NCBI GenBank assembly: GCA_012839745.1
Contig: DUMS01000007.1
Location: 1-64,000, forward strand
Direction: 5' to 3'
Source of the DNA: Tissierellia bacterium
GTDB taxonomy: Bacteria; Bacillota; Clostridia; Tissierellales; Tepidimicrobiaceae
Length of the DNA: 64,000 bases
Shown: positions 1 through 64,000 of the stretch, one piece after another
How the letters are laid out: the number at the start of each line of letters is the position of its first letter
Numbering within the stretch: the first letter of the stretch is position 1
Made by a program: the position numbers and the translations under genes
The notes under the pieces: model-generated
The model's database searches: none
What the model saw: only the letters and a program-made list of their open reading frames with translations
What the model was told of the DNA's origin: nothing

Positions 1-393
1 GCAATGTACCTTCAAGATGTAGACAATGTTTTCCAGATAAAATGGAATAAGGATATAACATATGGGGAAATATTCAAATATGCGGAATATGAACACTCAG
101 TATATAGCTTTGAAAAGGCAAATATAGATACATTAAAGCATCTGTTTGATATATACGAAAGGGAAGCTAAGGTAAATATAGAAGAAGGGCTTGTGCTACC
201 CAGCTATGACTATGTCTTAAAATGCTCTCACACTTTCAATGTCCTGGATGCAAGGGGGGCCATAAGTGTTACAGAGAGGACCCACTATATAGCAAGGGTT
301 AGAAACTTAGCTAAACTTGTAGCTTCAAAATACATAGAGCAAAGGGAAAAGCTTGGTTATCCTCTATTAAAGGGAGGTAATTCTTATGAGTAA
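1..393 (+). CDS. glyQ: Glycyl-tRNA synthetase alpha subunit, C-terminal part (cut by window edge)
   Basis: Catalytic alpha subunit of the heterotetrameric (alpha2beta2) bacterial glycyl-tRNA synthetase, which charges tRNA-Gly in the cytoplasm. Only the last 130 codons are present and the frame is open to base 1. The helical C-terminal segment ending ...[15 protein letters not shown] is typical of GlyQ. The stop codon lies 5 bases beyond the ATG of the downstream glyS, an 8-base overlap that indicates translational coupling of the two subunits. Identity rests on the sequence and on the adjacent beta subunit. Confidence 0.95.
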
Positions 394-2464
394 CAAATAC
401 CTTTTAGAAATTGGAGTAGAAGAACTACCTGCAAATTTCATAGATGACGCTTTGAAACAATTGTACGATAACATGAAATCCATGTTTGAAGAGGAGAGAA
501 TTGATTACGGTGACATTAAAACCTATGCAACTCCTAGAAGACTGGTAGCAATAGTAGATGGATTAGCAGATAAACAGCGCAAATTGATTGAAACTGTAAA
601 AGGCCCTGCCAAAAAAATAGCATACGGTGAAGACGGAAAGCCTACAAAAGCGCTGGAAGGCTTTATGAGAGGCCAGGGAATTGGATTAGATGATGTATTT
701 GAAAAGGAACATAAAGGCGTTGAATACATTTTTGCCAATGTTGTGAGAGAAGGGAAGGATACAAGTACTGTTTTGACAGAGAGAATTCCAAGCGTTATTA
801 AAGGAATAGTATTTCCTAAATCCATGAGATGGGGAGGTAAAAACATAAGGTTTGCAAGGCCCATTAGATGGATAGTATCTTTATTGAACAATAAGGTTAT
901 ACCATTTGAGCTTGAAGGTACTTCTGTGGGGAATAAAACCAACGGACATAGATTTTTGGGCGATAGAAATGTTATAATTAATTCAGTAGAAGAGTATATG
1001 AAAGTATTGGAAGAGAATTTTGTCATAGTGGACCAAAACAAAAGAAGGGAAATAATCAAATACGGATCGGAAAGGCTAGCTAAGGAAAAAGGTGGTAGCA
1101 TATTATATGATGAGAAACTGCTCAATGAAGTAACTAATATTGTAGAGTATCCAACTCCAATATTAGGAAAGATAAAGGAGGAATATTTAAGGCTTCCTAA
1201 GGATGTTGTTATAACACCTATGAAGGAGCAGTTGAGATTTTTCCCTGTGGTAAATGATAGCAATAGATTACTGCCATATTTCGTTACAGTTAGAAACGGC
1301 AATAAGGAGCACATAGATACAGTTATAAAAGGAAATGAAAAAGTGCTAGGAGCAAGGCTGGAGGATGCAAAGTTTTTCTATTATGAGGACATAAAGCTTC
1401 CTCTTGAAAGTTATGTGGAAAAATTAAAGGACATAACCTATCAGGAGAAGTTAGGTACTCTGTATGACAAGACCATTAGATTGCAGAGATTGGCACATAA
1501 AATAGGAGATTATTTGGAGGTAGGAGAGGGAACACAAAAGAATATTGACAGGGCAGCATACCTGTCTAAAGCAGATTTAGTTACAAAGATGGTTGTTGAG
1601 TTTACTGAACTACAAGGCAAAATAGGCATGGAATATGCTCAGCATTCCGGGGAAAATGAGATTGTGTCAGCTGCAATATATGAGCAGTATCTTCCTAAGT
1701 TTGCAGGAGACAGTCTGCCCACTACTACAGCTGGTTCAATAATAAGCATTGCTGATAAAATAGATTCCATAGCGGGTTCTTTTGCCATTGGTGTGCAGCC
1801 AACAGGCTCGCAAGACCCCTATGGATTGAGAAGACAGGCATTGGGAGTTATAAACATAATTTTGGAGAAAAGGCTGAACCTAGGCCTGGAAGATATAATT
1901 GATTATGCTTTATATATATACGTTGAGGAACAGGGCCTTGTATTTGACTACAAAACTGTAAAATCAGAGATAATGGATTTCTTTAATGCAAGGATTAAGA
2001 ATATGTTCAGCGATATGGGAATAAGATACGATGTAATAGACAGCGTCATAAGTACTGGTATTGATGATGTATATGATTTGAAAATCAGAGCTGAAAAATT
2101 AAATGGCTATATAGCAGAAAAAGGGTTGACAGATGTACTGGTTACATTTAACAGATTAATCAATCTGGCAGACAAATCTGTTTCAGGAGATGTTAATAAG
2201 GAGCTTCTGATGGAAAAAGAGGAAATTGAACTGCACGAAGCATTTTTGGGAATTGAAGATAAAGTAGTGGATTTGATAAACAAAAAGGCATATGATAAGG
2301 CCTTAGAGCAGTTTATTACATTAAAGGAACCCGTTGATAATTTCTTTGACCATGTAATGGTCATGGTTGATGATGATGACTTAAGGGAAAACAGGTTGAA
2401 TTTGTTAGGCAGGATCGCAAAAAATATGTTGATGATCTGCGATTTATCCAAAATAGTAAAATAA
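386..2464 (+). CDS. glyS: Glycyl-tRNA synthetase beta subunit
   Basis: Beta subunit of two-subunit glycyl-tRNA synthetase; it binds tRNA and is needed for aminoacylation. The protein is 692 aa, the normal family length, and opens with the GlyS-typical [14 protein letters not shown]. Middle motifs such as [16 protein letters not shown] and [17 protein letters not shown] (about residues 410 and 475) are hallmarks, followed by a DALR-like anticodon-binding C-terminus. The ATG has AGGGAGG 9 bases upstream, inside the end of glyQ. A hairpin terminator follows the stop immediately, so glyQS is probably its own unit. Confidence 0.98.
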
Positions 2465-2486
2465 GCCCACTAAAGTGGGCTTATTT
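2463..2486 (+). terminator. Hairpin terminator after glyS
   Basis: Perfect 8-bp stem AAGCCCAC / GTGGGCTT with a 4-base loop, then ATTT. It starts within the glyS stop codon. The T-run is short, so termination may be partial. Confidence 0.7.
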
Positions 2487-2500
2487 CCAATAGCAAAGGG

Positions 2501-3145
2501 GTGATTGATATCCAACTGACCGAACGACAGGAAAAGATAATTGATATTGTAAAAGCCAATCAACCTATTACCAGTGAAAACATAGCAAAGAAACTGCAGC
2601 TGACAAGAGCTACACTAAGGCCGGATCTAGCCATATTAACTATGTCTGGCATATTGGATGCAAGGCCAAAGGTAGGTTATATTTATACGGGAAAATCAAC
2701 TTTTAACTTGATTTCCGAAAAGATAAGAAGCATCAAGGTGGCAGACAGAAAATCAGTTCCCATTATAGTGGATGAAGGAACCAGCATATATGACAGCATT
2801 GTCACTATGTTTCTGGAAGATACCAGCACCATATTTGTCACTTCAAAAGGCTATCTTTCAGGAGTTGTATCAAGAAAGGATTTCCTAAAAAATGCTATTG
2901 GAGGCTTGAATTTGAACAGGACTCCTATAGCAGTGATTATGACAAGAATGCCCAATATTATTGTTACTTATCCTGAAGAAAGCATACTGGATGCAGCAAT
3001 TAAGCTTATAGAACATGAAATAGATAGCCTTCCTGTAGTAAAGGAAGAGATTTTAAGCAATGGTGAAAAAGCTTATAAATTAATAGGTAGAATTACTAAG
3101 ACAACAATAACCAGATTATTTGTTGAATTAGGAAATAATGAGTAG
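2501..3145 (+). CDS. ccpN: CcpN-like transcriptional repressor (HTH plus two CBS domains)
   Basis: 214-aa DNA-binding protein with an N-terminal winged HTH (about residues 5-62, containing TRATLRPDLAILTMSG) and a pair of CBS domains (about 75-205). This is the architecture of B. subtilis CcpN, which represses gluconeogenic genes under glycolytic conditions. The next gene encodes the PPDK regulatory protein, the same neighbour as in B. subtilis (ccpN-yqfL), supporting a role in the pyruvate/PEP switch. The GTG start gives the length expected from CcpN, but it sits inside the SD-like AAAGGGGTGAT, so the exact initiation codon is uncertain. Ligand and targets cannot be read from the sequence. 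Confidence 0.82.
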   Translation: MIDIQLTERQEKIIDIVKANQPITSENIAKKLQLTRATLRPDLAILTMSGILDARPKVGYIYTGKSTFNLISEKIRSIKVADRKSVPIIVDEGTSIYDSIVTMFLEDTSTIFVTSKGYLSGVVSRKDFLKNAIGGLNLNRTPIAVIMTRMPNIIVTYPEESILDAAIKLIEHEIDSLPVVKEEILSNGEKAYKLIGRITKTTITRLFVELGNNE

Positions 3146-3155
3146 AGGTGAAGCT

Positions 3156-3980
3156 ATGGATAACAGCGTTACAATCTATATATTGTCAGATTCCATTGGA
3201 GAAACTGGGGAACAGGTTGCAAGAGCAGCAATTAGTCAATTTAACCCTGGAAAATATGATATAATTAGATATCCTTATGTTACGGAAGAAGAGCAGATTA
3301 AGGAAGTGTTTGAAGAAGCAGCTGAAGGGAAAAGCATTATAATATATACAATTGTAATTGATAAACTAAGGCAATATATAATGCAACTTGGTAACAAACA
3401 CAATATACCTGTAATTGATTTAATGTCTCCAACTATTGATGCACTGGAAAAAGTTCTGGGAAGCAAGCCAAAACGGGAATCTGGATTAATAAGAAGACTG
3501 GATGAGAAGTATTTCAGGAAGGTAGATGCAGTAGAATTTGCAGTTAAATATGATGATGGAAAGGATGCAAGAGGAATCAAGAAAGCCGACATAGTGTTAA
3601 TTGGTGTTTCGAGAACCTCCAAGACCCCTTTGAGCATGTATTTAGCACATAAGTATTTTAAAGTGGCTAATGTACCTTTAGTTCCGGAAGTACCAGTGCC
3701 TGAGGAATTATTTCAAAAGGATCCAAGAAGGATTTTTGGACTTATTGCCAATCCATTTAAATTAAATGAGATAAGACAGGAAAGATTAAAATCCTTGGGG
3801 TTGAGTAATAATGCTAACTATGCAAGTATTGAAAGGATTAACTTTGAGCTTGAATATTCCAAATCCATTATGGAAAGACTAAATTGTGTAGTAATAGATG
3901 TTTCAAACAAAGCTGTTGAAGAAACAGCTGGGATAATAATAAAACACATGAGAAGCAATTTTGGGGATGATGTAGTGTAG
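3156..3980 (+). CDS. yqfL: Pyruvate, phosphate dikinase regulatory protein (kinase/pyrophosphorylase, DUF299)
   Basis: 274-aa bifunctional regulator of the PpsR/PDRP family. It inactivates PPDK or PEP synthase by ADP-dependent phosphorylation and reactivates it by Pi-dependent pyrophosphorolysis. The P-loop-like GVSRTSKTPLSMYLA lies near residue 150, followed by the family signature NVPLVPEVPVPEEL. An ATG 18 bases further upstream is possible, but AGAGGTGA stands 4 bases before the chosen start and the upstream stop is within this SD. No ppdK or ppsA gene is in the window, so the target lies elsewhere. Confidence 0.93.
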   Translation: MDNSVTIYILSDSIGETGEQVARAAISQFNPGKYDIIRYPYVTEEEQIKEVFEEAAEGKSIIIYTIVIDKLRQYIMQLGNKHNIPVIDLMSPTIDALEKVLGSKPKRESGLIRRLDEKYFRKVDAVEFAVKYDDGKDARGIKKADIVLIGVSRTSKTPLSMYLAHKYFKVANVPLVPEVPVPEELFQKDPRRIFGLIANPFKLNEIRQERLKSLGLSNNANYASIERINFELEYSKSIMERLNCVVIDVSNKAVEETAGIIIKHMRSNFGDDVV

Positions 3981-4008
3981 AAGTGTTGTAAATACGACAC
4001 TTCTTTTT
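3980..4008 (+). terminator. Rho-independent terminator after the PPDK regulator
   Basis: Stem GAAGTGTTGT / ACGACACTTC (one G-T pair, 4-base loop) followed by TTTTT. It closes the ccpN-yqfL unit before dgt. Confidence 0.85.
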
Positions 4009-4124
4009 AATCGGGTTTTTGAGTCTTACAATAAATGCTAGAAAAACTTTTTAAAAATTGAAGGATTATGGAAAGATATGTTGTATATATATATAAAAAT
4101 GATGTTTTTGAAGAGGTAATCCTG

Positions 4125-5138
4125 ATGAATATAAGGGAGAGAACTGAAAATTTTGAAAAGTTATATCTATCAAAATATGCAACATTAAGCATGAATACCA
4201 GGGGGAGAATTGTAAAAGAGGAAAAATGCAATATCAGGACTGAATTTCAGAGGGATAGGGATAGAATAATCCATTCAAAGGCATTTAGAAGGTTGAAACA
4301 CAAAACTCAGGTATTTATTGCCCCGGAAGGAGACCACTATAGAACAAGGCTTACTCATACACTGGAAGTAGCTCAAATTTCAAGAACTTTAGCAAGGGCT
4401 CTTCGACTTAATGAAGATCTGGTTGAAGCTATAAGCTTAGGCCATGATTTAGGTCATACTCCATTTGGACATACCGGGGAGGATATTTTGAACCAGTTGC
4501 ACCCAAAGGGATTCAAGCATAATGAACAGAGCCTAAAAGTAGTAGACTATATAGAGCATTCAAATACCAGGAAAGGCCTAAACCTGACATATGAAGTAAG
4601 GGATGGTATACTAAACCATACAAGCAAGGGAAAGCCTAATACATTGGAGGGAAAGATAGTTTCAATAGCAGATAGAATTGCTTATATTAACCATGATATT
4701 GATGATGCCATAAGGGCTAATATAATCAGCGTAGATGAGTTGCCAAAGGATTGCGTAAACAAGCTTGGAAGAACTCACGGAGAGCGAATTAATACAATGA
4801 TATGTGATGTAATAGAAAACAGTCTGGATAAGAATGAGGTTTCCATGAGCGAGGAAATTGGATACTATACTGATAAACTGAGAAATTTCATGTTTGAAAG
4901 AGTGTATTTAAACAAAAATGTAAAAGGGGAAGAGAATAAAGCCAAGAATATAATACAGGAGATATACTATTATTACATGGCTCATTTTGAAAAGCTTCCC
5001 TATGAGCATAGACAGATTTATTCTGAAGATGTGCCAAAAGAGGAAATAATATGTGATTATATTGCAGGGATGACAGATAGATTTGTTATTAATCTATTTA
5101 ATGAATTATTTGTACCAAAAGCATGGAAAAAATATTAA
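4125..5138 (+). CDS. dgt: dGTP triphosphohydrolase-like HD-domain protein
   Basis: 337-aa HD-superfamily nucleotide phosphohydrolase, type dGTPase, hydrolysing dNTP to nucleoside and tripolyphosphate. The metal-binding HD pattern is visible: H in [11 protein letters not shown], then [10 protein letters not shown], then a later D in [18 protein letters not shown]. The N-terminus [11 protein letters not shown] is typical and has AGAGGT 8 bases upstream; an earlier in-frame ATG at 4068 has no SD and adds an atypical extension. It lies directly upstream of dnaG-rpoD, a common Firmicute order. Substrate specificity in this family varies, so dGTP is assigned by family only. Confidence 0.92.
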
Positions 5139-5163
5139 ATAATAAAGAAGGATTTTTTGATTA

Positions 5164-5172
5164 TTTGTCGAA
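5164..5172 (+). promoter_or_regulatory. Candidate Spo0A box upstream of dnaG
   Basis: TTTGTCGAA, an exact match to the B. subtilis Spo0A box, in the 64-bp dgt-dnaG gap. A TATAGT hexamer begins 2 bases downstream (5174-5179) but has no clear -35. Function is inferred from motif and placement; a 7-base core can occur by chance in a window this size. Confidence 0.35.
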
Positions 5173-5202
5173 CTATAGTAAGTATGTTTTTAGGTGATAA
5201 TA

Positions 5203-7044
5203 ATGGGATATAAAATAAATGATGAATTAATTGAAAGAATAAGAGATACAATAGACATAGTTGATGTAGTATCGAGATATGTAAATTTAAGAAAAACTGG
5301 AAGCAATTATGTAGGATTATGTCCCTTTCACAATGAGAAAACTCCTTCTTTTACTGTATCTGAAACAAAAAATCTTTTTCATTGTTTTGGATGTGGTGAG
5401 GGAGGAGATTTAATAACTTTTATCATGAAAAAGGAAAATCTATCCTTTGTTGAAAGCATAAAATTCCTTGCTGATATGTACAATATTCCTGTTGATATAT
5501 CTGATAATAGCTCTTATTCTGAAGCAAAGAAAGAAAAGGAGAAGATATATAAAATAAACAGGGAAGCTGGATTGTTTTATTTTTATAATTTAAGAAAAAG
5601 TCCCAAACCCTTAAGGTATTTGAAAGATAGAAATATCAATGAAAATATTATGACCAAATTCGGGCTCGGATATGCATCAGATAGCTGGAACCAGATTTAC
5701 AATTATCTAAGGAGTAAGGGATTTGAGGATAAAGATATAGAAAAATCAGGTTTAATTAGCAGAAAAAAAGACAATACTGGGTACTATGATAAGTTTGTAA
5801 ACAGGGTAATATTTCCAATTATAGATATCAAAGATAGAATTATAGGATTCGGTGGAAGAGTACTTGATGACAGGAAGCCAAAATATCTGAATTCACCGGA
5901 TACACCAGTATTTGAAAAAGGCAAGAATTTATTTGGACTTAACATTGTTCATAAAAACTCTAACAGGGAAAAGATAATACTGGTGGAAGGGTATATGGAT
6001 GTCATATCTCTATATAACTATGGTATAGATTATGCTGTTGCAAGTTTAGGTACAGCTTTTACCCAGTACCAAGCCAGACTTTTAAAGAGATATGGGAAGA
6101 ATATATATATATGTTATGATTCTGACGATGCAGGAATAAAAGCCACATTAAAAGCATTAAATATATTGGAGAAGGAAGAAGCAGAACCAAGAGTAATAAT
6201 GCTTCCAGATAATCTTGACCCGGATGATTTTATCAAGAAATATGGATTAGAAGAATTTAAAAATCTGGAAAGTAATGCTTTGAGCAGTATAGATTACAGG
6301 ATTTACATTCTAAGGCAGAAATATAGTTTAAACAGGGCAGAGGAAAAAATAAAGTTTATCAAGGAAGTAGCAGCAATAATAAAAGCATTGAAAAGCCCTG
6401 TTGAAAGAGAGATTTATATTAACAGAATAGCCAGTGAAACAAATATTTCAAAGGAAGCTATAGAAAGAGAAGTATTAGGAAATCTATACAAGCCTAGTAT
6501 AACAATTTATAAGGACAAGTATATTAATGGCAAAATCAGGAATAATAAAAATGAAATAACTCCTGTGAAAACAGTGCTAGAATCTGCTCATTTAACTGCA
6601 GAAAAAAATTTAGTCGGTTTGATGATGAAAAGCAGGAGTTATTATGATATGGTAAAAAAACATATTAACAAAGAGGATTTTTTGAATTATGAGTGCAAAG
6701 CTATTGCAGATATTATATATAACGAATACGAAAATAACCCTCTTTTAGCAAAGTTGGATATTCAGACATTAATGAGCAGACTGGAAAAAGAGGATAATAT
6801 AGACTTTGAAATTGTAAAAGAAGTTGCCGAATTGGATATTGTTGCTGAGGATATGGAAAAGCTGATTAGAGATTTAATAAAAACCATAAATTATTTTAAG
6901 CTGAAGATGGAAAGAAAATTGGTAGCCAATAGAATAAAACAGCTGGATTATAAAAAAGATAAGGAAAAAGGAGATGTAGAGGAGTTAAAAAGGCTATGCA
7001 TAAGGTTAACAGAGTTAGACAAGGAGCTAAAATTACATATATAA
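5203..7044 (+). CDS. dnaG: DNA primase
   Basis: 613-aa replicative primase that makes RNA primers for Okazaki fragments at the fork with DnaB-type helicase. The CHC2 zinc-binding domain is at about residues 40-65 (CPFH...CFGC). The TOPRIM catalytic core follows, with the acidic motifs LVEGYMDV near 263 and CYDSDDAG near 305; the C-terminal helicase-binding region is less conserved. ATG 5203 is chosen over GTG 5194 because TAGGTGATA forms the SD. It is followed by rpoD with no gap, the classical dnaG-sigA operon. Confidence 0.97.
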   Translation: MGYKINDELIERIRDTIDIVDVVSRYVNLRKTGSNYVGLCPFHNEKTPSFTVSETKNLFHCFGCGEGGDLITFIMKKENLSFVESIKFLADMYNIPVDISDNSSYSEAKKEKEKIYKINREAGLFYFYNLRKSPKPLRYLKDRNINENIMTKFGLGYASDSWNQIYNYLRSKGFEDKDIEKSGLISRKKDNTGYYDKFVNRVIFPIIDIKDRIIGFGGRVLDDRKPKYLNSPDTPVFEKGKNLFGLNIVHKNSNREKIILVEGYMDVISLYNYGIDYAVASLGTAFTQYQARLLKRYGKNIYICYDSDDAGIKATLKALNILEKEEAEPRVIMLPDNLDPDDFIKKYGLEEFKNLESNALSSIDYRIYILRQKYSLNRAEEKIKFIKEVAAIIKALKSPVEREIYINRIASETNISKEAIEREVLGNLYKPSITIYKDKYINGKIRNNKNEITPVKTVLESAHLTAEKNLVGLMMKSRSYYDMVKKHINKEDFLNYECKAIADIIYNEYENNPLLAKLDIQTLMSRLEKEDNIDFEIVKEVAELDIVAEDMEKLIRDLIKTINYFKLKMERKLVANRIKQLDYKKDKEKGDVEELKRLCIRLTELDKELKLHI

Positions 7045-7068
7045 ATGCTACGGAAGGAGGGAACTACA

Positions 7069-8184
7069 TTGGATCAAAATAAGCAAGATAAGAAGTCAGA
7101 AAAGGATAAGATATTGGCAGTAAAGAATTTAATCAGTAAAGGCAAGAAAAAGGGAATGTTAACTTACAAGGAAATAATGGATACATTGGAAGAGGTTGAT
7201 CTTGATGTAGAGCAAATAGATAATATATATTTAAGGTTAGAGGACCTTGGGATAGATGTAGTAGGAGATAAGGAAGAAGTAGCTCTCCTTGATACAGATG
7301 ATATAACCGATGAAGAAGAAGAAAGTAAAGATGATGTCTCACTTTTAAAGGGAATAAATGTAGATGATCCCGTTAGAATGTATCTAAAGGAAATTGGCAA
7401 GATTCCTTTATTAACAGCTGAAGAAGAGATTGAACTGGCTAAAAGAATGGAAAAAGGAGATGAAGAAGCCAAAAAAAGGCTTGCTGAAGCGAATCTGAGA
7501 TTAGTCGTAAGCATTGCCAAGAGGTATGTAGGCAGGGGAATGCTGTTTCTGGACTTAATCCAGGAAGGAAATCTGGGATTGATGAAGGCTGTTGAAAAAT
7601 TTGATTATGAAAAGGGATTTAAGTTCAGCACATATGCAACATGGTGGATACGACAGGCTATAACAAGGGCAATTGCTGACCAGGCTAGGACTATTAGAAT
7701 ACCGGTGCATATGGTTGAAACCATCAATAAATTAGTCAGAGTACAGAGACAGCTGGTTCAAGAGCTTGGAAGAGATCCTTCTCCAGAGGAAATAGCCAAG
7801 GAGATGAACATGGAGGTTGAAAAGGTAAGGGAGATTATGAAGATTGCTCAAGAACCTGTATCTTTGGAGACTCCTATTGGCGAAGAGGAAGACAGTCATC
7901 TGGGAGACTTTATAGAGGATGACACTGTATTGGCTCCACAGGATGCTGCTACTTTTACCATGCTGAGGGAACAGTTAATAGGAGTATTGGATAGCTTAAC
8001 GCCTAGAGAGCAAAAAGTTTTAAGACTAAGGTTTGGATTAGACGATGGGAGAGCAAGAACATTGGAGGAAGTTGGAAAGGAGTTTGATGTTACAAGGGAA
8101 AGGATTAGGCAAATAGAGGCAAAGGCCTTGAGAAAGCTTAGACATCCAAGTAGAAGCAAGAAATTGAAGGATTTTCTTGAATAA
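7069..8184 (+). CDS. rpoD: RNA polymerase primary sigma factor
   Basis: Housekeeping sigma factor (SigA/RpoD), 371 aa. A degenerate region 1.1 is followed by region 1.2 ([22 protein letters not shown]), region 2 with [20 protein letters not shown] for -10 recognition and melting, region 3, and region 4 ending in the [19 protein letters not shown] helix-turn-helix for -35 binding. The start is TTG at 7069 with a strong GGAAGGAGG 8 bases upstream; an ATG at 7045 overlaps the dnaG stop but leaves no SD. Co-transcribed with dnaG. Confidence 0.97.
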
Positions 8185-8187
8185 TAT

Positions 8188-8216
8188 AAAGATTCGCTTG
8201 TTCTGCGGATCTTTAT
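8188..8216 (+). terminator. Possible weak terminator after rpoD
   Basis: 10-bp stem AAAGATTCGC / GCGGATCTTT (one G-T pair) with a 7-base loop. No real T-run follows (ATTCG), so this may be an attenuating or stabilising hairpin rather than a full terminator. Confidence 0.45.
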
Positions 8217-8245
8217 TCGTAAATACATCAGAAAGGAATACTTTT

Positions 8246-8944
8246 ATGATATTGTCAGAAAGATTGAAAACAATAGCAGATTTTGTACCACAAAATAGCA
8301 TTGTTGGAGATATTGGTACTGACCATGGATATCTTCCTGTATACCTTATAGAGAACAGAATATCCAAGAAGGTAATTGGAACAGATATAAGCTCCAACTC
8401 CTTAAAGAAGATAAAGCAATTTGTGGATTTAAAAGGGTTAAACAATTTTATTGATATTAGATTGGGAGATGGACTTAATGTAATAAAACCTTTCGAAATA
8501 GATACAGTTGTTATTGCAGGAATGGGAGGATTATTGATAAGGGATATATTAAGTTACAATAAGGATGTAACTGATTCCATTACCTATTTTATTCTGCAGC
8601 CTAATGTGGCAGCAAAGGAGTTAAGGGAATACCTTTACGACAATAACTTTACTATATTAGATGAAAAACTGGTTAAGGAATCAAATAAGTTTTATGAAGT
8701 TATATATGCAACAAGAGGAAAGTGTCTTTTGAAAGACAGCATATATTTAGAGGTTGGAGAAAAGCTTATATCTAATAAGGACCATCTCCTTAAGGATTTT
8801 ATTAACTATAAAATAAATGTAGCAGAAGAGATAATTAGAGAATTGGAGAATAAGGATACTTCCAGGTCAAAGGAAAGGTACCTGGAATTAAATAAAAAAA
8901 TTATGGATTTAAAGGCGGTGCTTAAGGAAATTGAGAGCTATTGA
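8246..8944 (+). CDS. trmK: tRNA (adenine(22)-N(1))-methyltransferase
   Basis: 232-aa SAM-dependent methyltransferase that makes m1A22 in tRNA (B. subtilis TrmK/YqfN family). The Rossmann SAM-binding loop VGDIGTDHGYLPVYL is at residues 20-35 and the catalytic-loop region VVIAGMGGLLIRDI near residue 85. The ATG at 8246 gives the family N-terminus MILSERLKTIADFV and has AGAAAGGA 8 bases upstream; upstream in-frame codons overlap the rpoD end. The trmK-nif3 pair downstream of the primary sigma gene matches B. subtilis synteny. Confidence 0.93.
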   Translation: MILSERLKTIADFVPQNSIVGDIGTDHGYLPVYLIENRISKKVIGTDISSNSLKKIKQFVDLKGLNNFIDIRLGDGLNVIKPFEIDTVVIAGMGGLLIRDILSYNKDVTDSITYFILQPNVAAKELREYLYDNNFTILDEKLVKESNKFYEVIYATRGKCLLKDSIYLEVGEKLISNKDHLLKDFINYKINVAEEIIRELENKDTSRSKERYLELNKKIMDLKAVLKEIESY

Positions 8945-10031
8945 TATAGTCAATATTATGAATAAATGGGCTCTGCCAAATTTAATTGATGAGTGGGACA
9001 ATACAGGGTTTCAAATTGGGGACCCCAATAAGGAGGTTTCAAAAGTATTAGTATCTCTAGACCTGGATAGAGAAGTACTTGATAAAGCAATAGAAGAAGA
9101 TGTTCAAATGATAATAACTCATCACCCACTTATATTTAAGCCTATAAAATCTATAGTTTATGATTCCTATAAGGAAAAACTAATCTATGATATTATAAAA
9201 AATGACATGGTGGTTTATAACGCTCATACAAACCTGGACTTGGCCAAAAATGGAGTTAACGATATACTGGCAGATATGTTTGGTTTAAGCAGTATTGAAC
9301 CGCTAAAAGAGGTAAAAGAGGATGGGCTTTTTAAGCTGGTTGTTTTTGTTCCAAAAAGCCATGCAGATATTATAAGGAACGTATTAGGAGAAGAAGGAGC
9401 AGGATTTATAGGAAATTACAGCCATTGTACCTTTAATATAGAAGGAATAGGTACCTTTATGCCTCATGAAGGGACATCCCCCTTCATTGGCGAAGCAAAT
9501 AAGCTGGAGAAAGTTGAAGAAATTAGAATAGAAACCATTGTAAAGAAGAAGGATTTAAATAGAATTGTAAAAAGAATGATTTCAGCCCACCCATACGAAG
9601 AAGTGGCTTATGATATTTATCCTCTGTTTAATAAGGGAGAAGTATATGGATATGGCAGAGTAGGGAACATAGAAAGAATAGCCTTGGGCAAATTCCTCAA
9701 TATTGTAAAGGAAAAACTTGAAGTCAAAAACATAATTGTCTATGGAGAGATTAACAGGGATGTTACAAGAATAGCATTATGCGGTGGAAGTGGTGCATCA
9801 TTTATTTATGATGCATATAATAAAGGAGCTCAGGTATATATTACAGGTGACATTAAGTATCACGATGCACAGTATGCTAATGAACTGGGATTAACTCTAA
9901 TAGATGCTGGACATTACCATACTGAAAAGGTGATACTGCCAGCAATAGGAAAGTATTTGGAAAATGAAACTTATAATTCTGTTCATGTAAAGGTTTATTA
10001 TAATATGAGCCTTAAATGTGTAATTTATTGA
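8931..10031 (+). CDS. Nif3-like dinuclear metal centre protein (DUF34)
   Basis: 366-aa Nif3/YqfO family protein; a dinuclear metal site is formed by two DUF34 halves with a PII-like insertion between them. Metal ligands are visible in ITHHPLIF (about residue 64) and DAGHYHTEK (about 330), and an inserted domain spans about 125-225 (FVPKSHADIIRNVLGEEGAGFIGN). Cellular function is unsettled; some members are annotated as type 2 GTP cyclohydrolase I. The TTG start overlaps the trmK end by 14 bases with AAGGA upstream, indicating coupling. Confidence 0.9.
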   Translation: MRAIDIVNIMNKWALPNLIDEWDNTGFQIGDPNKEVSKVLVSLDLDREVLDKAIEEDVQMIITHHPLIFKPIKSIVYDSYKEKLIYDIIKNDMVVYNAHTNLDLAKNGVNDILADMFGLSSIEPLKEVKEDGLFKLVVFVPKSHADIIRNVLGEEGAGFIGNYSHCTFNIEGIGTFMPHEGTSPFIGEANKLEKVEEIRIETIVKKKDLNRIVKRMISAHPYEEVAYDIYPLFNKGEVYGYGRVGNIERIALGKFLNIVKEKLEVKNIIVYGEINRDVTRIALCGGSGASFIYDAYNKGAQVYITGDIKYHDAQYANELGLTLIDAGHYHTEKVILPAIGKYLENETYNSVHVKVYYNMSLKCVIY

Positions 10032-10088
10032 TATCTTATATTCCTTATTCCTTTATGAAAAATATTCTACATTTGGTTAATTATTCGT

Positions 10089-10117
10089 TTGAAATAAAAT
10101 GTAAACTGTGGTATATT
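10089..10117 (+). promoter_or_regulatory. SigA-type promoter of rnpB
   Basis: TTGAAA at 10089-10094, a 17-bp spacer and TATATT at 10112-10117. Predicted transcription start is close to 10124, about 15 bases before the RNase P RNA P1 helix. Confidence 0.8.
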
Positions 10118-10138
10118 TATATTGCTGAAACTGAATAT

Positions 10139-10496
10139 GATGAGTAAATCGGATGATCGCATGCTTATTAAAGCATGAGGAAAGTCCGTGCTCCATAGGG
10201 CAGGATGCTGGATAACGTCCAGTGGGGGCGACCCTAAGGATAGTGCAACAGAAATATACCGCCTGGCACTAACTGGTTTAATGCCAGGTAAGGGTGGAAA
10301 GGCGAGGTAAGAGCTCACCAGCAGCTAGGCGACTAGCTGGCTCTGTAAACCCCATCTGGAGCAAGACCAAGCAGGGACTAAAAAAAGGTGGTGGCCCGCT
10401 ACCGTCCCAAAGGTAGGTCGCTAGAACTTATTGGCAACAATAAGTCATAGATAGATGATCATCTGAGACAGAACACGGCTTACAGATTTACTCATC
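10139..10496 (+). ncRNA. rnpB: RNase P RNA (class A)
   Basis: Catalytic RNA of ribonuclease P, which removes 5' leaders from pre-tRNAs. The ends pair as the P1 helix: GATGAGTAAATC at 10139-10150 with GATTTACTCATC at 10485-10496. Universally conserved segments are present in order: GAGGAAAGTCCGTGCTC, CATAGGGCAGGATGC, GATAGTGCAACAGAAATA, AAGGGTGGAAAGGCG, GTAAACCCCATC and ACAGAACACGGCTTAC. The layout resembles the ancestral class A RNA found in many Clostridia rather than the Bacillus class B. It has its own promoter and a strong terminator. Confidence 0.96.
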
Positions 10497-10504
10497 AAAG
10501 ACGT

Positions 10505-10541
10505 GAAATTTGAAGGCTTACAGCCTTCAAATTTCTTTTTT
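10505..10541 (+). terminator. Rho-independent terminator of rnpB
   Basis: Perfect 14-bp stem GAAATTTGAAGGCT / AGCCTTCAAATTTC followed by TTTTTT. Confidence 0.95.
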
Positions 10542-10553
10542 GGGGCAAAAATA

Positions 10554-10582
10554 TTGTCGAAAATTTTATAATATGATATAAT
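10554..10582 (+). promoter_or_regulatory. Candidate promoter for nhaC, with an embedded Spo0A-like box
   Basis: TTGTCG at 10554-10559, a 17-bp spacer and a perfect TATAAT at 10577-10582. The -35 overlaps TTGTCGAA, which contains the Spo0A core TGTCGAA (10555-10561). It lies right after the rnpB terminator and reads toward the antiporter gene. Promoter call fairly strong; Spo0A control is speculative. Confidence 0.6.
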
Positions 10583-10596
10583 GGTTTTGTTTGTTT

Positions 10597-10928
10597 TATT
10601 CTGCAATAATTAAAAACCTATATTCAATGGATTTTTATCAAAAATATGCACCTATTATTAGTAATAGTGTTTTGTCAACTGCATAAACTACTGCTAAAGC
10701 AATTTATATACCAAAAAATGCAGATATATAGGTACATATCTTATTATTGCTTATATATTTGCCAAAAATTCTTAAACCTTTCAAAAATAGCCAATATATT
10801 TTTGTATTATATATAGGTGAGCTAAGTATGTTTAGTATATCCTACTTACTTGTTATTTTTACACGTCATTTGTTTGCCAGTAGCAAAAGAGTATTTAGGA
10901 TTATACATAGGTTTTTTATTGCAGAATA
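10597..10928. mobile_element. MITE-like element (332 bp) with terminal inverted repeats
   Basis: The ends are inverted copies: TATTCTGCAATAA(TTA)AAAACCTAT at 10597-10621 and, on the other strand, TATTCTGCAATAAAAAACCTAT at 10928-10907. That is 22 matching positions with one 3-base indel. Both outer ends are TA, consistent with a TA target duplication as left by IS630/mariner-type elements. Inside is a nested pair ATATGCACCTAT (10644-10655) / ATAGGTACATAT (10728-10739), 11 of 12 complementary. No transposase is encoded; the interior is AT-rich with no convincing gene. Alternatively it is a structured 5' leader of nhaC closed by a long helix. This accounts for most of the roughly 430-base gene-free stretch here. 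Confidence 0.55.
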
Positions 10929-10971
10929 GGAGGCCATAAATGCACTAAAATAAACTTAAGGGGGCTATAAA

Positions 10972-12441
10972 ATGATTGCATTTATCAAACTATCACCGAT
11001 AATATTATTAGCAGGCCTTATGATGGGTAGTAATCTAGGTAATCTTGGATTGGACATACTAGTAATAGCTCCAATCGCAACTATTTATGCAGCAATAATA
11101 GCTATGGTAACAGAGAAATACAAATTAAATGAACTAGTAGATGCTGCAGTAGATAGGGTAAAGGAAATGCAATTGGTGTTTTTTATTCTTATGCTTGCCT
11201 ATGCCATGGCGGAAGCGTTTATGTCAACAGGAGTAGGTGCAGCAATAATTAACTTGGCATTAGGTCTTGGTATTACTGCTAAAACAGTTGCAATAGTTGC
11301 ATTTGTTATCTGCTGTATATTGTCAATAGCAACTGGAACATCCTGGGGAACTTTTGCAGCTTGTGCACCTATTTTTCTATGGTTAAATCACATAGTAGGT
11401 GGGAACGTTATCATAACTGTTTGTGCTATAGCAGGCGGCTCATGCTTTGGGGATAATATTGGATTAATTTCAGATACTACGGTAGTTAGCTCCGGTATTC
11501 AGGGAGTTGAAGTAATACATAGAGTTAGACATCAAGGAGTATGGTCTATACTATGTTTGATTTTAGCAGCAGTTATGTTTGTTGTAGTAAGCCTGAACCT
11601 GCCAAATGAGGTTGGCAGTGCAGCGGATGCAATTGAACAGATTCCGGAAGAAGTATGGACTACATTAAGTCAGGAAAGACCTTCGGCAGTAAGTTTGCTA
11701 AACCAGGTAAAAGAAGGCGTTCCATTTTACATGATTATACCATTGATTTTAGTATTGATATTAGCTGTAAAAGGAATTAGTACATTAGCTTGTCTGGGTG
11801 TTGGAATCGTTTCCAGCTATGTGCTTGGATTAATAGCAGGTACTGTTGAAAATACTCATGCTTTTCTGGATTTAATGTATACTGGTTTTTCAGATGCAGG
11901 TTCTTGGGTAATTGTTATGATGATGTGGGTAGGAGCATTTGGAGGAATAATGAGCAAGATGAATGCATTTGCTCCGCTTTCAAATCTGGTTGTAAAAGTG
12001 GTCAGAAGTGTTAGACAGTTAATGTTTGCCAATGGGCTGTTATCTATAATAGGAAATGCTGCATTAGCAGATGAAATGGCTCAAATAGTAACCATTGGAC
12101 CAATTATTAAGGAAATAACTGATGAAAACGTTGTAGCAAGCGAAGAAGATCTCTATAAACTTCATTTGAGGAATGCAACATTTGGTGATGCATTGGGAGT
12201 TTTTGGTTCACAGCTTATTCCATGGCACGTATACCTTGGATTCTTTGCAGGAATAGCTTCAACAATATATCCATTAGTAGAATTTACTCCATTTGATTTT
12301 ATTAAATATAACTTTATGGCAATAATAGCTGTTGGCTCTATACTCCTGTTGACTCTAACAGGCTGGGATAGATTTGTTCCATTATTCAAACTGCCATCTG
12401 AACCAGATGTTCAGCTGAAAAAGAATATTAAGAATCAGTAA
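10972..12441 (+). CDS. NhaC-family Na+/H+ antiporter-like membrane protein
   Basis: 489-aa polytopic membrane protein of the NhaC ion-transporter superfamily, with about 11-12 hydrophobic segments. Conserved elements include the discontinuous-helix motif TGTSWGTFAACAPIF (about residues 122-136), GGSCFGDNIGLISDTTVVSS (about 158-177) and a mirrored NAALADEMAQI / FGDALGVFGSQLIPWHVY in the second half. Likely role: sodium/proton exchange or sodium-coupled export of an organic ion; the substrate cannot be decided from sequence. The ATG has AAGGGGG 8 bases upstream. A single gene between a promoter and a terminator. Confidence 0.85.
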   Translation: MIAFIKLSPIILLAGLMMGSNLGNLGLDILVIAPIATIYAAIIAMVTEKYKLNELVDAAVDRVKEMQLVFFILMLAYAMAEAFMSTGVGAAIINLALGLGITAKTVAIVAFVICCILSIATGTSWGTFAACAPIFLWLNHIVGGNVIITVCAIAGGSCFGDNIGLISDTTVVSSGIQGVEVIHRVRHQGVWSILCLILAAVMFVVVSLNLPNEVGSAADAIEQIPEEVWTTLSQERPSAVSLLNQVKEGVPFYMIIPLILVLILAVKGISTLACLGVGIVSSYVLGLIAGTVENTHAFLDLMYTGFSDAGSWVIVMMMWVGAFGGIMSKMNAFAPLSNLVVKVVRSVRQLMFANGLLSIIGNAALADEMAQIVTIGPIIKEITDENVVASEEDLYKLHLRNATFGDALGVFGSQLIPWHVYLGFFAGIASTIYPLVEFTPFDFIKYNFMAIIAVGSILLLTLTGWDRFVPLFKLPSEPDVQLKKNIKNQ

Positions 12442-12448
12442 AGAATAT

Positions 12449-12490
12449 TAGGGATATACCCATTACAAGGTATATCCCTATTGTTGTTTT
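12449..12490 (+). terminator. Rho-independent terminator after the antiporter gene
   Basis: Perfect 12-bp stem TAGGGATATACC / GGTATATCCCTA, 8-base loop, then TTGTTGTTTT. Confidence 0.88.
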
Positions 12491-12575
12491 ATATCCATGT
12501 AATATAAAAAAATTAGGTGTAATATGTTTACTAAATGGGTATACATATTTATAATATTTAATATAATAAATAAAA

Positions 12576-12673
12576 TGGCAGAGTAGATAGCTTGCGTTAA
12601 GTGTTAGAGGATGGAACGTTGCCTCTAAACGAAAAGCTTAAAAGCTTGCGTTAAGCTATCGCGTTCGCTGTCA
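12576..12673 (+). promoter_or_regulatory. Tetrahydrofolate (THF) riboswitch
   Basis: Matches the THF aptamer in order: GAGTAGATAG at the 5' side, the conserved TGCGTTAAGTG (12593-12603), an internal stem-loop TAGAGG...CCTCTAA, ACGAAAAGC, a second TGCGTTAAGC-like pass and the closing CGCGTTCGCTG. The outer helix TGGCAG / CTGTCA closes it. It sits about 65 bases upstream of the folate transporter start. Between aptamer and gene a dyad GATGTGGTAGTACTGCCATATC (12695-12716) and the AAAAGGAGG SD suggest control of ribosome access rather than a classical terminator. The rest of the 298-base gap (12491-12575) is AT-rich, with no other feature seen. Confidence 0.92.
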
Positions 12674-12739
12674 CATCTAGTTAGGTCTCTTTCTTGATGT
12701 GGTAGTACTGCCATATCAAATTAAAAGGAGGCTTTTTTA

Positions 12740-13273
12740 ATGAAAAGATTTTCAGCCAGAAATATAGTTATTTACAGCATGTTGATTGCATTGAATGTGG
12801 TGCTGACTCGAGTAGGCAGTATAAGAATTGGCGGGGGAGGTACTGAGATAATCAGAATAGGATTTGGAGGTTTTCCGGTTATATTTGCAGGAATAGCATT
12901 TGGCCCTATAGCTGGAGGAGTGGTGGGGGCCATTGGAGATATTATAGGAATGATTGTAAGCCCAATGGGCCCTTATATGCCTCATTTTACATTTTCTGCA
13001 GCATTAACTGGAGTTATACCCGGACTGATAATGTTAAACTGCAAGGATAAAGCATGTAAGACTTCATTTTTGAGGCTCTTATTTGCAATAGGAGTAGGGG
13101 AGATTACAACCTCAGTTATTTTAGTACCTTACTTTATGAACACTCTTTTTGGAGTTCCATATGAAGTTTCCCTTCCACCAAGGCTTATATCACAGGCAGT
13201 AACAATTCCATTATATGCTTATACTGCAAGGATTCTGTTAAACAGGATTTGTTCAGCTCTTAATATTTGCTAA
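12740..13273 (+). CDS. folT: Folate ECF transporter S component
   Basis: 177-aa integral membrane substrate-binding subunit of an energy-coupling-factor transporter importing folates; it works with shared EcfA/A'/T encoded elsewhere. About six hydrophobic helices are visible. The N-terminal helix ARNIVIYSMLIALNVVLTR with a downstream Arg and the GPIAGGVVGAIGDIIGMIVSP loop are typical of FolT. The THF riboswitch directly upstream is strong independent evidence for the substrate. SD AAAAGGAGG precedes the ATG. The next gene, folD, also belongs to folate one-carbon metabolism. Confidence 0.92.
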   Translation: MKRFSARNIVIYSMLIALNVVLTRVGSIRIGGGGTEIIRIGFGGFPVIFAGIAFGPIAGGVVGAIGDIIGMIVSPMGPYMPHFTFSAALTGVIPGLIMLNCKDKACKTSFLRLLFAIGVGEITTSVILVPYFMNTLFGVPYEVSLPPRLISQAVTIPLYAYTARILLNRICSALNIC

Positions 13274-13276
13274 ATT

Positions 13277-13310
13277 AAGCTGCTATCTATTTAGGTAGCA
13301 GCTTGTTTTA
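13277..13310 (+). terminator. Rho-independent terminator after folT
   Basis: Stem AAGCTGCTATC / GGTAGCAGCTT (11 bp, one G-T pair), 6-base loop, then GTTTTA. Confidence 0.85.
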
Positions 13311-13412
13311 ATATATGCTATAATAAAAATATTAACAAGATGGTTTTTTATAGGTGCGATGGAAGGTTATACTATAATATGAATTATTTTGATAAAATAA
13401 GGAGGGTAAACA

Positions 13413-14258
13413 ATGGCAGATATATTAAAGGGCAATGCTGTAGCAAAAGACATTAAGGAAAGGATAAGAAAAGATGTTGAAGAGTTATCAAAGGAAAATC
13501 GCATTCCTATGCTGGCTATTGTCAGGTTAGGGGATAATCCTGGTGATATTTCATACGAAAAAAGCATTATTAAAAACTGTGATAGCGTGGGGATAAAAGC
13601 AAAAGTATATGAACTGGATGTAAATACAACTACTGGAAAGCTGGTGGAATTAATAGAAGAATTAAATATTGATAATTCCATATCAGGCATACTGGTATTC
13701 AGACCATTGCCAAAGCATATTGATGAGGAGATAATAAGAAATTCAATTAGCACAAAAAAAGATGTAGACTGTATGCATCCATGGAATCTTGAAAAGATAT
13801 TTGAAGGGGATATAAGCGGGTTTGCACCATGTACTCCAAAAGCTGCAATGGAAATAATTAAATACTATGATATACCTTTGGAAGGGAAAAATGTAGTAGT
13901 TGTCAACAGAAGCATGGTTGTAGGAAAGCCATTGGCTATGATGCTTCTAAAAGAAAATGCAACAGTAACTATCTGCCATTCCAAAACCAAAGGTTTACAT
14001 ACTTTAACCAATAATGCAGATATTGTTGTTGTAGCATTAGGAAAGGCAAAATTCTTTGATGAAAGATATTTTAATGAAAAGTCAGTTGTAATAGATGTAG
14101 GGGTAAGTGAAGACGAAAATGGAAGGATAAGCGGAGATGTAGATTATGAGAAAGTTGAACCAATAGTTGATAAAATTACTCCAGTTCCAGGAGGAGTAGG
14201 CAGCGTTACAACTTCCATACTGTTAAGCCAGGTAGTCCATGCCTGTAAAATCAATTAA
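13413..14258 (+). CDS. folD: Bifunctional methylenetetrahydrofolate dehydrogenase / cyclohydrolase
   Basis: 281-aa FolD interconverting 5,10-methylene-THF, 5,10-methenyl-THF and 10-formyl-THF. The N-terminal substrate lobe has the catalytic YxxxK-type motif (DISYEKSIIKNC, Lys near residue 51). The Rossmann lobe contains GKNVVVVNRSMVVGKPLAMMLL, where the usual signature is GR(S)xxVGxP, and the C-terminus has TPVPGGVGSVTTSIL. ATG with AAGGAGGG upstream. It has its own terminator, and the preceding folT has another, so it is probably a single-gene unit. Confidence 0.96.
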   Translation: MADILKGNAVAKDIKERIRKDVEELSKENRIPMLAIVRLGDNPGDISYEKSIIKNCDSVGIKAKVYELDVNTTTGKLVELIEELNIDNSISGILVFRPLPKHIDEEIIRNSISTKKDVDCMHPWNLEKIFEGDISGFAPCTPKAAMEIIKYYDIPLEGKNVVVVNRSMVVGKPLAMMLLKENATVTICHSKTKGLHTLTNNADIVVVALGKAKFFDERYFNEKSVVIDVGVSEDENGRISGDVDYEKVEPIVDKITPVPGGVGSVTTSILLSQVVHACKIN

Positions 14259-14264
14259 TAATTC

Positions 14265-14289
14265 AAAAGGAGTCTTTTAGACTCTTTTT
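14265..14289 (+). terminator. Rho-independent terminator after folD
   Basis: Stem AAAAGGAGTCT / AGACTCTTTTT with a 3-base loop; the T-run is part of the descending arm. Confidence 0.82.
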
Positions 14290-14329
14290 GTATTTCTGCC
14301 TTTTTCAACAAAACTAGTCTTTTTTCTAT

Positions 14330-14359
14330 GAAGGAGAATTCTATTTTACAATAGAATAT
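14330..14359 (+). promoter_or_regulatory. Candidate SigH promoter of the spoIIA operon
   Basis: GAAGGAGAA at 14330-14338 fits the SigH -35 (RnAGGAwWW, one mismatch); a 12-bp spacer is followed by ATAGAATAT at 14351-14359, fitting RnnGAATww. In B. subtilis spoIIA is SigH-dependent. A dyad ATTCTATT-TTAC-AATAGAAT (14338-14357) overlaps spacer and -10. Confidence 0.65.
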
Positions 14360-14391
14360 TATTATGGATTAAATATGGGAGGGGATAAGTT

Positions 14392-14724
14392 TTGCAACTG
14401 ACAATTGATATTGTTAATGATTATATGATAGTCAAGCTTAGAGGGGAATTAGACCATCATACTTCAGAGTATGCAAGAAAAAAAATAGATCAAAGGTACT
14501 ATAGCAATAATTCTGCCAATATTGTTCTTGACTTAAGAGAGCTTAACTTTATGGACAGTGCTGGAATCGGGCTTATCATGGGAAGATATAAAAACTGTAT
14601 TGATAGAAACGGCAAGGTTTCCATTGTAAGTACAAGCCCTTATATAAATAGAATGCTTAAAATGTCCGGAATACAAAAGCTTGTAGATATCTACCAGACT
14701 ATTGAAGAAGCTATTAAGGGCTAA
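14392..14724 (+). CDS. spoIIAA: Anti-sigma F factor antagonist
   Basis: 110-aa single STAS-domain protein that, when dephosphorylated, binds SpoIIAB and frees SigF in the forespore. The phosphorylation motif [17 protein letters not shown] places the regulatory Ser at residue 56. The TTG start has GGGAGGGG 9 bases upstream. First gene of spoIIAA-AB-AC, with 13 bases to the spoIIAB start; it lies behind a SigH-like promoter. Confidence 0.97.
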
Positions 14725-14737
14725 AGGGGGTATATTA

Positions 14738-15190
14738 ATGGTGCGAAAAAACAATGATAAAAACTATATGAGAATAGAGTTTCTAAGCAAGTCCAGCAAT
14801 GAATCCTTTGCTAGGGTAGTTGTAGCAGCATTTGCTTCACAGCTGGATCCAACAATTGAGGAATTATCAGATATAAAGACAGCCGTGTCAGAGGCAGTTA
14901 CAAATGCTATCATACACGGGTATGAATATAAAGAAGGAATTGTTGTAGTTGAGGCAACTCTTGAAAACAACAGAATAGATATTGTTGTTGAAGACTTTGG
15001 AAAGGGAATTGAAGACATTAATAAGGCTATGGAACCATTTTATACATCAAAACCTGACCTTGAAAGGTCGGGCATGGGGTTTACAGTTATGGAAACTTTT
15101 ATGGATGAATTGGAAGTGGAAAGTGAAGTAAATAAAGGTACAAGGGTAAGGATGAGCAAAACATTTAAGAGTCTATCCAATAAGGAGTAG
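14738..15190 (+). CDS. spoIIAB: Anti-sigma F factor (serine kinase)
   Basis: 150-aa GHKL-fold protein that sequesters SigF and phosphorylates SpoIIAA. The N-box [14 protein letters not shown] (about residues 49-62), G1 box DFGKGI and G2 box LERSGMGF are intact, as is the family opening [21 protein letters not shown] 14738 is chosen because AAAGGGGG lies 7 bases upstream; an earlier in-frame ATG at 14702 lies inside spoIIAA. Confidence 0.97.
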
Positions 15191-15195
15191 ATGAT

Positions 15196-15954
15196 ATGGT
15201 GAAAGGGAATAGAGATAATGAACTATTAAGCCATGAAGAAACTATGGAGCTAATAAAGAAAGCACAAAATGGAGATATGGAGGCAAAGGATAGGCTAGTA
15301 AAGAGCAATATTGGCCTTATAAAAAGCGTTTTAAGAGGGTTTACCAATAGGGGGCACGAAGTAGAAGACCTGTTTCAAATTGGCAGTATAGGGCTTTTAA
15401 AGGCAATTGAAAAATTTGACACATCCTTTGATGTTAAGTTTTCTACATATGCAGTTCCCATGATAGCAGGAGAGATTAAGAGGTTCTTAAGAGATGATGG
15501 TATAATTAAGGTAAGCAGGTCCCTTAAACAAACTGCCAATAGGGTTAAATACACCCAGGAGAAATTGGTAAAAAAACTGGGTAGAGAACCTACCATCCAG
15601 GAGATATCCGATGAGTTGAACATAGATAGAGAAGAGATTGTAATGGCATTAGAGTCGTCGTATCATCCAGATTATCTGTATGATGTAATCCACGAGAAGG
15701 AGGGAAATCCACTTTATCTTATTGACAAAGTGGGTCTGGAGGAGGATAGCGAAAAGGATATATTGGATAGAATTGTTTTACAGGAATTGTTAAGCGAGTT
15801 AAAGGAAAGGGATAGACAGGTTATTATTTTGAGATACTTTCAAGATAAAACTCAGATGGAAGCTGCAAATATATTGGGTATATCTCAGGTACAGGTTTCA
15901 AGAATCGAAAAGAGAATAATAAAGGAAATGAAAAGAAAGTTGGCAAAGGCATGA
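15196..15954 (+). CDS. sigF: Forespore RNA polymerase sigma factor F
   Basis: 252-aa group 3 sigma factor (SpoIIAC) directing early forespore transcription. Region 2 contains FDTSFDVKFSTYAVPMIAGEIKRFLRDDG and region 4 ends in KTQMEAANILGISQVQVSRIEKRII. The ATG follows the spoIIAB stop by 5 bases; the SD AAGGAG overlaps the end of spoIIAB. A hairpin terminator spans its stop codon. Confidence 0.97.
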   Translation: MVKGNRDNELLSHEETMELIKKAQNGDMEAKDRLVKSNIGLIKSVLRGFTNRGHEVEDLFQIGSIGLLKAIEKFDTSFDVKFSTYAVPMIAGEIKRFLRDDGIIKVSRSLKQTANRVKYTQEKLVKKLGREPTIQEISDELNIDREEIVMALESSYHPDYLYDVIHEKEGNPLYLIDKVGLEEDSEKDILDRIVLQELLSELKERDRQVIILRYFQDKTQMEAANILGISQVQVSRIEKRIIKEMKRKLAKA

Positions 15955-15973
15955 TGATATGCCTTATTTTTTT
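15945..15973 (+). terminator. Rho-independent terminator of spoIIA operon
   Basis: Stem AAGGCAT / ATGCCTT with the sigF stop in the loop, followed by ATTTTTTT. It separates spoIIA from the spoVA unit. Confidence 0.78.
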
Positions 15974-16002
15974 GAATTAAATTCTAATATAGGAGAATAA
16001 TA
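15973..16002 (+). promoter_or_regulatory. Candidate SigG-type promoter of the spoVA operon
   Basis: TGAATT at 15973-15978, 17-bp spacer, AATAATA at 15996-16002. This resembles forespore SigG sites (TGAATA / CATAMTA) with one mismatch in each box. Known spoVA operons are SigG-dependent; here it is inference from motif and place. Confidence 0.45.
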
Positions 16003-16023
16003 ATTATAGATTGAGGTGATTAA

Positions 16024-16218
16024 ATGAACTATATTTTGAGAATAAACAGAAGAATTTTAATGGTAATATTGGTTTTGCTGATTATTGTTATAGCCTTGTT
16101 TATTTGGTATAACGAGGAAGGAGCAAACAATGAAGCACCTAAGAAAGCAACTTTGGTAATGGAGACTATAAAGGGGAGTGGGTATTATAAATACAGAAAA
16201 AGTTTACATAAACCTTAA
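16024..16218 (+). CDS. Small single-pass membrane protein of unknown function before spoVAA
   Basis: 64-aa protein with a basic N-terminus (YILRINRR), one long hydrophobic helix (about residues 12-30) and a short charged tail with many Lys/Glu. The start has an excellent SD (GAGGTGA, 6 bases before the ATG). I do not recognise the family. It is the first gene after the candidate SigG promoter and overlaps spoVAA by 41 bases in another frame, so it is placed for forespore expression. It is not an N-terminal piece of SpoVAA, which is complete without it. Confidence 0.6.
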   Translation: MNYILRINRRILMVILVLLIIVIALFIWYNEEGANNEAPKKATLVMETIKGSGYYKYRKSLHKP

Positions 16219-16813
16219 TACTAAGTACTCTGTTGAGCCAAAAGCTGATGTATATGTCAAGGATATAGGTGAAGTATATTGTAATAACAGCACAATTAAA
16301 AAAAAGGTTGAGGAAGTAAAGATACTTAAGGTTCAAGAAGAGGAATCCTATGCCTATATATCAGGGAATCAGGTTATTGCAAAAATATTGGATAGTATTC
16401 AGAATATTGATATATCAATAATTGGCGGGCCTGATATATTGTTGGAAATTAAGGAACGGGAAAAGTCCAGGCCATTCATAAATTTTCTTAAGGTTTTAAT
16501 GGTTTCACTGATTCTGTTTTTTGGTTCTGCTATGGCAATAATTAATTTCTTTGAGGATGTTGAAATGGAAAGCTCCTTAGAGAAAATTCATTATTTAATA
16601 ACCGGATCAAGAGAGAAATCTCCTATGATAATAGGCATTCCTTTTTCCATAGGGATTGGATTAGGTATTTATGCATTTTTTAACAGAGTATTCAGTTTAA
16701 GCAATAGAAGGAGACAAGAGCCTGGTCCATTGGAATTGGAGCTTTATTTATATGATAAAAACCTGGAAGACAATATTATGCATGATCTAAAGAAAACCGA
16801 TAATCTTAAATAG
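16178..16813 (+). CDS. spoVAA: Stage V sporulation protein AA
   Basis: 211-aa SpoVAA, part of the inner-membrane SpoVA channel that moves Ca-dipicolinate into the spore. The soluble N-terminal half has the family motif VYVKDIGEVYCN and the IIGGPDILLEI segment; two C-terminal transmembrane helices lie at about 103-125 and 150-170. The start is uncertain: GTG 16178 abuts its SD (AAAGGGGA), leaving almost no spacing, so initiation a few codons downstream is possible. Second gene in the operon, overlapping the 64-aa gene. Confidence 0.88.
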   Translation: MGIINTEKVYINLNTKYSVEPKADVYVKDIGEVYCNNSTIKKKVEEVKILKVQEEESYAYISGNQVIAKILDSIQNIDISIIGGPDILLEIKEREKSRPFINFLKVLMVSLILFFGSAMAIINFFEDVEMESSLEKIHYLITGSREKSPMIIGIPFSIGIGLGIYAFFNRVFSLSNRRRQEPGPLELELYLYDKNLEDNIMHDLKKTDNLK

Positions 16814-16827
16814 CGGTGGTGAATACA

Positions 16828-17244
16828 ATGAAATCCATTTTGTTGGCTTTTATTGGGTTGTCAGCTGGGTTGACAATAGGCGGTGCACTGGCTGCTTTTG
16901 TAACGTTGCTGGATTTTATACCTAGATTAATACAGTTAACTAATACAAGAAAATATATAGTATTATATCAGAATTGCTTTTCATTAGGAGGGCTGTTATT
17001 CAGCTTTCTGCACTTTTTTGATTATACTATTAGAATTAATAAAATAATCAGTATGATGATTTCATTTATAATGGGTATATTTACAGGTTTGTTTTCATCA
17101 GCCCTTGCAGAAGTGTTAAATGTTTTACCTGTTCTTTCAAAGAAGTTTAAACTCAAACACAAGCTTAAATATATAATAGCTGCATTGCTTCTTGGAAAGA
17201 CTTCAGGAGCATTATGGTATTGGTTAGTATTTGCTAAGCGTTAG
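16828..17244 (+). CDS. spoVAB: Stage V sporulation protein AB
   Basis: 138-aa membrane protein with four to five hydrophobic segments and the SpoVAB signature GLSAGLTIGGALAAFVTLLDFIPRL at the N-terminus and LGKTSGALWYW near the end. Component of the SpoVA dipicolinate channel. ATG 16828 is preferred over GTG 16816/16819 because GGTGGTGA lies 5 bases upstream. Tightly spaced between spoVAA and spoVAC. Confidence 0.92.
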   Translation: MKSILLAFIGLSAGLTIGGALAAFVTLLDFIPRLIQLTNTRKYIVLYQNCFSLGGLLFSFLHFFDYTIRINKIISMMISFIMGIFTGLFSSALAEVLNVLPVLSKKFKLKHKLKYIIAALLLGKTSGALWYWLVFAKR

Positions 17245-17255
17245 GGAGTGATAAT

Positions 17256-17705
17256 ATGGATAATATGACTAATAAGGAATACCAGGAATATTTGAAAAGA
17301 AAGATACCAAAACCTGATTACCTGAATAACTCCATTAGGGCATTTATTGTAGGAGGAACCATTTGTTTAATTGGACAAATAGTAAGGAATATGCTATTTA
17401 GATTTGGTTTTAACGAGAAGGAAGTAGTTACAGGTACTGCCATTATTATGGTATTTTTAGGATCATTGCTAACAGGCCTTGGTATTTATGATAAAATTGG
17501 AAAGTTTGGAGGAGCAGGTGCAGCCATACCAATAACAGGATTTGCAAATTCAATTGTTGCACCTGCAATGGAATATAAGAGAGAAGGATATCTATTTGGA
17601 GTGGCTGCCAAAATGTTTACCATTGCTGGCCCTGTGTTGGTGTATGGAATTGGCAGCTCCATAATAGTAGGGTTATTGTATTTAATATTTACAGCAGGAA
17701 GGTGA
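17256..17705 (+). CDS. spoVAC: Stage V sporulation protein AC
   Basis: 149-aa SpoVAC, a mechanosensitive-like membrane subunit of the SpoVA channel. Four hydrophobic segments are visible, with the family motif FIVGGTICLIGQIVRN at about 26-41 and GAGAAIPITGFANSIVAPAMEYKREG at about 88-113. It shares fold and sequence with the spoVAE product downstream. SD TAGGGAGTGAT precedes the ATG. Confidence 0.96.
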   Translation: MDNMTNKEYQEYLKRKIPKPDYLNNSIRAFIVGGTICLIGQIVRNMLFRFGFNEKEVVTGTAIIMVFLGSLLTGLGIYDKIGKFGGAGAAIPITGFANSIVAPAMEYKREGYLFGVAAKMFTIAGPVLVYGIGSSIIVGLLYLIFTAGR

Positions 17706-17709
17706 TTTT

Positions 17710-18729
17710 GTGGCAGTAAAGCGTATAGGCAAGCAGACTATCAAATTTCATAACCCTCCTTCCATAATAGGGACTTCCTCAATTGTAGGCCCAAAAGAAG
17801 GCGATGGTCCTTTGAGGGGCTATTTTGATATAGTTTTGGAAGACGATACGTGGGGACAGAAATCCTTTGAAAAGGCAGAAGCAAAGATGCAGGAGGAGGC
17901 CATTAAACTGGCTATTAAAAATGCCAATCTTTCAGTAGATAATATACAGTTTCTAATTTCAGGCGATTTATTAAACCAGATAATTTCTTCATCTTATACA
18001 GCAAGACAGATTGGTATACCTTATTTTGGATTATATGGGGCCTGTTCTACTATGACAGAGTCCCTTTGCATAGGTGCCATGATTATAGATGGAGGATTTG
18101 CTGATAATGTAGTATGCGCTACTTCAAGTCATTTCAGCTCTGCAGAAAGGCAGTTCAGATTTCCGCTGGAATATGGAGCGCAGAGGAAGTTTTCTTCCCA
18201 GTGGACTGTAACAGGTGCAGGAGCTACTGTATTATCAGCTAATGGAAATGGACCATATATAACATATATTACCCCGGGAAGGATAAAGGATTATGGGGTA
18301 ACAGATGCGAGCAATATGGGTGGAGCTATGGCCCCTGCAGCCATAGATACATTGCTGCAGCATTTTGAGGATACCGGATTTACACCACAGGATTATGATT
18401 TGATAGTATCTGGGGATTTAGGCTTAATAGGCAGAAGAATAGTAATAGATATGATGAAAAAGAAAGGATATGACCTTTCTGAAAACTACACAGATTGTGG
18501 TATTAAGATATTCGATGTTGTTGAACAGGATACACATGCAGGGGGTAGCGGATGTGCTTGCTCCGCAGTTGTACTCAATGGCTATATATACAAGGAAATG
18601 AAAAAAGGCACTTTCAATAGAGTATTGGTTATGTCTACTGGAGCGCTTCATTCTCCCATATCCACATTACAGGGGGAATCTGTACCTGGAATTGCACATG
18701 CCATAACATTGGAAAATCTGCCAAGGTAG
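17710..18729 (+). CDS. spoVAD: Stage V sporulation protein AD
   Basis: 339-aa soluble thiolase-fold subunit that binds dipicolinic acid on the spore inner membrane. Characteristic stretches are GTSSIVGPKEGDGPL near the N-terminus, GLYGACSTMTESLCIGA around residue 110, and HAGGSGCACSAVV near 280. GTG start with AGGAAGGTGAT upstream, 4 bases after spoVAC. Confidence 0.97.
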   Translation: MAVKRIGKQTIKFHNPPSIIGTSSIVGPKEGDGPLRGYFDIVLEDDTWGQKSFEKAEAKMQEEAIKLAIKNANLSVDNIQFLISGDLLNQIISSSYTARQIGIPYFGLYGACSTMTESLCIGAMIIDGGFADNVVCATSSHFSSAERQFRFPLEYGAQRKFSSQWTVTGAGATVLSANGNGPYITYITPGRIKDYGVTDASNMGGAMAPAAIDTLLQHFEDTGFTPQDYDLIVSGDLGLIGRRIVIDMMKKKGYDLSENYTDCGIKIFDVVEQDTHAGGSGCACSAVVLNGYIYKEMKKGTFNRVLVMSTGALHSPISTLQGESVPGIAHAITLENLPR

Positions 18730-18739
18730 GAGGAATATC

Positions 18740-19096
18740 ATGGAATATTTGACTGCTTTCATAGTTGGAGGATTGATTTGCGTTGTTGGGCAAATAATAC
18801 TTGATTCTACAAGTTTAACACCTGCTCATATTATCGTTACTTTTCTCATTATTGGTGTGATTCTAGGAGCACTTGGAATATATGAACCTATAGCTAAATT
18901 TGCAGAGGCAGGTGCTACTATTCCAATACCTGGGTTTGGATATGCCTTAAGCAAGGCTGCTATAGAGGGAGCCAAATCCAAAGGGGTATTAGGTGCTTTT
19001 GCAGGAGGTCTGGAAGCTACTGCCGGAGCAATTGCTGCAGCAGTAATATTTGGATATGTAACAGCGCTGATATCCTATCCAAGATCAAAAAGCTAG
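18740..19096 (+). CDS. spoVAE: Stage V sporulation protein AE (SpoVAEb type)
   Basis: 118-aa membrane protein homologous to SpoVAC, with four hydrophobic segments and the signature GLICVVGQIILD...GAGATIPIPGFGYALSKAAIEGAKSKG. Last SpoVA channel component in this operon; no spoVAEa or spoVAF follows. The stop codon lies inside the ascending arm of a shared terminator. SD GTAGGAGG. Confidence 0.95.
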   Translation: MEYLTAFIVGGLICVVGQIILDSTSLTPAHIIVTFLIIGVILGALGIYEPIAKFAEAGATIPIPGFGYALSKAAIEGAKSKGVLGAFAGGLEATAGAIAAAVIFGYVTALISYPRSKS

Positions 19097-19116
19097 GAGA
19101 AAACTCCTAGCTTTTT
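19087..19116. terminator. Bidirectional terminator between spoVAE and the PBP gene
   Basis: 13-bp stem AAAAAGCTAGGAG / CTCCTAGCTTTTT with a 4-base loop. T-runs on both strands serve spoVAE (plus) and the convergent penicillin-binding protein gene (minus). Confidence 0.9.
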
Positions 19117-22089
19117 CTAATTGCCATTACCATTGTCTCTGTTATCGTTATTGTTTTCTTTGTTATCATTTTTCTTGCCATTATTGTTTCTGTTATCATT
19201 TCTTCTATTGCTGTCTTCATTTTCATTATCATCATTGTTCCAATCTTTATCACCATCATTTCCACCAGGGTTGTTAAACCAATCCTCAAGCCAGTCTATT
19301 ATGCTCTTGCTTTCAGTATGCACATCGCAGACTTCTGTTGGGGCAGTGTACTGATAGTCGCTTGGCACAATGCCATTATTTGCTTCAGGATCGTATGGTG
19401 GATTTCTCTTAATGAATACTCTCTTTTCAACATTTTCCTTTGGACAGTATTCATTTGCAATTTTATTGGTTGTAGTGTCTATGTCAAGTTCAACATGAAC
19501 ATCACAGAAATCAGTTGGCTGTGTTCCTCTTACGAATATTTCACTTCTTATTGTACTTCCTCTGGGGTCTTTTTTACAAAGCTCTGTAGCCAGCTTTCCT
19601 GACTTGGTACATATGCTCAGTGTTATTAAGTTGTCCGGACGCTCAAAATCCTTTGGTTCTAATCCTTCATGTACCTGAGTCATCACTATTTTCCAAAGAT
19701 CTGCAGCTACTGAACTTGATCTGCTTAACTTTATCTGAGGGGAATCGTTACCTATCCATATACCTGCTGCATAATAATGTGTATATCCAACAAACCATGC
19801 ATCAGACTGATCCTGTGTAGTACCTGTTTTTCCTGCAGTAGGCATATTTGGAACTTGAGCTCTACCTGCAATGCCGTTTGAAACGGTGGTTCTCAGTATA
19901 TCTGACATTATATAAGCTACTTCCGGTGAAACCACAGCATTTTTCTTTGGTGTGTTATCAATTAAAACATGACCGTCTTTATCCAATACCTTGGTAAAGG
20001 AAATGGGCTCTATATATGTGCCTAAGTTTGCTATGGTACCATAAGCAGCAGTCATTTCCAAAGGAGTAAGGCCTTTTGTCATACCGCCTAGCCCCAGAGC
20101 TGACAGGTTTTCATCGTTGCTTACCCTGTTTTCAGCACTGGTAATGAAGTTATCTTTTTCAGGGTTTTCAACATTGATAATACCCATTTTGCTCAAATAT
20201 TCCATGCTTGTTTTAATGCCAATTGACTGTAGTGTTTTAACAGAGTTAACATTTACTGATTGCTCAACTGATTGCCTTAAGGTATGGATTCCTCTATACC
20301 CAGTATACCAGTTGCTTGGCCACAGCTTACCGTCTACATAGAATGGTATGTCATCAATTGTTGTTGCAGCAGTATAACCATTATCCAAGGCGGGCATGTA
20401 AACTGCTAAAGGTTTTATTGTGGAACCTGGCTGCCTAGGCGATGATGTTGCACGGTTTAATATTCGTGTACCTTCCACATCCCTGCCTCCTACCAGGGCT
20501 TTTATCTGTCCTGTTCTGTAATCCATTATAACTGCTGCAGACTGTGGCTGAACAATTCCGTCTTTTTGTCTGTAGAAATACTTGCTGTTTATTATTAGGT
20601 TTCCATCTGAATTGACTGAACAGAAATCCTTGTTATCTTCAAGATAGCTTTTATTTATGGTAATGGATTTGTCCTCGCCAATTGTATATGCATTTTCAGG
20701 CAATGACAGATTGCCCATTCTATATGTTACTAAGTTTTTGTTTTCGTCTATATTATAGTAGTCAGCAATGTCAATCACATTGTTATATGTGGAGAACTTA
20801 TTGCTCTTTAGAACCAGATTTCCATCTACAAATTCAAATTTATTGGCTTCAACAATCAGATTAAATTCTTCATCTAACAGGTTTTGCTGGCTGTAGAATA
20901 TTACATTATTGTTTTCATCCAATATATTTCCCGACTTATCCCTTTTCCAGCTTATAAGGGCTGGTGCATTTATCTTATTAACATCGCCCAATAGATATTC
21001 TGTAAAGTTATCATATATATCTTCCAGTTTCTTTTGCAGTTCCAGGTCCATAGTTGAATATATCTTTAATCCTCCGGTGTAAAGCTCCCTTTCAGCTTGC
21101 TCTCTGGTATATCCTAATTTTTCTATAAGTGCTTCTATTACTTGGGTTTTTACAAAATCATTAAAATATGATGAAATGCCTTGTACCTTTTTTTGTCCTG
21201 GCTTTATTTTAGACAGAATGTCTTCATTAATAGCTGTGTTGTATTCTTCTTCAGTTATCTTGCCTAGTTCCAACATTTTAGCCAATACCAGTTTTTGACG
21301 TTCTACAGCTCTTTCGTTGTAAACAGCGATGTACTTTTCCCCAAATATGTCAACTTCTCCAACTTCAATATGCTTTTGGCTGTCAAAGTCTTCAGGTCTT
21401 ATTGTCTGATATAAGCCATATCTGCTTGGACTTTGAACTATTGCAGCTAACACAGCAGATTCTGCCAGCGTCAGGTCCTGAACATCCTTTGAAAAGTAAG
21501 TTTCTGCAGCACTTTGAACTCCGTAAGCGCCTTGACCTAAGTATATCCTGTTTAGATATGCTTCCAGAATCTGGTCTTTTGTAAGCTCCTGTTCAATCTG
21601 TATCGCCAAATAGGCTTCCTGAATCTTTCTAGTCCAGTTCTGATCAAGGGTAAGATATATGTTTCTGGCCAGCTGTTGAGTTATTGTACTACCTCCCCTT
21701 ACTATTTCACCTGCTTTCAAATTGTCATAAGCTGATTTTATAATTCCAATTATATCAACACCTATATGTTTTTCAAACCTTTCATCCTCTATGGCTATAA
21801 ATGCATCTTTAAGGTGTTTTGGCATCTTATCTATGCTAACTATTGTCCTGTATTCCTCTGTTTGAATCTTCTCAAGCACATTGCCTTTTTCATCTAATAT
21901 GAAAGAAGTTTGAGTTAATAGTGAGCTTATATTTGATGGATTAATCTCTGGGGCTTCAGCTATAATAGCCAATGCAATTCCACTTACAGTACCTGCCAGT
22001 ATGGCTCCTGCCATGAACAGTGTTATAAATAAAATCTTCAAACCTTTTTTCATATTTTGTTTTGTTTTCTTCTTATTGTGTTCTGACAT
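19117..22089 (-). CDS. Class A penicillin-binding protein (transglycosylase/transpeptidase)
   Basis: 990-aa bifunctional peptidoglycan polymerase. A single N-terminal transmembrane helix (about residues 13-40) is followed by the GT51 glycosyltransferase domain with EDERFEKHIGVD and GGSTITQQLARN, then a transpeptidase domain with SxxK in PGSTIKPL, SxN in EQSVNVN and KTG in AGKTGTTQ. It is longer than usual: an extra segment of about 130 residues between the two domains holds repeated DGNLVLKSNKF / DGNLIINSKYF-like units, and the last 45 residues are an Asn/Asp/Lys-rich low-complexity tail. ATG preceded by AAGGAGGT. Divergent from yunB. Confidence 0.95.
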   Translation of the reverse strand: MSEHNKKKTKQNMKKGLKILFITLFMAGAILAGTVSGIALAIIAEAPEINPSNISSLLTQTSFILDEKGNVLEKIQTEEYRTIVSIDKMPKHLKDAFIAIEDERFEKHIGVDIIGIIKSAYDNLKAGEIVRGGSTITQQLARNIYLTLDQNWTRKIQEAYLAIQIEQELTKDQILEAYLNRIYLGQGAYGVQSAAETYFSKDVQDLTLAESAVLAAIVQSPSRYGLYQTIRPEDFDSQKHIEVGEVDIFGEKYIAVYNERAVERQKLVLAKMLELGKITEEEYNTAINEDILSKIKPGQKKVQGISSYFNDFVKTQVIEALIEKLGYTREQAERELYTGGLKIYSTMDLELQKKLEDIYDNFTEYLLGDVNKINAPALISWKRDKSGNILDENNNVIFYSQQNLLDEEFNLIVEANKFEFVDGNLVLKSNKFSTYNNVIDIADYYNIDENKNLVTYRMGNLSLPENAYTIGEDKSITINKSYLEDNKDFCSVNSDGNLIINSKYFYRQKDGIVQPQSAAVIMDYRTGQIKALVGGRDVEGTRILNRATSSPRQPGSTIKPLAVYMPALDNGYTAATTIDDIPFYVDGKLWPSNWYTGYRGIHTLRQSVEQSVNVNSVKTLQSIGIKTSMEYLSKMGIINVENPEKDNFITSAENRVSNDENLSALGLGGMTKGLTPLEMTAAYGTIANLGTYIEPISFTKVLDKDGHVLIDNTPKKNAVVSPEVAYIMSDILRTTVSNGIAGRAQVPNMPTAGKTGTTQDQSDAWFVGYTHYYAAGIWIGNDSPQIKLSRSSSVAADLWKIVMTQVHEGLEPKDFERPDNLITLSICTKSGKLATELCKKDPRGSTIRSEIFVRGTQPTDFCDVHVELDIDTTTNKIANEYCPKENVEKRVFIKRNPPYDPEANNGIVPSDYQYTAPTEVCDVHTESKSIIDWLEDWFNNPGGNDGDKDWNNDDNENEDSNRRNDNRNNNGKKNDNKENNNDNRDNGNGN

Positions 22090-22131
22090 TAATATACCTC
22101 CTTAATTTAGGAACAGGTAGTAATCAAACTA

Positions 22132-22160
22132 ATTATAACATACAAATAATCTAATGTTAA
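22132..22160 (-). promoter_or_regulatory. SigA-type promoter of the PBP gene
   Basis: On the minus strand TTAACA (22160-22155), 17-bp spacer, TATAAT (22137-22132). It gives a 5' leader of about 35 bases before the ATG. Confidence 0.68.
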
Positions 22161-22252
22161 TAATTCAATGCAATATAATGCCCATAATTGGTTAAACAAT
22201 ATCCTTTTATAGATGTCTTATTCATATATTATATACTAGGAGGGTGAGAAAT

Positions 22253-22906
22253 TTGAAGCATTATTCAGTTTTTCTGAGAAGAAGGAAATTTCTACTATGG
22301 ATTATAGCCTTGTTAATGTTTATATTATACATATATAAATATATTGATAAAAACGTTAGGCCAAGTATAATAGCAATTTCAGAGGTAAGAGCAAAACAGG
22401 TTACAATACAAGCTATTAACGATACAATAAAGAACAAGATAAAGAATGACATTGAATATACAGATTTAATAAATGTTAAATATGACAATGAAGGAAAGGT
22501 AACATTGATGCAGGCAAATACAATATTGATGAATATCATAGCAGCAGACGTGGCTCTGGATATCCAGGAAGAACTGAAAGAGATTTCTGATTCAGTAATA
22601 AAGGTGCCTTTAAACAATGTATTTAATATTCAAATAGTAAAGCTACCAAGTATTCGAATAAGAATTATACCACAAGGTGCTGTAGCTGTTGATTTTGCAA
22701 CTGAATTTGAATCAACGGGTATTAATCAAACAAGGCATAGGATATACATTATTGTAAATACTGATATTAAGATGATCTTTCCTTTAGTATCGGAGAATAT
22801 AAGGGTTACAACAAATATTCCCATTGCTGAAACCATAATCGTAGGAGAAGTGCCAGACCAATTTGTTGAGGTTCCAGAAGAAGGCATATTAGATGTAACA
22901 CAATAA
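22253..22906 (+). CDS. yunB: Sporulation protein YunB
   Basis: 217-aa YunB family protein: a short basic N-terminus, one transmembrane helix (about residues 13-31) and an extracytoplasmic domain with the conserved SEVRAKQVTIQAINDTIK opening and QIVKLPSIRIRIIPQGAVAVDF-like middle. In B. subtilis it is a mother-cell (SigE) sporulation gene. TTG start with AGGAGGGTGA upstream; GTG 22244 lies within that SD and is rejected. I could not identify a convincing SigE promoter in the 160-bp divergent gap. Confidence 0.9.
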   Translation: MKHYSVFLRRRKFLLWIIALLMFILYIYKYIDKNVRPSIIAISEVRAKQVTIQAINDTIKNKIKNDIEYTDLINVKYDNEGKVTLMQANTILMNIIAADVALDIQEELKEISDSVIKVPLNNVFNIQIVKLPSIRIRIIPQGAVAVDFATEFESTGINQTRHRIYIIVNTDIKMIFPLVSENIRVTTNIPIAETIIVGEVPDQFVEVPEEGILDVTQ

Positions 22907-22913
22907 GTATAAA

Positions 22914-22938
22914 TTATTGTATAATGATATTACAATAA
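22914..22938. promoter_or_regulatory. Dyad overlapping a TATAAT upstream of hflX
   Basis: Arms TTATTGTA (22914-22921) and TACAATAA (22931-22938) are perfect inverted repeats with a 9-base centre. A TATAAT (22920-22925) lies across the left arm, with no good -35. It could be an operator at the hflX promoter. Confidence 0.35.
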
Positions 22939-22959
22939 CAAATATGGAAGGGGAACAAA

Positions 22960-24237
22960 TTGAAAAGAGAAACATTTAATAAGGAAAAAACCATCATTGT
23001 TGGAGTTGAGCTTTATAACCAGCCAGATATTGAAGAGTCAATGGATGAACTGGAAGAATTGGTTAAGGCTGCAGGAGGAACAGTTTTGTTTAGAACCATA
23101 CAGAGGAGAAATTCCATAGACCCTGCATATTTTATCGGAAAGGGAAAGGCCTTAGAGATTAAGGAATATTGCGAATTATATGATGTAGATGCTGTTGTGT
23201 TCAACGATGAGCTATCCGGTGCACAGTTGAGAAACCTTGAGGAAATTATTGACAGGAAGATAGTGGATAGAACAAACCTAATACTTGATATATTTGCAAG
23301 CAGGGCCCATTCAAAGGAAGGCAAGCTGCAGGTAAAGCTTGCTCAGTTAAAATACAGGCTTCCCAGATTGACAGGTTTTAGAAACTATTTATCCAGAACA
23401 GGAGGGGGAATAGGAACAAGAGGTCCAGGAGAGCAAAAGCTTGAGGTAGATAGACGCCATCTTCTAAGGGAGATAAACAATATTGAAAAGGCTTTGAAAG
23501 AAATAGAAAAGACCAGAAGTGTAAAAAGAAACAAAAGGTTAGGTTCATCAATACCCATAGTAGCCTTAGTGGGATATACCAATTCAGGAAAATCAACATT
23601 GTTGAATAGAATACTGGAGCTTTATTCAGACAGCGATGAGTCCAAAAAGGTATTTGCATATGATATGTTGTTTGCTACTCTTGAAACTTCATTACGTCAA
23701 GCAGCATTTCCCAATGGGCAGAAATTTTTAATTACAGATACTGTGGGATTTGTAAGCAAGCTTCCTACTCATTTAATTGAAGCCTTTAAGGGTACTTTAG
23801 AGGAGGTAAAATACGCAGATTTAATATTGCATGTTGTAGACGCATCAAGCGAAAATTTAAATATTCAGATAGAGACTACACTGAATATACTTAAAGACTT
23901 GGAAGTATTGGATAAACCCATGATAACAGTTTTTAACAAGATGGATAAGAGAAAAATGGATGAACTGATATACGATACAAGGAAAGTTGATAAGAAGATA
24001 TTTATTTCTGGAAAATACGATGAAAACCTGGATGGATTAATGAATATGATTATGGAAAATTTAAATATAGAATATAGGGAGACCACCTTATTGATACCAT
24101 ACCAAAAACAGGATATAGTAAGCCTTATATTGGATAATTATGAGCCTAAAATGTTAGAATATGATGAAAAGGGAGTTTTACTGACAGCAAATCTAAGAAT
24201 ACAGGATTATGACAGGCTTAAAATATATGAAATGTAA
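22960..24237 (+). CDS. hflX: GTPase HflX
   Basis: 425-aa ribosome-associated GTPase implicated in rescuing or splitting stalled 70S/50S particles. The N-terminal HflX domain contains YFIGKGKALEIKEYC and the glycine-rich linker GGGIGTRGPGEQKLEVDRR. The G domain begins near residue 198 with G1 GYTNSGKST, G3 DTVGF and G4 NKMD. TTG start with GGAAGGGGA 6 bases upstream. The gene is probably monocistronic or co-transcribed with the following Nudix gene. Confidence 0.96.
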   Translation: MKRETFNKEKTIIVGVELYNQPDIEESMDELEELVKAAGGTVLFRTIQRRNSIDPAYFIGKGKALEIKEYCELYDVDAVVFNDELSGAQLRNLEEIIDRKIVDRTNLILDIFASRAHSKEGKLQVKLAQLKYRLPRLTGFRNYLSRTGGGIGTRGPGEQKLEVDRRHLLREINNIEKALKEIEKTRSVKRNKRLGSSIPIVALVGYTNSGKSTLLNRILELYSDSDESKKVFAYDMLFATLETSLRQAAFPNGQKFLITDTVGFVSKLPTHLIEAFKGTLEEVKYADLILHVVDASSENLNIQIETTLNILKDLEVLDKPMITVFNKMDKRKMDELIYDTRKVDKKIFISGKYDENLDGLMNMIMENLNIEYRETTLLIPYQKQDIVSLILDNYEPKMLEYDEKGVLLTANLRIQDYDRLKIYEM

Positions 24238-24324
24238 CAAACCTGCAAAAAGATTAAAAATAGATTGAATTATTATGGCATTTTGGGTATGATAATAGTA
24301 ATACAACAAAGGAGGCTGAGTTCT

Positions 24325-24765
24325 ATGATTGTAAGAAATTGTGCAGGTGGAGTAGTTTTCAACAATGACAAAGTCTTAATTATAAAAAATGATAAAGATG
24401 AGTGGGTATTACCTAAGGGGAAAATTCGTAACAATTCCTTGCCAGTAGAAACGGCTGTTAGTCGTGTTAAGCACGAAACAGGCGTAGATGCCAATGTTGT
24501 TTCTACTGCTGGCGAGACTAGTTACGAATTTTTTTCATTATCAAGAAAGCAATCAGTTTGCAATATTATTATATGGTATGTAATGGAAGCTAAAAGTGAC
24601 CATTATGAAATAAACAAAGAGGAAGGATTTAAAGACGGAGGATTTTATCCTGTAGATAAAGCCCTGGAAATGATAACTTACAGTCAAGACAGGTCCTTGG
24701 TTAGTTTATCCTATAAAAAATATCTGGAGTATAAGGAGTTTGAAATTAAACAGATTTATGCATAG
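24325..24765 (+). CDS. Nudix-fold protein with a degenerate Nudix box
   Basis: 146-aa protein with the Nudix fold start IVRNCAGGVVFNNDKVLIIKNDKDEWVLPKGKI. The Nudix box region reads PKGKIRNNSLPVETAVSRVKHETG (in two parts around residue 38). Against the consensus GX5EX7REUXEEXGU, the first Glu is Ser, the Arg-Glu pair is Ser-Arg, and Glu-Glu is His-Glu, so the metal-binding acidic residues are mostly gone. Catalysis is therefore doubtful; a binding or regulatory role is possible. ATG 24325 has AAAGGAGGC upstream; an earlier in-frame start at 24265 has none. Confidence 0.8.
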   Translation: MIVRNCAGGVVFNNDKVLIIKNDKDEWVLPKGKIRNNSLPVETAVSRVKHETGVDANVVSTAGETSYEFFSLSRKQSVCNIIIWYVMEAKSDHYEINKEEGFKDGGFYPVDKALEMITYSQDRSLVSLSYKKYLEYKEFEIKQIYA

Positions 24766-24778
24766 AGTCAGCACCACA

Positions 24779-24811
24779 TAAGGGCAGGAAGCTTTCTGCC
24801 TTTATTTTTTT
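24779..24811 (+). terminator. Rho-independent terminator after the Nudix gene
   Basis: 12-bp stem TAAGGGCAGGAA / TTTCTGCCTTTA with two G-T pairs, followed by TTTTTT. Confidence 0.8.
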
Positions 24812-24883
24812 ACAATATAACATGTATAATATAAATAGAATATTGCAGTTTCATCACAGTATTTAAATTGAAAGGAGAGAGAT

Positions 24884-25528
24884 ATGGACAGGTTTTATAG
24901 AACTATACATAAATATGGAAAAGACGAAATTATAATAAATAAGTCAAGATTTATAGGCCATGCCATGCCTGTTGAAAATGAAGAAGATGCACTAGAATTT
25001 ATAGGAAAAATCAAAGAGGAGTACAAAGATGCAACGCATAATGTATATGCCTATGTATTAGGAGAGAATAATAATATACAGAGATTCAGCGATGACGGAG
25101 AACCATCAGGAACTGCAGGGATACCTGTATTAGAGGTAATAAAGAAGGAAGATCTTAGAAAGGTTGCGGTAGTAGTTACAAGATATTTCGGAGGCATTAA
25201 ATTAGGTGCAGGAGGGCTTATTAGAGCCTACACTAAGGGGGCAAAGATAGGACTTGAAGCAGGAATTATTGTAGATAAAATACCACATAGGAAATTAAAA
25301 ATAAGAATAAATTATACTTCTTATGGTTTGATAGAGAATTTTTTGAATCAGGAAGGGTATATAATAAATAAAATTGAATATGATGATGGAGTAAACATAT
25401 ATGTTTATATCAAACAGCAGGATTTAGAGGCATTTACCAAGAAGATACTCAATCTTACCAGTGGAAATGCTATAATTGAGCATTTGGAGGAAGAATATAT
25501 TTCAATAAAGGATGGAAAGCCAGTATAG
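24884..25528 (+). CDS. YigZ/IMPACT family protein (UPF0029)
   Basis: 214-aa two-domain protein: an N-terminal IMPACT/UPF0029 domain with the conserved DATHNVYAYVLGENNNIQRFSDDGEPSGTAG (about residues 47-77, in parts) and TRYFGGIKLGAGGLIRAY, plus a C-terminal DUF1949 ferredoxin-like domain. Cellular role in bacteria is not established; links to translation and to proline peptidase activity have been suggested. ATG with GAAAGGAGAG upstream. The downstream CoA-binding gene starts 11 bases after the stop and is likely co-transcribed. Confidence 0.9.
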   Translation: MDRFYRTIHKYGKDEIIINKSRFIGHAMPVENEEDALEFIGKIKEEYKDATHNVYAYVLGENNNIQRFSDDGEPSGTAGIPVLEVIKKEDLRKVAVVVTRYFGGIKLGAGGLIRAYTKGAKIGLEAGIIVDKIPHRKLKIRINYTSYGLIENFLNQEGYIINKIEYDDGVNIYVYIKQQDLEAFTKKILNLTSGNAIIEHLEEEYISIKDGKPV

Positions 25529-25539
25529 GAGGAGATATT

Positions 25540-25923
25540 TTGCTGAAGAATGAAATGCTTGAAAAAAGAGTTTGGGCTGTTGTTGGCGTAACCAATAACA
25601 AGGAAAGGTTTGGATACAAGATATTTAGGACCCTTATGGAACATGGATATGAAACTTATGGAGTAAACCCAAAATATGAAGAAATTGACGGGAAAAAAAT
25701 ATATCCTAATCTTAAAAGCATACCTAAAAATATTGAAGTAGTTGATGTGGTTATTCCACCAAAAGCAGCCATGGAGCTATTAGATGAAATAAAGGAACAG
25801 GGAATTGAATATGTCTGGTTCCAGCCTGGAACCTATGATGAGGAAGTAATGGAAAAGGCCAAAAGATTGGGTTTAAAAGCCCTTTTCCACGACTGCGTTT
25901 ATGCCACTTTGGTTAGTGAATAA
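25540..25923 (+). CDS. CoA-binding domain protein (YccU type)
   Basis: 127-aa single Rossmann-fold CoA-binding domain like the N-terminal domain of succinyl-CoA synthetase alpha subunits. It shows AVVGVTNNKERFGYKIFRTLMEHGYETYGVNP at the nucleotide-binding edge, VVIPPKAAMELLDE in the middle and WFQPGTYDEE near residue 95. Specific function is unknown. TTG start with TAGGAGGAG upstream. Confidence 0.88.
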   Translation: MLKNEMLEKRVWAVVGVTNNKERFGYKIFRTLMEHGYETYGVNPKYEEIDGKKIYPNLKSIPKNIEVVDVVIPPKAAMELLDEIKEQGIEYVWFQPGTYDEEVMEKAKRLGLKALFHDCVYATLVSE

Positions 25924-25952
25924 AGATAGGCTTATTGCCTATCTTTTTTTTT
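25922..25952 (+). terminator. Rho-independent terminator after the CoA-binding gene
   Basis: 10-bp stem AAAGATAGGC / GCCTATCTTT with a 4-base loop, then a run of T. The convergent minus-strand gene ends inside it. Confidence 0.92.
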
Positions 25953-26285
25953 CAGCTCGTATAATCCTATAAATAAAAGGAAAAAAGCAAAAATCTTCCT
26001 TAGTGTATCAGGGTTTATTCTAATGGCGATTATTGATCCAACAATAGCTCCTGCAATGCCACCTGGCACAATCCATTTGGTATATTTGAATATGATATTT
26101 TTTTCTCTTATATGGACTATTAATGCAGCAATGGAAACAGGAATGAATACAATCAGATTAATGCTTTGAGCCTGCTGCTGTATTAAGTTTGCAAATAAAA
26201 CAAGGGAAGGAATTAGGATTGAACCACCTCCAATACCCATTCCGCTTATTATTCCAGATATAAAACCAATTATGAATAGCTTCAT
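25932..26285 (-). CDS. TauE/SafE-type permease half protein, second of a pair
   Basis: 117-aa membrane protein with about four hydrophobic helices, corresponding to one repeat of the TSUP (TauE/SafE) anion-transporter family: MKLFIIGFISGIISGMGIGGGSILIPSLVLFA contains the family GxGGGxxxxP loop. Full-length TSUP proteins (about 240-260 aa) contain two such repeats; here they are separate genes. The ATG overlaps the stop of the partner gene by 4 bases (ATGA), so both are likely made together and form a heterodimer. Substrate (sulfite, sulfonate, other) unknown. Confidence 0.82.
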   Translation of the reverse strand: MKLFIIGFISGIISGMGIGGGSILIPSLVLFANLIQQQAQSINLIVFIPVSIAALIVHIREKNIIFKYTKWIVPGGIAGAIVGSIIAIRINPDTLRKIFAFFLLFIGLYELKKKDRQ

Positions 26286-26641
26286 TTCAAAATCATCCTT
26301 ATAGCAGTGAATATTATTATTCCACCAAATATCTTTCTTAATATATTAGCTGGTATTTTATTTAGAAACTTTGCACCTATAAAGCTTCCTATAATACCTC
26401 CTAATGCAATATACATTACAATGTTAAACTGTATTATGTCTTCCTTCAGGTATAGAATAGTGCTGATTACAGATAATGGAAGTATTATGGATATGGCAGT
26501 TGCATGAGATTTATGTTCATCAACACCCATTAGAAAGGTCAAAGCAGGAACTATTATCATGCCACCTCCAGAACCAAATATTCCATTGATAAATCCGGTC
26601 ACTAAACCAATTGCAATTAACTTTATTTGTTTAGAATGCAT
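26282..26641 (-). CDS. TauE/SafE-type permease half protein, first of a pair
   Basis: 119-aa partner of the following gene, again one TSUP repeat: KLIAIGLVTGFINGIFGSGGGMIIVPALTFLMG with the glycine-rich GSGGG loop, then three further hydrophobic helices. Length and repeat are nearly the same as the downstream half. SD CAAAGGAGT lies 6 bases before the ATG. Transcribed divergently from nadE. Confidence 0.82.
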   Translation of the reverse strand: MHSKQIKLIAIGLVTGFINGIFGSGGGMIIVPALTFLMGVDEHKSHATAISIILPLSVISTILYLKEDIIQFNIVMYIALGGIIGSFIGAKFLNKIPANILRKIFGGIIIFTAIRMILK

Positions 26642-26759
26642 ATTTTACTCCTTTGTGGTATAATTATAATGTTATTATAAAGTGTAAAAGCATATTTATT
26701 ATTAATTTCACCATTATTGAATTGCTTATACTCAAAAGTGTTAAATCGGAGGGATACTT

Positions 26760-27473
26760 ATGGAAAAATTAATAGATGAAATTGTGAAATGGATAAAGGA
26801 TAGAGTATATGATGCTAAAGCCAACGGGGTTGTTTTTGGATTGAGCGGAGGTATTGATTCTGCTGTAGTAGCAGCACTTGCAAAAAAAGCCTTCCCTGAA
26901 AGCTCCTTAGGAATAATAATGCCCTGCCATAGCAATCCAATAGATGAGGAACATGCACTGTTGGTAGCTGATGCTATAGGATTGAAGGTGGAAAAGGTGG
27001 ATTTAACCAGAACCTATGACGTTCTATTGGATTCCATTCCTTATAAATCAGGCAATAAGATGGCTCTGGCAAATATTAAGCCCAGACTTAGAATGACAAC
27101 TCTGTATTATTATGCTCAAAGCCTAGGATATTTGGTGTTAGGTTCCGGCAATAAGAGCGAACTTACAGTAGGATACTTCACAAAGTATGGTGACAGCGGA
27201 GTAGATATTCTGCCTATTGCATCATTTACCAAGACTCAGGTAAGAAAGCTAGCAGAGTATCTTAATATACCAAGGATAATAATAGATAAACCGCCTACAG
27301 CAGGATTGTGGGAAAACCAGACTGACGAAAAGGAAATGGGATTTAGCTATGATGTGCTTGATAGGTATATTGAAACAAAAACCGGCCCAGAAGGCATTAT
27401 TGAAAAAATTGAGCATATGAATAGAATAAGCGAGCATAAGAGAAATATGCCATCCATATTTAAGCCAATGTAA
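26760..27473 (+). CDS. nadE: Ammonia-dependent NAD(+) synthetase
   Basis: 237-aa adenine-nucleotide alpha-hydrolase-fold enzyme converting deamido-NAD, ATP and NH3 to NAD. The pyrophosphate loop GLSGGIDSAVVAALAKKAF is at residues 28-46 and LVLGSGNKSELTVGYFTKYGD near 128. There is no N-terminal glutaminase domain, so free ammonia is the nitrogen donor, which suits an amino-acid fermenter. ATG with CGGAGGGA upstream. Confidence 0.95.
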   Translation: MEKLIDEIVKWIKDRVYDAKANGVVFGLSGGIDSAVVAALAKKAFPESSLGIIMPCHSNPIDEEHALLVADAIGLKVEKVDLTRTYDVLLDSIPYKSGNKMALANIKPRLRMTTLYYYAQSLGYLVLGSGNKSELTVGYFTKYGDSGVDILPIASFTKTQVRKLAEYLNIPRIIIDKPPTAGLWENQTDEKEMGFSYDVLDRYIETKTGPEGIIEKIEHMNRISEHKRNMPSIFKPM

Positions 27474-27599
27474 TTTTTATTGAATGGCAGAAATTTTTTA
27501 CTTAAAATAATTATTAGAGGGTTTCAGTTTAAAATCATATTCAACCTCACATAAAATTGTGTTAAAATGTATTGGATATATTTAAGGAGGTAGAATTAT

Positions 27600-28343
27600 A
27601 TGTCAGGACATTCAAAATGGAATAATATAAAGAATAAAAAAGGAAAGGAAGACGCAAGAAGAGCTAAAGAGTTTACTAAGCTGGGAAGGTATATAATGGT
27701 GGCAGCCAGGGAAGGAGGTCCGGATCCAGACTATAATCCAGCTTTAAAGGCAGCTATAGAAAAGGCAAAGGCTGCAAACATGCCTAATGAAAATATAGAA
27801 AGGGCCATTAAGAAGGGCGTTGGAGAATTGGATAGTGGCTCCTTTGAAGAGATAACATATGAAGGATATGGACCAGGTGGAATAGCAGTTTATGTATCCT
27901 GTCTGACTGACAATAGAAATAGAACTGCATCTGATATAAGACATGCTTTTGATAAGGTAGGCGGAAACCTTGGACAAACCGGATGTGTTTCATTCATGTT
28001 TGAGAGAAAAGGATTGCTGTTCATTGAAAACAAGGATGGAATTACTGAAGATGATTTGATGCTGGAAGCCATTGATTTGGGAGCTGAAGACTTTGAGGTA
28101 ACAGAAGATGGATATGAAATTACAACAAGCCCTGAAAATTTTGATAAGGTAAGAGATGGACTGGCAAAAAGCGGATACGAGTTTACAGTTGCAGAGATTT
28201 CCTTCTTGCCAATAAATACAACTGTGCTTACAGATGAAAAGGATATTAGGAATATGATGAGGCTTATAGATATACTGGAAGATAATGATGATGTTCAAGC
28301 AGTGTACCATAACTGGGAAATGCCAGAGGATTTGGAAGCTTAA
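27600..28343 (+). CDS. YebC/PmpR/TACO1 family protein
   Basis: 247-aa three-domain protein beginning with the universal [28 protein letters not shown] signature (in part) and containing [16 protein letters not shown] and [31 protein letters not shown]. Members act as transcriptional regulators and/or ribosome-associated translation factors for proline-rich stretches; which applies here is unknown. ATG with AAGGAGGT 9 bases upstream. Confidence 0.95.
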
Positions 28344-28378
28344 TGCAGGCTTAAACCTTTTTATAATGAATAAAGCAC

Positions 28379-28428
28379 TTCCTCTTTAAGCATACTACTA
28401 TAGTAGAAAAAAATGCTTAAAGGAGGAA
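28379..28428 (+). promoter_or_regulatory. Inverted repeat enclosing the SD of the 57-codon gene
   Basis: TTCCTCTTTAAGCAT (28379-28393) pairs with ATGCTTAAAGGAGGAA (28413-28428): 15 base pairs with one bulged base. The loop contains the palindrome CTACTATAGTAG. The whole SD AAAGGAGG is inside the descending arm, so an RNA started upstream would have this ribosome site closed. Confidence 0.6.
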
Positions 28429-28432
28429 AGCC

Positions 28433-28606
28433 ATGCCAACTGATACCAATTTCGAAGCAATAAAAGAGAGATTCAGAAATGCGGATGTAGACGGCAAAAT
28501 TGACATTTATACAAGTGTTCAGGGCTTAACAGTGGAGCAGTACAAGGAGCTTTTGAGGATGTTTCCTATTAAGTATTTAGACAAATTGGAGAAGGCAATG
28601 AGCTAA
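28433..28606 (+). CDS. Small conserved-looking hypothetical protein (57 aa)
   Basis: 57-aa soluble, amphipathic protein starting MPTDTNFEAIKERFRNAD and ending FPIKYLDKLEKAMS. The ATG has AAAGGAGG 5-6 bases upstream and the ORF is followed by a strong hairpin terminator, which together support a real gene. No signal peptide or membrane helix. I do not recognise the family. The centre (KIDIYTSVQGLTVEQYKELLRMFP) looks like a small helical bundle. Its ribosome site is buried in an inverted repeat. Confidence 0.72.
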   Translation: MPTDTNFEAIKERFRNADVDGKIDIYTSVQGLTVEQYKELLRMFPIKYLDKLEKAMS

Positions 28607-28612
28607 ATGGGA

Positions 28613-28642
28613 AAAAGTTGAAAGAAGCATCTTTCAACTTTT
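28613..28642 (+). terminator. Terminator after the 57-codon gene
   Basis: Perfect 12-bp stem AAAAGTTGAAAG / CTTTCAACTTTT with a 6-base loop; TAACTTTTA follows. Confidence 0.8.
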
Positions 28643-28702
28643 AACTTTTATAGAATAGACAAGCCCTGGCAATTATAGATAATTATATAAAGGCGGTGCA
28701 CT

Positions 28703-29380
28703 ATGGAAAGAATCGGTAAAATATGTATTGTAATTTTTCTTCCGCTTTTTATACTTCTGTTATCTGTCGAGTTAAACACATTTAATGAAGAATATTATAA
28801 GAAATCATTTGTGAAAAATAATGTTGAAACAGTTACAGGAAAATCCTTAAATGAATTAATGGATATAGCAGATGACCTGTTAGACTATCTAAAAGATGAA
28901 TCAGGTGAAGAAATACTGAAGTCTAATTTCAATGGAAGAGAAATATTGCATATGATGGATGTTAAACTTCTTTTTAAATACGGATACATATTAAAGGATA
29001 TAAGCCTTATAATTATTTTAGTTTCAACTTTTTATTTTGTGTTCAAGGGAAAGGTGGAAACCTTAGGAAAAACTCTATTCTATGGAATTTTCATCTGGTG
29101 GGGTGCTATTATACTTTTGTTCATACTGTCATTAAATGATTTTAACAAGTATTTTACATATTTTCATCTCATATTTTTTAACAACGACCTTTGGATATTG
29201 AATCCTAAAACTGATTTGCTGATTCAAATGCTTCCTGAGGACTTTTTCATGGGTATATTTAAAAATATTGTATTATTATTTTTTGCTATATTGTCAATAA
29301 TACAAGTACTAGCATACATATTCATGAAAAAGGGGAAGAGTATAGATGGAAGGATTAATAAACATAAAAAAGTATTTTGA
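28703..29380 (+). CDS. TIGR01906 / DUF1461 family integral membrane protein
   Basis: 225-aa membrane protein: an N-terminal helix (about 6-24), an extracytoplasmic segment of about 60 residues, then three hydrophobic helices (about 94-112, 123-143, 185-208). The pattern NEEYYKKSF...LNELMDIADDLLDYLKDES and FFNNDLWILNPKTDLLIQMLPEDFF is typical of DUF1461. Function unknown. The next gene overlaps it by 35 bases. Confidence 0.82.
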   Translation: MERIGKICIVIFLPLFILLLSVELNTFNEEYYKKSFVKNNVETVTGKSLNELMDIADDLLDYLKDESGEEILKSNFNGREILHMMDVKLLFKYGYILKDISLIIILVSTFYFVFKGKVETLGKTLFYGIFIWWGAIILLFILSLNDFNKYFTYFHLIFFNNDLWILNPKTDLLIQMLPEDFFMGIFKNIVLLFFAILSIIQVLAYIFMKKGKSIDGRINKHKKVF

Positions 29381-30266
29381 TTATATTAAGAGAAAGTTTA
29401 TACTTAACAACTACTATACCAGCACTTTGAAGAAGGGTAAGAATTTACAGGCTGCATTGCTGGATTTTGCATTTACAGTGGTAACTGTAATTGCCATATC
29501 GGGAATTATGATTTACTGGATAACAGAAGAAATATTTTTAGCATTAGCTACTGCAGTTGTACTGGGAATGGCTTATATATTCCTTATGGTGCTATGGAAT
29601 CGAAGGATAAGGCGTAATAAGATATTAAGAATTAACGAGAATATTGCTGATAGTGAGATAATTAGAGAAATTACCAGGAAAGATAATAGGGAGTTCCAGC
29701 TTTACATAAAGGATATACTTGAGAAGTTCTATAAGACTACATTTTATGAATACAACAGGTATATTGATTTTGTAGGGGAAATTAACGGAGAAATGTATGG
29801 GTTAAAATGCCTGAAAAGCTCTATGGATGCAAAGGTATCCTATAAGGAGCTGGAATTCTTTATGAAAGAAATGAATGAGAAAAACATAAAAGAAGGAATA
29901 ATAGTAACAAATTCATATTTTTCAGATGACCTGAAGGAGAAGACTGAATACCTGTTAATCGACTTCAATCAGATAAAAGCCATGTTAAAGGAAATAGGCT
30001 CATACCCTACGCAAAAGGATGTAGAGGATCTGATTATTGCAAAATATGACAATAGGAAGAGCATGTTAAAGGAGAAGTTCACATCTAAAGGTAGGGATAA
30101 GGTTTTAAAGTTTACAATGCTGGGAATTGTACTTATCATATATTCCAGATTTGTAAGCTATGAGATGTACTACAGGTTAATAGGCTTTGCCTCTGTTGGA
30201 ATAGGATTGATTCTTGCAATTTACAACATTGCAAAATACATCGAAGGAAGAAGGAAGGAAGTATAA
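29346..30266 (+). CDS. Membrane protein with a degenerate Mrr-like (PD-(D/E)XK) domain
   Basis: 306-aa protein. Two transmembrane helices (about residues 37-58 and 62-84) precede a soluble Mrr-like restriction-endonuclease fold (about 112-215), followed by two C-terminal helices (about 254-270 and 278-296). The fold is indicated by DFVGEINGEMYGL followed by EGIIVTNSYFSDDLKEK, which matches the second half of Mrr domains. The catalytic QxK position reads KCL (residues 154-156), so nuclease activity is probably lost, although D141 is kept. ATG within the end of the DUF1461 gene, SD AAAAGGGGAAG. Function unknown. Confidence 0.75.
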   Translation: MEGLINIKKYFDYIKRKFILNNYYTSTLKKGKNLQAALLDFAFTVVTVIAISGIMIYWITEEIFLALATAVVLGMAYIFLMVLWNRRIRRNKILRINENIADSEIIREITRKDNREFQLYIKDILEKFYKTTFYEYNRYIDFVGEINGEMYGLKCLKSSMDAKVSYKELEFFMKEMNEKNIKEGIIVTNSYFSDDLKEKTEYLLIDFNQIKAMLKEIGSYPTQKDVEDLIIAKYDNRKSMLKEKFTSKGRDKVLKFTMLGIVLIIYSRFVSYEMYYRLIGFASVGIGLILAIYNIAKYIEGRRKEV

Positions 30267-30294
30267 GACTTCTATCTTTAAGATAGAAGTCTTA
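30264..30294 (+). other. Strong hairpin between the Mrr-like gene and aroC
   Basis: Perfect 14-bp stem TAAGACTTCTATCT / AGATAGAAGTCTTA with a 3-base loop, starting at the upstream stop codon. Only ATTATGG follows, not a T-run, and the aroC SD begins 6 bases later. It may be a weak terminator, an mRNA processing/stability element or an insulator. Confidence 0.55.
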
Positions 30295-30312
30295 ATTATG
30301 GAGGTGGGATTT

Positions 30313-31431
30313 GTGATAAGATTTTTAACTGGAGGAGAATCTCACGGAGATTATCTTACAGGTATAATTGAAGGCTTTCCTGCAAAGGTTTTTCTTGATG
30401 TGGAATACATAAACCACCAATTAAGGAGAAGACAATTGGGGTATGGAAGAGGAGATAGGATGAAAATTGAAAAGGATGAGGTGGAAGTAATTTCAGGAGT
30501 AAGAAATGGATATACAACAGGAAATCCTATATCCTTAATGATAAAAAACAGAGGAAGCAACATAGAGCAGGTTGAAATAACAAGGCCAAGGCCTGGCCAC
30601 GGGGACCTGGCAGGGACGTTGAAATACAATTATGAAGGAGGTAGAAATGTACTTGAAAGGGCAAGTGCCAGAGAAACTGCAATGAGGGTGGCTGTAGGCA
30701 GCATCTGCAAACTGTTTCTAAGAAGTTTTAGCATTAACATATACAGCCATGTAGTGCAGATAGGTAAGGTAAAGGCAAACAAGCTGTATGATAGATGGGA
30801 TGAAGAAGAACTAGAAAGAGCAGATAAATCTCCTGTAAGATGTTTGGACAAGGAGTCTGAAAATCTTATGATAATGGAAATTGAAAAAGCAAAGGAAAAT
30901 GGCGATACATTAGGTGGAGTAGTTGAAGTAATAGGCAAGAACATTCCTGTAGGATTAGGAAGCTTTGCTAACTGGGACAGAAGAATTGACTCCAGGATTG
31001 CTCAATGCATTATGAGCATACCTGGTATTAAGGGGATAGAGTTTGGGTTGGGGTTTGAAATGGCAAATAGATATGGCTCGCAGGTTCATGATGAAATATT
31101 TTATAAGGACGGATTTTACAGGGCAACAAACAATGCAGGAGGAATAGAAGCTGGAGTAACAAATGGAGAGGATATAGTGTTTAGAATGGTCATGAAACCA
31201 ATTCCAACACTAAGAAAGCCCCTTAGGACTGTTGATATAAAATCAAAAGAAAGTACAGTTGCTCAATTTGAAAGGTCAGACATATCAGCAGTTCCAGCAG
31301 CAGGCATAGTTGCTGAAAGCATGCTGGCTTATGTATTAGCTAATGAAATAATGCTTAAATTTGGAGGAGATAGTCTAGATGAAATCCTTTCAAGCTATAA
31401 TAGATATCTGGAAGTTATAAAAAACAGATAA
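30313..31431 (+). CDS. aroC: Chorismate synthase
   Basis: 372-aa FMN-dependent enzyme converting EPSP to chorismate, the last step of the shikimate pathway. Signatures GGESHGDYLTGIIEGFPA at the start, RRRQLGYGRGDRMKIE, RPRPGHGDLAGTLKY and RASARETAMRVAVG are all present. GTG 30313 with GGAGGTG 7 bases upstream gives the canonical VIRFLTGGESHG start; upstream in-frame codons lie in the previous gene. First of aroC-aroB-aroA. Confidence 0.97.
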   Translation: MIRFLTGGESHGDYLTGIIEGFPAKVFLDVEYINHQLRRRQLGYGRGDRMKIEKDEVEVISGVRNGYTTGNPISLMIKNRGSNIEQVEITRPRPGHGDLAGTLKYNYEGGRNVLERASARETAMRVAVGSICKLFLRSFSINIYSHVVQIGKVKANKLYDRWDEEELERADKSPVRCLDKESENLMIMEIEKAKENGDTLGGVVEVIGKNIPVGLGSFANWDRRIDSRIAQCIMSIPGIKGIEFGLGFEMANRYGSQVHDEIFYKDGFYRATNNAGGIEAGVTNGEDIVFRMVMKPIPTLRKPLRTVDIKSKESTVAQFERSDISAVPAAGIVAESMLAYVLANEIMLKFGGDSLDEILSSYNRYLEVIKNR

Positions 31432-31440
31432 GGTGGTATT

Positions 31441-32499
31441 ATGGAAATAACGATTGGATACAACATATTGGATAAAATAAAAGGCTGTTTATCAAAACTG
31501 GGTGCAAACAGAGTCTATACAATAGTAGATGAAAATGTATATAAAATGCATGAAAAAAAAGTAAGAGAACTGGTAGAAGGATTGAATAATATATTCTATA
31601 TTATGCCTTCAGGCGAGAATACTAAATCCATTGAGCATGTCCTAAGGGTTTATGATGACCTGATAGAAAAAAGGGTTGATAGGAATACTGTTATAATAAG
31701 CATAGGCGGCGGTGTAACAGGCGATATTTCGGGATTTATAGCCTCTACATTTAAAAGGGGGCTTAAATACATTCAAATTCCAACCACTTTATTGGCACAG
31801 GTGGACAGCAGCATTGGAGGAAAAGTAGGTATTAATTACAAAGGATATAAGAACATAATAGGTTCATTTTATTTTCCTGAAAACACTATTATTGATATCA
31901 GCTTTCTAGAAACATTGGATAGAAGGCAGGTTACATCTGGATTAGGGGAAATACTAAAATATGGCTTGATTTCCGATTATGAGTTTTTTAGATTTGTAAG
32001 CAAGAGTATTAATAGTATTTACAGCTGCAATAATGAAGTACTTTTGCCAATAATAAAAAGGGCTGTTTCCATAAAGGAGAGTATAGTAAATCAGGATATA
32101 ACTGATAGAGGTCATAGAAAGATATTGAATTTCGGACATACAATAGGGCATTCTATAGAAAGCTTTTATGGGTTTAACAGATATAACCATGGAGAAGCAG
32201 TGATGCTGGGGATTATGTATGAATCAAATATAGCAAAGTACATGGGGTTGATAAGTGAAGAATACTTTATGGAGATATGTGAAATACTGCAAAAAATAGT
32301 TATGCCAGTCCAATTTAATGATGAAGAAATAGATGAGCTGTTGAATAAGATGGAAAATGACAAGAAAAACCAGAAGGATGGCATTGCTTTCATATTGCCG
32401 GTAGCAAAAGGAAAAGTTGATATATTTAATAGTATAGAAAAGGAATTAATCATAAAAAGCTTAAAGGGTGAGTGGATTGAGAATTATAGGAAACAATAA
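31441..32499 (+). CDS. aroB: 3-dehydroquinate synthase
   Basis: 352-aa NAD- and metal-dependent enzyme making 3-dehydroquinate from DAHP. The conserved core GGGVTGDISGFIASTFKRGLKYIQIPTTLLAQVDSSIGGKVGIN (in parts, about residues 97-140) and metal ligands in LNFGHTIGHSIE and NHGEAVMLGI are present. Begins 10 bases after aroC; its end overlaps aroA. Confidence 0.97.
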   Translation: MEITIGYNILDKIKGCLSKLGANRVYTIVDENVYKMHEKKVRELVEGLNNIFYIMPSGENTKSIEHVLRVYDDLIEKRVDRNTVIISIGGGVTGDISGFIASTFKRGLKYIQIPTTLLAQVDSSIGGKVGINYKGYKNIIGSFYFPENTIIDISFLETLDRRQVTSGLGEILKYGLISDYEFFRFVSKSINSIYSCNNEVLLPIIKRAVSIKESIVNQDITDRGHRKILNFGHTIGHSIESFYGFNRYNHGEAVMLGIMYESNIAKYMGLISEEYFMEICEILQKIVMPVQFNDEEIDELLNKMENDKKNQKDGIAFILPVAKGKVDIFNSIEKELIIKSLKGEWIENYRKQ

Positions 32500-33760
32500 A
32501 GGACTGAAAGGAGAAATAACAGTTCCAGGAGACAAGTCAATATCCCACAGGAGTATTATTATAAGTTCCATATCTGATGGGAAATCAGCAATAAGGAACC
32601 TGTTGGAATCAGAGGATGTACAAAGGACCATTGAGGCTTTTAGAAACATGGGAGTAAGCATAACAAAAGCTGAAGACAGATATTTTGTAGAAGGCGTAGG
32701 ATTATATGGATTAAAGAAGCCAGACAAAGTAATTGATTGTGGCAATTCCGGCACAACTGCAAGGCTTTTGTGTGGAGTTTTGGCAGGACAAAGCTTTAGC
32801 TCAGCATTGATAGGAGATCAATCCTTGTCCAAAAGGCCTATGGACAGGGTAATAATCCCCCTTAGGAATATGGGTGCTAAAATTGAGGGAAGAGAAAATA
32901 AATATCTGCCAATATATATAAGCCCAGCTGATAATAAGCTTAATTCCATTGATTATGAGCTTCCTGTAGCAAGTGCCCAGGTAAAGTCTGCTTTATTGTT
33001 GGCAACCCTATATGCTCAAGGCAGTACATCCATTATAGAAAATAAGGTTACAAGAGACCATACAGAAAGGATGCTAGAATATTTTGGATGCAAAATATAT
33101 AAAGAAGGCAATGTAATATGTATGGATTCAAATTACCCTCCTTCAGGTAGGGATTTGTATGTGCCAGGGGATATTTCCTCTGCGTCATATTTTATCGTAG
33201 CAGCAACACTTATAGAAGGCTCTGTTTTAACAATTAAAAATGTAGGCATTAATCCTACAAGGACTGGAATAATATCAGTATTAAACAGCATGGGGGCAGA
33301 TATAAGTATAACTAACTATAAGGAGTTAAACAATGAGCCTATAGGGGATATACATGTTAGGTATTCTACATTAAAGGGTATAACAATAGGAGGAAATACA
33401 ATTGGAAGGCTAATTGATGAAATACCCGTATTAGCAGTTGCAGCTTCCCTCGCACAGGGTATAACTGTAATAAGGGATGCTGAAGAGCTTAGGTATAAGG
33501 AAAGTAACAGGATAAGTACCATATCATCTGAGCTTAGGAAAATGGGAGCCAATATCCGAGAGTTGGAAGACGGACTTGTAATTGAAGGTGTAAAGGAGTT
33601 AAAACCCTCAAAACTGGATTCCCATAGCGACCATAGGATTGCCATGGCACTATCCATTGCAGCTTTAAAAGCAAAAGGTGAATCATTTATTTCAGGTCAT
33701 GAATGTGTAAGCATATCCTATCCGGATTTTTATAATACATTATACAATTTATCATATTAA
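32477..33760 (+). CDS. aroA: 3-phosphoshikimate 1-carboxyvinyltransferase (EPSP synthase)
   Basis: 427-aa enzyme joining PEP and shikimate-3-phosphate. Motifs: PGDKSISHRSII at the start (substrate Lys/Ser), DCGNSGTTARLL (about residue 90), LSKRPMDRVI, and late RYKESNRISTISSELRKMGA and DSHSDHRIAMAL. TTG 32477 is preferred because AAAGGGTGA lies 6 bases upstream, with GTG 32468 falling inside this SD. It overlaps aroB by 23 bases. No shikimate kinase, aroE or pheA gene follows in the window. Confidence 0.96.
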   Translation: MRIIGNNKGLKGEITVPGDKSISHRSIIISSISDGKSAIRNLLESEDVQRTIEAFRNMGVSITKAEDRYFVEGVGLYGLKKPDKVIDCGNSGTTARLLCGVLAGQSFSSALIGDQSLSKRPMDRVIIPLRNMGAKIEGRENKYLPIYISPADNKLNSIDYELPVASAQVKSALLLATLYAQGSTSIIENKVTRDHTERMLEYFGCKIYKEGNVICMDSNYPPSGRDLYVPGDISSASYFIVAATLIEGSVLTIKNVGINPTRTGIISVLNSMGADISITNYKELNNEPIGDIHVRYSTLKGITIGGNTIGRLIDEIPVLAVAASLAQGITVIRDAEELRYKESNRISTISSELRKMGANIRELEDGLVIEGVKELKPSKLDSHSDHRIAMALSIAALKAKGESFISGHECVSISYPDFYNTLYNLSY

Positions 33761-33761
33761 T

Positions 33762-33790
33762 TTGATTTTTTTATTGGAAATTAATATAAT
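33762..33790 (+). promoter_or_regulatory. SigA-type promoter of pduL-deoC
   Basis: TTGATT (33762-33767), 17-bp spacer, TATAAT (33785-33790); transcription start near 33797, leader of about 27 bases. Confidence 0.75.
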
Positions 33791-33823
33791 TTATACGAGA
33801 ATACATTAAAAGGAGGAAATATT

Positions 33824-34411
33824 ATGGGACTTAAATTACCTATAGCATTATCAAATAGGCACATTCACTTAAGTCAGGAGGATTTGAATACTCTTTTTGG
33901 TGAAGGATATGAATTAACTTTTAAAAAGGCATTATCACAGCCTGGTCAATATGCTTGTGAAGAAAAAGTTGATATAATAGGTCCAAAGGGAACATTAAAA
34001 GGAGTAAGAGTATTGGGACCGGTTAGAAAAAGTACACAAGTTGAAGTATCCATATCTGATGCCATTAAGCTAGGAGTTGAGCCAGTTGTTAGAAATTCTG
34101 GAGATATTGATGGAACACCAGGTGCAAAGATAGTAGGCCCAAAGGGCGAGATAGAAATAGACAAGGGAGTTATTGTAGCTGCAAGGCATATTCATATGCA
34201 TACTGATGATGCAGAAAGATTTGGAGTTAAGGATGGAGATATAGTAAAGGTTAGAACTGAAGGCATTAGGGCATTGGTATTCGAAAATGTACTGATTAGG
34301 TCTGGCGCAACCCATGCACTGGAGATGCATGTTGACATAGAGGAAGGAAATGCAGCAGGAGTAAAAAACGGAGATATGGTTGAATTAATAAAAAAAGAGG
34401 TGTTAATATGA
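33824..34411 (+). CDS. pduL: PduL-type phosphate acyltransferase
   Basis: 195-aa phosphotransacetylase of the PduL family, interconverting acyl-CoA and acyl phosphate. Zinc-binding [11 protein letters not shown] (residues 10-20) and [16 protein letters not shown] (about 122-137), with two beta-barrel repeats, are diagnostic. There is no N-terminal encapsulation extension, so it is likely a cytosolic Pta that makes acetyl phosphate for ATP synthesis, rather than a microcompartment enzyme. SD AAAAGGAGG. The stop overlaps the deoC start (ATGA). Confidence 0.95.
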
Positions 34412-35055
34412 ATATTGCTTCAAAAATTGACCATACACTTCTAAAACCTGAAGCTACTTCAGATATGATAGAAAATCTATGTAAGGAAGCTGTGGAATTT
34501 GGATTTGCAGCAGTATGTGTTAATCCATATTATGTGAAGATGGCTAAAAGCTTGCTTCAAGGCTCAAATGTAAAGGTGGCCACTGTAGTAGGATTCCCCT
34601 TGGGAGCAAATACTTCAGAAGTGAAAGCCTTTGAAGCCAGGAAGGCTGTAGAGGATGGCGCAGATGAAATTGATATGGTCATAAACATAGGTGCCCTGAA
34701 AAGTAAGGAATATGATTACGTACTAGATGATTTAAAAGCTGTTGTTGAGGCTGTAAAAGGCAAGGCAATAGTGAAGGTTATCATAGAAACCTGCCTGCTC
34801 AGCGAAGAGGAAAAAATAAAGGCTTGTGAACTTTCCAGAGAAGCAGGTGCAGATTATGTTAAAACTTCTACAGGGTTTAGCACTGGCGGAGCAACTGTAG
34901 AAGATGTCATGCTTATGAAAAAAACCATAGGAGATTCTATGAAGATTAAAGCCTCTGGAGGTATAAGGGATTATAAAACTGCAATGGTTATGATAGAGGC
35001 AGGGGCTTCCAGAATAGGTGCCAGCTCATCTGTGAAAATTGTAAAAGGGGAGTAA
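34408..35055 (+). CDS. deoC: Deoxyribose-phosphate aldolase
   Basis: 215-aa class I aldolase cleaving 2-deoxyribose-5-phosphate to acetaldehyde and glyceraldehyde-3-phosphate. The Schiff-base lysine is in [17 protein letters not shown] (about residue 152), with a second active-site Lys in [14 protein letters not shown]. It overlaps pduL by 4 bases; the pairing is metabolically sensible if acetaldehyde is oxidised to acetyl-CoA and then acetyl phosphate. Confidence 0.96.
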
Positions 35056-35060
35056 AATGT

Positions 35061-35100
35061 AAAGCTAATTAAGTATACTTAATTAGCTTTATATTTTATT
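35061..35100 (+). terminator. Rho-independent terminator after deoC
   Basis: Perfect 30-base palindrome (AAAGCTAATTAAGTA and its complement), then ATATTTTATT. Confidence 0.85.
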
Positions 35101-35109
35101 GATTAATTT

Positions 35110-35138
35110 ATGACATACAGGGTAAAATTGTTTATGAT
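35110..35138 (+). promoter_or_regulatory. SigA-type promoter of the encapsulin operon
   Basis: ATGACA (35110-35115), 17-bp spacer, TATGAT (35133-35138); one mismatch in each hexamer. Leader of about 22 bases. Confidence 0.6.
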
Positions 35139-35166
35139 AGTATTAGAAACAAAAGGAGGAGATAAA

Positions 35167-35523
35167 ATGAGCCAATATCATGAACCTGTGGAATACCTGG
35201 ATGAAAAGGCAAAGGATATTGTAAGGGCTTTGAATAGTTTAAAGGAAGAAATAGAAGCAGTTGACTGGTACAATCAAAGGGTTGTGGCAACTAAGGACGA
35301 AGAGCTGAAGGCAATTATGGCACACAACAGGGATGAAGAAATAGAACATGCCTGCATGACATTAGAATGGCTGAGAAGAAACATGCCTGGCTGGGATGAA
35401 CAGTTAAGAACCTATTTATTTACAGAAGGACCTGTAACAGAAGTAGAAGAAGCATCCACAGGAGTTTCAGAGAATTCTTCATCATTAAGCATAGGGGATT
35501 TAAAAGAAAGGAGTGGTAGGTAA
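35167..35523 (+). CDS. Encapsulated ferritin-like protein (EncFtn) cargo
   Basis: 118-aa EncFtn-family ferroxidase that is packed inside encapsulin nanocompartments and oxidises Fe(II) for storage. The core EEIEAVDWYNQRV and HNRDEEIEHACMTLEWLRRNMPGW matches known EncFtn proteins; E58xxH61 and the Glu cluster at 27-30 supply the dimer-interface iron site. The C-terminus SLSIGDLKERSGR after a Ser-rich linker is a cargo-loading peptide. ATG 35167 has AAAGGAGGAG upstream; a longer in-frame start at 35110 overlaps the promoter. The shell gene starts on the last base of the stop codon. Confidence 0.94.
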   Translation: MSQYHEPVEYLDEKAKDIVRALNSLKEEIEAVDWYNQRVVATKDEELKAIMAHNRDEEIEHACMTLEWLRRNMPGWDEQLRTYLFTEGPVTEVEEASTGVSENSSSLSIGDLKERSGR

Positions 35524-36308
35524 TGCTATACAGAGAGCTTGCCCCTGTAAGCAAGGAAGCATGGGCAGAGATAGAAGGACAATTGAAGGATGTATTTGTA
35601 AACTATCTTTCAGCCAGAAAGGTTGTTAAAGTAAATGGCCCAAAGGGTTGGAATTTTAATGCAATAACAGAAGGAAGACTGGGAGATATTCAGGAAGATG
35701 GAGATTTATGCTATGCCAATTATAATGTAATACCACTAACTGAAGTTAGAGTAGAATTTGAAATGGACAGATGGGAACTGGACAATATAAGAAGAGGAGC
35801 TAAGGATATTGACTTTTCACCTCTTGAAGAAGCAGCTAAAAAAATTGCATTGTTTGAAGAAAATGTAATATACAACGGTTCTGATAAATTACATATAAAA
35901 GGAATAGTAAAATCTTCTGAAAATGAAACCTTAGAATTTGGAGACAGCAAAGAGGATATTTTAGATGCAATTGCAAAAGGAGTTATTACCCTAAAGGAGA
36001 ATTTTGAAGAAGGCCCATTTACACTGGTAGTAGGTGAAAAGGCATACAGAATAATTTTATCCAAGGGTGTTGAAAATTCCCTTAAGGATGAAATTGAAAA
36101 GATAATTGGAGGAAAAATTGTTTATAGCCATGTACTGGAAGGAGCAGTTCTTGTACCCTACAACCATGATGATTTAGAACTGACAATTGGTCAGGATTTA
36201 TCCATTGGATATCAGAATCATGATAATAATAAGGTAAAATTTTTTATAACTGAATCCTTTACATTCAGAGTCTTAGACCCTGGCATAATAGTAAATTACA
36301 GGCTATAA
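35523..36308 (+). CDS. Encapsulin shell protein (linocin M18 / HK97 fold)
   Basis: 261-aa shell protomer of family 1 encapsulins; T=1 shells are usual for this length. The N-terminus MLYRELAPVSKEAWAEIEGQ forms the cargo-docking helix region, and the E-loop and A-domain motifs (GPKGWNFNAI, RRGAKDIDFSPLEEAAKKIALFEE) are family-typical. It overlaps the EncFtn stop by one base (TAATG), giving tight coupling of cargo and shell. Together they form a classical iron-storage nanocompartment. Confidence 0.95.
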   Translation: MLYRELAPVSKEAWAEIEGQLKDVFVNYLSARKVVKVNGPKGWNFNAITEGRLGDIQEDGDLCYANYNVIPLTEVRVEFEMDRWELDNIRRGAKDIDFSPLEEAAKKIALFEENVIYNGSDKLHIKGIVKSSENETLEFGDSKEDILDAIAKGVITLKENFEEGPFTLVVGEKAYRIILSKGVENSLKDEIEKIIGGKIVYSHVLEGAVLVPYNHDDLELTIGQDLSIGYQNHDNNKVKFFITESFTFRVLDPGIIVNYRL

Positions 36309-36360
36309 AATAAACAATACTCCTATACTTCATAGTATAAGGAGTATTGTTTTATTTACA
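36308..36360. terminator. Bidirectional terminator between encapsulin and ychF
   Basis: Long hairpin: AAACAATACTCC pairs with GGAGTATTGTTT, with an inner ATACT / AGTAT stem. A/T tracts on both sides can serve the convergent genes. Confidence 0.85.
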
Positions 36361-37447
36361 CGTTAAATCTGAATAATACAACATCACCATCCTGCATTAC
36401 ATAGTCCTTTCCTTCCAGTCTTACAAGACCTTTTTCCCTTGCCTTATTAAAACCGCCGCAATCCAATAGGTCTTTATAGTTTATTACTTCAGCTCTTATA
36501 AATCCTCTTTCCATATCGGAATGTATTTTTCCTGCAGCCTGTGGTGCTTTTGTCCCCTTTTTAATAGTCCAGGCTCTTACTTCCTTGGGGCCTGCAGTTA
36601 AGAAACTCATAAGTCCCAACAAGTCATAACTGGATTTAATGAGTTTCTCCAGACCTGATTCTTCGAGTCCCAATTCAGCAAGGAATTCTTTCTTTTCTTC
36701 TTCCGATAGTTGGGATATTTCAGATTCAATTTTTGCAGATATGGCAATTACTTCTGACCCTTCCTTTTCAGCGTAATTAATGACCTGTTTTACATAGTCA
36801 TTGTATTCTCCTGATATTAGGTCTTCTTCAGATATATTGCATACATACAGAACAGGTTTTAGGCTAAGCAGGCGAAAGCTTTTGATTAGACTTAATTCTT
36901 CATCTGTAAAGCTTAAGCTTCTTAAAGGCTTTTCTTCTTCTATAGCAGATTTCAAAGCCTCCAACAGCTCAAGCTCTTTTACATAGCTTTTATCGCTTTT
37001 AGCCATCTTTTCAACTTTTTTCAATCTGTTATCTATTATTTCTAAATCCGCAAGCATTAATTCCAGATTGATTATTTCTATATCAGACAATGGGTCAATT
37101 TTTCCTTCCACATGGGTTATGTTTTTATCCTCAAAGCATCTTACCACGTGGACTATGGAATCCACTTCCCTTATGTGAGAAAGAAATTTATTCCCCAATC
37201 CTTCACCTTTGCTTGCTCCTTTAACCAGTCCTGCAATATCTACAAACTCTACTGTTGCATAAGTTACTTTTTCAGGTTGTATTAAATCTGCTAACATATC
37301 TATTCTTTTATCTGGAACAGTAACTATACCGATATTTGGTTCTATTGTGCAAAATGGGTAGTTTTGAGCTTCTGCATGTGCTGAAGTCAATGCATTGAAC
37401 AGGGTGCTTTTACCCACGTTTGGCAGTCCGACTATCCCTAACTTCAT
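36356..37447 (-). CDS. ychF: Redox-regulated ATPase/GTPase YchF
   Basis: 363-aa Obg-family P-loop NTPase (OLA1/YchF), which prefers ATP and associates with ribosomes. The G1 loop GLPNVGKSTLFNALTSA is at residues 6-22, G3 DIAGLVKGASKGEGLGN near 69-85, the G4 position reads NISE rather than NKxD as in all YchF proteins, and a TGS domain with the DVVLFRFNV end closes the protein. ATG with GGAAGATT upstream. Confidence 0.97.
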   Translation of the reverse strand: MKLGIVGLPNVGKSTLFNALTSAHAEAQNYPFCTIEPNIGIVTVPDKRIDMLADLIQPEKVTYATVEFVDIAGLVKGASKGEGLGNKFLSHIREVDSIVHVVRCFEDKNITHVEGKIDPLSDIEIINLELMLADLEIIDNRLKKVEKMAKSDKSYVKELELLEALKSAIEEEKPLRSLSFTDEELSLIKSFRLLSLKPVLYVCNISEEDLISGEYNDYVKQVINYAEKEGSEVIAISAKIESEISQLSEEEKKEFLAELGLEESGLEKLIKSSYDLLGLMSFLTAGPKEVRAWTIKKGTKAPQAAGKIHSDMERGFIRAEVINYKDLLDCGGFNKAREKGLVRLEGKDYVMQDGDVVLFRFNV

Positions 37448-37616
37448 TTAAATCTTCCTTTCGAAATAAGTATTTTGCATAACAATAATTATATATTATT
37501 AATTTACTAACTTCAATATTTTACTGCATCTGAAACTAGGGAAAACCAATAAACAGCATATTTTTGTAATAAAATTATTAATTATTGCAAAACTATATTC
37601 TAAAGGAGGGTACAGT

Positions 37617-38099
37617 ATGAAATTTAGAGTGATTTTATTACTATTACTTATAATATCCATTATATTTACCGGATGTAGCTTTAACAGGAATGAATTACAA
37701 AATGATAATGTAATAGATGAAGAAAACATACAGCAGGAAATGGAAGATGGAATAAGCTTAGATGTAGGCGGAAAAGATTACGATTTATTAATCCGTTCAG
37801 AGGGAATTTCGGATGCAGTTGTCAACCTCTTTGGAATAGATAATGCTACCAGCATTATATTTAACGATAAAGTAGCAGTTGCATTGGAGATGGCCGAAGG
37901 GCATGATTTTACTCAGGATGTGAAGCAAACTGTAATAAATACTGTAAAGGAAAAAGACAGCTCTATTTCAGAAGTATTGGTATCTGACGACAAGAGGATA
38001 TTTAATGAAATAGAAAGCGTCATATTAGCTTTATTGAATGGCGAATCCTATGATGAACAGGTAAATAAAATAAGCAAAATAATGGAAAGTATGAGATGA
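37617..38099 (+). CDS. YhcN/YlaJ-family sporulation lipoprotein
   Basis: 160-aa lipoprotein: hydrophobic signal peptide with lipobox FTGC (Cys near residue 20), an acidic linker, and a domain with the YhcN/YlaJ pattern VVNLFGIDNATSIIFNDKVAVALEMA and VKEKDSSISEVLVSDDKRIFNEI. Homologues are spore proteins made under late sporulation sigma factors; that timing is inferred. ATG with AAGGAGGG upstream. Single gene followed by a terminator. Confidence 0.83.
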   Translation: MKFRVILLLLLIISIIFTGCSFNRNELQNDNVIDEENIQQEMEDGISLDVGGKDYDLLIRSEGISDAVVNLFGIDNATSIIFNDKVAVALEMAEGHDFTQDVKQTVINTVKEKDSSISEVLVSDDKRIFNEIESVILALLNGESYDEQVNKISKIMESMR

Positions 38100-38121
38100 T
38101 AGGTTATAAATGAGGTTTATT

Positions 38122-38160
38122 AAAGGCTTCCTACTGATATGAAGTAGGAACCTTTTTTAT
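38122..38160 (+). terminator. Terminator after the YhcN-like gene
   Basis: Stem AAGGCTTCCTACT / AGTAGGAACCTT with one unpaired base, 7-base loop, then TTTTT. Confidence 0.85.
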
Positions 38161-38254
38161 TTATATAATATGGCAGGATTTTTCATGAAAGCATATGTAA
38201 AATATTCTAATTTATGCTATACTATTTTTACTACCAATAGGAAGGAGATTGACT

Positions 38255-38989
38255 ATGGACCCTGTAGCATTTAAAATATTTGGAATCGAGGTAATGTGGT
38301 ATGGAGTGTTAATTTCGACGGGTGTTTTAATAGGAACAATTTTAGCTTTACGGGAAACAAAAAGGGTTGGAGTGAAAGAGGATGATTTTATAGATCTGCT
38401 TCTGTTTGCAATACCCAGTGCAATAATAGGTGCGAGGATTTATTATGTAGTGTTTAACTGGGATTATTACGGGAGAAACTTAGGACAGATACTTAACTTT
38501 AGAGGTGGTGGATTAGCCATACATGGTGCAATTATTGCTGCTACAATAGTAGGGATAATATTTACAAAGAAGAGAGGATTGAACTTCTGGCAGATTGCTG
38601 ATATTGCATCTCCCAGCTTAATATTAGGCCAAGCAATAGGCAGATGGGGTAATTTCATAAATCAGGAAGCTTATGGAACTCCTACGGACTTGCCATGGGG
38701 AATTATGGTAAATGGGGTAAAGGTTCATCCTACTTTCCTCTATGAGTCACTTGGTAATTTCATTATATTTATTATATTATTGTGGTACAGGAGGAAAAAA
38801 CAAAGGGTTTCCGGGGAGGTATTCTTGCTGTATATAATGCTATATTCCTTAGTAAGGTTCTTTGTAGAAGGATTGAGGATTGACAGCTTAATGCTGGGAC
38901 CTGTTAGAGTTGCCCAGCTGGTAAGCTTATGTGCAATTATAATTGGTATATACTTATTCAATAAGAGAAGAAGGAAGGAAGAATTCTAG
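38255..38989 (+). CDS. lgt: Prolipoprotein diacylglyceryl transferase
   Basis: 244-aa integral membrane enzyme transferring diacylglycerol from phosphatidylglycerol to the lipobox cysteine of prolipoproteins. The signature GRWGNFINQEAYG (about residues 130-142) and an early GGLAIHGAII (about 86-95) are present among about seven membrane helices. ATG 38255 has AAGGAG 8 bases upstream; TTG 38249 is too close. Its substrate class includes the lipoprotein encoded just upstream. Confidence 0.96.
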   Translation: MDPVAFKIFGIEVMWYGVLISTGVLIGTILALRETKRVGVKEDDFIDLLLFAIPSAIIGARIYYVVFNWDYYGRNLGQILNFRGGGLAIHGAIIAATIVGIIFTKKRGLNFWQIADIASPSLILGQAIGRWGNFINQEAYGTPTDLPWGIMVNGVKVHPTFLYESLGNFIIFIILLWYRRKKQRVSGEVFLLYIMLYSLVRFFVEGLRIDSLMLGPVRVAQLVSLCAIIIGIYLFNKRRRKEEF

Positions 38990-39001
38990 GAGGGATTTGA
39001 A

Positions 39002-39472
39002 ATGTCCATAGAAGCTGCTAGGAAGCACCTAATGAAATGGAATGCTCATAACAGAATAATGGAATTTGACACTTCAAGCGCAACAGTAGAACTGGCTGCT
39101 TTGGCTGTTAACTGTGAACCTGAAAGGATAGCAAAGACACTGGCTTTTAAAGTTGGAGAAAGACCTGTACTGATAGTAACAGCAGGGGATGCTAAAATAT
39201 CAAATTCAAAATTTAAGGAAAAATTCAAGTCCAAACCTAAAATGCTTACACCTGATGAATTGCCGCAACTAATTGGTCATGAAATGGGTGGTGTATGCCC
39301 CTTTGGGGTAAAGGAAGATGTAGATATATTTTTGGATATATCCCTGAGAAGATTTAATACTGTTTTTCCCGCATGTGGAAGCAGCAACAGCGCCATTGAA
39401 GTAACCTTAGATGAACTGGAGGAATTTTCTCAATTCAAGGAATGGATAGATGTATGTAAAGACTGGATTTAG
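39002..39472 (+). CDS. YbaK/EbsC-type aminoacyl-tRNA deacylase
   Basis: 156-aa stand-alone editing-domain protein (YbaK/ProX family) that hydrolyses mischarged tRNAs such as Ala- or Cys-tRNA-Pro. It has AKTLAFKVGERPVLIVTAGDAKIS, with the conserved Lys early, and the GGVCPFGVKEDVDIFLD motif near residue 97. Exact editing substrate not predictable. AGGAGGG SD, 12 bases downstream of lgt, so likely co-transcribed. Confidence 0.9.
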   Translation: MSIEAARKHLMKWNAHNRIMEFDTSSATVELAALAVNCEPERIAKTLAFKVGERPVLIVTAGDAKISNSKFKEKFKSKPKMLTPDELPQLIGHEMGGVCPFGVKEDVDIFLDISLRRFNTVFPACGSSNSAIEVTLDELEEFSQFKEWIDVCKDWI

Positions 39473-39500
39473 AAGGCTCTATAAAGAGTCTTTTTTTTTA
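39473..39500 (+). terminator. Rho-independent terminator after the YbaK gene
   Basis: Stem AAGGCTCT / AGAGTCTT (one G-T pair) with a 4-base loop and a long T-run. Confidence 0.85.
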
Positions 39501-39596
39501 TGCACAATTGTTGTCAGAACAAATCGAAATCAGCATTTTAATGACGAAATTTAGGACTTTATACCTATAGGTGTACGTTAAAAAAAATTAAATTTA

Positions 39597-39625
39597 TTGA
39601 AGGAATTATTAAAATGGTATAGAAT
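39597..39625 (+). promoter_or_regulatory. SigA-type promoter of the dcw cluster
   Basis: TTGAAG (39597-39602), 17-bp spacer, TAGAAT (39620-39625). Start expected near 39632, just before the MraZ repeats. Confidence 0.6.
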
Positions 39626-39634
39626 AATAAAAGT

Positions 39635-39659
39635 GTGGGTGAAAGTGGTAGATAGTGGT
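39635..39659 (+). promoter_or_regulatory. MraZ operator: three GTGGK repeats spaced 10 bp
   Basis: GTGGG (39635), GTGGT (39645) and GTGGT (39655), each followed by 5 bases, a 10-bp period that places all copies on one DNA face. MraZ proteins bind such TGGGN5-type repeats and autoregulate dcw clusters. It lies between the promoter and mraZ. Confidence 0.82.
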
Positions 39660-39696
39660 ACATAAATTCAAGTGATAAATTATAAGGGTGAGTGGT

Positions 39697-40128
39697 ATGT
39701 TTATAGGAGAATACCAGCATACGCTGGATAGTAAAGGCAGACTGATTATACCATCAAAATTCAGGGATAATTTGGGACTGGAATTTATAATGACCAAGGG
39801 ATTAGACAACTGCTTGTTTGTATATCCTAAGGAAGAATGGAAGGCATTAGAGGAGAAATTGAGAACATTACCACTTACCAATAGGGATGCAAGAGCATTT
39901 GTAAGATTCTTCTTTTCAGGTGCCACGGAATGCATATTGGATAAACAAGGAAGAATATTAATACCCAATAATTTAAGAGAGCATGCAAAGCTTGTGAAGG
40001 ATGCGGTAATTATCGGTGTTTCATCTCGAATAGAAATATGGAGTAAAGAAGAATGGGATAGATATAATAATGATGATAGCTTAAGCTATGACAGTATAGC
40101 TGAGAAGATGGAACAACTTGGTATATAG
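39697..40128 (+). CDS. mraZ: Transcriptional regulator MraZ
   Basis: 143-aa protein of two AbrB-like half-domains, each with the DxxxR signature ([10 protein letters not shown] at 10-19 and [10 protein letters not shown] at about 83-92), forming a ring-shaped DNA-binding oligomer. First gene of the dcw cluster and presumed to bind the repeats just upstream. ATG 39697 with AAGGGTGAG upstream gives the canonical [11 protein letters not shown] start; GTG 39688 lies inside the SD. Confidence 0.96.
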
Positions 40129-40145
40129 ATTAAGGAGTGAAAAAA

Positions 40146-41078
40146 TTGAAATTCGAACATATACCTGTTCTGCTAAATGAAGTCATAGAAGGATTGGATT
40201 TAAAGGAAGATGGAATTTATGTAGATGGCACCTTAGGTGGTGCAGGGCATTCATATGAAATAGTTAAAAGGCTTAAAAATGGGATGCTTATTGGTATAGA
40301 CCAGGATATAAATGCAATAAATAAGGCAAAGGAAGTATTAAAGGATTATTCTCATAAGGTAGTGTTTGTTCATGATAACTATGCAAATATAAAAGCTATA
40401 TTGTCAAACTTAAATATTGATAAAGTTGATGGTATCCTTCTGGATATAGGAGTCTCTTCTCACCAGTTGGATGAGGAGGAAAGAGGTTTTTCATATAATA
40501 AGGATGCCCCATTGGATATGAGAATGAATAGGGATAACAGTTTTTCAGCTTGGGATGTAGTAAACAGGTATAGTGAAAAAGACCTTGAAAGGATAATCTG
40601 GGAATATGGGGAAGAAAGATGGGCTAAAAGAATTGCAGAGTTTATTGTAAGAGAGAGAGCTATAGAGTCAATAGATACAACATTACAGCTAGTAGAGGTG
40701 ATTAAAAAGGCCATACCAAAAAAGGCTAGAATGGAAGGACACCATCCAGCAAAGAAAACTTTTCAGGCAATAAGAATAGAGGTAAACAATGAGCTTCATG
40801 TTTTAGAGGAAAGCATACCTAAAATGGTAAGGTTGTTAAAGAAAAATGGAAGACTTTGTATTATAACTTTTCATTCACTGGAAGACAGGATTGTCAAGAA
40901 AGCTTTTCAAGAATTATACAAGGATTGTGTATGCTCTCCAGAGTTTCCCGTGTGCAGGTGCAACAAAAAAAGAGAAATTGAGATTATAACTAGGAAACCT
41001 ATTACGCCATCATTGGACGAAATAGATAAAAACCCTAGGTCACGAAGTTCAAAATTGAGGATTGCTAAACGACTTTAG
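40146..41078 (+). CDS. rsmH: 16S rRNA (cytosine(1402)-N(4))-methyltransferase
   Basis: 310-aa SAM-dependent methyltransferase (MraW) modifying C1402 of 16S rRNA. The start [14 protein letters not shown], the SAM motif [13 protein letters not shown] (about 31-43), [22 protein letters not shown] and [10 protein letters not shown] near the end are all conserved. TTG 40146 with AAGGAGTGA 5-6 bases upstream; GTG 40137 falls within the SD. Confidence 0.97.
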
Positions 41079-41106
41079 GTTCTAAATTGAAAGGGGGTAG
41101 AATAAA

Positions 41107-41571
41107 TTGTTAGTAGCAAAAAAAGAATTGGAGTATATATATAACGAGAAAGAAAAGCAGGAAAGAACAAGAGTTAATGATAGAAGGAAGAAAGATTCAA
41201 AAGTGGCTTATAAGCTTATGCTTATGGCTATATCAATTACTGGGTTAATGCTGTCATTATTTGTGCTTTACAGGTATACCTTGATAACCAAAATTAGATT
41301 GGATATAACTAATCTTGAGAAGCAAAAGGTTGAACTGGAGAAAGAAAAGGATGGCCTATTGGCTGAGTTAGAGTCCATAAAAAGCTCTGCAAAGATAGAG
41401 GAAGATGCATTTACAAAGCTTGGTATGGTCTATCCATCGGAGGATCAAATAGTCTATATGGAAGTAAAAGAACCGGTTTTAACTGATGAAACAGAAATGA
41501 ATGAAATAAATCTGGCTGCCAGATTAAAGAATATAGTGAATTTAGTTATTAGCTTATTTAAGGGGGTCTAG
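41107..41571 (+). CDS. ftsL: FtsL-like cell division protein
   Basis: 154-aa bitopic membrane protein with a charged cytoplasmic N-terminus (about 1-38), one transmembrane helix (about 39-59) and an extracytoplasmic coiled coil (ITNLEKQKVELEKEKDGLLAELESI, about 65-100, in parts). Sequence conservation is low, so the call rests on topology and position between rsmH and the PBP gene, where ftsL always lies. TTG start with AAAGGGGGT upstream. Divisome scaffold with DivIB. Confidence 0.85.
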   Translation: MLVAKKELEYIYNEKEKQERTRVNDRRKKDSKVAYKLMLMAISITGLMLSLFVLYRYTLITKIRLDITNLEKQKVELEKEKDGLLAELESIKSSAKIEEDAFTKLGMVYPSEDQIVYMEVKEPVLTDETEMNEINLAARLKNIVNLVISLFKGV

Positions 41572-41573
41572 AT

Positions 41574-43748
41574 TTGACATCACCTAGCAATGCTTCAAAG
41601 AAAAGGCTATTATTCGTATTACTGATGACAGTATTGGCTATTTTTTTTCTAACCATCAGACTAGGGTTCATACAGATTGTCAAAGGAGAAGAATTAAAAA
41701 AGGGAGCATTAGAGCAATGGACAAAGGGTATATACATAAATGCCAAGAGAGGTACTATTTTTGATAGAAACGGAAAGAAACTTGCAATATCCATAAGCTC
41801 ACATACTGTATGGGCAAGTCCTGCAGATATAAAGGATCCCGTTAATACTGCAAAGAAGGTGGCTGAAGTACTTAACCTGGACGAATCAGAAGTATATGAG
41901 AAGTTAATAAAAGATACAAATGTTATAAAGATTAAGCAATGGATTTCACTGAGTGAAACAAAGGAGCTGAGAAATCTTAATCTCCCTGGCATAGAGATTG
42001 TAGATGACAACAAGAGATTTTATCCTTATGGAGAGTTTGCGAGCCATATTTTAGGATTTACAGATATTGATAACAATGGCCTTTATGGTATTGAAAAGAC
42101 ATTTGACAAATACTTATCTGGTACTCAGGGCATGTGGGTAAAGACAGAAGATGCAAGAGGAGTAGAAATGCCTTATGGCGGGGAAAAAATTTATGACCCG
42201 GAAGACGGGTTAAATGTAGTTTTGACATTGGATGAAACAATTCAGCATTTTGCTGAAAAATACGCTAAAAAGGCACTTATTGATACAAAGGCTAAAAATG
42301 TTTCCATTATTGTAATGGAACCACATACTGGGGATGTATTAGCCATGACCAATATGCCCCAATATGACCCAAATAACCCAAGAGAACCTCTTGATGAAGA
42401 GACAAAAAAGGAATGGGAAAAATTACCGCAGGAGGAACTGCAGAAAAAATGGTATGATATGTGGAGGACATTTTCTATAAATGATTCCTATGAACCTGGC
42501 TCTACTTTTAAGGTAATAGTTGCAGCAGCTGCTCTAGAAGAAAATGCAGTACAGTTGGATACTCCATTTTATTGCGATGGATTTGTAACTGATATACCTG
42601 GTGCTGTGCTGAAATGTGCAAGATGGTATAATCCACATGGGCACCAGACTTTTGAAGAAGGTCTATATAATTCCTGCAATGTTGTGTTTGTTGATGTGGG
42701 AAGAAGGCTGGGAAAGGAAAATTTGTATAAGTACATAAAAGCCTTTGGTTTTGGAGAAAAAACAGGAATTGAGCTTACAGGAGAGCAGGCTGGAATTATA
42801 CCTGTAAGCACAGATGTTATAAAGGAAGTAAATTTGGCTACCATGAGCTATGGCCATGGGATAGCTGTAACTCCAATACAGCTTATTACCGCTGTATCTG
42901 CAATTGCCAACGGAGGCAAGCTTATGATTCCAAGGCTTGTTTCCAAGCTGGTAGACAATGAAGGGAATGTTGTAAAAACATATGAGCCTGAAGTAAAACG
43001 CCAGGTTATATCAGAAAGCACTGCAAAAACAATTCTTAAGCTTATGGAAGGAGTAGTATCAGAGGGAACTGGCTCAAACGCCTATGTTCCAGGGTATAGG
43101 GTGGCTGGCAAGACAGGTACAGCCCAAAAAATAGTTGATGGCAGATATGCTCCTGGAAAATATATAGGCAGCTTTATTGCAATAGCACCAGCAGATGATC
43201 CTAAGATAGCAGTACTGGTTATTGTAGATGAACCGGTAGGTATTTATTATGGAGGAAGCGTAGCAGCTCCAGTTGCTGGAAAGCTAATAGAAGAAACTTT
43301 AAATTATATGGAAGTTGAAAAGAAATTTACTGAGGAGGAAAAGAAAAAATTTGAAAATACCGAAATAGTGCCTGATGTCCGAAACTTAACTATTGGCGAA
43401 GCAGGCAGAACTCTAACCCAACTGGGATTCAGGTATACCACTGAATCCAACAATATTGAAGAGAATTCAGTTGTAATTGAACAGTTTCCATTGGCAGGGT
43501 CTAAGGTGACAAAAGGTTCAATAATAGACTTATACCTGGACAGCGGTTATAAAAGTGAGAACATGGTAATAGTCCCTGATTTAAGTGGAAAAACAAAGGC
43601 TGATGTAGTTAATATATTGGATGGACTAGGGCTCACTTATGAATTTGAAGGAGAAGGTATAGCTGTAGATCAAACCCCTAAGCCTGGAGCCGAAATCAGC
43701 ATAGATACCAAAGTAAAGGTTGTGTTTAAAAACACTAATGATAACTAA
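41574..43748 (+). CDS. spoVD: Class B penicillin-binding protein SpoVD/FtsI type with PASTA repeats
   Basis: 724-aa monofunctional transpeptidase: N-terminal transmembrane helix (about 10-30), dimerisation domain, transpeptidase domain with SxxK in PGSTFKVI (about residue 307), SCN in LYNSCNVV and KTG in AGKTGTAQ, and two C-terminal PASTA repeats (about 600-722, starting VPDVRNLTIGEAG and VPDLSGKTKADVV). It is the only class B PBP in the cluster, so it may serve division, spore cortex synthesis or both. TTG start 2 bases after ftsL. Confidence 0.93.
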   Translation: MTSPSNASKKRLLFVLLMTVLAIFFLTIRLGFIQIVKGEELKKGALEQWTKGIYINAKRGTIFDRNGKKLAISISSHTVWASPADIKDPVNTAKKVAEVLNLDESEVYEKLIKDTNVIKIKQWISLSETKELRNLNLPGIEIVDDNKRFYPYGEFASHILGFTDIDNNGLYGIEKTFDKYLSGTQGMWVKTEDARGVEMPYGGEKIYDPEDGLNVVLTLDETIQHFAEKYAKKALIDTKAKNVSIIVMEPHTGDVLAMTNMPQYDPNNPREPLDEETKKEWEKLPQEELQKKWYDMWRTFSINDSYEPGSTFKVIVAAAALEENAVQLDTPFYCDGFVTDIPGAVLKCARWYNPHGHQTFEEGLYNSCNVVFVDVGRRLGKENLYKYIKAFGFGEKTGIELTGEQAGIIPVSTDVIKEVNLATMSYGHGIAVTPIQLITAVSAIANGGKLMIPRLVSKLVDNEGNVVKTYEPEVKRQVISESTAKTILKLMEGVVSEGTGSNAYVPGYRVAGKTGTAQKIVDGRYAPGKYIGSFIAIAPADDPKIAVLVIVDEPVGIYYGGSVAAPVAGKLIEETLNYMEVEKKFTEEEKKKFENTEIVPDVRNLTIGEAGRTLTQLGFRYTTESNNIEENSVVIEQFPLAGSKVTKGSIIDLYLDSGYKSENMVIVPDLSGKTKADVVNILDGLGLTYEFEGEGIAVDQTPKPGAEISIDTKVKVVFKNTNDN

Positions 43749-43806
43749 GAGGCGACTTAAGGGTTGCCTTTAATTAGTTATTATAGTGTAAAGGCAGGGG
43801 GACATA

Positions 43807-45270
43807 TTGAAATTAGGAAAGTTAATAGAGAATATTCAGTATGATGTTTTAAAGGGAAATACTGATATAGATATATTGGGAATAGAGAATGATTCACGAA
43901 GAATAAAGAAAGGGCATATGTTTGTAGCAATTAAGGGTTTTTCTGTCGATGGCCATGAGTATATAAGTGAAGCAATAGATAAAGGTGCTGTATGTATTAT
44001 GCTGGAAAAGGATATGGACATTGAAAGGGATGATGTTACTGTAATAAAGGTTAAGGATACATTGGATGCATTAGCTTATATAAGCTCAGTGTTCTATGGA
44101 ATGCCTTCACAGAAGTTGAATTTAATTGGGGTTACTGGCACTAATGGCAAAACATCAGTTACATATATGGTGAAAAAAATTTTTGAGGAAAACAATAAGA
44201 AAACTGCAGTTATCGGTACTTTAGGTTCAATAATAAAAGATGAAATTATAGACAATAAGAATACTACACCGGAATCCCTGACATTACAAAGGCTTCTAAG
44301 TAAAATGGTTGATGAAAAAATAGAGTTCTGCGTAATGGAAGTATCTTCCCATGCGCTGGATTTAAAAAGGGTTGAATATATAGATTATCAAATAGGTATA
44401 TTTACTAATTTAACAGAAGACCATTTGGATTATCATATTACTATGGAAAATTATTATAAGAGTAAACTAAAACTATTCAATATTACAAAGAAATATAATA
44501 TTATTAATGTAGACGATACCTACGGAAAGAGGATGATAAATGAAATATCAAATAATGTACCTCTAATAACCTATGGATTTGATAAAAAAAGCGATGTAAC
44601 TGCCAAAAATATACTTTATAGTAGCAGTGGAGTAGAATTTAATGTACTTACTCCTAAAGGATCTATACCTATACATATGAAATTGCTTGGAAAGTTTAAT
44701 GTATACAATGCTTTAGCTGCTATTTCATGTGGAATTGCCTATGATGTAGAACTGCACGTAATAAAAAAGGCTATTGAATCCATGGATGGAATTAAAGGTA
44801 GATTTGAATTAATTCCATTAAAAAATAAGGATTTTAGTGTTATAATTGATTATGCCCATACCCCTGATGGATTGGAAAAGGTCCTGACAACGATTAAACA
44901 ATTTGCTCCAGGGAGAGTTGTAGTTGTTTTCGGGGCTGGGGGCAATAGGGATAGAGAAAAACGGCCTATAATGGGAGAAATAGCGTCCAACCTGGCAGAT
45001 ATGTGTATTGTAACGTCAGATAATCCGAGGTTTGAAGACCCGGACAAGATAATTGAGGATATTTTGGTTGGAGTTAAAAAGGGAAAAGCAGAATACATAG
45101 CAATTACAGACAGAAAGGAAGCCATCAGATATGCATTGGAAAATGCAAAATCAAAGGATACCATATTGCTGGCAGGCAAAGGACATGAAACTTATACCAT
45201 AATTAGAGATAAAGTAATTCCCTTTGACGAAAAACAGATAGTATTGGATATACTGCAAAAAAAAGGCTGA
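43807..45270 (+). CDS. murE: UDP-MurNAc-tripeptide synthetase (diaminopimelate-adding type)
   Basis: 487-aa Mur ligase adding the third residue to UDP-MurNAc-L-Ala-D-Glu. P-loop GVTGTNGKTSV (about residues 107-117), central NLTEDHLDYH and the C-terminal DNPRFEDP motif, which is the signature for meso-diaminopimelate rather than lysine. TTG start with AGGGGG upstream. Normally murF follows; here mraY comes next instead. Confidence 0.95.
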   Translation: MKLGKLIENIQYDVLKGNTDIDILGIENDSRRIKKGHMFVAIKGFSVDGHEYISEAIDKGAVCIMLEKDMDIERDDVTVIKVKDTLDALAYISSVFYGMPSQKLNLIGVTGTNGKTSVTYMVKKIFEENNKKTAVIGTLGSIIKDEIIDNKNTTPESLTLQRLLSKMVDEKIEFCVMEVSSHALDLKRVEYIDYQIGIFTNLTEDHLDYHITMENYYKSKLKLFNITKKYNIINVDDTYGKRMINEISNNVPLITYGFDKKSDVTAKNILYSSSGVEFNVLTPKGSIPIHMKLLGKFNVYNALAAISCGIAYDVELHVIKKAIESMDGIKGRFELIPLKNKDFSVIIDYAHTPDGLEKVLTTIKQFAPGRVVVVFGAGGNRDREKRPIMGEIASNLADMCIVTSDNPRFEDPDKIIEDILVGVKKGKAEYIAITDRKEAIRYALENAKSKDTILLAGKGHETYTIIRDKVIPFDEKQIVLDILQKKG

Positions 45271-45301
45271 TTTAGATTAAGCACAAGAGAGGAGTTTTAG
45301 A

Positions 45302-46270
45302 ATGGTGGAATACATAGATATTATTAGAGTTGTAGTTATTGCATTCATTATTACTTTAGTATTGGGCCCAATTGTAATACCCATATTAAAAAAGCTTAAT
45401 ATTGGACAGAATGTTAGAGATGATGGACCTAAGTCCCATATATCAACAAAAAGTGGCACTCCTACTATGGGAGGTATTATAATTATATTTGCTCTTGTTA
45501 TTACTACAATAACTTCAGGGCTATTAAACAGAGATATGTATGTATTAATATTATCCACTGTAGGATTTGGATTAATTGGATTTTTGGATGATTACTTAAA
45601 GATAAGGAACAAAAGGTCCTTAGGCTTAAAAGCCTATCAGAAGCTTATAGGTCAGGTTATTTTGGCAGTAATACTTGCAATATATCAATCAAATACATCA
45701 ATGTTAGGAACAAAGGTCATAGTTCCCTTTTTTGAGAACAAATATCTGGATTTAGGCATGCTGTATGTTCCATTTATTGCTTTTGTAGTAGTTGGAACTG
45801 TAAACAGCGTAAATTTAACTGATGGGTTGGATGGGCTGGCTTCAGGCGTAACATTGATTGTATCATCCTTCTTTGGGCTGCAGGCTTTAAATTGGGGTAT
45901 GGATAGCATATCAATATTTTCAGCAGCCCTTACTGGAGCTTGTTTAGGCTTTTTAATACACAATGCTTATCCAGCAAAAATATTCATGGGAGATACAGGG
46001 TCACTAGCCTTAGGAGGAGCCATATCTGCTGTAGCAATCTTGCTTAATCTTCCTTTGGTTATACCAATAGCAGGGGGTATATACTTTGCTGAAACTTTAT
46101 CAGTAATCATTCAGGTTATATCATTCAAATTAACTGGCAAAAGGGTATTTTTAATGAGCCCCCTCCATCATCATTTTGAGCTAAAAGGGTGGAAGGAAAC
46201 AAAAGTAGTAGTAGTATTCTGGTTTATTACGGTGATTTTAAGCCTAATAGGTGTAATCAGCTTAAGTTAA
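45302..46270 (+). CDS. mraY: Phospho-N-acetylmuramoyl-pentapeptide transferase
   Basis: 322-aa polytopic enzyme forming lipid I from UDP-MurNAc-pentapeptide and undecaprenyl phosphate. About ten membrane helices. Catalytic motifs DDYLKI, NLTDGLDGLASG, FMGDTGSLALGG and MSPLHHHFELKGW are intact. SD GAGAGGAG. Lies between murE and murD. Confidence 0.97.
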   Translation: MVEYIDIIRVVVIAFIITLVLGPIVIPILKKLNIGQNVRDDGPKSHISTKSGTPTMGGIIIIFALVITTITSGLLNRDMYVLILSTVGFGLIGFLDDYLKIRNKRSLGLKAYQKLIGQVILAVILAIYQSNTSMLGTKVIVPFFENKYLDLGMLYVPFIAFVVVGTVNSVNLTDGLDGLASGVTLIVSSFFGLQALNWGMDSISIFSAALTGACLGFLIHNAYPAKIFMGDTGSLALGGAISAVAILLNLPLVIPIAGGIYFAETLSVIIQVISFKLTGKRVFLMSPLHHHFELKGWKETKVVVVFWFITVILSLIGVISLS

Positions 46271-46287
46271 CAGGAGATGGTGATAAT

Positions 46288-47658
46288 ATGAACATAAATG
46301 ATAAAAGAGTATTAGTATTAGGATTGGGAATAAGCGGTGTTTCAGCTGCAAAAGCTTTGACTAAGCTAGGTGCAAAAGTTACAGTAAGCGATATAAACCC
46401 TGAAGAAAAATTAAAAGATTATATATATGAAATTAAGGATATGAATCTTAGAATGTATTTGGGTACAAATGATGTACCATTGGATGATATTGACCTGATA
46501 GTCAAGAGTCCTGGAATACCGTTGACTATAGATATCATTAAAGAAGCAAATAGGAGAAATATAGAAGTTATTACCGATTTGGAGCTAGCTTACAGAATTT
46601 GCCCAGACAAAAATTTCATAGCCATAACAGGAACAAACGGTAAAACCACAACTACAACTCTAACTGGCGAGTTGTTTAAAGGAGCAGGTATCAAAACCCA
46701 TGTTTCAGGAAACATAGGAGTAGGAATCTTGTGGGATTTGGTAAACTCCAATGAAGATGATGTATTTGTAATTGAAGCCAGCAGCTTTCAATTGGAAAGC
46801 ACAAAATACTTTAAACCAAAGGTAAGTGTAATTATCAATATAACACCAGACCACCTTAACTGGCATGGAACGTATGAAAACTATATAAATGCCAAAAAGA
46901 AGATTTTTATAAACCAGACGGAAAAGGAATATACAGTGTTGAATTATGATGATAAGATTTTAAGGCAAATAGGTGAAGAAGTAAATTCTAACCTTATTTG
47001 GTTCAGTGTTGATAATAAGCTATCAAAGGGAGCATATATAGATGATGGCTATGTAGTTATTAATGATGGTGAAAAAATACACAGAATTTTAAAAACTGAT
47101 GAAATAAAGATTTTGGGGAAACACAATTTAGAAAATGTTTTAGCAAGTGTTTCAGTTGGATGGATAATGGGCCTTGATAATGGGATTATGGGAGATGTTA
47201 TAAGGAATTTCAAAGGTGTTGAACACAGAATTGAGTTTGTAGATACCATTAATGGGGTAGAGTTCTATAACGATTCCAAAGGAACAAATCCAGATGCAAG
47301 TATTAAAGCAATATTGGCAGTTAATCCACCTATTATACTGATTGCCGGAGGAAAGGATAAAGGAAGTGAATTTGGTGAATTTGTTGAATCCTTTGGAGAT
47401 AGAGTCAAATCATTGGTTCTACTGGGAGAAACTAAGGAAAAAATAAGAGATACTGCATTGAAATATGGATTTAAGAATATCCATATGGTAAACAATATGA
47501 AGGAGGCAGTTTACAAGTCTTTTGAAATATCACAGCCTGGAGACAGCGTATTGTTATCACCTGCTTGTGCATCCTGGGATATGTACAGCAATTTTGAGAT
47601 GAGGGGACATGATTTCAAGAGAGCGGTTAAAAGCTTAAAGGAGGCTAAGAATGTCTAA
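46288..47658 (+). CDS. murD: UDP-MurNAc-L-alanine:D-glutamate ligase
   Basis: 456-aa Mur ligase. N-terminal Rossmann VLVLGLGISGVSAAKAL, P-loop AITGTNGKTTTT (about 113-124), NITPDHLNWHGTYENY, and VEHRIEFVDTINGVEFYNDSKGTNP (in parts) in the linker to the C-terminal domain. ATG 46288 with GGAGATGGTGAT upstream is preferred to an earlier in-frame ATG inside mraY. The end overlaps ftsW/spoVE by 8 bases. Confidence 0.96.
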   Translation: MNINDKRVLVLGLGISGVSAAKALTKLGAKVTVSDINPEEKLKDYIYEIKDMNLRMYLGTNDVPLDDIDLIVKSPGIPLTIDIIKEANRRNIEVITDLELAYRICPDKNFIAITGTNGKTTTTTLTGELFKGAGIKTHVSGNIGVGILWDLVNSNEDDVFVIEASSFQLESTKYFKPKVSVIINITPDHLNWHGTYENYINAKKKIFINQTEKEYTVLNYDDKILRQIGEEVNSNLIWFSVDNKLSKGAYIDDGYVVINDGEKIHRILKTDEIKILGKHNLENVLASVSVGWIMGLDNGIMGDVIRNFKGVEHRIEFVDTINGVEFYNDSKGTNPDASIKAILAVNPPIILIAGGKDKGSEFGEFVESFGDRVKSLVLLGETKEKIRDTALKYGFKNIHMVNNMKEAVYKSFEISQPGDSVLLSPACASWDMYSNFEMRGHDFKRAVKSLKEAKNV

Positions 47659-48766
47659 TAAGAAAAAAAAGAAGGCTGCTGATTTTACATTGTTATTATC
47701 AACATTGCTTCTTGTTTTCATAGGAATAATTATGGTATTTAGTTCTTCGTGGCCAGAAGCCATAAGAAGAAATGACGGATACTATTTCTTGAAAGGACAA
47801 ATAAAATCATCAGTCTTGGGATTTGCGGCAATGCTGTTTTTTATGAATTTTGACTATAAATATTTAAAGAGATTTTCCAGATTAATATATATAGTATCTT
47901 TGCTTACAGGACTTTTAATATTTACACCTTTGGGGCTGGAATTAAAGGGTGCAAGGAGATGGGTAAATTTAGGATTTACTACATTTATGCCCTCTGACGT
48001 CATAAAGATAGGTTCTATAATATTTCTGGCAGATTTTCTATCTAAAAGAAAGGACGATATTAAGAGCCTAAGAAAGGGTACAATTCCAGCATTACTGATT
48101 ATAGGCATCTCCTGTGGAATGATATATATTCAGAAGAGTTTAAGCGTAACAGTAACTTTGGCTATGACTCTAATGATAGTTTTCTTTGTTGCAGGAATGA
48201 AACTTAGTCATCTCTTTGTAATGGTAATTACCGGATGTGTAGGGTTGTTCTTTGCAATTACTGATAAGGACCATGCCTATAGAATGAGAAGATGGACAGC
48301 TTTTTTAGACCCCTTTGCTGATAAGACTGATTCTGGCTGGCAAGCTGTTCAATCGCTATATGCATTAGGATCAGGCGGGCTATTTGGATTAGGACTGGGA
48401 AAGAGCAGACAAAAATTTTTTTACATTCCTGAACCATATAATGATTTTATTTTTTCCATAATTGGTGAGGAATTGGGATTTTTAGGAGCTTTGACTGTTA
48501 TATTGCTATTTGTGGTTCTTATCTGGCGGGGTATTAGAATAGCCCTTAACATAGATGATTTGTTCGGATGTCTTTTAGCAACAGGTATTGTTGGGCTTAT
48601 TACTGTTCAAACTCTAATCCATTTAGCAGTAGTTACTTCCTCTATGCCTACAACTGGTATCCCGCTGCCTCTGGTAAGCTACGGAGGAACATCGTTGGTA
48701 GTATACATGTCCTCTATAGGAATTTTGTTGAATATATCAAAATATGTGAAAACTGATAGGAGTTGA
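47651..48766 (+). CDS. spoVE: SEDS-family peptidoglycan polymerase (FtsW/SpoVE)
   Basis: 371-aa polytopic glycosyltransferase of the SEDS family, polymerising lipid II together with a class B PBP. About ten helices; conserved GARRWVNLGF, RMRRWTAFLDPFAD and PTTGIPLPLVSYGGTSLV motifs are present. Whether it corresponds to FtsW or SpoVE cannot be settled; it is the only SEDS gene in this cluster and pairs with the SpoVD-type PBP. SD AAGGAGGC. Confidence 0.92.
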   Translation: MSNKKKKKAADFTLLLSTLLLVFIGIIMVFSSSWPEAIRRNDGYYFLKGQIKSSVLGFAAMLFFMNFDYKYLKRFSRLIYIVSLLTGLLIFTPLGLELKGARRWVNLGFTTFMPSDVIKIGSIIFLADFLSKRKDDIKSLRKGTIPALLIIGISCGMIYIQKSLSVTVTLAMTLMIVFFVAGMKLSHLFVMVITGCVGLFFAITDKDHAYRMRRWTAFLDPFADKTDSGWQAVQSLYALGSGGLFGLGLGKSRQKFFYIPEPYNDFIFSIIGEELGFLGALTVILLFVVLIWRGIRIALNIDDLFGCLLATGIVGLITVQTLIHLAVVTSSMPTTGIPLPLVSYGGTSLVVYMSSIGILLNISKYVKTDRS

Positions 48767-48770
48767 AATT

Positions 48771-49874
48771 ATGAAGTATTTAATTACTGGTGGAGGAACT
48801 GGTGGACATATTTATCCAGCATTAGCCATTGCATGGGAAATAAAAAGAAGATATAAGGATGCAGAAATATTATATGTAGGGACTGAAAGAGGACTGGAAA
48901 GTGAACTGGTTCCAAAGGAAGGCTTTGAATTCAGAACTATCAGAGTGCAGGGATTGCCAAGGAAATTTAATGCAAAGGCTTTAAAAGCCATAAAGGAAAT
49001 GATGTTGGGAATAATGGATGCCAGAAGAATAATTAGTGAATTCAAACCAGATGTTGTAATTGGAACAGGAGGGTATGTCAGCGGGCCTGTAGTTTATGCT
49101 GCAAGTAAAAGAAATATACCATCCTTTATTCACGAGCAAAATGCCTTTCCCGGAATAACAAACAGGATATTGTCAAGATATGCAGAAAAAGTAATGATTA
49201 CATTTGAGGAATCCAAGAAATACTTTAAGTACCAGGATAAGGTTGTTTTGACGGGGAATCCAATAAGGCGAAGCATACTTGAAGTAGATAAAAGAAAAGC
49301 ATATTTTGATTTAAGAATTAACCCCAACAATCCTCTGGTATTGTCTTTTGGAGGCAGTGGAGGACAAAAAACGCTGAATGATACAATGCTATATGTTATT
49401 GAAAAGAACTTAGACAAGAATCTACAGATAATCCATGTTACAGGGAGCAGATTTTATGAGGACTTTATGAGCAAACTGAAGTCCATGGGTATAATGCCAA
49501 AAGAAAATATAAAAGTTGTACCTTATATGTATGAAATGCCTAAAGCATTAAGTATAGCAGATCTAGTAGTTACCAGTGCTGGGGCAATTACTCTTGCTGA
49601 AATTTCTGCATTGGGAATCCCAAGCATTTTAATACCCAAGAGCTATACTGCTGAGAATCACCAGGAGTTCAATGCCAGAGCTTTTGAAAAAAATGGTGCA
49701 AGCTATTTAATATTAGAAAAAGATTTAACTGGAGAGAAATTAAATAAAGCCATAAATGATATAATTTATGATAGGAATAAACTAAAACAGATGTCTAATA
49801 ATAGCAGAAAACTTGGGAAAATAGATGCAGCAGAAAGGATTGTGGATATCATTCATAATGCTATTAAAAGATAA
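48771..49874 (+). CDS. murG: UDP-GlcNAc:MurNAc-pentapeptide-PP-undecaprenol transferase
   Basis: 367-aa GT28 glycosyltransferase making lipid II on the inner face of the membrane. N-terminal GGGTGGHIYPALAIA, middle HEQNAFPGITNRI and FGGSGGQKTLND, and C-terminal VTSAGAITLAEISALGIPSILIP are typical. Starts 4 bases after the SEDS gene with ATAGGAG as SD. Confidence 0.97.
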   Translation: MKYLITGGGTGGHIYPALAIAWEIKRRYKDAEILYVGTERGLESELVPKEGFEFRTIRVQGLPRKFNAKALKAIKEMMLGIMDARRIISEFKPDVVIGTGGYVSGPVVYAASKRNIPSFIHEQNAFPGITNRILSRYAEKVMITFEESKKYFKYQDKVVLTGNPIRRSILEVDKRKAYFDLRINPNNPLVLSFGGSGGQKTLNDTMLYVIEKNLDKNLQIIHVTGSRFYEDFMSKLKSMGIMPKENIKVVPYMYEMPKALSIADLVVTSAGAITLAEISALGIPSILIPKSYTAENHQEFNARAFEKNGASYLILEKDLTGEKLNKAINDIIYDRNKLKQMSNNSRKLGKIDAAERIVDIIHNAIKR

Positions 49875-49891
49875 AAGTTGTCACACTTCCA

Positions 49892-49933
49892 ATGCATATG
49901 CATAATATAGTCATATACGCTTGCATATGCATA
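49892..49933 (+). repeat. Paired palindromic repeats upstream of murA
   Basis: TGCATATGCATA occurs at 49893-49904 and again at 49922-49933. As each copy is nearly self-complementary they can also pair with each other (ATGCATATGCA / TGCATATGCAT, 19-base loop), ending next to the SD TTTGGAGGTG of murA. Confidence 0.6.
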
Positions 49934-49948
49934 TTTGGAGGTGCGATA

Positions 49949-51202
49949 ATGGAAAAAATAATTGTTGAGGGTGGAAGGAAATTAACAGGAGAAGTAATTG
50001 TTTCTGGTGCGAAAAATGCTGTGTTGCCAATTTTAGCAGCTACAGTTATTGGTGCAAACGAGAGTACCATATTCAATGTGCCAAAATTAAAAGATGTAGA
50101 GGTTATGGAGAAAATATTGTTATCTCTTGGTTTAAATATTAAAAGAATTGATAATATGATGTGGATTGATTCTAAGCCTTTAAATAATATTAAAATCCCT
50201 GAAGAGCTGGTAAGAGAGATGAGGTCCTCCATTATTCTAATGGGTGCAATGCTTGCAAGAACAGGAGAAGTTATAGCAAGTTATCCTGGAGGATGTGAGA
50301 TTGGACCTAGACCAATTGATATGCACCTGAAGGGATTAAGGGAATTGGGTGCAGAAATAGAGGAGTCTCATGGTTTTATTTACGCAAAAGCCAAGGAATT
50401 GAAGGGATGCGAAATACAATTAGATTACCCAAGTGTAGGAGCTACAGAGAATATTATGCTGGCTGCTACCAGGGCAAAAGGTACAACAGTAATAAGAAAT
50501 GCCGCCAGGGAGCCTGAAATTGTAGACCTGCAAAACTATTTAAATAAGGCAGGTGCAAAAATAAGCGGCGCTGGAACAAGTGTCATAATTATAGAAGGAG
50601 TAAATGAATTTAAGGATGTTTCTCACAATACAATACCGGATAGAATTGTTGCAGGAACATATATGGTGGCTTCAGCAATTACTGGTGGAGAAATAATTAT
50701 AAAAAATGTAGTAATAGAGCATTTACAGGCAATTATAGCAAAGTTAAAGGAAGCAGGCTGTATAATATATAATGACAATAACTCTTTGAAGGTTATTGCA
50801 CCTAAGAAGATAAACTCAATAGAGATGATTCAAACACTGCCATATCCAGGATTTCCAACAGATATGCAGGCTCAAATGATGGCGCTGTTAACCATTGCAA
50901 ATGGTACCAGCATTATTTCCGAAACAGTATTTGAAAACAGATTTAAGCATGCTGAAGAACTGATAAGAATGGGCGCAAACATAAAAATTTTTGGAAGAGT
51001 AGCAGTCATTAAAGGAGTAAAAGAGCTAACAGGTGCTAAGGTTTCTGCTAAGGATTTAAGAGGAGGGGCTTCGTTGATATTGGCTGGATTGGCAGCAAGA
51101 GGGACTACTGTAGTAGACAATGTACATCACGTGGAAAGAGGATATGAGAATTTTCATTTAGTATTGGAGGGTTTAGGGGCAAATATCGAAAAGATAAATT
51201 AA
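49949..51202 (+). CDS. murA: UDP-N-acetylglucosamine 1-carboxyvinyltransferase
   Basis: 417-aa first enzyme of peptidoglycan precursor synthesis, transferring enolpyruvate from PEP to UDP-GlcNAc. SGAKNAVLPILAATVI near the N-terminus and the catalytic loop YPGGCEIGPRPIDMHL with the fosfomycin-target Cys are present. ATG 49949 with TTGGAGGTG upstream; an in-frame ATG at 49892 lies in the repeat and is unlikely. Confidence 0.97.
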   Translation: MEKIIVEGGRKLTGEVIVSGAKNAVLPILAATVIGANESTIFNVPKLKDVEVMEKILLSLGLNIKRIDNMMWIDSKPLNNIKIPEELVREMRSSIILMGAMLARTGEVIASYPGGCEIGPRPIDMHLKGLRELGAEIEESHGFIYAKAKELKGCEIQLDYPSVGATENIMLAATRAKGTTVIRNAAREPEIVDLQNYLNKAGAKISGAGTSVIIIEGVNEFKDVSHNTIPDRIVAGTYMVASAITGGEIIIKNVVIEHLQAIIAKLKEAGCIIYNDNNSLKVIAPKKINSIEMIQTLPYPGFPTDMQAQMMALLTIANGTSIISETVFENRFKHAEELIRMGANIKIFGRVAVIKGVKELTGAKVSAKDLRGGASLILAGLAARGTTVVDNVHHVERGYENFHLVLEGLGANIEKIN

Positions 51203-51220
51203 GCAGCCTTTGCTGCTTTT
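51201..51220 (+). terminator. Weak hairpin after murA
   Basis: AAGCAGC / GCTGCTT stem (7 bp) then TT, partly inside the murA stop. Probably partial; downstream divIB is only 30 bases away. Confidence 0.4.
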
Positions 51221-51252
51221 AAGACAAAGGACAAGCAATAGGTGGGATTTAT

Positions 51253-51996
51253 ATGGAAAAGAGAAAACAATTAAAAAAAAAAAAGAGGTTAAGTAAGCTG
51301 CTATTATTTATAGTAATTATTATATTATCATATATTCTTGTATTCAAAACGGACATTTTTATTGTTGTAGGAATAATAGTAGAGGGAAATAATAAATTAA
51401 GCTATGAAGAAGTAGTAAAGGCATCAACATGTAATATTGGAGAAAACATATTTAAAATAGATATCAAAAAAGGTGAAGAAAGCCTGAATCAAATACCCTA
51501 TGTGAAGAAAAGCAAGATTAAAAGGAAGCTTCCTGATAAGATTATTATTGAAATTGAAGAAAGAAAAGAAGTAGCAGCAATCCAATATCTAAACCTTGTT
51601 GCCTATATTGATATTGAAGGATATATATTGACTATAGAGGAAAATACAGGTAATATATTGCTACCTGAAATCAAAGGATTAGATTTGGAATCTGTTGAGG
51701 AAGGCAGCAGTATATACCAGGAAGTTTCCATGGAAGATATGGAAGAGTTCATATTATATAGTGAGAATTTAGATATTTTAGAGCTAATGAAAGAAGTAGA
51801 TGTTTCCAACAAAGACAATATAATCATCTATCTTAAGGATGGCAAACTAGTTGCCTTTGGACCCTTAAATAATGTAAAATATAAATTAAGCTTCTTAAAT
51901 GGAATATTAGATGATATTGAAAAGAAAGGACTGGAAGTAAAGAAGATTTTATTCGATAAAGGGGAGAATCCCGTAATTGTTACTGATAATAGGTAG
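51253..51996 (+). CDS. divIB: Cell division protein DivIB/FtsQ
   Basis: 247-aa bitopic protein with a very Lys-rich cytoplasmic N-terminus (KRKQLKKKKRLSK), a transmembrane helix (about 17-34), a POTRA domain (FIVVGIIVEGNNKLSYEEVV...GENIFKID) and a FtsQ beta domain. Divisome component with FtsL. SD ATAGGTGGG. Confidence 0.9.
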   Translation: MEKRKQLKKKKRLSKLLLFIVIIILSYILVFKTDIFIVVGIIVEGNNKLSYEEVVKASTCNIGENIFKIDIKKGEESLNQIPYVKKSKIKRKLPDKIIIEIEERKEVAAIQYLNLVAYIDIEGYILTIEENTGNILLPEIKGLDLESVEEGSSIYQEVSMEDMEEFILYSENLDILELMKEVDVSNKDNIIIYLKDGKLVAFGPLNNVKYKLSFLNGILDDIEKKGLEVKKILFDKGENPVIVTDNR

Positions 51997-52005
51997 GTGT
52001 AATAG

Positions 52006-52737
52006 ATGATGAAAAAAATAAAAGGACAATTTGCAATTGCTATAGTTTCAATATTTTTGGGAATCATATTAGCCTTACAGTTTAAAACAGTTACAAAAAC
52101 TGTAGGAGAAGGAATCCTCCCTACACAGAGAGCTCAGCAGCTTGCAATAGAGCTTAAAAAGGCACAGGAGGAAAGAGATGCTGCATTAAAGGCTCTAAAT
52201 GAAGCTGAAAATAAAATTGCTCAATATGAGAGGGGAGAAGCAGATAACAACGTATATGTAGAAAATCTGTATAACGATTTGGAAAAATATAGGGCATTGG
52301 CAGGATATGTAGACCTGCAGGGCCCAGGAGTAATAATTGAAATTTATGACCCGCCAGTTGATGTGCAGTATGGAATAGAATACAGCATAGTAGATGATAT
52401 AGATTTAATACTTCAAACCATTAGCGTATTAAATGCTGCCCAGGCAGAAGCCATATCAATAAATGACCAGAGATATACTGCCTATACTGAAATAGTAAGA
52501 GCGGGAGACCATATTGAAGTAAATGGAGTTTCAATTAATTCCCCTATAGTAATTAAAGCCATAGGTGACCCTGAAACACTAGAATCAGCCTTATCCATAA
52601 AGAGAGGTATAGTTTGGACATTAAGGTTTTACGACTATACAGTAAATCTTATTAAGGACGATAACATTGTAATACCAAAATATAGAAAGTTAATAGAGTT
52701 TGTATATTCCCAGCCAGTAAAAGAACAGGTAAATTAA
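52006..52737 (+). CDS. DUF881 family membrane protein, copy 1
   Basis: 243-aa protein with one N-terminal transmembrane helix (about 8-25), a coiled coil (about 45-85) and a DUF881 domain (GPGVIIEIYDPP...AEAISINDQRYTAYTEI...INSPIVIKAIGDPETLESAL). Members lie next to cell-division genes in Firmicutes and Actinobacteria; function unknown. Copy 2 follows at once. Confidence 0.9.
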   Translation: MMKKIKGQFAIAIVSIFLGIILALQFKTVTKTVGEGILPTQRAQQLAIELKKAQEERDAALKALNEAENKIAQYERGEADNNVYVENLYNDLEKYRALAGYVDLQGPGVIIEIYDPPVDVQYGIEYSIVDDIDLILQTISVLNAAQAEAISINDQRYTAYTEIVRAGDHIEVNGVSINSPIVIKAIGDPETLESALSIKRGIVWTLRFYDYTVNLIKDDNIVIPKYRKLIEFVYSQPVKEQVN

Positions 52738-52753
52738 GGTTCAGGTGATATAA

Positions 52754-53479
52754 ATGAAGATTAATAGGACTGATCTAACAGTGTTTAGCGTATCCGTAAT
52801 TCTAGGTATTATATTGGCAGTACAAGTAAAGCAAAAGGTACCTCAAATGATTCCGGTGACCTTAAAGTCCATTGAATCCACAAAAAATGAAATAAATGCA
52901 TTAAATAAGGAAATTGAAGAGCTTAAAATAATGATAAAGGACAAGGAAGAAAAGATAAAAACCTATGAAAGCATAGTCAGTGGAGATGAGAACATAGTTG
53001 ATTTATTGAAGGAAGAACTGTATAAAAATAAGGCTGTAGCAGGATTTGAAACTGTAAAAGGACCTGGTATTATAGTTAAAATGGAAGATAATATGGATGA
53101 AAATGCTTTTGGACAAAGCTTTGACCTGGATTTAATTCATGATGCAGATGTGTTGAGAATTATCAATGACCTGAGAGTGGCTGGAGCTGAAGCAATAAGT
53201 ATAAATGGACAGAGAGTGCTTTCCATGTCTGAAATAAAATGCGGTGGACCAGTAATAAGGATAAACGGAAAGAGCGTAGGCGTTCCAATATACATTAAGG
53301 CAATTGGAGATCCTCAGTTGCTAAGCGCAGCAATTAATGCTCCAAATACTTATGGCTATGCTTTGAAGACTATTGACCAGATATCTATAGAAACTACCAT
53401 GGAAGATGAAATAATTATTCCTGCATATAGCGGAGCTTTTGAATTTAAATATGCAAAACCAATAAGAGAAGGTGATTAA
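52754..53479 (+). CDS. DUF881 family membrane protein, copy 2
   Basis: 241-aa paralogue of the preceding gene with the same layout: helix (about 7-22), coiled coil (about 35-75), DUF881 domain (GPGIIVKMEDNM...AEAISINGQRVLSMSEIKCGG...VPIYIKAIGDPQLLSAAI). Likely an old tandem duplication. SD TTCAGGTGATA. Role at the septum inferred from position only. Confidence 0.9.
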   Translation: MKINRTDLTVFSVSVILGIILAVQVKQKVPQMIPVTLKSIESTKNEINALNKEIEELKIMIKDKEEKIKTYESIVSGDENIVDLLKEELYKNKAVAGFETVKGPGIIVKMEDNMDENAFGQSFDLDLIHDADVLRIINDLRVAGAEAISINGQRVLSMSEIKCGGPVIRINGKSVGVPIYIKAIGDPQLLSAAINAPNTYGYALKTIDQISIETTMEDEIIIPAYSGAFEFKYAKPIREGD

Positions 53480-53480
53480 T

Positions 53481-53828
53481 ATGTTCTTTGCAGCAATAGG
53501 CATTTTAATTGGTATTATTATAGGACTTATCCTACCTTATACCTATAGCGTTAGCTATTCACTTTATATATCAGTAGCAATACTGGCATGCTTAGACACA
53601 GTGTTTGGAGGGGTTAGATCAAATCTGGAGGGAAAGTTTGATTTAAAAATATTCCTGTCCGGATTTTTTGGTAATGCTATACTTGCTGCTATATTGGCAT
53701 ATATAGGGGATAAATTAGGGGTTCCATTATATTATGCAGCCATATTTACATTTGGAGGAAGGCTGTTTGAAAACTTTGCCAGCATCAGGCGTATTATTAT
53801 TAATGGGATGAAAAAAAACAAGGAGTAG
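53481..53828 (+). CDS. sbp: Small basic protein family (Sbp, DUF1290)
   Basis: 115-aa protein with three hydrophobic helices and the DUF1290 pattern ACLDTVFGGVRSNLEGKFDLKIFLSGFFGNAILAA (in parts) followed by FTFGGRLFENFASIRR. Found between DUF881 genes and ftsZ in many Gram-positives; function unknown. ATG 53481 with AGAAGGTGAT upstream; GTG 53472 lies in the SD. Confidence 0.9.
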   Translation: MFFAAIGILIGIIIGLILPYTYSVSYSLYISVAILACLDTVFGGVRSNLEGKFDLKIFLSGFFGNAILAAILAYIGDKLGVPLYYAAIFTFGGRLFENFASIRRIIINGMKKNKE

Positions 53829-53904
53829 TTTAATCTAATCATGAATAAAGGGTTATTGGAGAGTTAGAGCTAACTACATCTATTAATTAAAGGGAGGTCA
53901 GTAT

Positions 53905-54975
53905 ATGTTTGATTTTGATGTTGAAGTTGAAGAATTTGCAAAAATTAAAGTTGTTGGAGTTGGTGGTGGAGGAAATAATGCTATAAATAGAATGATTGAA
54001 TGTGGACTCAAAGGTATTGAGTTCATTGCAGTAAATACTGACAGGCAAGCATTGTATTCTTCAAAAGCTGAGATAAAGCTGCAAATAGGTGAAAAATTAA
54101 CAAGAGGATTAGGTGCAGGTGCGAATCCAGAAATAGGCATGAAGGCAGCTGAAGAAAGCAGAAATGAAATAGCCGAATCTCTGAAAGGTTGCGATATGGT
54201 ATTCATAACAGCTGGAATGGGAGGAGGAACAGGAACTGGAGCAGCTCCTGTTATTGCAGAAATAGCAAAGGAAATGGGCATACTTACAGTTGGTGTTGTA
54301 ACCAAACCTTTTACTTTTGAAGGTAGGGTAAGGCAGAAACATGCTGAAAAAGGCATTGAAGAATTAAAGGTAAAGGTAGATACCTTGGTTACCATTCCTA
54401 ATGATAGGCTGTTGCAGGTAGCAGAAAATAAAACTACTATAGTACAAGCCTTTGCTATGGCAGATGAAGTGCTGAAACAAGGTATACAGGGTATTTCTGA
54501 TTTGATTGCTGTACCAAATCTTATCAATCTGGACTTTGCAGATGTTAAAACCATAATGTATAATCGTGGTATAGCTCATATGGGAATTGGAAGGGCATCA
54601 GGTGAGAACAGAGCTGTAGAGGCTGCAAAACAGGCCATTAGGAGCCCATTGCTTGAAACATCCATTGATGGTGCTCAAGCTGTGCTATTAAATATTACCG
54701 GTGGGGATGACCTAGGGCTATTTGAAGTTAACGAAGCAGCAGACTTAATAAGACAAGCAGTAGATGAAGAAGCTAACATTATTTTTGGTGCAGGTATAGA
54801 CGAGTCCATGAAGGATGAGATAAGAATAACAGTTATTGCGACAGGTTTTGATTCACAAAAACGAAGTAAGTTAGAAGTCCCATTAGATATAAAACTGGAT
54901 GAATCTGCAGTAACTAGCCAATTCAACGTTGACGACCTGGATATACCTCCATTTTTAAGGAAGAGAAAGCGATAG
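53905..54975 (+). CDS. ftsZ: Cell division protein FtsZ
   Basis: 356-aa tubulin-like GTPase that builds the Z ring. The GTP-binding signature [13 protein letters not shown] (about 104-116), T7 loop [11 protein letters not shown] and the C-terminal peptide [13 protein letters not shown] for partner binding are present. ATG with AAGGGAGGT upstream. No ftsA precedes it; SepF-type anchoring elsewhere is therefore likely (inference). Confidence 0.98.
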
Positions 54976-54994
54976 AAATTCAAATTTAAATGTC

Positions 54995-55032
54995 AAAAAA
55001 CGTTTCTCAAAAATTGAGATACGTTTTTTTTT
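54995..55032 (+). terminator. Rho-independent terminator after ftsZ
   Basis: Stem AAAAAACGTTTCTCAA / TTGAGATACGTTTTTTT (one mismatch) with a 3-base loop and a long T-run; closes the dcw cluster. Confidence 0.9.
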
Positions 55033-55043
55033 GTTTACTCATA

Positions 55044-55076
55044 CCGACAAAATTTTAGGAATATATATTATATAAT
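55044..55076 (+). promoter_or_regulatory. Candidate Spo0A-dependent promoter of spoIIGA-sigE
   Basis: TATAAT at 55071-55076 lacks a -35 at normal spacing. CCGACAAA at 55044-55051 is, on the minus strand, TTTGTCGG, near the Spo0A box TTTGTCGAA. B. subtilis spoIIG is a Spo0A-activated SigA promoter with an abnormal spacer, so the picture is consistent, but only as inference. Confidence 0.4.
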
Positions 55077-55119
55077 AGACATAAACAATTTTATGAAAGA
55101 AAACCAGGGGGGTATTGAG

Positions 55120-56016
55120 TTGTATGTTTACGCTGAATACATTCTAATTGAAAATATTGTAATTAATTACATTATATTATATGCAACCAGAATAATAACA
55201 AAGACCAAAGGCAGCAGGTTGAGATTGCTTATTTCTTCCATTATCGGCTCATTATACATACTGGTAGCTTTCTTCCCTGAATATGAATTTTTGGGGAAGT
55301 TTATAATAAAATTTTCAGTATCAGTTTTAATGATTTTAATTGCATTTAACCCTGAGAAGTTTAATATTTTTTTGAAGCAAATTTCTGCTTTTTATTTGAC
55401 TTCCTTTGTATTTGCTGGAACCATTATGGGCATTTATTATATATTAAACAATAGTTTTAACTTTGCAAATGTATCATTTAAAAATGCAAGGGAACTGGTT
55501 AGAGTATTAGTTATTGGCATAGGGCTAGCAATTATGTTGATACATTATATATTTAAATACCATAGAGCCAGGATGAATAAGGAAAGTTTTTTGACGAACA
55601 TTACAATTAGCTTAAATAACAAAAAAGCAAACCTTGTAGCACTTATAGATACTGGCAATTCCTTAAAAGAACCTATAACGCAAAAGCCTGTTATAATTGC
55701 AGAATACAACTCTTTAAGCGAAATACTTCCTGAAAAATTAAAAAGGATTTACTTGGAGAAAAGAGAATTGGATTTGGAAACCATTGCTAAAGTGATGGAG
55801 GACATAGGAAGCGAGATAAAGCTTAGGTTAATACCATTTAAGTCATTAGGAAACGAGAATGGTATTTTAATTGGATTTAAACCGGATAGCGTCAGCATAT
55901 ACCTGGAAAATGAAACCAGGAGATTAAAGGAAGAGATAATAGTAGCCATTTATAACAATAAGCTGGCGCAGGATGAGCAATATAATGGACTATTGCATCC
56001 TGAAATTATAGGATAG
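55120..56016 (+). CDS. spoIIGA: Sigma-E processing peptidase
   Basis: 298-aa membrane aspartic protease that cleaves pro-SigE at the septum. About five N-terminal transmembrane helices ([20 protein letters not shown] first), then a soluble domain with the catalytic [11 protein letters not shown] motif (about residues 176-186) and a later [22 protein letters not shown] 55120 with GGGGGGTA upstream gives the family N-terminus; ATG 55093 lacks an SD. Confidence 0.94.
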
Positions 56017-56027
56017 GGGGAGAGACT

Positions 56028-56741
56028 TTGAGAGGTTTATTTTTGAATTTAAAACTGCAATTATATAAAATTTTATATAGGATTGGTCTTTTAGATAGCA
56101 TTTATTATATAGGAAGTGGTGAGATTCTTCCTCCGCCACTGAAACCGGAGGAAGAAAGCTATTTTTTAAACAGATTGAAGTACGATAATAGCATTAAAAG
56201 CATTTTGATAGAAAGAAATTTAAGATTAGTAGTGTATATTGCAAAAAAGTTTGAGAATACAGGGATTAATATAGAAGATCTGGTTTCCATCGGGACAATA
56301 GGTTTAATAAAAGCTGTAAACACATTTAACCCTGAGAAAAACATTAAATTGGCAACATATGCATCAAAATGCATTGAAAATGAAATTCTGATGTATTTAA
56401 GAAGAAACAGCAAATTAAAATCTGAAGTGTCCTTGGATGAGCCTCTGAATGTAGATTGGGATGGAAATGAACTGCTATTGTCCGATATATTGGGAACTGA
56501 TGGAGATATTATATTTAAGCTTTTGGAGGATGAAGTGGACAAAGAACTGCTAAATCAAGCCATAGGTAAGCTTTCGAGAAGAGAAAAGACAATTGTCGAG
56601 TTGAGATTTGGCTTAAAAAGCGGAAAGGAAAAAACCCAAAAGGAAGTGGCAGACATGTTAGGCATATCCCAGTCTTATATATCAAGGCTGGAAAAGAGGA
56701 TTATAAAGCGATTAAGAAAGGAAATGGTAAAGCTTATGTGA
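56028..56741 (+). CDS. sigE: Mother-cell RNA polymerase sigma factor E (pro-SigE)
   Basis: 237-aa sporulation sigma factor made as an inactive precursor. The pro-sequence [26 protein letters not shown] (first about 30 residues) matches the region removed by SpoIIGA. Region 2 has [38 protein letters not shown] (in parts), region 4 ends with [28 protein letters not shown] start with GGATAGGGGGAG upstream, 12 bases after spoIIGA. Confidence 0.97.
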
Positions 56742-56766
56742 CAGCACTTTGCTGTCACATTTTTTA
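56736..56766 (+). terminator. Rho-independent terminator after sigE
   Basis: Stem ATGTGACAGC / GCTGTCACAT around the sigE stop codon, followed by TTTTT. Confidence 0.92.
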
Positions 56767-56774
56767 TATCTAAA

Positions 56775-56806
56775 AGTATATGGTTATTATTGGCATTGAA
56801 AAATTG
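56775..56806 (+). promoter_or_regulatory. Candidate SigF promoter of sigG
   Basis: AGTATA (56775-56780) fits the SigF -35 wGyATA exactly; a 16-bp spacer is followed by TGAAAAATTG, a partial match to the SigF -10. In B. subtilis spoIIIG is SigF-dependent. Confidence 0.5.
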
Positions 56807-56875
56807 AATAAAAAATAATAGAGCGGCAATAATTTTAAACGTAAAGGGGCAATATAGGCGAAGGGAATGAAGAAT

Positions 56876-57649
56876 GTGCATACAAATAAAGTTGAAATAT
56901 GTGGAGTAAATACATCAGAACTACCAGTATTAACTAATGAAGAAATGCAGCAGCTATTTGTTAAAATAAAAGCTGGAGACAAGGAAGCAAGGGAAAAATT
57001 CATACAGGGGAATTTAAGGCTGGTATTAAGCATAATACAGAGGTTTAACAGAAGAGGTGAAAATGTAGACGATTTATTTCAAGTAGGATGTATTGGATTA
57101 ATTAAAGCTATAGATAATTTCGACTTAAGTCAAAATGTGAGATTTTCAACATATGCCGTACCAATGATTATTGGAGAAATAAGAAGATATCTTCGTGATA
57201 ATAATTCAATAAGAGTAAGCAGGTCTTTAAGAGATATAGCATATAAAGCACTGCAGGCAAGAGAGCATCTTGTAAACAAAAACTCAAAGGAACCTACAAT
57301 AACTGATATAGCAAAGGAGTTAAATCTACCTAAGGAAGAAGTAGTATTTGCATTGGATGCAATTCAAGAGCCTATATCGCTATTTGAGCCAATATATCAC
57401 GATAGCGGAGATGCCATATATGTAATGGATCAGGTAAGGGATGAGAAATCCGAGGATGAAGTATGGTTGCAGTCAATTGCAATAAAGGAAGCCATAAATA
57501 AGCTGAATAAGAGAGAAAGGCATATATTAAATCTGAGATTTTACGAAGGAAAAACTCAAATGGAGGTAGCAGAGGAAATAGGAATCTCGCAGGCTCAGGT
57601 TTCAAGGCTGGAAAAGAATGCCTTAAGGCAGATGAGAAAATTTATATAA
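56876..57649 (+). CDS. sigG: Late forespore RNA polymerase sigma factor G
   Basis: 257-aa sigma factor with the characteristic NKVEICGVNTSELPVLTNEEMQ N-terminus (in parts), which contains the anti-sigma (CsfB/SpoIIAB) contact region. Region 2 has FDLSQNVRFSTYAVPMIIGEIRRYLRDNN and region 4 KTQMEVAEEIGISQAQVSRLEKNALRQM. GTG 56876 is chosen because GAAGGGA ends 9 bases upstream and the length matches SigG; ATG 56867, three codons earlier, is an alternative with poor spacing. Followed by ymxH without a terminator. Confidence 0.96.
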   Translation: MHTNKVEICGVNTSELPVLTNEEMQQLFVKIKAGDKEAREKFIQGNLRLVLSIIQRFNRRGENVDDLFQVGCIGLIKAIDNFDLSQNVRFSTYAVPMIIGEIRRYLRDNNSIRVSRSLRDIAYKALQAREHLVNKNSKEPTITDIAKELNLPKEEVVFALDAIQEPISLFEPIYHDSGDAIYVMDQVRDEKSEDEVWLQSIAIKEAINKLNKRERHILNLRFYEGKTQMEVAEEIGISQAQVSRLEKNALRQMRKFI

Positions 57650-57652
57650 CAA

Positions 57653-57745
57653 TAATCATTACCTCACCAAATTTTAGTAATATTTTAAATGCTTTTTTCA
57701 ATATATATAGTAATGAATATATAGGAAGAGGTGAGGTAATGATTA
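57653..57745 (+). promoter_or_regulatory. 16-bp perfect inverted repeat enclosing the SD and start of ymxH
   Basis: TAATCATTACCTCACC (57653-57668) and GGTGAGGTAATGATTA (57730-57745) are perfectly complementary with a 61-base AT-rich loop. The right arm holds the SD GAGGTGAGG and the ATG of ymxH; the left arm starts 4 bases after the sigG stop. Read-through RNA from sigG would hide the ymxH start, while RNA starting inside the loop would not. Confidence 0.75.
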
Positions 57746-58005
57746 ACTTATCTGAAATGAGGGAAAAGGAAGTCATCAATATCAGAAATGGTGCAAAACT
57801 TGGGTATATCTATGACTTTGAAATTGATTTGGAGAATGGCAAGGTTATATCTATATTAATACCTTACTATGGAAAAGTTTTAGGCTTTTTTGGAAAGAAC
57901 AGGGATTTAGTCATCCCTTGGCAAAACATATTTAAAATTGGACATGATATAATACTGGTGGATATTGATGTTGATAACACCAAAGAATTAGACAATTTCA
58001 AATAG
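57739..58005 (+). CDS. ymxH: YlmC/YmxH family sporulation protein (PRC-barrel)
   Basis: 88-aa PRC-barrel protein: MINLSEMREKEVINIRNGAKLGYIYDFEIDLENG (in parts) then ISILIPYYGKVLGFFGKNRDLVIPWQNIFKIGHDIILV. Usual place right after sigG in Clostridia and Bacilli; role in sporulation not defined. SD GAGGTGAGG directly before the ATG, both within an inverted repeat. Confidence 0.9.
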   Translation: MINLSEMREKEVINIRNGAKLGYIYDFEIDLENGKVISILIPYYGKVLGFFGKNRDLVIPWQNIFKIGHDIILVDIDVDNTKELDNFK

Positions 58006-58042
58006 ATATATTATAATCAGATATAGAAGCGGAGGTGAATAG

Positions 58043-58498
58043 ATGAACTGCCCATTTTGCAATTATCCGGAAACCAAGGTAGTTGATTCCAGGCCTACTG
58101 ATGAAGGACAAGCCATAAGGCGAAGAAGGGAATGCTTGAGATGTTTTAAAAGATTTACTACCTATGAGAAGGTTGAAAAGGTTCCTCTAATTGTTGTGAA
58201 GAAGGGGGGCAACAGACAGCTGTACGATAGAAACAAGATATTGAATGGTATGTTAAAGGCTTGTGAAAAAAGGCCTGTAAGTTTAAATAAAATAGAGGAA
58301 ATTGTGGATGAAATAGAAAAGGATTTATATAACCTGATGGAAAAGGAAGTTACAAGCGAAAAAATAGGACAGATGGTTATGGATAAGCTAAAGGAAATAG
58401 ATGAAGTATCCTACGTAAGATTTGCATCAGTCTATAGACAGTTTAAGGATATTAACACTTTTATGGAAGAGTTGAATAAACTGCTAAACGAGAAATAA
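58043..58498 (+). CDS. nrdR: Transcriptional repressor NrdR
   Basis: 151-aa repressor of ribonucleotide reductase genes. N-terminal zinc ribbon [18 protein letters not shown]...[16 protein letters not shown] with four Cys (3, 6, 31, 34), then an ATP-cone (about 49-139). Senses ATP/dATP and binds NrdR boxes. SD AGCGGAGGTGA. Confidence 0.97.
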
Positions 58499-58516
58499 AC
58501 TTGGTGGTGGCTACAG

Positions 58517-59251
58517 ATGATTGAAATAATGGAACACGGATTATTGTACTTACAGTTTGAAGAATTAAATAGTTTAGGATTTATTAAACATTTGTTTACA
58601 TCAAGAGTTGGCTGGGATAAACATAAAATAAAAGACCAGCTATCCTTAGTTCTAGGAGTTGATAGTAAAAGGATTATAAGTGTAAAACAAGTACACGGAA
58701 CGAATATTTTAATTGTTAAGTCTATTCAGGAACTGCCATCAGAAAAGGGCACAATTGAAGGGGATGGAATTATAACGGATATTCCTGGTGTCTTATTAAT
58801 AACATATCATGCAGATTGTGTTCCCATATATTTTGTTGATAGAAAAAAGAAGGTAGTGGGCATGGCTCATGCCGGATGGAGAGGTACTTTTGATAATATA
58901 TCCGGAGAAATGGTAAATGCATTTAGAAATAACTACAACTCAGAAACAGAAGATATAGTTGCAGCAATTGGACCTTCAATAGGCCCCTGCTGTTATGAAG
59001 TAGGAAATGATGTTAAAAAACTATTCAATGATAGATATGGCAATTTCAGTGAAATAATAATAAATAAAGGTGAAAAGGCTTACCTGGATTTGAAGAAGGT
59101 TAACTATTTTCAATTGATAGAAAAGGGATTGCCAGAGGAAAACATAATTCTGTCAAATATATGTACCAGCTGCAACGTAGATAAGCTTTATTCCTACAGG
59201 AAGGAAAAGGGTACGGATAAGAGAATGGTGGCTGGTATATGTTTATTATAA
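58517..59251 (+). CDS. pgeF: Multicopper polyphenol-oxidase-fold protein (PgeF/YlmD/YfiH)
   Basis: 244-aa laccase-domain protein; family members act on purine nucleosides or correct cell-wall precursors. Metal site residues in VKQVHGTN, TYHADCVPIYF and AHAGWRGTF are conserved, as is GPSIGPCCYEVGNDV. The SD (TTGGTGGTGG) is weak, so ATG 58529 is also possible. Usually in the ylm/sigG neighbourhood as here. Confidence 0.9.
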   Translation: MIEIMEHGLLYLQFEELNSLGFIKHLFTSRVGWDKHKIKDQLSLVLGVDSKRIISVKQVHGTNILIVKSIQELPSEKGTIEGDGIITDIPGVLLITYHADCVPIYFVDRKKKVVGMAHAGWRGTFDNISGEMVNAFRNNYNSETEDIVAAIGPSIGPCCYEVGNDVKKLFNDRYGNFSEIIINKGEKAYLDLKKVNYFQLIEKGLPEENIILSNICTSCNVDKLYSYRKEKGTDKRMVAGICLL

Positions 59252-59276
59252 ATTAATTTGGGTTAGGATGATATTT

Positions 59277-60698
59277 ATGAGGACAGATGTTTTTGATAAA
59301 GTACTGCTGCAAAATATTTTGCACAATATTGATATAGGCATTCATGTAATTGATGAGAACAGAAAAACAATAGTATATAATGAAGCCATGGCCAGAATTG
59401 AAGGGTTAGAAGTAGAATATGTAATGAATAAGGACCTTTTAGAGGTATTTCCAAGTTTAGATGAAAGGTCTTCCACTTTAATCAGTGCATTAACAGAAAA
59501 AAAACCTATAATGGATAAAGTTCAGATATATATTAATGCTAAAGGGCAAAAGATTTTTTCAATTAATACCACCATTCCCATATTCGTAAAAGGCAAAGTA
59601 GTAGCAGCAATGGAAATAGCCAAGGATATAACGTATGTAAAAGAGCTGTCGGAAAGGCTTATTGATTTACAGAATGAACTTAAACCAAATAACCAGATAT
59701 CCAGATACAATAAAAGGGATAGAATAAAAAGATATCATTTTAGCGATATTATTGCAAAAGATGAGAATATGCTGAAAGCAATTGAAATAGCAAGAAGGGC
59801 AAGTAATTCTCCTTCTTCTGTTTTAATATATGGAGAAACAGGAACTGGCAAGGAACTGTTTGCTCAAAGCATTCATTATAGCGGCAATAGAAAGGACAAG
59901 CATTTTATTGCTCAGAACTGCGCGGCAATACCTGAAACATTATTGGAGGGAATTCTGTTTGGTACAGAAAAGGGAGGTTTTACAGGTGCTGTAGAAAGGG
60001 AAGGAATATTTGAACAGGCAAATGGAGGTACACTTTTATTGGATGAAATAAATTCAATGTCTCTTGGGTTGCAGGCAAAGCTGTTAAGGGTATTACAGGA
60101 AGGATATATCAGGCGTATTGGGGGAGTTGAGGATATACCCGTAGATGTGAAGATAATTGCCACTACCAATGAGGACCCGCTTGTAAGCATTGAAAATGGC
60201 AGAATAAGAAAGGATTTGTATTATCGCCTTAATGTAGTATACATAAGAATCCCTCCCTTAAGAGAACGAAAAGATGATATTGAACTTTTGACAAACCATT
60301 TTATAAACAAGTTTAACTATATATTAAACAGGAATATATTAGGAGTAAGCGACAAGGTACTGGAAGCTTTTTATAATTACTCTTGGCCAGGTAATGTAAG
60401 AGAGCTGGAAAACAGCATAGAATCAGCAATGAATTATGCACCTCCGGATAGAAGGTTCCTTACAAAAGATGATTTTATCACATGCTCAAATATTTTTACA
60501 AGAGATAATGCTTGTGATTATGAGAAGTTTTATGTAAACAAGTCCTTGCCATATTTTCTGGAAGATATTGAAAAGAAGATAATACTGAGGAATTTAAAGG
60601 AAAATAAATATAATATATCAAAAACAGCAAAGAAATTGGGAATTAAAAGACAAACCCTGCAACATAAATTAAAAAAATATTCAATAAAAGCAAAATAG
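59277..60698 (+). CDS. Sigma-54-dependent activator with PAS domain (RocR-like)
   Basis: 473-aa enhancer-binding protein: N-terminal PAS-like sensor (about 7-110, IGIHVIDENRKTIVYNEAMARIEG), AAA+ domain with Walker A GETGTGKE (about 186-193), a GAFTGA-loop variant GGFTGA (about 233-238), Walker B GGTLLLDEI and arginine fingers, and a C-terminal Fis-type HTH (NISKTAKKLGIKRQTLQHKLKKY, in parts). Closest in layout to RocR, which responds to ornithine or citrulline. Directly upstream of a -24/-12 promoter and the ornithine operon, its evident target. ATG 59277 uses TAGGATGAT as SD; ATG 59268 lacks one. Confidence 0.9.
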   Translation: MRTDVFDKVLLQNILHNIDIGIHVIDENRKTIVYNEAMARIEGLEVEYVMNKDLLEVFPSLDERSSTLISALTEKKPIMDKVQIYINAKGQKIFSINTTIPIFVKGKVVAAMEIAKDITYVKELSERLIDLQNELKPNNQISRYNKRDRIKRYHFSDIIAKDENMLKAIEIARRASNSPSSVLIYGETGTGKELFAQSIHYSGNRKDKHFIAQNCAAIPETLLEGILFGTEKGGFTGAVEREGIFEQANGGTLLLDEINSMSLGLQAKLLRVLQEGYIRRIGGVEDIPVDVKIIATTNEDPLVSIENGRIRKDLYYRLNVVYIRIPPLRERKDDIELLTNHFINKFNYILNRNILGVSDKVLEAFYNYSWPGNVRELENSIESAMNYAPPDRRFLTKDDFITCSNIFTRDNACDYEKFYVNKSLPYFLEDIEKKIILRNLKENKYNISKTAKKLGIKRQTLQHKLKKYSIKAK

Positions 60699-60717
60699 TT
60701 TGCATGTATATGCAAAT
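60699..60717 (+). promoter_or_regulatory. Dyad TTTGCAT-GTAT-ATGCAAA, possible activator site or terminator
   Basis: Perfect 7-base arms separated by 4 bases directly after the regulator stop codon, about 100 bases before the -24/-12 promoter, the usual distance for enhancer-binding protein sites. It also lies ahead of a T-rich tract, so it may terminate the regulator transcript. Confidence 0.5.
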
Positions 60718-60809
60718 TATTTTGCTTTTATTTATGATTAATATTATGACATGCTAAAGGGAATATTAGAAATAGCAGATTTTTAGACAAAAAAATTATT
60801 TGAAAAAGT

Positions 60810-60825
60810 TGGCAAGGAAATTGCA
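60810..60825 (+). promoter_or_regulatory. Sigma-54 (-24/-12) promoter of the ornithine operon
   Basis: TGGCAAGGAAATTGCA fits TGGCACGN4TTGCA at the invariant GG and GC with the exact 12-base spacing between them. Start predicted near 60836, leader of about 33 bases to the ord ATG. Confidence 0.9.
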
Positions 60826-60868
60826 TGTACTAATAAATGTAAATAAAAATTATTTTGGAGGTGCAATT

Positions 60869-61918
60869 ATGAGAAAGGAAAATGTAAAGGTTATAGTTTG
60901 GGGTTTAGGAGCAATGGGCAAAGGAATAGTGGAAATGTTACTGAACAAGAAAGGTGTAGAAGTTGTTGGAGCAGTTGTAAGAGGAAATAAAATAGGAAAA
61001 TCCATGTATGAGCTATTGGGCATTGAAAGAGGAGACAGACCAGATGTAATAGCTGGTTCCTATGAAGATGTTATAAAAGAAGGGGCAGCTGACGTAGTAG
61101 TATTGGCAACTGACTCATTCACAAGAAACGCATTTGACAAGATTAAATACTGTCTGGAAAGAAAGATCAATGTAGTATCAACTGCTGAAGAAATGGCTTA
61201 TCCACAGGCACAAGAGCCTGAATTGGCAAAGGAATTGGACAGAATTGCTAAGGAAAACGGAGTAACAGTATTGGGTACTGGTATAAATCCAGGATTAATG
61301 ATGGACTTGCTTGTAATCGTTCTTACTGGTGCATGCGAATATGTAGACCATATAAAGGCTGAAAGAGTTAACAACTTATCACCATTTGGACCTGCTGTAA
61401 TGCATGAACAAGGTGTTGGAATAAGCCTTGAAGAGTTCAACAGAAGAGTTAAAGAAGGCACTTTAGCAGGACACGTAGGTTTCCCAGAATCAATAAACAT
61501 GATAGCTGATGCTTTAGGATGGAAATTGAGCAAAGAAGTTGAGCAGACTAAGGAAGCAATAGTATCAAATGTATATAGAAAAGCTCCATATGCAGAAGTT
61601 CAACCAGGTGATGTAGCTGGATGCAGAATGGTAGGATATGGATATGTTGATGGCGAATTAAAAATTGAAATGGTTCACCCACAACAAGTTGAGCCACAAT
61701 TGGAAGGTGTAGAAACAGGTGATTATATTACAATTACAGGAAAGCCAAATATCAACATGCAAATTAAGCCAGAAGTACCTGGAGGAATTGGAACAATTGC
61801 TATGACAGTTAACATGATTCCTCATGTAATCAACGCAAAACCAGGATTAAAGACTATGATAGACCTTCCAGTACCAAGAGCAATTATGGGAGATATGAGA
61901 GAGCTTATTGAAGAATAA
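60869..61918 (+). CDS. ord: 2,4-Diaminopentanoate dehydrogenase
   Basis: 349-aa NAD(P)-dependent oxidoreductase of oxidative ornithine fermentation, deaminating 2,4-diaminopentanoate to 2-amino-4-oxopentanoate. N-terminal Rossmann motif VIVWGLGAMGKGIVEML (residues 8-24) and a DapB-like C-terminal half with GTGINPGLMMDLLVIVLTGAC. ATG 60869 has TTTGGAGGTG upstream; longer in-frame starts overlap the sigma-54 promoter. First gene of the operon ord-ortA-ortB-oraS. Codon choice looks optimised (highly expressed), unlike some neighbours. Confidence 0.95.
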   Translation: MRKENVKVIVWGLGAMGKGIVEMLLNKKGVEVVGAVVRGNKIGKSMYELLGIERGDRPDVIAGSYEDVIKEGAADVVVLATDSFTRNAFDKIKYCLERKINVVSTAEEMAYPQAQEPELAKELDRIAKENGVTVLGTGINPGLMMDLLVIVLTGACEYVDHIKAERVNNLSPFGPAVMHEQGVGISLEEFNRRVKEGTLAGHVGFPESINMIADALGWKLSKEVEQTKEAIVSNVYRKAPYAEVQPGDVAGCRMVGYGYVDGELKIEMVHPQQVEPQLEGVETGDYITITGKPNINMQIKPEVPGGIGTIAMTVNMIPHVINAKPGLKTMIDLPVPRAIMGDMRELIEE

Positions 61919-61933
61919 TAAATTATTTTGCAT

Positions 61934-61981
61934 AAGGGGAATACTATCATAATCGATCAATCGATTATGATAGTACCCTTA
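61934..61981 (+). other. Long intercistronic hairpin between ord and ortA
   Basis: Perfect 16-bp stem TACTATCATAATCGAT / ATCGATTATGATAGTA, extended by AAGGG / CCCTT beyond a small bulge. No T-run follows, so full termination is unlikely; mRNA stabilisation or partial termination is plausible. Confidence 0.75.
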
Positions 61982-62006
61982 AATTACTTAGGAAAGGGAG
62001 ATGGAA

Positions 62007-62312
62007 ATGGACGCAAAGAAAGGTGATTGGGTAAGAATACACAATATAGTTTTAAAACCCGAAGAAAGGTCTCCACATCTTCCAGAGGATACTCAAAAAG
62101 TGCCTTTAGAAATGTGGGTTAAAGGATTTCTTTTAAATGAAGAAGCCAACATTGGCGATGAAGTTGAAGTTGAAACTTATATAGGAAGAAAGGCTAAAGG
62201 TACCTTAGTAGAAGTTAATCCATACTGGAAGCACAATTTCGGGAAAGCAGTTCCAGAGCTGCTATACATAGGCAGACAGTTAAGAGATATGTTAGCAGAG
62301 GATGGTGAATAG
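62007..62312 (+). CDS. ortA: 2-Amino-4-oxopentanoate thiolase, alpha subunit
   Basis: 101-aa small subunit of AKP thiolase, which with CoA splits 2-amino-4-oxopentanoate into acetyl-CoA and alanine. MDAKKGDWVRIHNIVLKPEERSPHLPEDTQKVPLEMWVKGF (in parts) matches OrtA. ATG 62007 is preferred because AAGGGAG ends 7 bases upstream; ATG 62001 is too close. The stop lies 2 bases before the ortB ATG. Confidence 0.95.
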   Translation: MDAKKGDWVRIHNIVLKPEERSPHLPEDTQKVPLEMWVKGFLLNEEANIGDEVEVETYIGRKAKGTLVEVNPYWKHNFGKAVPELLYIGRQLRDMLAEDGE

Positions 62313-62313
62313 T

Positions 62314-63729
62314 ATGACAAGAGATATGAGCTATGAAGCTGTAATGGCGAGAAAAGGCGAAATAATGAGGAAAGCTATAGGAATTGATTATGATAAATTT
62401 GAATCAGGTGGCATAGCTTTTGATTATGAAAGGATGATGAGGGAAACAGGGTATAGCCTGCAGGAAATACAGAAGATTCAAAGTGAAACTGGCGTAGGCA
62501 ATACTCCGCTGTTGGAACTTAAGAATCTGACTAAACTTGCAAGGAAACTTGCACCAAAGGGAAAAGGGGCAAGAATATTTATAAAGGATGAAGCAGCCAA
62601 TCCTTCAGGAAGCTTCAAGGCAAGAAGAGCAGCAACAGCATGCTATCATGCACAGAAATTGGGATATAAAGGTGTTATAGCTGCTACAAGCGGTAACTAT
62701 GGCGCTGCAGTTGCAAGCCAGGCTGCCATGAGAGGATTGAAATGTATAGTTGTTCAGGAATGCTATGATTCAAGGGGTATAGGCCAACCTGAGATAATAG
62801 AAAAAGCCAGAAAATGTGAAGCTTTTGGGGCAGAGGTTTTGCAATTAACCGTTGGGCCAGAGCTATTCTATACTTTCCTAATACTGCTGGAGGAAACAGG
62901 ATACTTTAACGCTTCACTTTATACTCCATTTGGAATTGCAGGTGTTGAAACGTTAGGCTATGAGCTGGCTATGCAGTTTAGAGAAAGAGAAGGAAGAGAT
63001 CCGGATGCAGTAGTGGTAACAAATGCCGGTGGCGGAAACCTGACAGGTACTGCCAGAGGGCTTATGAAAGCAGGGGCACAAAGCCAAATTATAGGAGCAA
63101 GTGTTGATTTAAGCGGACTGCACATGGCTAGCGACATTCACTTTAATAGGAAATCATTTACAACAGGTCACACAGGATTTGGAATTCCATTTGCTACATG
63201 GCCAGACAGGTCTGATGTTCCAAGGTCAGCAGCCAGACCATTAAGGTATATGGATAGATATGTAACTGTTAACCAGGGTACAGTATTCTACATGACTGAA
63301 GCTTTAGCACAGCTGGAAGGAATAGAAAGAGGACCTGCTGGAAGCACATCCTTAGCAGCAGCTTTTGCAATTGCACAGGAAATGGATGAAGACCAGATAA
63401 TAGTAGTACAGGAAACAGAATATACTGGAGCAGGAAAGCATATCCAGCCACAGCTGACCTTTGCCAGAGAAAACGGAATTGAAATATTACTGGGAGACCC
63501 AACTGAAGAAATTCCAGGTAAAAATATCATATTACCAAAGGACCCAAGTTATATTAAGAAGAATGAGCTGGATGTTAACAAATTGAGAAAGTCCTATATC
63601 AAGAATTGCATCCACAATAACAATGTTGAAAGAATAACAGATGAGGATATTAAATTCCTGGCAGAAGATACAAAATCAAGCATTGAGTTTGTAAAGGAAA
63701 CCCTTAATGAGATTGGAGTTCAATACTAA
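62314..63729 (+). CDS. ortB: 2-Amino-4-oxopentanoate thiolase, beta subunit
   Basis: 471-aa PLP-dependent large subunit of AKP thiolase, fold type II (threonine synthase-like). The PLP lysine is in NPSGSFKARRAATA (about residue 104) and the phosphate loop is NAGGGNLTGTARG (about 239-251). ATG 62314 with GAGGATGGTGAA upstream, preferred over ATG 62302 inside ortA. The pathway yields acetyl-CoA, which PduL could turn into acetyl phosphate. Confidence 0.95.
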   Translation: MTRDMSYEAVMARKGEIMRKAIGIDYDKFESGGIAFDYERMMRETGYSLQEIQKIQSETGVGNTPLLELKNLTKLARKLAPKGKGARIFIKDEAANPSGSFKARRAATACYHAQKLGYKGVIAATSGNYGAAVASQAAMRGLKCIVVQECYDSRGIGQPEIIEKARKCEAFGAEVLQLTVGPELFYTFLILLEETGYFNASLYTPFGIAGVETLGYELAMQFREREGRDPDAVVVTNAGGGNLTGTARGLMKAGAQSQIIGASVDLSGLHMASDIHFNRKSFTTGHTGFGIPFATWPDRSDVPRSAARPLRYMDRYVTVNQGTVFYMTEALAQLEGIERGPAGSTSLAAAFAIAQEMDEDQIIVVQETEYTGAGKHIQPQLTFARENGIEILLGDPTEEIPGKNIILPKDPSYIKKNELDVNKLRKSYIKNCIHNNNVERITDEDIKFLAEDTKSSIEFVKETLNEIGVQY

Positions 63730-63747
63730 TGGAGAGGAGTGATATTA

Positions 63748-64000
63748 ATGAAGAGAGCAGATGATTTTCAAGAGAGAAGAAAGCATCTTGCAAGCCTTAC
63801 GGATGAAGAACTAGAGCAGAGATTCTGGCAATTGGCTGAGAAAATAGTTGACCCATTGATAGATTTGGCATATAAGAATACAACTCCATCAATAGAGAGA
63901 TCAGTTCTGCTTAGAATGGGATTTTCAAGCATAGAGGCAAAGGCTATTGTAGATGGGGCAATGGATAGAGGATTATTGGGAAAAGGCGCAGGCCATTTAG
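63748..64000 (+). CDS. oraS: D-ornithine 4,5-aminomutase small subunit, N-terminal part (cut by window edge)
   Basis: 84 codons and one base of OraS, partner of the B12/PLP-dependent large subunit OraE, which shifts the 5-amino group of D-ornithine to give 2,4-diaminopentanoate. The start MKRADDFQERRKHLASLTDEELEQRFWQLA (in parts) and PSIERSVLLRMGFSSIEAKAIVDGAM match the family. ATG with GGAGAGGAGTGAT upstream, 18 bases after ortB. oraE and the ornithine racemase should follow outside the window. Confidence 0.93.
   Translation, partial: MKRADDFQERRKHLASLTDEELEQRFWQLAEKIVDPLIDLAYKNTTPSIERSVLLRMGFSSIEAKAIVDGAMDRGLLGKGAGHL

Follow-up and report, generated by a model that had tools for sequence, protein, structure and literature searches.

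The question raised by this locus is why the ribosome-binding site of a small open reading frame should be buried by the sequence that lies just upstream of it, and in which transcripts the burial can occur. The locus lies in a 64,000-nucleotide stretch of DNA from a Tissierellia bacterium, referred to throughout as the window, in which the first-pass annotation had reported a 15-bp stem with one bulge around the Shine-Dalgarno (SD) sequence of an overlooked 57-codon gene, and had offered an RNA switch, an anti-read-through insulator, or thermal or antisense control as explanations. The stem is confirmed: when positions 28365-28470 are folded, 28379-28393 pairs with 28413-28428 in 15 pairs with a single bulge, and the SD sequence falls entirely inside the 3' arm, ahead of the ATG at 28433. 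The minimum free energy of the fold is -20.1 kcal/mol (z -2.94), and none of 200 shuffled sequences reached equal stability. The features of the locus are as follows.

27600-28343, + strand: yebC/PmpR-family gene, from which read-through is expected (NCBIfam NF001030 above cut-off)
28368-28372, + strand: predicted -35 element GAATA, sigma-G type (promoter pattern)
28379-28393, + strand: 5' arm of the stem, running through the promoter spacer into the opening bases of the -10 element (by folding)
28391-28397, + strand: predicted -10 element CATACTA, sigma-G type (46 of 68 loci have the exact pattern)
28395-28406, + strand: 12-base palindrome CTACTATAGTAG in the loop (read from the sequence)
28404, + strand: predicted transcription start, placed about 7 nt past the -10 element
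28413-28428, + strand: 3' arm of the stem, with the bulge at 28422 (by folding)
28419-28426, + strand: Shine-Dalgarno sequence AAAGGAGG (read from the sequence)
28433-28606, + strand: 57-aa sporulation-associated gene, 57 codons (open reading frame, orthologues, co-occurrence with sigF/sigG, structure model)
28613-28642, + strand: terminator-like hairpin of the small gene (terminator scan)

The 12-base palindrome to which attention had also been drawn is present in the loop, where it overlaps the -10 element and the predicted start, but the nine relatives aligned with the window do not retain it, and it is judged to be incidental.

On the sequence comparisons made here, the open reading frame is a genuine gene that travels with spore formation. 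Of 100 genomes, 68 have a match, counting the one to which the window belongs, as do 19 of 20 genomes in the family and 4 of 291 genomes sampled across the class, again with its own counted. If the presence of sigF/sigG is defined by a best E value below 1e-70, a threshold chosen by the analyst, then 67 of the 100 genomes have such a match and 66 of these carry the gene, the single exception being a genome that is 78% complete. Among the 33 genomes which have no sigF/sigG match the gene occurs in two, both of them incomplete and both with congeners that have sigG, so the gene is almost restricted to genomes that carry sporulation sigma factors (66/67 versus 2/33). The terminator-like hairpin downstream of the gene (0.9 expected by chance in the stretch) agrees with the earlier claim that the overlooked gene has a terminator of its own. 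Searches of Pfam, NCBIfam, PDB sequences and PDB folds assigned the protein to no family; an AlphaFold model predicts four short helices (mean pLDDT 80) and yielded no convincing PDB relative. The gene is offered as a knock-out target that encodes an unnamed, sporulation-associated small protein.

An alignment of the 68 upstream regions contains a conserved element, GHATA followed after 16-19 bases by CATAMTA, which we take to fit the sigma-G consensus. The pattern, a sigma-G consensus that was sharpened after the tested sequences had been viewed, occurs exactly within 150 nt in 46 of the 68 loci, compared to 0.12 expected from dinucleotide shuffles, and with at most one mismatch in 56 of the 68, compared to 2.9 expected. 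In the window it reads GAATA (28368-28372), 18 bases, CATACTA (28391-28397). Because the exact pattern with a spacing of 17-19 is found 25 times genome-wide on both strands, versus 12 times for a reversed control pattern, it is not diagnostic when taken alone, whereas its conservation upstream of the orthologues is. The 5' arm of the stem thus sits in the spacer of what is predicted to be a forespore promoter of sigma-G type, upstream of the start. Since the predicted start, at about 28404, falls in the loop, the gene's own mRNA would lack the 5' arm and could not form the stem.

It follows from the same placement of the start that only read-through from yebC could form the stem. The stop codon of yebC lies 24 nt ahead of the -35 element of the 57-aa gene, and the terminator scan of the window detected no terminator between the two genes. 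Folding predicts -25.1 kcal/mol for the read-through RNA, with the SD sequence sequestered in the stem by the upstream arm, and -4.3 kcal/mol for the RNA from the gene's own predicted promoter; in the latter the SD sequence is still predicted to be partly paired (0.54), which counts against an insulator. A polymerase leaving yebC would copy both arms, the message would fold, and ribosomes would be unable to start, while a sigma-G polymerase would initiate in the loop near 28404 and produce a message without the 5' arm, which would be translated. The bases between the -35 and -10 elements would be little constrained by the promoter and thus free to carry the complement of the SD sequence. On balance it is probable that the 57-aa gene is a forespore sporulation gene of sigma-G type and that the stem is a read-through insulator set within its promoter.

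The stem would instead be part of the gene's own message and regulate it, as a thermometer, a riboswitch or the target of a small RNA, if transcription began upstream of the 5' arm. A TATAAT at 28362-28367 could supply such a start, since a message beginning just past it would include the arm, and the leader of the B. subtilis sigG message also contains a small hairpin at the SD sequence, according to Mearls et al. (PMC5942855). This alternative is nevertheless improbable, because the sigma-70 scan lists no promoter at the TATAAT, which is not conserved while the sigma-G-type elements are, because orthologues do not consistently keep the stem, and because an Rfam search returned no match at the locus, on which ground a riboswitch or other known RNA family was rejected there. 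Neither a known RNA family nor a conserved, structured leader in the gene's own message was found. Of the explanations offered by the first-pass annotation, the switch and the thermometer are therefore not supported, as there is no Rfam match, a conserved structured leader is lacking and the predicted own mRNA would be without the arm, and the anti-read-through insulator, whose 5' arm would be promoter DNA and whose pairing follows exposure to upstream transcription (see below), is the best candidate of the three. It is more improbable still that the repeat is a DNA-level palindrome for a regulator which includes the SD sequence by accident. The overlap of the 12-base palindrome with the -10 element and the predicted start would suit such a site, and another stem found in the scan, at an IclR-type gene (L130:1993), looks operator-like; a protein site would, however, keep its sequence, whereas the arms vary between species while their complementarity is kept, and the palindrome is lost in relatives.

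A more serious competitor to the insulator is chance complementarity, in which case the window would simply be the best-pairing locus of the 57-aa gene, and other sporulation genes might still have true insulators. The window-stem duplex (-21.5 kcal/mol) is matched by 14 of 5000 dinucleotide shuffles when the 57-aa gene is taken singly, a frequency that is not remarkable for one gene's stem set in a whole genome, and the combination of T-rich spacers before CATAMTA with purine-rich SD sequences means that some loci will pair well by composition. A comparison of own with foreign arms over the 54 loci that could be scored (14 of the 68 were dropped for want of a promoter that lies within 60 nt of the start and departs from the pattern by one mismatch at most) gave -6.42 versus -5.63, p=0.001, an excess that rests on few loci and is also seen, weakly, in loci called non-exposed (4/5000). 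As this comparison is weak over all loci, the loci were divided by exposure: a guarding arm is expected where a co-directional gene stops nearby and is unterminated, and a locus was accordingly classed as exposed if a co-directional open reading frame ends within 60, 80, 100 or 150 nt upstream with no terminator. For these four limits, respectively, the probability that the SD sequence is paired upstream of the start is 0.71, 0.70, 0.66 and 0.59 in the exposed loci (n=13, 16, 19 and 23) and 0.30, 0.27, 0.25 and 0.26 in the rest of the 54, with p values of 1.2e-4, 2.6e-5, 2.1e-5 and 3.9e-4. Relative to shuffled upstream DNA at the limit of 60 nt, exposed loci have 0.71 where 0.44 is expected, and the rest have 0.30 where 0.32 is expected; the contrast holds when corrected by this shuffling (p 1.7e-4 to 4.5e-4), which argues against chance, and when loci of the same genus are merged (p 1.4e-4 to 5.3e-4). 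The scripted grouping supersedes a first one, with L001 labelled open and L020 terminated by hand, in which the values were 0.71 in 10 open loci versus 0.36 in 11 terminated loci (p=0.013). Among the 10 "open" loci, a consensus stem of 8 pairs between spacer and SD sequence has 91.3% of its cells paired, compared to 80.8 in shuffles (0/500), and five of its pairs are changed on both sides, a covariation that also speaks against chance.

The distribution of the arm is uneven, and it supports either side in part. Many orthologues have no stem, and in a single genus, represented by L004, L007 and L008, everything from a near-perfect arm to none at all is seen, as chance would allow; the long stems of L001 and L006, which are kept with a compensatory change (AAGCAT/ATGCTT versus AAACAT/ATGTTT), are not what chance would lead one to expect. 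The absence of the arm in orthologues, which the first-pass annotation had named as a refutation, is thus borne out in part, but the orthologues without a stem are mostly those with an intervening terminator or a distant upstream gene. The exposed loci L008, L021, L026, L043 and L045 show no excess of pairing over shuffled upstream DNA, and pairing is low in L025, which lies directly behind yebC and was not classed as exposed by the script. A version of the test based on foreign-arm percentiles fades as the gap limit is widened (p 0.0015, 0.0065, 0.05 and 0.12) and gives p 0.036 to 0.32 when collapsed by genus. Overall, the search that had been proposed for orthologues and for covariation of the stem found the former in 68 of 100 genomes and the latter in the 10 open loci, with a weak excess of own-arm pairing over all 54; retention of the arm by selection is likewise weakly indicated over all loci of the 57-aa gene and indicated in the exposed ones, and it is found at the sister genes described below. 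Chance complementarity at the 57-aa gene is in our judgement unlikely.

The read-through insulator proposed for the 57-aa gene has counterparts at other genes, at which the SD-hiding design is better supported by sequence comparison than at the 57-aa gene itself. The like design that had been claimed for ymxH in the window is real, and its stem is formed by the following arms.

57657-57668, + strand: 5' arm of the ymxH stem, CATTACCTCACC (folding and covariation)
57730-57741, + strand: 3' arm of the ymxH stem, GGTGAGGTAATG, containing SD sequence and start codon (folding and covariation)

These cases were evaluated by a swap test in which the pairing of each SD sequence with its own arm is compared to its pairing with the arms of other species, using 5000 permutations and no model of the tree, and in which yebC and sigG served as controls of the same kind. 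Own arms are favoured over foreign arms, with 0/5000 permutations in each case, at ymxH (30 loci, -17.48 versus -13.11 kcal/mol), sigK (30 loci, -20.03 versus -16.71 kcal/mol), a SafA-like gene (28 loci, -15.03 versus -12.23 kcal/mol) and a PBP2/SpoVD-like gene (28 loci, -21.32 versus -12.85 kcal/mol). The controls show no such pairing (yebC, 467/5000 in 20 loci; sigG, 3586/5000 in 30 loci). The ymxH and sigK tests took 30 fetched loci from 68 and 42 matching genomes; of the 30 loci fetched per gene, two SafA-like and two PBP loci gave no usable start, and a usable yebC start was available in 20 of 68 loci. Beyond the family of the window the signal persists at ymxH (0/5000, 11 loci) and sigK (1/5000, 16 loci). 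Class-wide outside the order, where one own-order locus per gene was deliberately omitted and one more sigK locus had no start, it is kept at sigK (28 loci, 0/5000) and not at ymxH (28 loci, 1152/5000). The 10-pair ymxH stem has 88.7% of its cells paired, and in 38 cells both partners are changed, compared to 13.6 in shuffles (0/500).

In the loci that match a -10 pattern, the patterns being those of sigma-F, sigma-E and related factors and partly shaped by the data, the arm lies upstream of the predicted start in 19/19 PBP loci (of 28), 29/29 sigK loci (of 30), 11/11 SafA-like loci (of 28) and 28/28 ymxH loci (of 30). At the PBP gene the 5' arm lies just 5' of a conserved TTGGTAATACTA, which stands in the hairpin loop and presumably represents a sigma-F -10 element; given this fit, the layout would match the one at the 57-aa gene but serve a different sigma factor. 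The PBP case rests on the swap test, since RNAalifold applied to a MAFFT alignment of the loci gave a poor consensus (-0.6 kcal/mol). The hairpin of this gene (L128:15994-17652; orthologues L300-L329), which stands before sigK, is the strongest covarying SD-hiding hairpin seen. At sigK itself (L128:17714-18412; L220-L249, L333-L362) a GGCACC near the predicted -35 element pairs with a GGTGCC after the SD sequence, with compensatory changes, across Clostridia. In seven genomes (G001, G003, G018, G036, G049, G055, G060) sigK is matched only partially, and in G003 as two pieces on different contigs; this may reflect either an inserted element of the skin type, as found in other cases, or the ends of contigs.

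The layouts of ymxH, sigK, the SafA-like gene and the PBP gene suggest repeated use where a stage- or compartment-specific gene follows a gene whose expression differs in time or place. The extent of this use in the genome was assessed in a sample consisting of the window and 20 further stretches (414,082 of 2,173,694 bases, 345 scored genes), in which 14 SD-pairing stems of -18 kcal/mol or stronger were found compared to 2.72 expected in shuffles, so that such stems are commoner than in shuffled sequence. Two relatives without sigG have 37 strong stems versus 36.0 expected and 17 versus 12.5, and a spore-forming relative has 6 versus 1.9, with the differences in GC content between these genomes (0.495, 0.313 and 0.416 versus 0.36) handled only by shuffling each. 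The 14 stems include those of the 57-aa gene, ymxH, sigK (identified by TIGR02846 above cut-off), the SafA-type LysM gene (TIGR02899 above cut-off), the PBP2/SpoVD-like gene, which scores below the equivalog cut-offs, and gpr. The excess in the sample, the further sporulation genes and the little or no excess in the two sigG-less relatives uphold the earlier suggestion of a recurring control mode. The remaining strong stems precede genes whose names do not point to sporulation, among them murA, mreB and the genes of an IclR-type regulator and an ABC transporter. The gpr gene (L135:6261) was rejected as an insulator case, its high rank being due to its divergent arrangement with rpsT, in which two SD sequences face each other. 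The strongest SD-pairing stem of the sample, at -25.6 kcal/mol, lies in an ATGCAT-like repeat at murA (upstream of 49949 in the window). The IclR-type regulator gene (L130, upstream of 1993) has an operator-like repeat, TTGTCCATTATATGGACA...GTGGACAACAGGAGG, that runs into its own SD sequence.

As a general proposal, which we hold tentatively and somewhat short of an even chance, promoters of stage- or compartment-specific sporulation genes of Clostridia spore-formers (sigma-F, -E and -G types) would store the reverse complement of the gene's own SD sequence in or beside the spacer between the -35 and -10 elements, such that read-through from a neighbour that is active at a different time or in the other cell is silent, and terminators and arms would be interchangeable, swapping as gene order changes.

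The best reading of these cases is a promoter-embedded read-through insulator of the type of T4 gene e and B. subtilis sigG, used repeatedly here. In Mearls et al. 2018 (PMC5942855), a read-through hairpin at B. subtilis sigG (spoIIIG), whose proposal is credited to Masuda et al. 1988, is described as having 20 or more pairs and as hiding the ribosome-binding site only in read-through from PspoIIG; it cannot form in the PsigG transcript. The likeness is that a sporulation gene follows one belonging to a different stage and has its ribosome-binding site hidden in read-through; the difference is that the account given there concerns a single gene, whereas the same layout occurs here at several genes of the programme. 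In the genomes studied here, sigG has no such SD pairing, unlike the B. subtilis gene as described there, and in the window a terminator-like hairpin (about 56739-56766) lies between sigE and sigG, where B. subtilis reportedly has the read-through hairpin. The small ribosome-binding-site hairpin of B. subtilis sigG, which damps translation 2-4-fold according to the same text, likewise occludes the SD sequence of a sporulation gene, but it forms in the gene's own mRNA, while the 57-aa stem could not form in its predicted own-promoter mRNA. For T4 genes e, soc, 49 and I-TevI, PMC3014915 and PMC2988022 describe long early transcripts that sequester the SD sequence and a late promoter, placed within the 5' arm or close to it, that yields short, translated messages, with an approximately 100-fold effect for e. 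Both an SD-hiding long transcript and a nested promoter are predicted here as well, the difference being that those cases involve a phage with a late sigma factor and the present ones sporulation sigma factors and chromosomal neighbours. The kinship with T4 gene e and the B. subtilis sigG hairpin that is claimed on this analogy would be one of mechanism and not of descent. A regulon-wide design of such insulators was not found in the titles and abstract openings of the open-licence literature, a body which leaves most subscription journals outside; what seems to be new is that several genes of a single developmental programme share the design, with the arm inside or beside promoters of varied sigma types and in alternation with terminators.

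A sporulating cell runs two compartment programmes from one chromosome, on which sporulation genes stand directly behind housekeeping genes, and how the wrong protein is kept from being made by read-through leakage is rarely asked; sigG is the sole bacterial case that was found. A repeated, promoter-embedded solution would give promoter spacers a job and would allow guarded genes to be predicted from sequence, and gene prediction that relies on an accessible SD sequence can misjudge genes insulated in this way. Among the other RNA features of the window, Rfam places a class A RNase P RNA at 10141-10498 and a THF riboswitch at 12577-12672.

Follow-up and report, generated by a model that had tools for sequence, protein, structure and literature searches.

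How is leakage between two sporulation programmes controlled where a forespore gene and a mother-cell gene adjoin? The subject has rarely been studied, and the junction between sigG and ymxH in a Tissierellia bacterium (contig DUMS01000007.1) raises it in a compact form. The stretch of DNA analysed, here called the window, is 64,000 nucleotides long. Its genes of interest follow one another in the order spoIIGA, sigE, terminator (56736–56760), sigG, ymxH, nrdR and pgeF. An inverted repeat at the sigG–ymxH junction quite probably serves as a cis-acting translational insulator, by which read-through RNA from forespore sigG is barred from making the mother-cell protein YmxH. This reading is based on the two arms and the way they covary, on the match to a promoter, on predicted energies and on the frequent occurrence in relatives of a terminator in place of the hairpin. 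The proposed mechanism is as follows. (i) Transcription of sigG in the forespore would be driven by the gene's own promoter, of sigma-F/G type, and with no terminator after the gene it may continue into ymxH. (ii) In this read-through RNA the left arm would pair with the ymxH Shine–Dalgarno (SD) sequence and start codon, and YmxH would not be made; such silencing is expected to operate in vivo. (iii) In the mother cell, sigma-E polymerase would start at a promoter between the arms. RNA started there would lack the left arm, so the ymxH SD would be open and YmxH made; this RNA is presumably the translated form. (iv) YmxH presumably needs to be kept out of the forespore.

The sigG–ymxH junction

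The features of the region, all on the forward (+) strand, are the following.

56736–56760, +, intrinsic terminator after sigE, ATGTGACAGCACTTTGCTGTCACAT then TTTTTT; upstream boundary of the sigG unit
56805–56834, +, sigG promoter of forespore type (sigma-F/G), TGAATA-N14-GGCAATAATT
56867–57649, +, sigG, forespore sigma factor G (TIGR02850, 488 bits)
57653–57668, +, left arm (anti-SD arm), TAATCATTACCTCACC; only in RNA reading through from sigG
57677–57684, +, −35 element of the ymxH promoter, GTAATATT; between the arms
57699–57708, +, −10 element of the ymxH promoter, sigma-E-like, CAATATATAT; predicted transcription start near 57715
57728–57733, +, Shine–Dalgarno sequence GAGGTG of ymxH, found by inspection
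57730–57745, +, right arm, GGTGAGGTAATGATTA; GGTG of the SD, then spacer, ATG, codon 2 and one further base of ymxH
57739–58005, +, ymxH/ylmC, PRC-barrel sporulation protein (PF05239, TIGR02888)
58043–58498, +, nrdR, next gene after ymxH

A terminator similar to the one between sigE and sigG is visible in several relatives. Of 25 sequences, 24 keep the motif TGAATA-N14/15-GGNAATAAT/ACT ahead of sigG, and the window's version fits the known sigma-F/G consensus; sigG therefore looks like a forespore unit of its own. No terminator was detected after sigG in the window. The sigG start is listed as ATG 56867; SD spacing and the length of the protein in relatives (257 aa) suggest GTG 56876. At the other end, a sigma-A-like promoter, TAGACA-17-TATAAT (57989–58017, match 11/12), occupies the end of ymxH before nrdR.

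The original prediction described a perfect 16-bp inverted repeat after the sigG stop, and its coordinates and 16/16 pairing were reproduced exactly. It further spoke of a complement across 61 bases: the arms are complementary as claimed, but the 61 nt are the loop between them, the complement itself being 16 nt. The sigG stop and the left arm are separated by 3 nt. The 64-kb window has only one further perfect 16-mer inverted repeat whose arms lie no more than 130 nt apart, a near-palindrome with 2 nt between them. In a scan of 65 start sites of the window, ymxH ranked first in upstream anti-SD complementarity (z −7.2; next −4.4). The predicted fold of RNA 57640–57800 has an energy of −35.3 kcal/mol, compared with −22.3 ± 3.4 for shuffled sequences (z −3.8), and none of 200 shuffles equalled it.

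In principle a long-looped stem that covers SD and ATG could be switched, and a second hairpin is present in the loop of locus L007 and some others. The repeat might then be an RNA switch or thermosensor, in which a signal opens the stem and the long RNA makes YmxH. This we consider very improbable: Rfam gave no hit at the site that reached or approached the gathering score, the conserved part of the loop is accounted for by a promoter, and the stem is predicted to be very stable.

Conservation and covariation of the arms

Homologues of ymxH were found in 47 of 61 genomes, and additional ones across the order and class. Contigs shared with named records place the window's family (Tissierellaceae-like) among bacteria of the Tissierella/Schnuerera kind. 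Almost all genomes of this family have bases after the sigG stop that complement the SD and ATG of that species' own ymxH, and an anti-SD arm after sigG also occurs in some members of several further families within the order. The letters of the left and right arms differ together, as in the pairs ATCATTACCTCACC/GGTGAGGTAATGAT, ACCATTACCCCA/TGGGGTAATGGT and ACCATTGTTTCAC/GTGAAACAATGGT, and again in AATACCTCACCA/TGGTGAGGTATT and TTGCTCACCTT/AAGGTGAGCAA. Some families have a stem of quite different letters, for example TAGCCTCCCTTCTTTA/TAAAGAAGGTGAGGCTA (L028, L133, L049).

Across 24 aligned arms, 89% of cells are paired, against 30–56% when the arms are slid by 1–3; two-sided changes affect 9 of 16 pairs (33 cells, where shuffles averaged 11), the covariation score of 0.305 exceeds all 500 shuffles, and the cognate arms form 317 Watson–Crick pairs against 278 ± 5 when left arms are swapped among species, with 0 of 20,000 permutations as high; since registers were picked to maximise pairing, and since the species share ancestry and are non-independent, these figures overstate certainty and are not probabilities. 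Compensatory change in the arms of relatives was the check that the original prediction proposed. The left arm is conserved and the covariation strong, so that, as far as the alignments go, the insulator reading survives its refutation test. The covariation also makes the stem a candidate for an RNA family entry.

Because the arms flank a promoter, they could be viewed instead as a DNA site for a dimeric regulator, or as a promoter dyad, with no role in RNA. This is the least plausible of the alternatives. Without exception the arms end on the SD and ATG, with which they covary, codon 2 included; G–U pairs are retained among the aligned arms, and arms of different families have little sequence in common. 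A DNA-binding dyad was set aside on the grounds that the arms track the SD and ATG and retain G–U pairs.

In two further groups stems of another arrangement were noted. The post-stop arm is gone in genus g2 (L021, L022), where a new stem, seen by eye, has its left arm inside the promoter spacer, between −35 and −10, and covers the SD; it is apparently a re-evolved device. Family f5 (L030, L151, L152, L155, L159) has a long hairpin between the −35 element and the ymxH SD, with the −10 element in its loop.

A probable mother-cell promoter between the arms

An internal promoter in the loop had been postulated, and a conserved promoter match is indeed present between the arms. In the window it reads GTAATATT, 15 nt, AATATATAT (57700–57708), with C at 57699 (p 0.007 against dinucleotide shuffles). 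The spoIVA gene belongs to the sigma-E (mother-cell) regulon, and the SpoIVA promoters of the same genomes have the form RTCATATT/GTAATATT-N13(14)-CATATATA. The −35 octamer of ymxH recurs in several of them, and when tested for sigma-E character the −35/−10 pair of ymxH and its spacing match spoIVA promoters of the same family; the −10 element of ymxH is rich in A+T and weaker than its spoIVA counterpart. With a matrix derived from SpoIVA promoters (spacer 13–15), 87% of 52 ymxH gaps had a site at p < 0.05, compared with 4% for the SASP (sigma-G) type. The SpoIVA-type site typically ends about 30 nt upstream of the ymxH ATG. A sigma-G-type promoter in the loop was considered and rejected, SASP-type matrices performing at chance level whereas SpoIVA-type matrices fit.

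In families other than the window's, a box WWRRACARNY (for example TAAGACAAGT, and variants) was noted in the ymxH promoter spacer. Its place is nearly constant, about 48–59 nt before the ymxH ATG (L025, L053, L056, L059, L066, L086, L150, L162), and it resembles the SpoIIID consensus.

Reports from other species concern the same gene or its likely counterpart. CD2641, which precedes nrdR in C. difficile, is listed as controlled by sigma-E, with a sigma-E promoter, and as part of the operon CD2641–CD2639 (PMC3789822); by synteny CD2641 would be the ymxH ortholog. For ylmC, dependence on sigma-E is reported in both B. subtilis and C. perfringens (PMC9332280).

Accessibility of the ymxH start

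That the stem would hide the ymxH start on sigG read-through RNA, as had been proposed, is supported by the predicted energies. Opening the SD–ATG region of the window would cost 23.5 kcal/mol in the long, sigG-initiated RNA and 4.3 kcal/mol in a short RNA whose 5′ end was set about 24 nt ahead of the ymxH ATG. For 44 loci taken together, the predicted medians are 15.4 (long) and 2.6 kcal/mol (short).

Hairpin or terminator

In other Clostridia an intrinsic terminator between sigG and ymxH occupies the same place and presumably does the same insulating job as the hairpin. The terminator stops transcription, whereas the window's hairpin would stop translation. The distribution of the two was compared in 100 distinct sigG–ymxH gaps, each of at least 55 nt, with an arm called at z ≤ −3. 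A significant anti-SD arm was present in 37 of the 100 gaps, most of them from the window's order, and a terminator was detected in 1 of these 37 loci against 28 of the 63 armless ones (Fisher 2e-6, uncorrected for kinship); the counts are rough, since arms placed within the promoter spacer escape the automatic score (L021 and L022, and in f5 for example L155 and L159) and some evident terminators go undetected. Both solutions occur within family f13 (arm in L024, L135 and L146; terminator in L031) and within family f5 (arm in L152 and L172; terminator in L161), and a few relatives have neither a clear arm nor a clear terminator. Loci with a terminator in place of the arm (L029, L031, L053) still have the ymxH promoter. 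Hairpin and terminator appear to have been traded for each other in evolution, and either device is predicted to prevent YmxH synthesis from sigG read-through.

The position of the left arm suggests a further reading, translational coupling, in which ribosomes finishing sigG open the arm and free the ymxH SD, so that YmxH is made in step with sigma-G. In many species a ribosome halted at the sigG stop could reach the arm. Blocking 12 nt, as by a ribosome parked at that stop, cuts the predicted opening cost at most loci: in the long RNA of the window it falls from 23.5 to 13.7 kcal/mol, and the median becomes 8.3. With an arm only 3 nt from the stop, each terminating ribosome would disturb it, and at the lowered cost of 13.7 kcal/mol the insulation may leak. 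Coupling as the function of the arrangement is nevertheless unlikely. The distance from stop to arm is not fixed, ranging from 3 to about 45 nt (L023, L027); in relatives the arm is often replaced by a terminator, which would abolish coupling; a sigma-E-type promoter is maintained inside the loop; and in other species the gene depends on sigma-E (PMC3789822, PMC9332280). Insulation of ymxH from sigG read-through is the reading we prefer.

Known systems and wider occurrence

In IS10/Tn10 fold-back inhibition, and in phage T4 gene e with its early read-through RNA, transcripts started upstream of a gene fold over its start site, and transcripts from the gene's own promoter do not. These are genes of a mobile element and a phage, whereas the ymxH hairpin stands between the cell types of a developmental programme. 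A closer precedent, at B. subtilis sigG (spoIIIG), agrees with the earlier remark that SD-burying arms are a known device. There, PMC5942855 describes a hairpin of 20+ bp as proposed to block translation of spoIIG read-through RNA and as unable to form in RNA from sigG's own promoter; the same text traces the proposal to Masuda 1988 and Sun 1991. The likeness to ymxH is that an arm upstream of the gene's own promoter complements the SD and start; the target differs, the B. subtilis hairpin acting on sigG against spoIIG read-through and the window's on ymxH against sigG read-through. The window's device is placed one gene downstream of the B. subtilis case and concerns the opposite compartment, with a mother-cell promoter in its loop, and the sigE–sigG junction of the window has a terminator, unlike that of B. 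subtilis with its hairpin. A second, 5-bp hairpin at the B. subtilis sigG ribosome-binding site also hides an SD in a sporulation mRNA, but it sits in the short transcript and dampens always, whereas the window's short transcript would stay free (PMC5942855). The original prediction knew of no report for ymxH, and a search of the open literature on ymxH/ylmC and such a hairpin, with most subscription papers outside its coverage, found none either. The device is known already, for example at B. subtilis sigG, and the ymxH case appears, from sequence comparison, to be new and well supported.

The junction offers a compact, testable case of a border closed at translation and not at transcription, and it advises caution against reading co-transcription of sigG and ymxH as co-expression. 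A comparable arrangement was noted in the murG–murA gap (about 49875–49951), where a conserved imperfect stem, TTGTCACACTTCCAA with TTGGAGGTGCGATAA and an inner ATATGCATA/TATGCATAT-like part, lies over the murA SD. Its complementarity has z −3.4 to −6.5 in family relatives and is weaker in other families. What looks like a sigma-A promoter, TTGTCA-N17-CATAAT, shares bases with the left arm, and this stem may therefore follow the same insulating logic. Taking sigG–ymxH, the promoter-spacer arms and murG–murA together, it is conceivable, though we put it forward tentatively, that SD hairpins silencing read-through RNA are recurrent, repeatedly re-evolved separators of transcription units in the order, replacing terminators. 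Elsewhere in the window are a THF riboswitch (12577–12672) and RNase P RNA (10141–10498).
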